Shown piece by piece: positions 1 through 7,645 of a stretch of 7,645 bases of DNA (positions are counted from its first letter, which is position 1; each line of letters starts with the position of its first letter). The DNA is from Lentzea sp. (GTDB lineage Bacteria > Actinomycetota > Actinomycetes > Mycobacteriales > Pseudonocardiaceae), in contig JASLAV010000324.1 in NCBI GenBank assembly GCA_030146905.1, positions 1-7,645 of the forward strand, read 5' to 3'. The notes under the pieces are model-generated. The model was given only the letters and a program-made list of their open reading frames with translations. It was not told the origin of the DNA and did no database searches. The translations under genes were made by a program, and so were the position numbers.

Positions 1-582
1 CTCAAGGTCGTCCGTGACATCGTGCGCGACATCATCTCCGACGCCATCGGCAAGCTGATCTCGATCTGCCTCCGATGGGCACCCGCCGTCGCAGCGGCCG
101 GCGCGGGCCTTGCGGGAGCGATCGCCGAGTGCGTCCCCGTCGCTGTCAAGTGGGCGAACAAGGCTCTGGAGGCCTGCCGCAGGCTCACCAAGGCGTTCAG
201 CAACGCAGGCGGGCTGTTCAAGAAGCTCGACGACATTCTGGTCAACGCCAAGACCGCGCTCTCCAAGAGCGGCGACGACTTCGTCAACGTACTCAAGAAG
301 GGTATCGACGCCGACATCCGGCGAAGCATGACCGACTTCTCCGTCACCGGCATGGCCAAGGACGCGTACGGAGAGGCCAAGAAGGTCGCGGTAGACGGCG
401 TCAAGACCGCTCCCGCCGAGTTCCTGCCCAAGCTGGGAATCGAGGCGACCAAGGAGTCCACCAAGTTCCGTGATTGGGAGGACGAAGCGAAGGACGGCGG
501 TGGCTGGAGAACGTGGCGCGACCTGCGGGCCGAGGAAGAGAAGAAGCAGGAAGAGAACCGCAAGGAAGCTCGGGGCGGATGA
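1..582 (+). CDS. C-terminal part of an alpha-helical type VII-secretion-associated (WXG100-like) protein, 5' end outside window
   Basis: The frame is open from base 1, so the gene begins upstream of the window; 193 residues are visible, ending with TGA. The first segment reads VRDIVRDIISDAIGKLIS, a motif I associate with the region after the WXG100-like helical hairpin in actinomycete ESX (type VII) substrates. An Ala/Gly/Val-rich hydrophobic helix follows (visible residues about 24-50), then amphipathic helices with regularly spaced Lys and Leu (60-105). The tail is very charged and hydrophilic (about 155-193), with many Glu and Lys and the Trp-containing segment GGGWRTWRDL. No enzyme motif is visible. 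Its TGA overlaps the next start as ATGA, so the two are probably translated together and may act as one unit at the envelope. The family assignment comes from pattern resemblance only; the missing N-terminus, where a WXG motif would lie, would decide it. Confidence 0.8.
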   Translation, partial: LKVVRDIVRDIISDAIGKLISICLRWAPAVAAAGAGLAGAIAECVPVAVKWANKALEACRRLTKAFSNAGGLFKKLDDILVNAKTALSKSGDDFVNVLKKGIDADIRRSMTDFSVTGMAKDAYGEAKKVAVDGVKTAPAEFLPKLGIEATKESTKFRDWEDEAKDGGGWRTWRDLRAEEEKKQEENRKEARGG

Positions 583-1496
583 AAGCCGTCCGCATCCTGC
601 ACCGGATCTTCGCGTTCCTGGTCATCCCCGTTCTCGGGTACCTGCTCGGCGCGACGATCTTCAACTACTTCTCGGACAAGGTCGAGACCGAAGACCTGAG
701 CGACGCCAGCCACATCATCGTCGCCACGTCGTGCGACCGGTACGGCCCGGTGACGCTGCGCGGCTTCGGTTACGTGTACGAGTGCCGTGCCACGGTCACG
801 AACAAGGTCAACGGCAACGTCGTCACCACGACGGCGCGAGGCTTCCTCCGGCCCGATCTCATCGGCAAGCAGGTGGCCGGTGAAGGGTTCAACCGCGGTG
901 ACCTGTATCCGGTGCGCCCGTACTCGGGGTGGGGCATGGTCCTGCTTCTGCCGTTCGGCATTCTCTGGTTCTACGTGTACATCGCGGTCGCGTGGCGGCT
1001 GTTGCCGGAGCGGCGCAAGTCCCGCCGCAAGCCGGTGCGCTATCAACGTCCTGACAACCCCACGGAACCCGATCGCACGGTTCGTGTCTTTGCCGGGCGC
1101 CGACGGGTGTGGTTGTTCTTCGTCTTTCTGCTCGGGTGTGTTGGTGTCTTCGTGTACAACTCGTCGGCGTTCCAGGACGACGCCGTCGCTACAGGTGTAG
1201 CGATCGGGTCATGGGCAGTGGTCGTCCTCGTGATCGCCAACGTCGCGTGGCGGCTGGTGCGAGGACCGATGATCGCGATCTCACCCGAGGGCCTGGAGTG
1301 GCGCGGCGCGAAGCTCAGCTGGGCTGAGATTCAGGAGGTGCAGCTGACTCGCCGCCAGGCTCTGATCATCCAGCCTCGCAACGGTGAGGTCGTGAAGATC
1401 AGCGGATTCAGCACTGAGGAGGCCACCCGCATCCATGTGGCCATGGGGCAATTCAGCCAGGCGACGTACGCCCGCGAGAGCACCAGCAGCGCGTGA
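579..1496 (+). CDS. Four-helix membrane protein, DUF6346-like with C-terminal PH-like domain
   Basis: This encodes 305 residues, with the start chosen at the ATG at 579 because it overlaps the upstream stop as ATGA; an earlier in-frame start at 474 would lie deep inside the preceding gene. Hydrophobic segments lie at about residues 8-28, 117-140, 176-194 and 203-224. The loop at 29-116 carries CDRYGPV and GFGYVYEC, with Cys52 and Cys69 positioned for a possible disulfide outside the cell. This pattern resembles the actinobacterial DUF6346 family. After the last helix, residues 229-290 (ISPEGLEWRG, LSWAEIQEVQL and later strands) look like the small beta-rich, PH-like domain often attached to bacterial membrane proteins. 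A basic linker at 143-155 (ERRKSRRKPVR) fits the cytoplasmic side. Function is unknown. Its pairing with the helical ESX-like protein suggests an envelope or secretion-associated role, which is inference. Confidence 0.85.
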   Translation: MKAVRILHRIFAFLVIPVLGYLLGATIFNYFSDKVETEDLSDASHIIVATSCDRYGPVTLRGFGYVYECRATVTNKVNGNVVTTTARGFLRPDLIGKQVAGEGFNRGDLYPVRPYSGWGMVLLLPFGILWFYVYIAVAWRLLPERRKSRRKPVRYQRPDNPTEPDRTVRVFAGRRRVWLFFVFLLGCVGVFVYNSSAFQDDAVATGVAIGSWAVVVLVIANVAWRLVRGPMIAISPEGLEWRGAKLSWAEIQEVQLTRRQALIIQPRNGEVVKISGFSTEEATRIHVAMGQFSQATYARESTSSA

Positions 1497-2342
1497 ACAC
1501 TCTTGGGTGCGACGAGCACGGGTGGCAGGAGCCTGCCGGTCTGGACGGGGTCTCAGCCGGTCTGCGGTCTTGATCCTGGGTTCGACTCCGGTTCAGGCTC
1601 CAGCACGATCCCTGGGACAACTTCCGGCGGTGTCTCGTGCGGGAACTCGGGTGTGGGCTCCGGCCCTGTCTCGGGCCAGGACTGCGGTGCCGGACCGAAC
1701 GCGCGCTGGGCGGGCGGCCAACTGGAGGCAGATCCCCGAAGCGTCGACGCCGTGCCGCTGAGCGCAGACCCTGAGACTTCGACCGCCTCGACACGGGCCG
1801 ATGCGGTGGTCGTCGTGCGACACCTATGACGTAGGCAGCTGCGCCAGCATTCACCCAAATGGGGTATTGAACACTGCTCCGACTCCAGGTTACCTTGAAA
1901 GGTCCTAGCTAAGATCGCTTGATGTGTAGGTTCCGCCGAGAGGAGTATATCGCACAGGGCAAGTGATCACAAGGTAGGCGTCGCCGATGGACCGGCCGGG
2001 CGGCCCCCGCCGTAGGGGCACTTGGAGTCGAGTGTCCCGGTGATGCGGAGCGCCACGGTAGGCGCAGGGATGCGGCGTCACGCCTGATCGGGCGTGACGC
2101 CAGACGCGGTAGAGGAGTTCATGCCCCGGCTATCTGGAGCCGGCCCTCCTCGAGGACCGTGGAGTCCCTGCCGGATCTGGCTGCGCTCCTGATCTTTTCG
2201 TGTTCGTCCGCCGACACCGCGCCGCTGCGACATGCCCGCGCCACGAATCCGTGCGTGGCTCTCTGTATCGCGGCGCACCGTCGTGCGGACGGCTGCCCAG
2301 CGAACACGACGCATCGCCGCGCACCGTGGAGGTGGAGACGCC
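1497..2342 (+). other. Long intergenic region without a convincing gene; AT-richer core and several inverted repeats
   Basis: About 850 bp separate the membrane-protein gene from the first transfer gene. The first part (1503-1860) is open on both strands: a Gly/Ser-rich frame on plus and, on minus, a Pro/Glu-rich frame ending at 1553. Neither has a good ribosome site or strong third-position GC bias, so I call neither. A compact inverted repeat, GGCAGG-AG-CCTGCC (1524-1537), lies 28 bp after the upstream stop and could be an actinomycete-type terminator without a U tract. The stretch 1845-1975 is clearly AT-richer and contains TTGAAC, TTGAAA, TAAGAT and TATATC boxes plus the palindrome GTGATCAC (1963-1970). 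I see no well-spaced -35/-10 pair, so a promoter here is only likely. From 2000 to 2101 there are GC-rich hairpins. A 23-codon frame at 2121-2192 has GAGGAG 3 bp upstream, but nothing else supports it. Confidence 0.6.
2074..2101. repeat. Perfect 11-bp inverted repeat (hairpin) upstream of the transfer genes
   Basis: GGCGTCACGCC (2074-2084) and GGCGTGACGCC (2091-2101) are perfect reverse complements around the 6-nt loop TGATCG. No T tract follows on either strand, so it is not a classical intrinsic terminator. It lies about 240 bp before the start at 2343, in the leader of the putative transfer operon, and could be an operator, an RNA leader structure or an insulating terminator. Confidence 0.75.
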
Positions 2343-3458
2343 ATGTCATCACGCGATCTACGAATCATTGATCATCAAGCCGGGCCGGCCCCTGCCCCGT
2401 CCACATCGGACGGGTGCACGGATGTGGACTCGCCGGTGGGGTCATTTCTGTGCGATCCGCCAAGCCTGTGGGCCTGGTTGTCCTACGCCGCGGGCTGGGC
2501 CTGGCACACGATCCAAGTCTGGTGGCCGCTGTTGGTACTGGTGGCAGTGGCGGCCTTGACGGTGGGCGCGCTGCTCGCCGTGGCGGTGCGGCGAGCCCGT
2601 ACAGAGGCGGCAGAGCAGGCATCGTGGGTGGAGATCACCCCTCCCGCGGTCATGCCCGCCGACGGTGCGCGCGGACTGTGGCGAGCGCTGGCAGGTCTGC
2701 TGTCCCGCACCCGCAGAGGACTCGCCCCGCGGCATTTGGCCGTGGAGTTCGTCGCCGACGCCACCGGAATGCGTGCAGGTGTGTGGGTGCCTCCGACGTT
2801 GTCGGCATCGTCGGTTGCCGAAGTGACCAGCCGCTGTTGGCCCGGTGCCCGAGCCACCATCACCAACACCCCGCCCACGGTGCACTGTGATGGTGCGGGG
2901 CGGGTGACGGCCGCGCACGTGCTGCCGCGCGGTGGCCCGTGGGCGCCGCTGTTGGACCCCTCCCGCGCCATGCGGCGACAGGCTGCCGAGGTGGACGGTC
3001 TGCACAGCGTGCTGGCCGCGCTGGCCGACCGCGGTGAGACGGACAGCGCGTGCGTGCAGCTCATCGTGTCCGTGGCCCGCACCGGCCGCCCCCGTGGCGA
3101 CCGGAGCCGGCCGTGGTGGGCGCGGATCGCACTCGGCTTCCTGAAAGCACCGTTCGTGATCATCCTCGCTATCGCGGACGTATTCCTCGGCAAGGGCTCG
3201 GCCGCCAGTCACCAGCCTGCCGCAGCCACCAGCACGCCGGAGGATCCGGCGGTGGCCGCGTACCGCAAGGCGATCGCGGCCAAGCAGGCACACGGCCCGC
3301 ATCTGCAGGCGACCCTGCGCCTGGCGGTGTGCTCTCCGGTGTCGCGACGGCTGCGGCGGCGCGCGGTGAACACGCTCGTCAACGGCTACGACCTCGCCGC
3401 CCCTGCGGCGATCCTGGCGACTCGCCCTGCCCAACGCGCGGAGCGGCAGCTGGTGTAG
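2343..3458 (+). CDS. Membrane-anchored conjugal-transfer-associated protein (N-terminal part, interrupted by in-frame TAG)
   Basis: This encodes 371 residues before TAG. I start at the ATG at 2343 because it has GGAG 5 bp (and GGAGG 10 bp) upstream; the earlier ATG at 2232 in the same frame has no such site. A soluble N-terminus is followed by a Trp-rich segment and a transmembrane helix (about residues 60-82, WWPLLVLVAVAALTVG). The segment EITPPAVMPADGARGLWRAL (98-117), with later GVWVPPTL and CWPGARATI, matches the pattern I remember for actinobacterial proteins encoded directly before TraG/HerA-like transfer ATPases; databases often call them 'ATP/GTP-binding' or 'type VI secretion' proteins. 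A second hydrophobic stretch is at 261-283. The frame stays coding after the TAG up to 3659 and supplies the missing C-terminal end, so the gene is truncated, a pseudogene, or read through. It probably works with the next ATPase at the membrane during DNA transfer. Confidence 0.8.
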   Translation: MSSRDLRIIDHQAGPAPAPSTSDGCTDVDSPVGSFLCDPPSLWAWLSYAAGWAWHTIQVWWPLLVLVAVAALTVGALLAVAVRRARTEAAEQASWVEITPPAVMPADGARGLWRALAGLLSRTRRGLAPRHLAVEFVADATGMRAGVWVPPTLSASSVAEVTSRCWPGARATITNTPPTVHCDGAGRVTAAHVLPRGGPWAPLLDPSRAMRRQAAEVDGLHSVLAALADRGETDSACVQLIVSVARTGRPRGDRSRPWWARIALGFLKAPFVIILAIADVFLGKGSAASHQPAAATSTPEDPAVAAYRKAIAAKQAHGPHLQATLRLAVCSPVSRRLRRRAVNTLVNGYDLAAPAAILATRPAQRAERQLV

Positions 3459-3659
3459 CGGCTGCCCGGACGCCGCCGGGACCGGTTCCTGGTCACCCTC
3501 GACGAGGCCGTCGCGCTGTGGCATCTGCCCGACCAGCCGGCGCAGTACGGCATCGCCGATGCCACCGCCCGTGTCCGGCGGCCCCGCCGCGACCTGCCCC
3601 GTTTCCATCCCCGCCGTCGGCCGGAACAGCCCGAGGGAGGCCAAGATGCCGCAGCCTGA
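3459..3659 (+). pseudogene. In-frame C-terminal remainder of the transfer-associated protein, downstream of the TAG
   Basis: Directly after TAG (3456-3458), the same frame runs 66 codons to TGA at 3657-3659. It contains RDRFLVTLDEAVALWHLPD, which matches the conserved C-terminal pattern of this protein class (roughly L-S/T-x-x-E-x-A-x-L-x-HLP). The next gene's start (3646) and ribosome site (3635-3640) lie inside it, giving a 14-nt overlap typical of an intact operon whose first gene ended at 3659. The intact gene would therefore be 2343-3659, with 438 codons before its TGA. A single change, for example CAG to TAG at 3456, explains the stop; readthrough is the alternative. No start codon with a ribosome site immediately follows the TAG, so separate translation of this piece is unlikely. 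Confidence 0.75.
3635..3640 (+). promoter_or_regulatory. Ribosome binding site deciding the ATPase start
   Basis: GGGAGG lies 5 nt before the ATG at 3646. It selects this start over the longer in-frame start at 3559 and places it inside the end of the preceding reading frame. Confidence 0.85.
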
Positions 3660-5199
3660 ACGCGACGAAGCATCCGCAGGTCGACACAGGTCGACGCGCC
3701 TGCGGCTCGTTCCCGCGAATCATCCGAACCGGCAGACGCCGAAGTTGTTGGGAGTCGCCAACGACGGCCCGCCCGACGTGATCGGGCTGCGGGTCGCCGA
3801 CGCCCGCCACCACGTCCACGTGCAGGGTGTGACCGGGGTGGGCAAGTCCACCTGGCTGGCCAACCACGTGCTCGCCGAAGCCGACGCCGGGCGCGGCGTC
3901 GTGTTGCTGGACTGCCAAGGAGATCTGGCCCGCCACGTGCTCGACCGGCTCCCCGCGGCCTGCGGGAACCGTCTGGTGATCCTCGATCCGACCGAGACCG
4001 AGGCACCGCCGGCGTGGAACGTGCTCGCCCCACTCGACCGTCCCAGCGGCGAGACACCGGGACGAGACACCGAGACCGCCCAACGAGACCGCGAGACGCG
4101 GCAGCGAGACGGCGAGACCGGGCGGGAGTGGGCCGCCGAGAGCGTGGTCGGTGTGTTCCGCCGCCTCTACGCCGCTTGGTGGGGACCACGGATGGACGAC
4201 GTGCTCCGCGCCGCCTGCCTGACATTGGTGCGACGGCCAGGTTCGACGCTGGCCGAGGTGATCCCGGTGCTGACGCGGCCGGAGTTCCGCCACGCCATCC
4301 TCGCCCGCTACGGCGAGCCGGAAGGGCTGGACGGCTTCTGGGAGGGCTACGACGCCCTGTCCGCGGGGCAGCGCAACCAACTCGCCGGGCCGGTGCTGTC
4401 ACGGCTGCGGTCAGTGCTGTCCCGCAGGTTCGCTCGCGACCTGCTCGGCACCGCGGCCTCCACAATCAACCTCTCCGACATCCTCGACGGCGGCATCCTG
4501 ATCGCCCGGCTGCCCAAGGGCGAGATCGGTGAGCATGCCGCCCAGCTGGTCGGGTCGTTGCTGCTATCCGGGTTGTGGTCTGCGGCCACTCGCCGCGCCA
4601 CCCTGGCGCCGGAAGACCGCAGAGACGCCACCGTCGTGGTCGACGAGTGCCACAACTTCCTGCACATGCCGATCGGCGTGGACGACGCGCTGGCCGAAGC
4701 ACACGGCTACCGGCTCTCGCTCGTGCTGGCGCACCAGCACCTCGCCCAGTTACCGCCTGATGTGCGGGAGGCAGTGGATGCCAACGCCCGCAACAAAATC
4801 CTGTTCACCGTCTCCCCGAACGACGCGACCAAACTCGTGCGGCACGTGGCACCCTATTTCGACGAACGTGACCTCGCCCGCCGTCACGCCTTCGAGGTTC
4901 TGGCCCGCACCGTCCACCACGGACACGACGTGCCACCTTTCACGCTCGCCACGGAACCGCTGCCGCCGCCTGTTCGTGGCCGTGCTGAACAACTCCGGGC
5001 CGCAGCACGCAAACGAACCGGCCTGACCGCCGAGCAGCGCGCCCGCGCCACACGCCGCCGGCATGTCAACACTGCGCCCCGCGCCGCCCGGCTGGGCGCC
5101 GATCCCACTCGCACTGTGGTGCCCAGTCAGTCAGTGGGCCACTCGGTGGGCCAGCCACCGGCCACTCAACGGGGCACCTATGACTGGCCCACTGACTGA
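3646..5199 (+). CDS. TraG/TraD/HerA-like conjugal DNA-transfer ATPase
   Basis: This 517-residue protein is a P-loop motor of the type IV coupling protein and HerA/FtsK-like group, expected to pump DNA through the membrane using ATP. Walker A is GVTGVGKST (residues 61-69). It is followed by VVLLDCQGDLARHVL (85-99), equivalent to the 'IDPHGDL' segment of this family. Walker B is ATVVVDECHNF (328-338, acidic pair Asp333-Glu334), and SLVLAHQHLAQLP (358-370) is the typical motif after it. There is no transmembrane helix, so it probably relies on the upstream membrane protein as its anchor, as in the paired-gene arrangement known from actinobacterial elements. Residues about 135-161 are an odd charged insertion made of ET-x-x-RD-x heptads, encoded by a 21-bp tandem repeat. 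The C-terminus (SVGHSVGQPP...) is low complexity and coincides with a DNA inverted repeat. The gene overlaps the preceding frame by 14 nt and is followed 49 bp later by the Replic_Relax gene. Confidence 0.92.
   Translation: MPQPERDEASAGRHRSTRLRLVPANHPNRQTPKLLGVANDGPPDVIGLRVADARHHVHVQGVTGVGKSTWLANHVLAEADAGRGVVLLDCQGDLARHVLDRLPAACGNRLVILDPTETEAPPAWNVLAPLDRPSGETPGRDTETAQRDRETRQRDGETGREWAAESVVGVFRRLYAAWWGPRMDDVLRAACLTLVRRPGSTLAEVIPVLTRPEFRHAILARYGEPEGLDGFWEGYDALSAGQRNQLAGPVLSRLRSVLSRRFARDLLGTAASTINLSDILDGGILIARLPKGEIGEHAAQLVGSLLLSGLWSAATRRATLAPEDRRDATVVVDECHNFLHMPIGVDDALAEAHGYRLSLVLAHQHLAQLPPDVREAVDANARNKILFTVSPNDATKLVRHVAPYFDERDLARRHAFEVLARTVHHGHDVPPFTLATEPLPPPVRGRAEQLRAAARKRTGLTAEQRARATRRRHVNTAPRAARLGADPTRTVVPSQSVGHSVGQPPATQRGTYDWPTD
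4051..4118 (+). repeat. 21-bp tandem repeat with phased GAGAC motifs, inside the ATPase gene
   Basis: GAGAC starts at 4051, 4064, 4072, 4085, 4093, 4106 and 4114, giving intervals of 13, 8, 13, 8, 13 and 8 bp. Three full 21-bp units (4051, 4072, 4093) and the start of a fourth are present. Bases between the GAGAC cores vary while the cores and spacing are exact. At the protein level the repeat encodes ETPGRDT, ETAQRDR, ETRQRDG and ETGRE. The 10-mer GCAGCGAGAC (4101-4110) also occurs twice in the intergenic cluster near 6300. Confidence 0.9.
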
Positions 5200-5200
5200 C
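5126..5200. repeat. Perfect 16-bp inverted repeat spanning the ATPase stop codon
   Basis: GTCAGTCAGTGGGCCA (5126-5141) and TGGCCCACTGACTGAC (5185-5200) are perfect reverse complements, 43 bp apart. The spacer holds a second GTGGGCCA (5147-5153 region) and a small CGGTGG/CCACCG hairpin (5144-5149 with 5155-5160). GGTGCCC (5118-5124) can also pair with GGGCACC (5172-5178). The right arm covers the TGA of the ATPase gene (5197-5199), and no T tract follows. It could reduce readthrough into the next gene, stabilise the transcript, or be a protein-binding site. Confidence 0.85.
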
Positions 5201-5239
5201 CGCCCCGGCACCGGCCTTTCCGCAGCTCACGGCAGAAGT

Positions 5240-5244
5240 GGAGG
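5240..5244 (+). promoter_or_regulatory. Ribosome binding site deciding a GTG start
   Basis: GGAGG lies 4 nt before the GTG at 5249. It selects this start for the Replic_Relax protein over in-frame starts inside the ATPase gene, such as 5063. Confidence 0.85.
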
Positions 5245-5248
5245 AACA

Positions 5249-6193
5249 GTGCGCGTCTCCCGACATTCATCGATACATCCGCACACACCCCCAAGGGTGG
5301 AGATCCGCCCGGCAAGCCGGGCCGACGTGCTCACGCACTCGCGCGGGCTCACCGCCCGCGATGCCGAGGTGATCTCCTACCTGGCGCGGCATCGGGTGCT
5401 CACCGCACTGCAGCTCGCGCGGCTGGTGTTCGGCTCCTACTCCCATGCCCGCTCCCGGCTCGCTGTACTCCACGAGCGCGGCGTGCTCGCCCGCTTCCGC
5501 CGTGACATCTGGCCCGGCTCCCAGCCGTGGCGCTACACCCTCGGCCCCGTGGGCGCGGTCGTGCACGCAGCCGCCACCGGAGCCGCACTGCCGCGTCCCG
5601 CTACGGTCACCGAAACCGTGCTTCGGCTCGCGCACTCCACCCACACCGAACACCGACTCGGCGTCAACGACTTCTTCGCCAACCTGGCTGGACACACCCG
5701 AGACCATCCCGAGTGCGCCCTGCGCGAATGGTGGCCGGAATACGAGATCACCGAAACCTGCGCAGGCATCGTCCGCCCTGATGCCTACGGTGAATACACC
5801 GCTGCCGACAGCACGCTCGCGTTCTTCTACGAACACGACACCGGAACCGAACCCATCGCGACCCTGGTGGAGAAAGTCGGCAAGTACGCCGAGCTGGCCG
5901 ACGCAGGCATCCGCAAGCCCGTCCTGTTCCAGCTCCCGAGCACGAGCCGCGAACACAACTTCCACATCGGCCTCGCACAGCGCTGGCCGCACAAGACACC
6001 CGTGCCCCTGGCGACCTTGCCCACCGACCAACTCGCCCCGCCCAACCACCGCATCACGCCCGCCACACCATCCATCGTGGACGAGCTCTGGCTGCCAGCT
6101 GGGCATGCACGTCGCCGCACGCTCGCCAACCTCACATCTCGCCGCACGCAACAGTTGGAGGATGATCGAGACTTCTACCTTCGTTCCGCCTGA
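5249..6193 (+). CDS. Replication-relaxation (Replic_Relax) family protein
   Basis: This 314-residue protein starts at GTG 5249, with GGAGG 4 nt upstream. The N-terminal part (about 34-100) reads GLTARDAEVISYLARHRVLTALQLARLVFG, then SYSHARSRLAVLHERGVLARFRRD and WRYTLGPVGA. This is the winged-helix pattern of the Replic_Relax family found on actinobacterial plasmids and integrative elements next to transfer ATPase genes. The C-terminal half holds RPDAYGEY (176-183), FFYEHDTGTE (192-201) and a following K..KY (208-213). These acidic and lysine residues recall a PD-(D/E)xK-like fold, which I infer from spacing only. The family is linked by name to plasmid replication and relaxation; its exact biochemical role is not established from this sequence. 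It probably binds DNA through the winged helix, and the GAGAC dyad starting about 60 bp after its stop is an obvious candidate target. It ends with TGA, 350 bp before the next gene. Confidence 0.9.
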   Translation: MRVSRHSSIHPHTPPRVEIRPASRADVLTHSRGLTARDAEVISYLARHRVLTALQLARLVFGSYSHARSRLAVLHERGVLARFRRDIWPGSQPWRYTLGPVGAVVHAAATGAALPRPATVTETVLRLAHSTHTEHRLGVNDFFANLAGHTRDHPECALREWWPEYEITETCAGIVRPDAYGEYTAADSTLAFFYEHDTGTEPIATLVEKVGKYAELADAGIRKPVLFQLPSTSREHNFHIGLAQRWPHKTPVPLATLPTDQLAPPNHRITPATPSIVDELWLPAGHARRRTLANLTSRRTQQLEDDRDFYLRSA

Positions 6194-6240
6194 AACTCAT
6201 TTCCCACAACATGTTCCGGACTCGCGTCGAACGCCCGTCT

Positions 6241-6348
6241 GTCTCGCATCAGGTGAGACCAGCAAAGAGACAGCGAGACAACGCCGAGACCGCAGCGAGA
6301 CACCTGCTCTCGCTCGTCTCGACCAGGTCTCGCAGCTTGTCTCGCTGC
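6241..6348. repeat. Phased GAGAC/GTCTC cluster forming an inverted-repeat dyad
   Basis: GAGAC starts at 6255, 6267, 6275, 6286 and 6297; GTCTC starts at 6241, 6316, 6327 and 6339. Around the centre (6302-6315) the arms mirror each other with three sites each: 6275, 6286, 6297 against 6316, 6327, 6339, at 11-12 bp intervals, close to one helical turn. The arm ends CAGCGAGACAA (6271-6281) and TTGTCTCGCTG (6337-6347) are perfect reverse complements, and the middle sites share CGAGACC. GCAGCGAGAC occurs at 6292-6301 and, inverted, at 6339-6348. The arrangement suggests cooperative protein binding on one face of DNA, or a large cruciform. Confidence 0.9.
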
Positions 6349-6453
6349 ACCAAGGGCAACAACGTCCGGAGCGCGACTACAGAGCCGGTGATCGCCGGCC
6401 CCGACGGGTGCCGAAGTGCAGTCGGGGAGTCGAGGCCCACCAGTTGGCTTTCC

Positions 6454-6484
6454 TGTTCGACGCCACGACCTGGCCTGTCGAACA
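6454..6484. repeat. 8-bp inverted repeat upstream of the 95-aa gene, possible operator
   Basis: TGTTCGAC (6454-6461) and GTCGAACA (6477-6484) are perfect reverse complements with a 15-bp spacer, about 60 bp before the next start. The half-sites contain GTTCGA, as in actinobacterial LexA boxes, but the orientation and spacing differ from a LexA site. An element-encoded regulator is an equally possible reader. Confidence 0.55.
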
Positions 6485-6487
6485 ACC

Positions 6488-6526
6488 GCCCGTGACATCA
6501 CGCGCACCAGGAGCGTGCTCACGGGC
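6488..6526 (+). promoter_or_regulatory. Stem-loop immediately upstream of the ribosome site of the recombinase unit
   Basis: GCCCGTGA (6488-6495) pairs perfectly with TCACGGGC (6519-6526), and an inner CACGC (6499-6503) pairs with GCGTG (6513-6517), giving a two-tier stem of 8 and 5 bp. The base of the stem ends 4 nt before GGAGG (6531-6535). It has no T tract. It could control translation or transcription of the 95-aa protein and recombinase, or protect the transcript end; this is inference from position. Confidence 0.65.
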
Positions 6527-6530
6527 ATCT

Positions 6531-6535
6531 GGAGG
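6531..6535 (+). promoter_or_regulatory. Ribosome binding site of the 95-aa gene
   Basis: GGAGG lies 8 nt before the ATG at 6544. The in-frame GTG at 6535 overlaps this site and is therefore not the likely start. Confidence 0.75.
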
Positions 6536-6543
6536 TGCCGACG

Positions 6544-6831
6544 ATGGACCCCCAACCGCACGATTACGCAATTGTTGTTCCACTGCCTCGAAAAGCACCC
6601 GATGGTGACATCGAGATCCCGCCCCATACCATCCCTGAACAGGTGGTTTGGCGGTATGATGGGACCGGAAAGCGCACGAAGAACTGGACTTTCTCCGGTC
6701 ACGTGCGCTACGTGAGTGGCGCCGAAGGCGATCGTTTACGCGGCGAGCTGAATGCCGTGATCCACGACCTTCTCGACTGGGCTATGACCCAGGAATGCGC
6801 CGAACAACCCGACGAGCGGGAGGCTGCATGA
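6544..6831 (+). CDS. Small protein of unknown function, translationally coupled to the serine recombinase
   Basis: This encodes 95 residues and is not recognised. The first half is Pro-rich and polar (MDPQPHDYAIVVPLP, then IPPHTIPEQVVWRYDGTGKRTKNW). The middle, WTFSGHVRYVSGAEGDRLRGEL, could form strands followed by an amphipathic helix (about 63-82, RLRGELNAVIHDLLDWA), and the tail is acidic. No membrane helix, signal peptide or cysteine motif is seen. The stop overlaps the recombinase start as ATGA, and GGGAGG for the recombinase (6818-6823) lies inside this gene, so the two are co-expressed. A small gene placed directly before a large serine recombinase could encode a helper such as a directionality factor or a regulator. 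That is only a suggestion from position; the sequence shows no DNA-binding motif I can name. Confidence 0.75.
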   Translation: MDPQPHDYAIVVPLPRKAPDGDIEIPPHTIPEQVVWRYDGTGKRTKNWTFSGHVRYVSGAEGDRLRGELNAVIHDLLDWAMTQECAEQPDEREAA

Positions 6832-7622
6832 ACACCCCGAACAACCCCGAAACAGACCCGCCCGCACCAGCACTGGCCGCACGGTTCCCCGCGGCGCTCA
6901 CCGTGGTGCCGTCCGGGCCGTCAGGGTTGTCGGACTACGCGGTCTCGCCACTCGGCTTGCCGACAGCCTTGCTGCGCAACGAAGTCCGGGTCGCCTTTCT
7001 CGCTCGAACGTCCACGGACGACCAGCAAGATCCGCGCCAATCCATGTTGCGGCAGCTCGGAAACTGCAAGGCCGCTATCCCTGAGTCGTGGGTGATCGTC
7101 GCGCACTTCTACGACGTCGAGTCAGGCCGCATGGAACTCGACCTACGCGGCCGTGGTGAGAACTACGAGCGCTACGACATCCCGATCGCCCGTGACGGCG
7201 GGGTCACCGGCCTGCTCGACGAAGCCACTCATCCAGGCCGCCGGTTCGATGTCGTGATCTGCGAGAGCGTCTCGCGAGTCGCCCGCCGCACTTTCGAGGG
7301 CCTCTCGATCGAACGGGAGTTGGAGCGAGTCGAGGTCCCGCTGTTCGCCTCCAACGAACCGATCACACTGGCCGGGAGTCGAGCGCAGCGGATTCTGCAG
7401 CGGCGGATCAACCAGTCGGTGGCCGAGTACGAGGTCCTCAACACCCTCGAACAGTCCTGGGGTGGACTGTGCACGCACGTGCGCGAAGGCTGGAACATCG
7501 GCAAACCGCCGTATGGCTACAAGGCCAAGATCTACCGCCACCCCAACCCCACCAAGGCCGTCAAGGGTCAGACCAAGACACGGCTCGAGCCCGACGGCCT
7601 GCAGGGCGAGACTGTCACGTAG
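6828..7622 (+). CDS. Large serine recombinase/integrase (catalytic domain and start of recombinase domain, ends at in-frame TAG)
   Basis: This encodes 264 residues from ATG 6828, with GGGAGG 4 nt upstream and an ATGA overlap with the 95-aa gene. After a Pro/Ala-rich leader of about 50 residues comes the resolvase domain: RVAFLARTSTDDQQDPRQSMLRQ (54-76), with Ser62 of RTS as the likely nucleophile, FYDVESGR (94-101), and FDVVICESVSRVARR (140-154), which carries the conserved arginines (Arg150, Arg153). VPLFASNEPI (170-179) closes the domain. The recombinase domain begins at GWNIGKPPYGYKAK (221-234), with HPNP and KTRLEPD after it. Large serine recombinases usually exceed 450 residues, so this product lacks most of the DNA-binding part. 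The frame stays open after the TAG to the window edge and continues with family-like sequence. The intact enzyme would integrate and excise the element; with a real stop it should be inactive. Confidence 0.88.
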   Translation: MNTPNNPETDPPAPALAARFPAALTVVPSGPSGLSDYAVSPLGLPTALLRNEVRVAFLARTSTDDQQDPRQSMLRQLGNCKAAIPESWVIVAHFYDVESGRMELDLRGRGENYERYDIPIARDGGVTGLLDEATHPGRRFDVVICESVSRVARRTFEGLSIERELERVEVPLFASNEPITLAGSRAQRILQRRINQSVAEYEVLNTLEQSWGGLCTHVREGWNIGKPPYGYKAKIYRHPNPTKAVKGQTKTRLEPDGLQGETVT

Positions 7623-7645
7623 ATGGCCGCGTGGCGCTATCACGA
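7623..7645 (+). pseudogene. In-frame continuation of the serine recombinase after TAG, cut by window edge
   Basis: The seven full codons after the TAG read MAAWRYH, and the last two bases (GA) fit Glu or Asp. Homologous recombinases, as I remember them, have a segment like T-Q-I-x-x-W-R at this place, so the TAG sits where a Gln (CAG) is common. The piece is too short to prove alone, but it agrees with the premature end of the domain. The ATG straight after the stop is part of this frame and has no ribosome site before it. Confidence 0.5.

What the first reader, a model, noticed from the sequence alone, without database searches (positions are those of the whole stretch)
6241..6348. Helically phased GAGAC dyad in the control region: candidate transfer, replication or recombination site
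Nine copies of GAGAC/GTCTC lie within about 105 bp, six of them in a mirror arrangement of three per arm at 11-12 bp steps, with perfect 11-bp outer ends. In a window this size, copies should average roughly one per 500 bp. The site follows the Replic_Relax gene and precedes the recombinase unit, the place one expects an oriT, clt-like locus, origin or partition site. I know of no described site with this core.
Basis: partly seen in the sequence, partly recalled or inferred. Interest (0 to 1): 0.85.

Follow-up and report, generated by a model that had tools for sequence, protein, structure and literature searches.

The report
Conserved CGAGAC array in mobile element
A small jumping DNA element of soil actinobacteria carries a real, evolutionarily kept cluster of short repeated words (CGAGAC) between its transfer genes and its integration gene, most likely a landing strip for an unidentified DNA-binding protein; it is probably not the transfer origin itself, for which a better candidate lies about 1,000 bases away.

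Summary
The array is real: nine GAGAC/GTCTC in 103 bp; 0 of 3,000 simulations at each of three Markov orders reach seven. The window lies in a ~7-kb integrative element (orf0, VirD4/HerA-like ATPase, Replic_Relax = MOBC-type relaxase, 98-aa protein, serine integrase), probably of Lentzea. The downstream array recurs in eight of 32 elements compared, in two lineages; half-sites are conserved (42/50 columns), spacers less (22/53). Its heart is CGAGAC-N5-GTCTCG. Close relatives with the same transfer genes lack it, and homology stops at the array: it marks the seam where the array-small ORF-integrase cassette is exchanged. It is in 8 of 8 subfamily elements with a co-directional integrase and 0 of 7 with a convergent one. 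An essential oriT/clt/origin role is therefore disfavoured. A better oriT candidate is an inverted repeat about 50 bp before the relaxase gene (5126-5200), found in 14 of 15 subfamily elements with lineage-specific arms. Most likely the array is a cooperative protein-binding control site of the integration module; the binder is unknown.

The parts
6241..6343 (.). CGAGAC/GTCTCG array (9 intact pentamers GAGAC/GTCTC plus 1 degenerate), seam between transfer and integration modules
6296..6312 (.). central dyad CGAGAC-N5-CTCTCG (right half degenerate here and in L059; perfect CGAGAC-N5-GTCTCG in L001, L002, L060, L061, L121, L122)
4050..4118 (+). second array: 7 direct GAGAC, 13/8-bp alternation (21-bp unit), inside the ATPase gene as an in-frame insertion present in 4 of 16 aligned ATPases
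   Evidence: 3 of 5 Arg codons in the array are CGA against 3 of 56 elsewhere in the gene
3646..5199 (+). coupling-type ATPase (TrwB_AAD_bind / Zot weak Pfam hits; HerA-like); ORF open from 3370, start ATG 3646 assumed
   Evidence: fused homologue L069 hits DUF87, TrwB_AAD_bind, T4SS-DNA_transf
2232..3458 (+). orf0, partner of the ATPase (fused to it in distant relatives); about 66-67 aa shorter here than in L001, L002, L059
5249..6193 (+). Replic_Relax (PF13814) relaxase, MOBC-type; winged helix (about res. 23-113) plus C-terminal domain with weak nuclease-like matches
   Evidence: PMC5357655 passage
5126..5200 (.). inverted repeat (19-nt arms 5126-5144 / 5182-5200, one mismatch) over the ATPase stop and upstream of the relaxase: better oriT candidate
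6349..6534 (+). non-coding leader between array and hp98; 9 differences in 185 aligned positions between W and L059, without codon-position bias
6535..6831 (+). 98-aa protein of unknown function (hp98); 4 of its 12 search hits carry an organism name, all Lentzea
6828..7622 (+). N-terminal part of large serine integrase; ORF ends at 7622 whereas sister copies go on (665 aa in L001)

Best explanation
The array is a multi-half-site protein-binding control site that belongs to the element's integration module. A DNA-binding protein (inferred, unidentified) docks as a dimer on CGAGAC-N5-GTCTCG and spreads cooperatively onto the flanking CGAGAC half-sites spaced 8-13 bp apart. The complex sits between the transfer operon (orf0-ATPase-relaxase) and the co-directional small-ORF/integrase operon, and most likely decides whether the integrase operon is expressed or insulates it from transfer-operon transcription. 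In the Lentzea lineage a second array built into the ATPase gene would act as an auxiliary site (looping or road-block). Shown: presence, statistics, conservation of sites over spacers, dyad, seam, co-occurrence with integrase orientation. Inferred: protein binding, cooperativity, operon structure, transcriptional role, auxiliary role of the coding array.
For: Array in 8 of 8 subfamily elements with a co-directional integrase (two integrase types only 22-24% identical) and 0 of 7 with a convergent one. Half-site columns (pentamer in at least 2 of 4 arrays) invariant in 42/50 vs 22/53 spacer columns (Lentzea type) and 38/51 vs 27/71 (second type). L002 and L059 lack 11 bp, one half-site unit. 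Homology of L061/L121 with array-less L063/L120 ends at the array start (8627 vs 8644; 11454 vs 11460). W-L059 and L001-L059 are 82% identical in the relaxase gene but 96% to the right of the array (Fisher 4e-26 and 1e-27), while W-L001 and L002-L059 show no such contrast. Three more elements (L064, L066, L067) carry CGRGAC clusters upstream of orf0, partly inside a DUF2637 gene. In-frame insertion in the ATPase with rare CGA codons.
Against: No regulator gene is recognised in the window's element genes; hp98 folds with low confidence (pLDDT 61). No promoter match beside the array: the only one in 6100-6700 lies inside hp98, at 6605-6632. Co-occurrence with integrase orientation reflects few independent events. 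In L064, L066 and L067 the arrays are not next to the integrase. L066 is significant only for CGRGAC, not CGAGAC (196 of 300 simulations reach its CGAGAC count). In the Lentzea type the flanks are nearly as conserved as the sites (69/92 columns; 40/89 in the second type). W-L002 is intermediate in the seam test.
Confidence: 0.4

Rival explanations
1. Transfer site (clt- or oriT-like): the ATPase and/or relaxase loads on the CGAGAC array and starts DNA transfer.
For: Looks like Streptomyces clt loci, which have several short direct repeats plus inverted repeats, in pWTY27 partly inside the tra gene (PMC3583192 passages). It follows the relaxase gene, and a second array lies in the ATPase gene.
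Against: Absent from L063 and L120, which keep orf0, ATPase and relaxase at ~77% DNA identity with the relaxase segment FGSPHHARHRL shared by L060, L061 (array) and L063, L120 (none); a few residues just after it differ. A distinct dyad ~50 bp upstream of the relaxase is found in 14 of 15 subfamily elements.
Confidence: 0.17
2. Replication origin or partition centromere: iterons bound by an initiator or ParB/TubR-like protein.
Against: Same objection as for transfer: array-less relatives keep the same core genes. No replication-initiator or partition family was hit. The coding array is one-sided and found in 4 of the 8 elements with the 3' array.
Confidence: 0.13
3. Recombination seam only: the repeats are kept as a crossover patch for exchanging integration cassettes and bind nothing specific.
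For: Exchange breakpoints fall at the array in both lineages.
Against: Homologous recombination would need neither conserved half-sites between diverged spacers nor a dyad with similar steps across lineages, and would not explain the in-frame array in the ATPase.
Confidence: 0.1
4. RNA or single-strand hairpin (terminator/insulator of the transfer operon).
For: Folds better than shuffles in the 7 of 8 arrays tested: z -3.6 (W), -7.6, -5.4, -3.1, -3.7, -2.0, -2.2; 2 terminator-like matches, both on the minus strand and one inside the array, against 0.4 expected in 6100-6700.
Against: In the four Lentzea-type arrays paired columns are mostly the invariant half-sites themselves; only 1 of 32 pairs shows a two-sided change and the covariation score is reached in 80 of 500 shuffles. 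Predicted folds differ between elements. The coding array is all one orientation and cannot fold this way. No Rfam match at E 0.1.
Confidence: 0.1
5. Decoy or operator for a host regulator with a CGAGAC half-site (TetR-like).
For: L. albidocapillata G001 has 20 CGAGAC-N5-GTCTCG dyads (control pattern 0), one of them the element's own; two host dyads in other genomes (L137 in G325, L149 in G002) lie beside TetR-family genes.
Against: Of eight dyad surroundings looked at three neighbours were scanned: two TetR, one thioesterase. 8 of the 20 G001 dyads are CGAGACGGWCCGTCTCG, a longer palindrome unlike the array centres. The six other genomes with the 3' array have 0-4 dyads. TetR dimers do not explain tandem half-sites.
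Confidence: 0.06

Closest known systems
Streptomyces clt loci (pIJ101, pJV1, pSVH1, pWTY27)
   Same: Short 5-9-bp direct repeats plus inverted repeats, near or (pWTY27) partly within the DNA-translocase gene (passages of PMC3583192)
   Different: Motif differs from those quoted in the passages (GC/AAAC, CCGCACA[C/G][C/G], TGACACC, CCCGCCC); the translocase here is VirD4/HerA-like with no FtsK_SpoIIIE Pfam hit; array absent from relatives with the same translocase
MOBC-type integrative mobilizable elements with their own VirD4 coupling protein (two putative streptococcal IMEs; CloDF13-type plasmids, the latter partly from recall)
   Same: PF13814 relaxase next to a VirD4-like ATPase plus an integrase; PMC5357655 lists PF13814 as Rel_PF13814/MobC; PMC5704250 notes VirD4 CP plus MobC in two streptococcal IMEs and in the few mobilizable plasmids with their own CP
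   Different: Actinobacterial, ~7 kb, several ending at tRNA genes, serine integrase; no CGAGAC arrays appear in the passages read
Actinomycete integrative and conjugative elements (AICEs)
   Same: Small actinobacterial integrative elements, int plus translocation module, often at tRNA genes (PMC3218068 passages)
   Different: No FtsK_SpoIIIE, DUF3631 (RepAM) or Prim-Pol hit at E<=0.001 in the seven window ORFs scanned; RepSA was not tested
Iteron or multi-half-site operators with a central dyad (general kind, from recall)
   Same: Dyad plus repeated half-sites about one helical turn apart
   Different: Binder unknown; motif clusters occur in three genomic contexts, including in-frame in a gene

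Membership tests
Streptomyces-type clt | cluster of short direct and inverted repeats near/in the translocase gene | tested here: met
Streptomyces-type clt | element encodes an FtsK/SpoIIIE (TraB) translocase with a repeat-reading C-terminal domain | tested here: not met
   Pfam: TrwB_AAD_bind and Zot only, no FtsK_SpoIIIE at E<=0.001; the fused homologue L069 has FtsK_SpoIIIE at 0.001, below its cut-off
Streptomyces-type clt | conserved together with its translocase | tested here: not met
   array absent in L063, L120, L119, L065 that keep the ATPase
Streptomyces-type clt | required in cis for transfer | not testable with these tools
   needs mating assays
oriT of the element's relaxase (CGAGAC array as oriT) | inverted repeat adjacent to the relaxase gene | tested here: met
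   47 bp after the relaxase stop; inverted repeats
oriT of the element's relaxase (CGAGAC array as oriT) | present wherever the same relaxase is present | tested here: not met
   helix segment FGSPHHARHRL shared by array+ L060/L061 and array- L063/L120, flanking residues differ slightly; L121 and L122 were not in that protein alignment
oriT of the element's relaxase (dyad 5126-5200 as oriT) | inverted repeat adjacent to the relaxase gene, conserved with it | tested here: met
   14 of 15 subfamily elements (13 above all of 20 Markov simulations; L061 below, L064 none), 0 of 11 distant ones
oriT of the element's relaxase (dyad 5126-5200 as oriT) | contains a nic site cut by the relaxase | not testable with these tools
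   needs purified relaxase
MOBC-type IME with own coupling protein | PF13814/MobC relaxase | tested here: met
   PF13814 E=4e-45; family naming from PMC5357655
MOBC-type IME with own coupling protein | own VirD4-like coupling ATPase | tested here: met
   TrwB_AAD_bind 7.6e-5, 22.2 bits against cut-off 20.5; L069 T4SS-DNA_transf, TrwB, DUF87 above cut-off
MOBC-type IME with own coupling protein | integrase, and no mating-pore genes within the element | tested here: inconclusive
   serine integrase present; no further large genes called between the ends inferred from L001 vs L002, but ends are inferred by alignment and helper needs are unknown
AICE | FtsK/SpoIIIE Tra protein | tested here: not met
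AICE | Rep of the RepSA, RepAM or Prim-Pol type | tested here: inconclusive
   no DUF3631 or Prim-Pol hit; RepSA model not available here
Iteron origin / partition site | bound by a cognate initiator or centromere-binding protein | not testable with these tools
   no initiator or ParB-type family hit; centromere-binder-like winged helix in the relaxase is only a fold resemblance

The most novel reading that the evidence does not exclude
CGAGAC arrays are a portable recognition code of this element family: one conserved element or host protein reads them in three contexts (3' of the relaxase, in-frame inside the coupling-ATPase gene, and upstream of orf0 including the DUF2637 gene), and the 3' array is a dedicated module joint at which transfer and integration cassettes are exchanged between elements. 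That would be a cis-acting site class not described so far.
Probability: 0.15. Interest if true: 0.75.

Novelty: new variant of a known kind. Interest (0 to 1): 0.45.

Why it matters
It turns an anonymous repeat into a testable control point of a widespread and, as far as the paper searches show, little-studied family: 150 of 297 sampled genomes of the host family encode a related Replic_Relax protein at E<=0.001. It separates two sites that are easily lumped together, a relaxase-linked dyad (oriT candidate) and a seam-linked CGAGAC array, and predicts which protein should bind which. An array carved in-frame into a translocase gene is an unusual way for an element to carry a second binding site.

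Tried and rejected
Relaxase as the array binder: rejected as first choice because the helix segment FGSPHHARHRL is the same in array+ and array- relatives; differences just after it leave some doubt. hp98 as a DNA-binding protein: structure too uncertain (pLDDT 61), no PDB sequence match up to E 10, not decided. The 94-aa ORF over the array (6211-6495) as a gene: rejected, the frame carries stops in L002 and L059 and there is no third-position excess. Maximum-order Markov over-representation of CGAGAC was uninformative because the expectation is taken from the same short sequence; replaced by cluster simulations. The loose genome-wide CGRGAC pattern was not specific: its reversed control scored higher in 5 of 10 genomes (G002, G211, G008, G196, G154). 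The stricter GAGAC triple was: 10 of 19 places in G001 and 5 of 7 in G002 lie in this element, control 0. Plasmid collection: 18 records with the ATPase (best 41-45% id, two Embleya and one Streptomyces) and 3 with the relaxase (34-37%). IMG/VR, ATPase query: none. Rfam: none up to E 0.1. NCBIfam: no family cut-off reached by the 10 proteins given. Foldseek gave no PDB match at E<=0.001 for the relaxase and was dominated by its winged helix; nuclease rows (FokI, PaqCI, BamHI) are weak, so a PD-(D/E)XK reading is tentative (that motif is recalled, from no call). Helical phasing tested and only suggestive.

Rows dropped before counting: L062 (second copy of the L063 element in G288); L123-L125 (G361, relaxase 44-46%, no array) and the distant loci L068-L072 and L126-L134 were left out of the 15-element subfamily, a boundary that I drew; of the distant loci, 11 were tested for the dyad and 2 in the cluster simulations. 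From the places listed I fetched 30 larger stretches; of the short loci, L029-L058 were scanned and L034-L038 read; L073-L118 were not examined.

Papers: PMC3583192, PMC3218068, PMC5704250, PMC6414798 passages found by term (the last not used as evidence); PMC5357655 one passage (its relaxase table); all others only in search listings. Print search: 'CGAGAC' as a whole word is in 4 papers, none on mobile elements by title and abstract start; the 10 papers listed of 127 hold 'GAGAC' 0 times; 'replication-relaxation' 12 papers and 'Replic_Relax' 8, seen as listings; one search listed 8 of 389, none holding 'Lentzea'. The library is open-access PMC only, so absence in print is not shown beyond that.

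Full report
WHAT IS THERE. W stands for the window. Against Markov models of the window, 0 of 3,000 simulations at each of orders 1, 2 and 3 reach seven copies in 103 bp, and no 5-mer at all exceeds seven in 300 order-2 simulations. Sixteen of the 32 sit in two arrays.

CONSERVATION OF THE ARRAY. I examined 32 elements in one orientation: the window plus 31 loci. The array 3' of the relaxase is in eight: W, L001, L002, L059 (Lentzea type) and L060, L061, L121, L122 (relaxase 55-61% identical; the contigs of L061 and L122 match Amycolatopsis records by length). In a 15-element subfamily that I delimited by likeness to W, three more (L064, L066, L067) have CGRGAC clusters upstream of orf0, some inside a DUF2637 gene between its membrane domain and its C-terminal motif, and four (L063, L065, L119, L120) have none. 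In simulations, 0 of 300 reach the observed clusters in the eight; L064 0/300 for CGAGAC and 1/300 for CGRGAC; L067 0/300 for both; L066 196/300 for CGAGAC but 0/300 for CGRGAC; the array-less ones look random. All eight arrays have CGAGAC-N5-NTCTCG at the centre, perfect (GTCTCG) in six and with one degenerate base in W and L059, and a right arm of further GTCTCG-like half-sites at mostly 9-12-bp steps. Half-site columns are invariant in 42 of 50 against 22 of 53 spacer columns in the Lentzea type and 38 of 51 against 27 of 71 in the other type; flanks are 69 of 92 and 40 of 89. L002 and L059 lack exactly one 11-bp unit. In whole genomes the GAGAC triple pattern is concentrated here: 10 of 19 places in G001 and 5 of 7 in G002. 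This is the signature of a protein-binding array.

THE CODING ARRAY. An alignment of 16 ATPases shows that the repeat region is an in-frame insertion present in only four (W, L001, L002, L059), with 7, 7, 5 and 6 intact GAGAC. Arginine is encoded by CGA in 3 of 5 cases inside the array and in 3 of 56 outside, so the DNA word rather than the peptide appears to be kept; the numbers are small.

THE SEAM. L061 and L121 (array present) match L063 and L120 (array absent) at about 77% DNA identity from orf0 through the relaxase and the next reading frame; the match ends at 8627 and 11454, where the arrays begin at 8644 and 11460; for L060 the last match ends at 8285 and the array begins at 8321. In the Lentzea type, L001-L059 are 767/930 identical in the relaxase gene and 1216/1263 to the right of the array, W-L059 762/930 and 1209/1263, while W-L001 (898/945, 1200/1266) and L002-L059 (850/930, 1168/1263) show no contrast; W-L002 is intermediate. 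The switch lies near 6325, though a 40-bp stretch at 6206 is also 90% identical. The simplest reading is that the integration cassette has been exchanged at the array in both lineages. Integrases fall into three types; the 3' array is in 8 of 8 elements with a co-directional integrase and in 0 of 7 with a convergent one, though this rests on few independent events.

WHY NOT THE TRANSFER SITE. The relaxase helix segment FGSPHHARHRL is the same in L060, L061 (array) and L063, L120 (no array), with slight differences just after it, and those relatives keep the rest of the transfer genes; the L063 relaxase hit occurs at three places in its genome assembly. What does follow the relaxase is another dyad: an inverted repeat of 16-21-nt arms ending 47-55 bp before the relaxase start, seen in 14 of 15 subfamily elements (above all of 20 Markov simulations in 13; L061 falls short and L064 has none) and in 0 of 11 distant ones. 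Its arms differ between lineages yet stay complementary, and by eye the repeat unit changes where the relaxase helix changes. In the window this is 5126-5200. I regard it as the oriT candidate; nicking is untested.

HOW IT MOST LIKELY WORKS. A dimeric DNA-binding protein docks on the central dyad and spreads over half-sites about a helical turn apart, forming a complex between the transfer operon and the integrase operon that controls or insulates the latter. Binding, the identity of the binder and the effect are inference. Helical phasing is only suggestive (pooled P 0.033). A hairpin reading is weakened by lack of covariation in the four Lentzea-type arrays (1 of 32 pairs; 80 of 500 shuffles reach the score) and by the one-sided coding array, although seven of seven arrays tested fold better than their shuffles on average. 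Clt loci of Streptomyces plasmids are the closest look-alikes (PMC3583192 passages), but a TraB/FtsK translocase is missing. A host TetR-type reader of the same outer half-site is possible but does not explain tandem half-sites.

VERDICT. Real, conserved, not met in the paper searches made (open-access library only), functional role unproven; the oriT/clt/origin reading is disfavoured for the array and moved to 5126-5200.

Noticed in passing
window 5126-5200: Inverted repeat with 19-nt arms over the ATPase stop codon, ~50 bp before the relaxase start; lineage-specific arms in relatives. Better oriT candidate than the reported site.
   Followed up: yes
window 7620-7622 and 3456-3458: The integrase and orf0 reading frames both stop at a TAG in this copy, while L001, L002 and L059 have longer frames; longer sister copies exist, so this copy may be decaying.
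   Followed up: partly
[quoted passage not shown] related integrases (L060, L121) sit at different tRNAs.
   Followed up: partly
G001 (L. albidocapillata) whole genome: 20 copies of CGAGAC-N5-GTCTCG, 8 of them CGAGACGGWCCGTCTCG; similar dyads in two other genomes (L137, L149) lie beside TetR-family genes, a possible TetR regulon.
   Followed up: partly
window 3646-5199: The ATPase matches PADLOC model mad8 (mads_8) at 1.4e-13 besides HerA; a link between coupling ATPases and this defence protein was not pursued.
   Followed up: no
L069 5590-8259: orf0 and ATPase fused in one 889-aa protein in a distant relative, suggesting that the two window proteins act together.
   Followed up: partly
G248 contig C2 from 5281237 to at least 5281690: Long 14-bp minisatellite CGAGACCGAAGCCC, unlike the element arrays in arrangement.
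   Followed up: no
window 1-1496: Left flank encodes a DUF6346 protein, also found beside L001, L002 and L059; in L001 the gene before it has a WXG100-like domain.
   Followed up: partly
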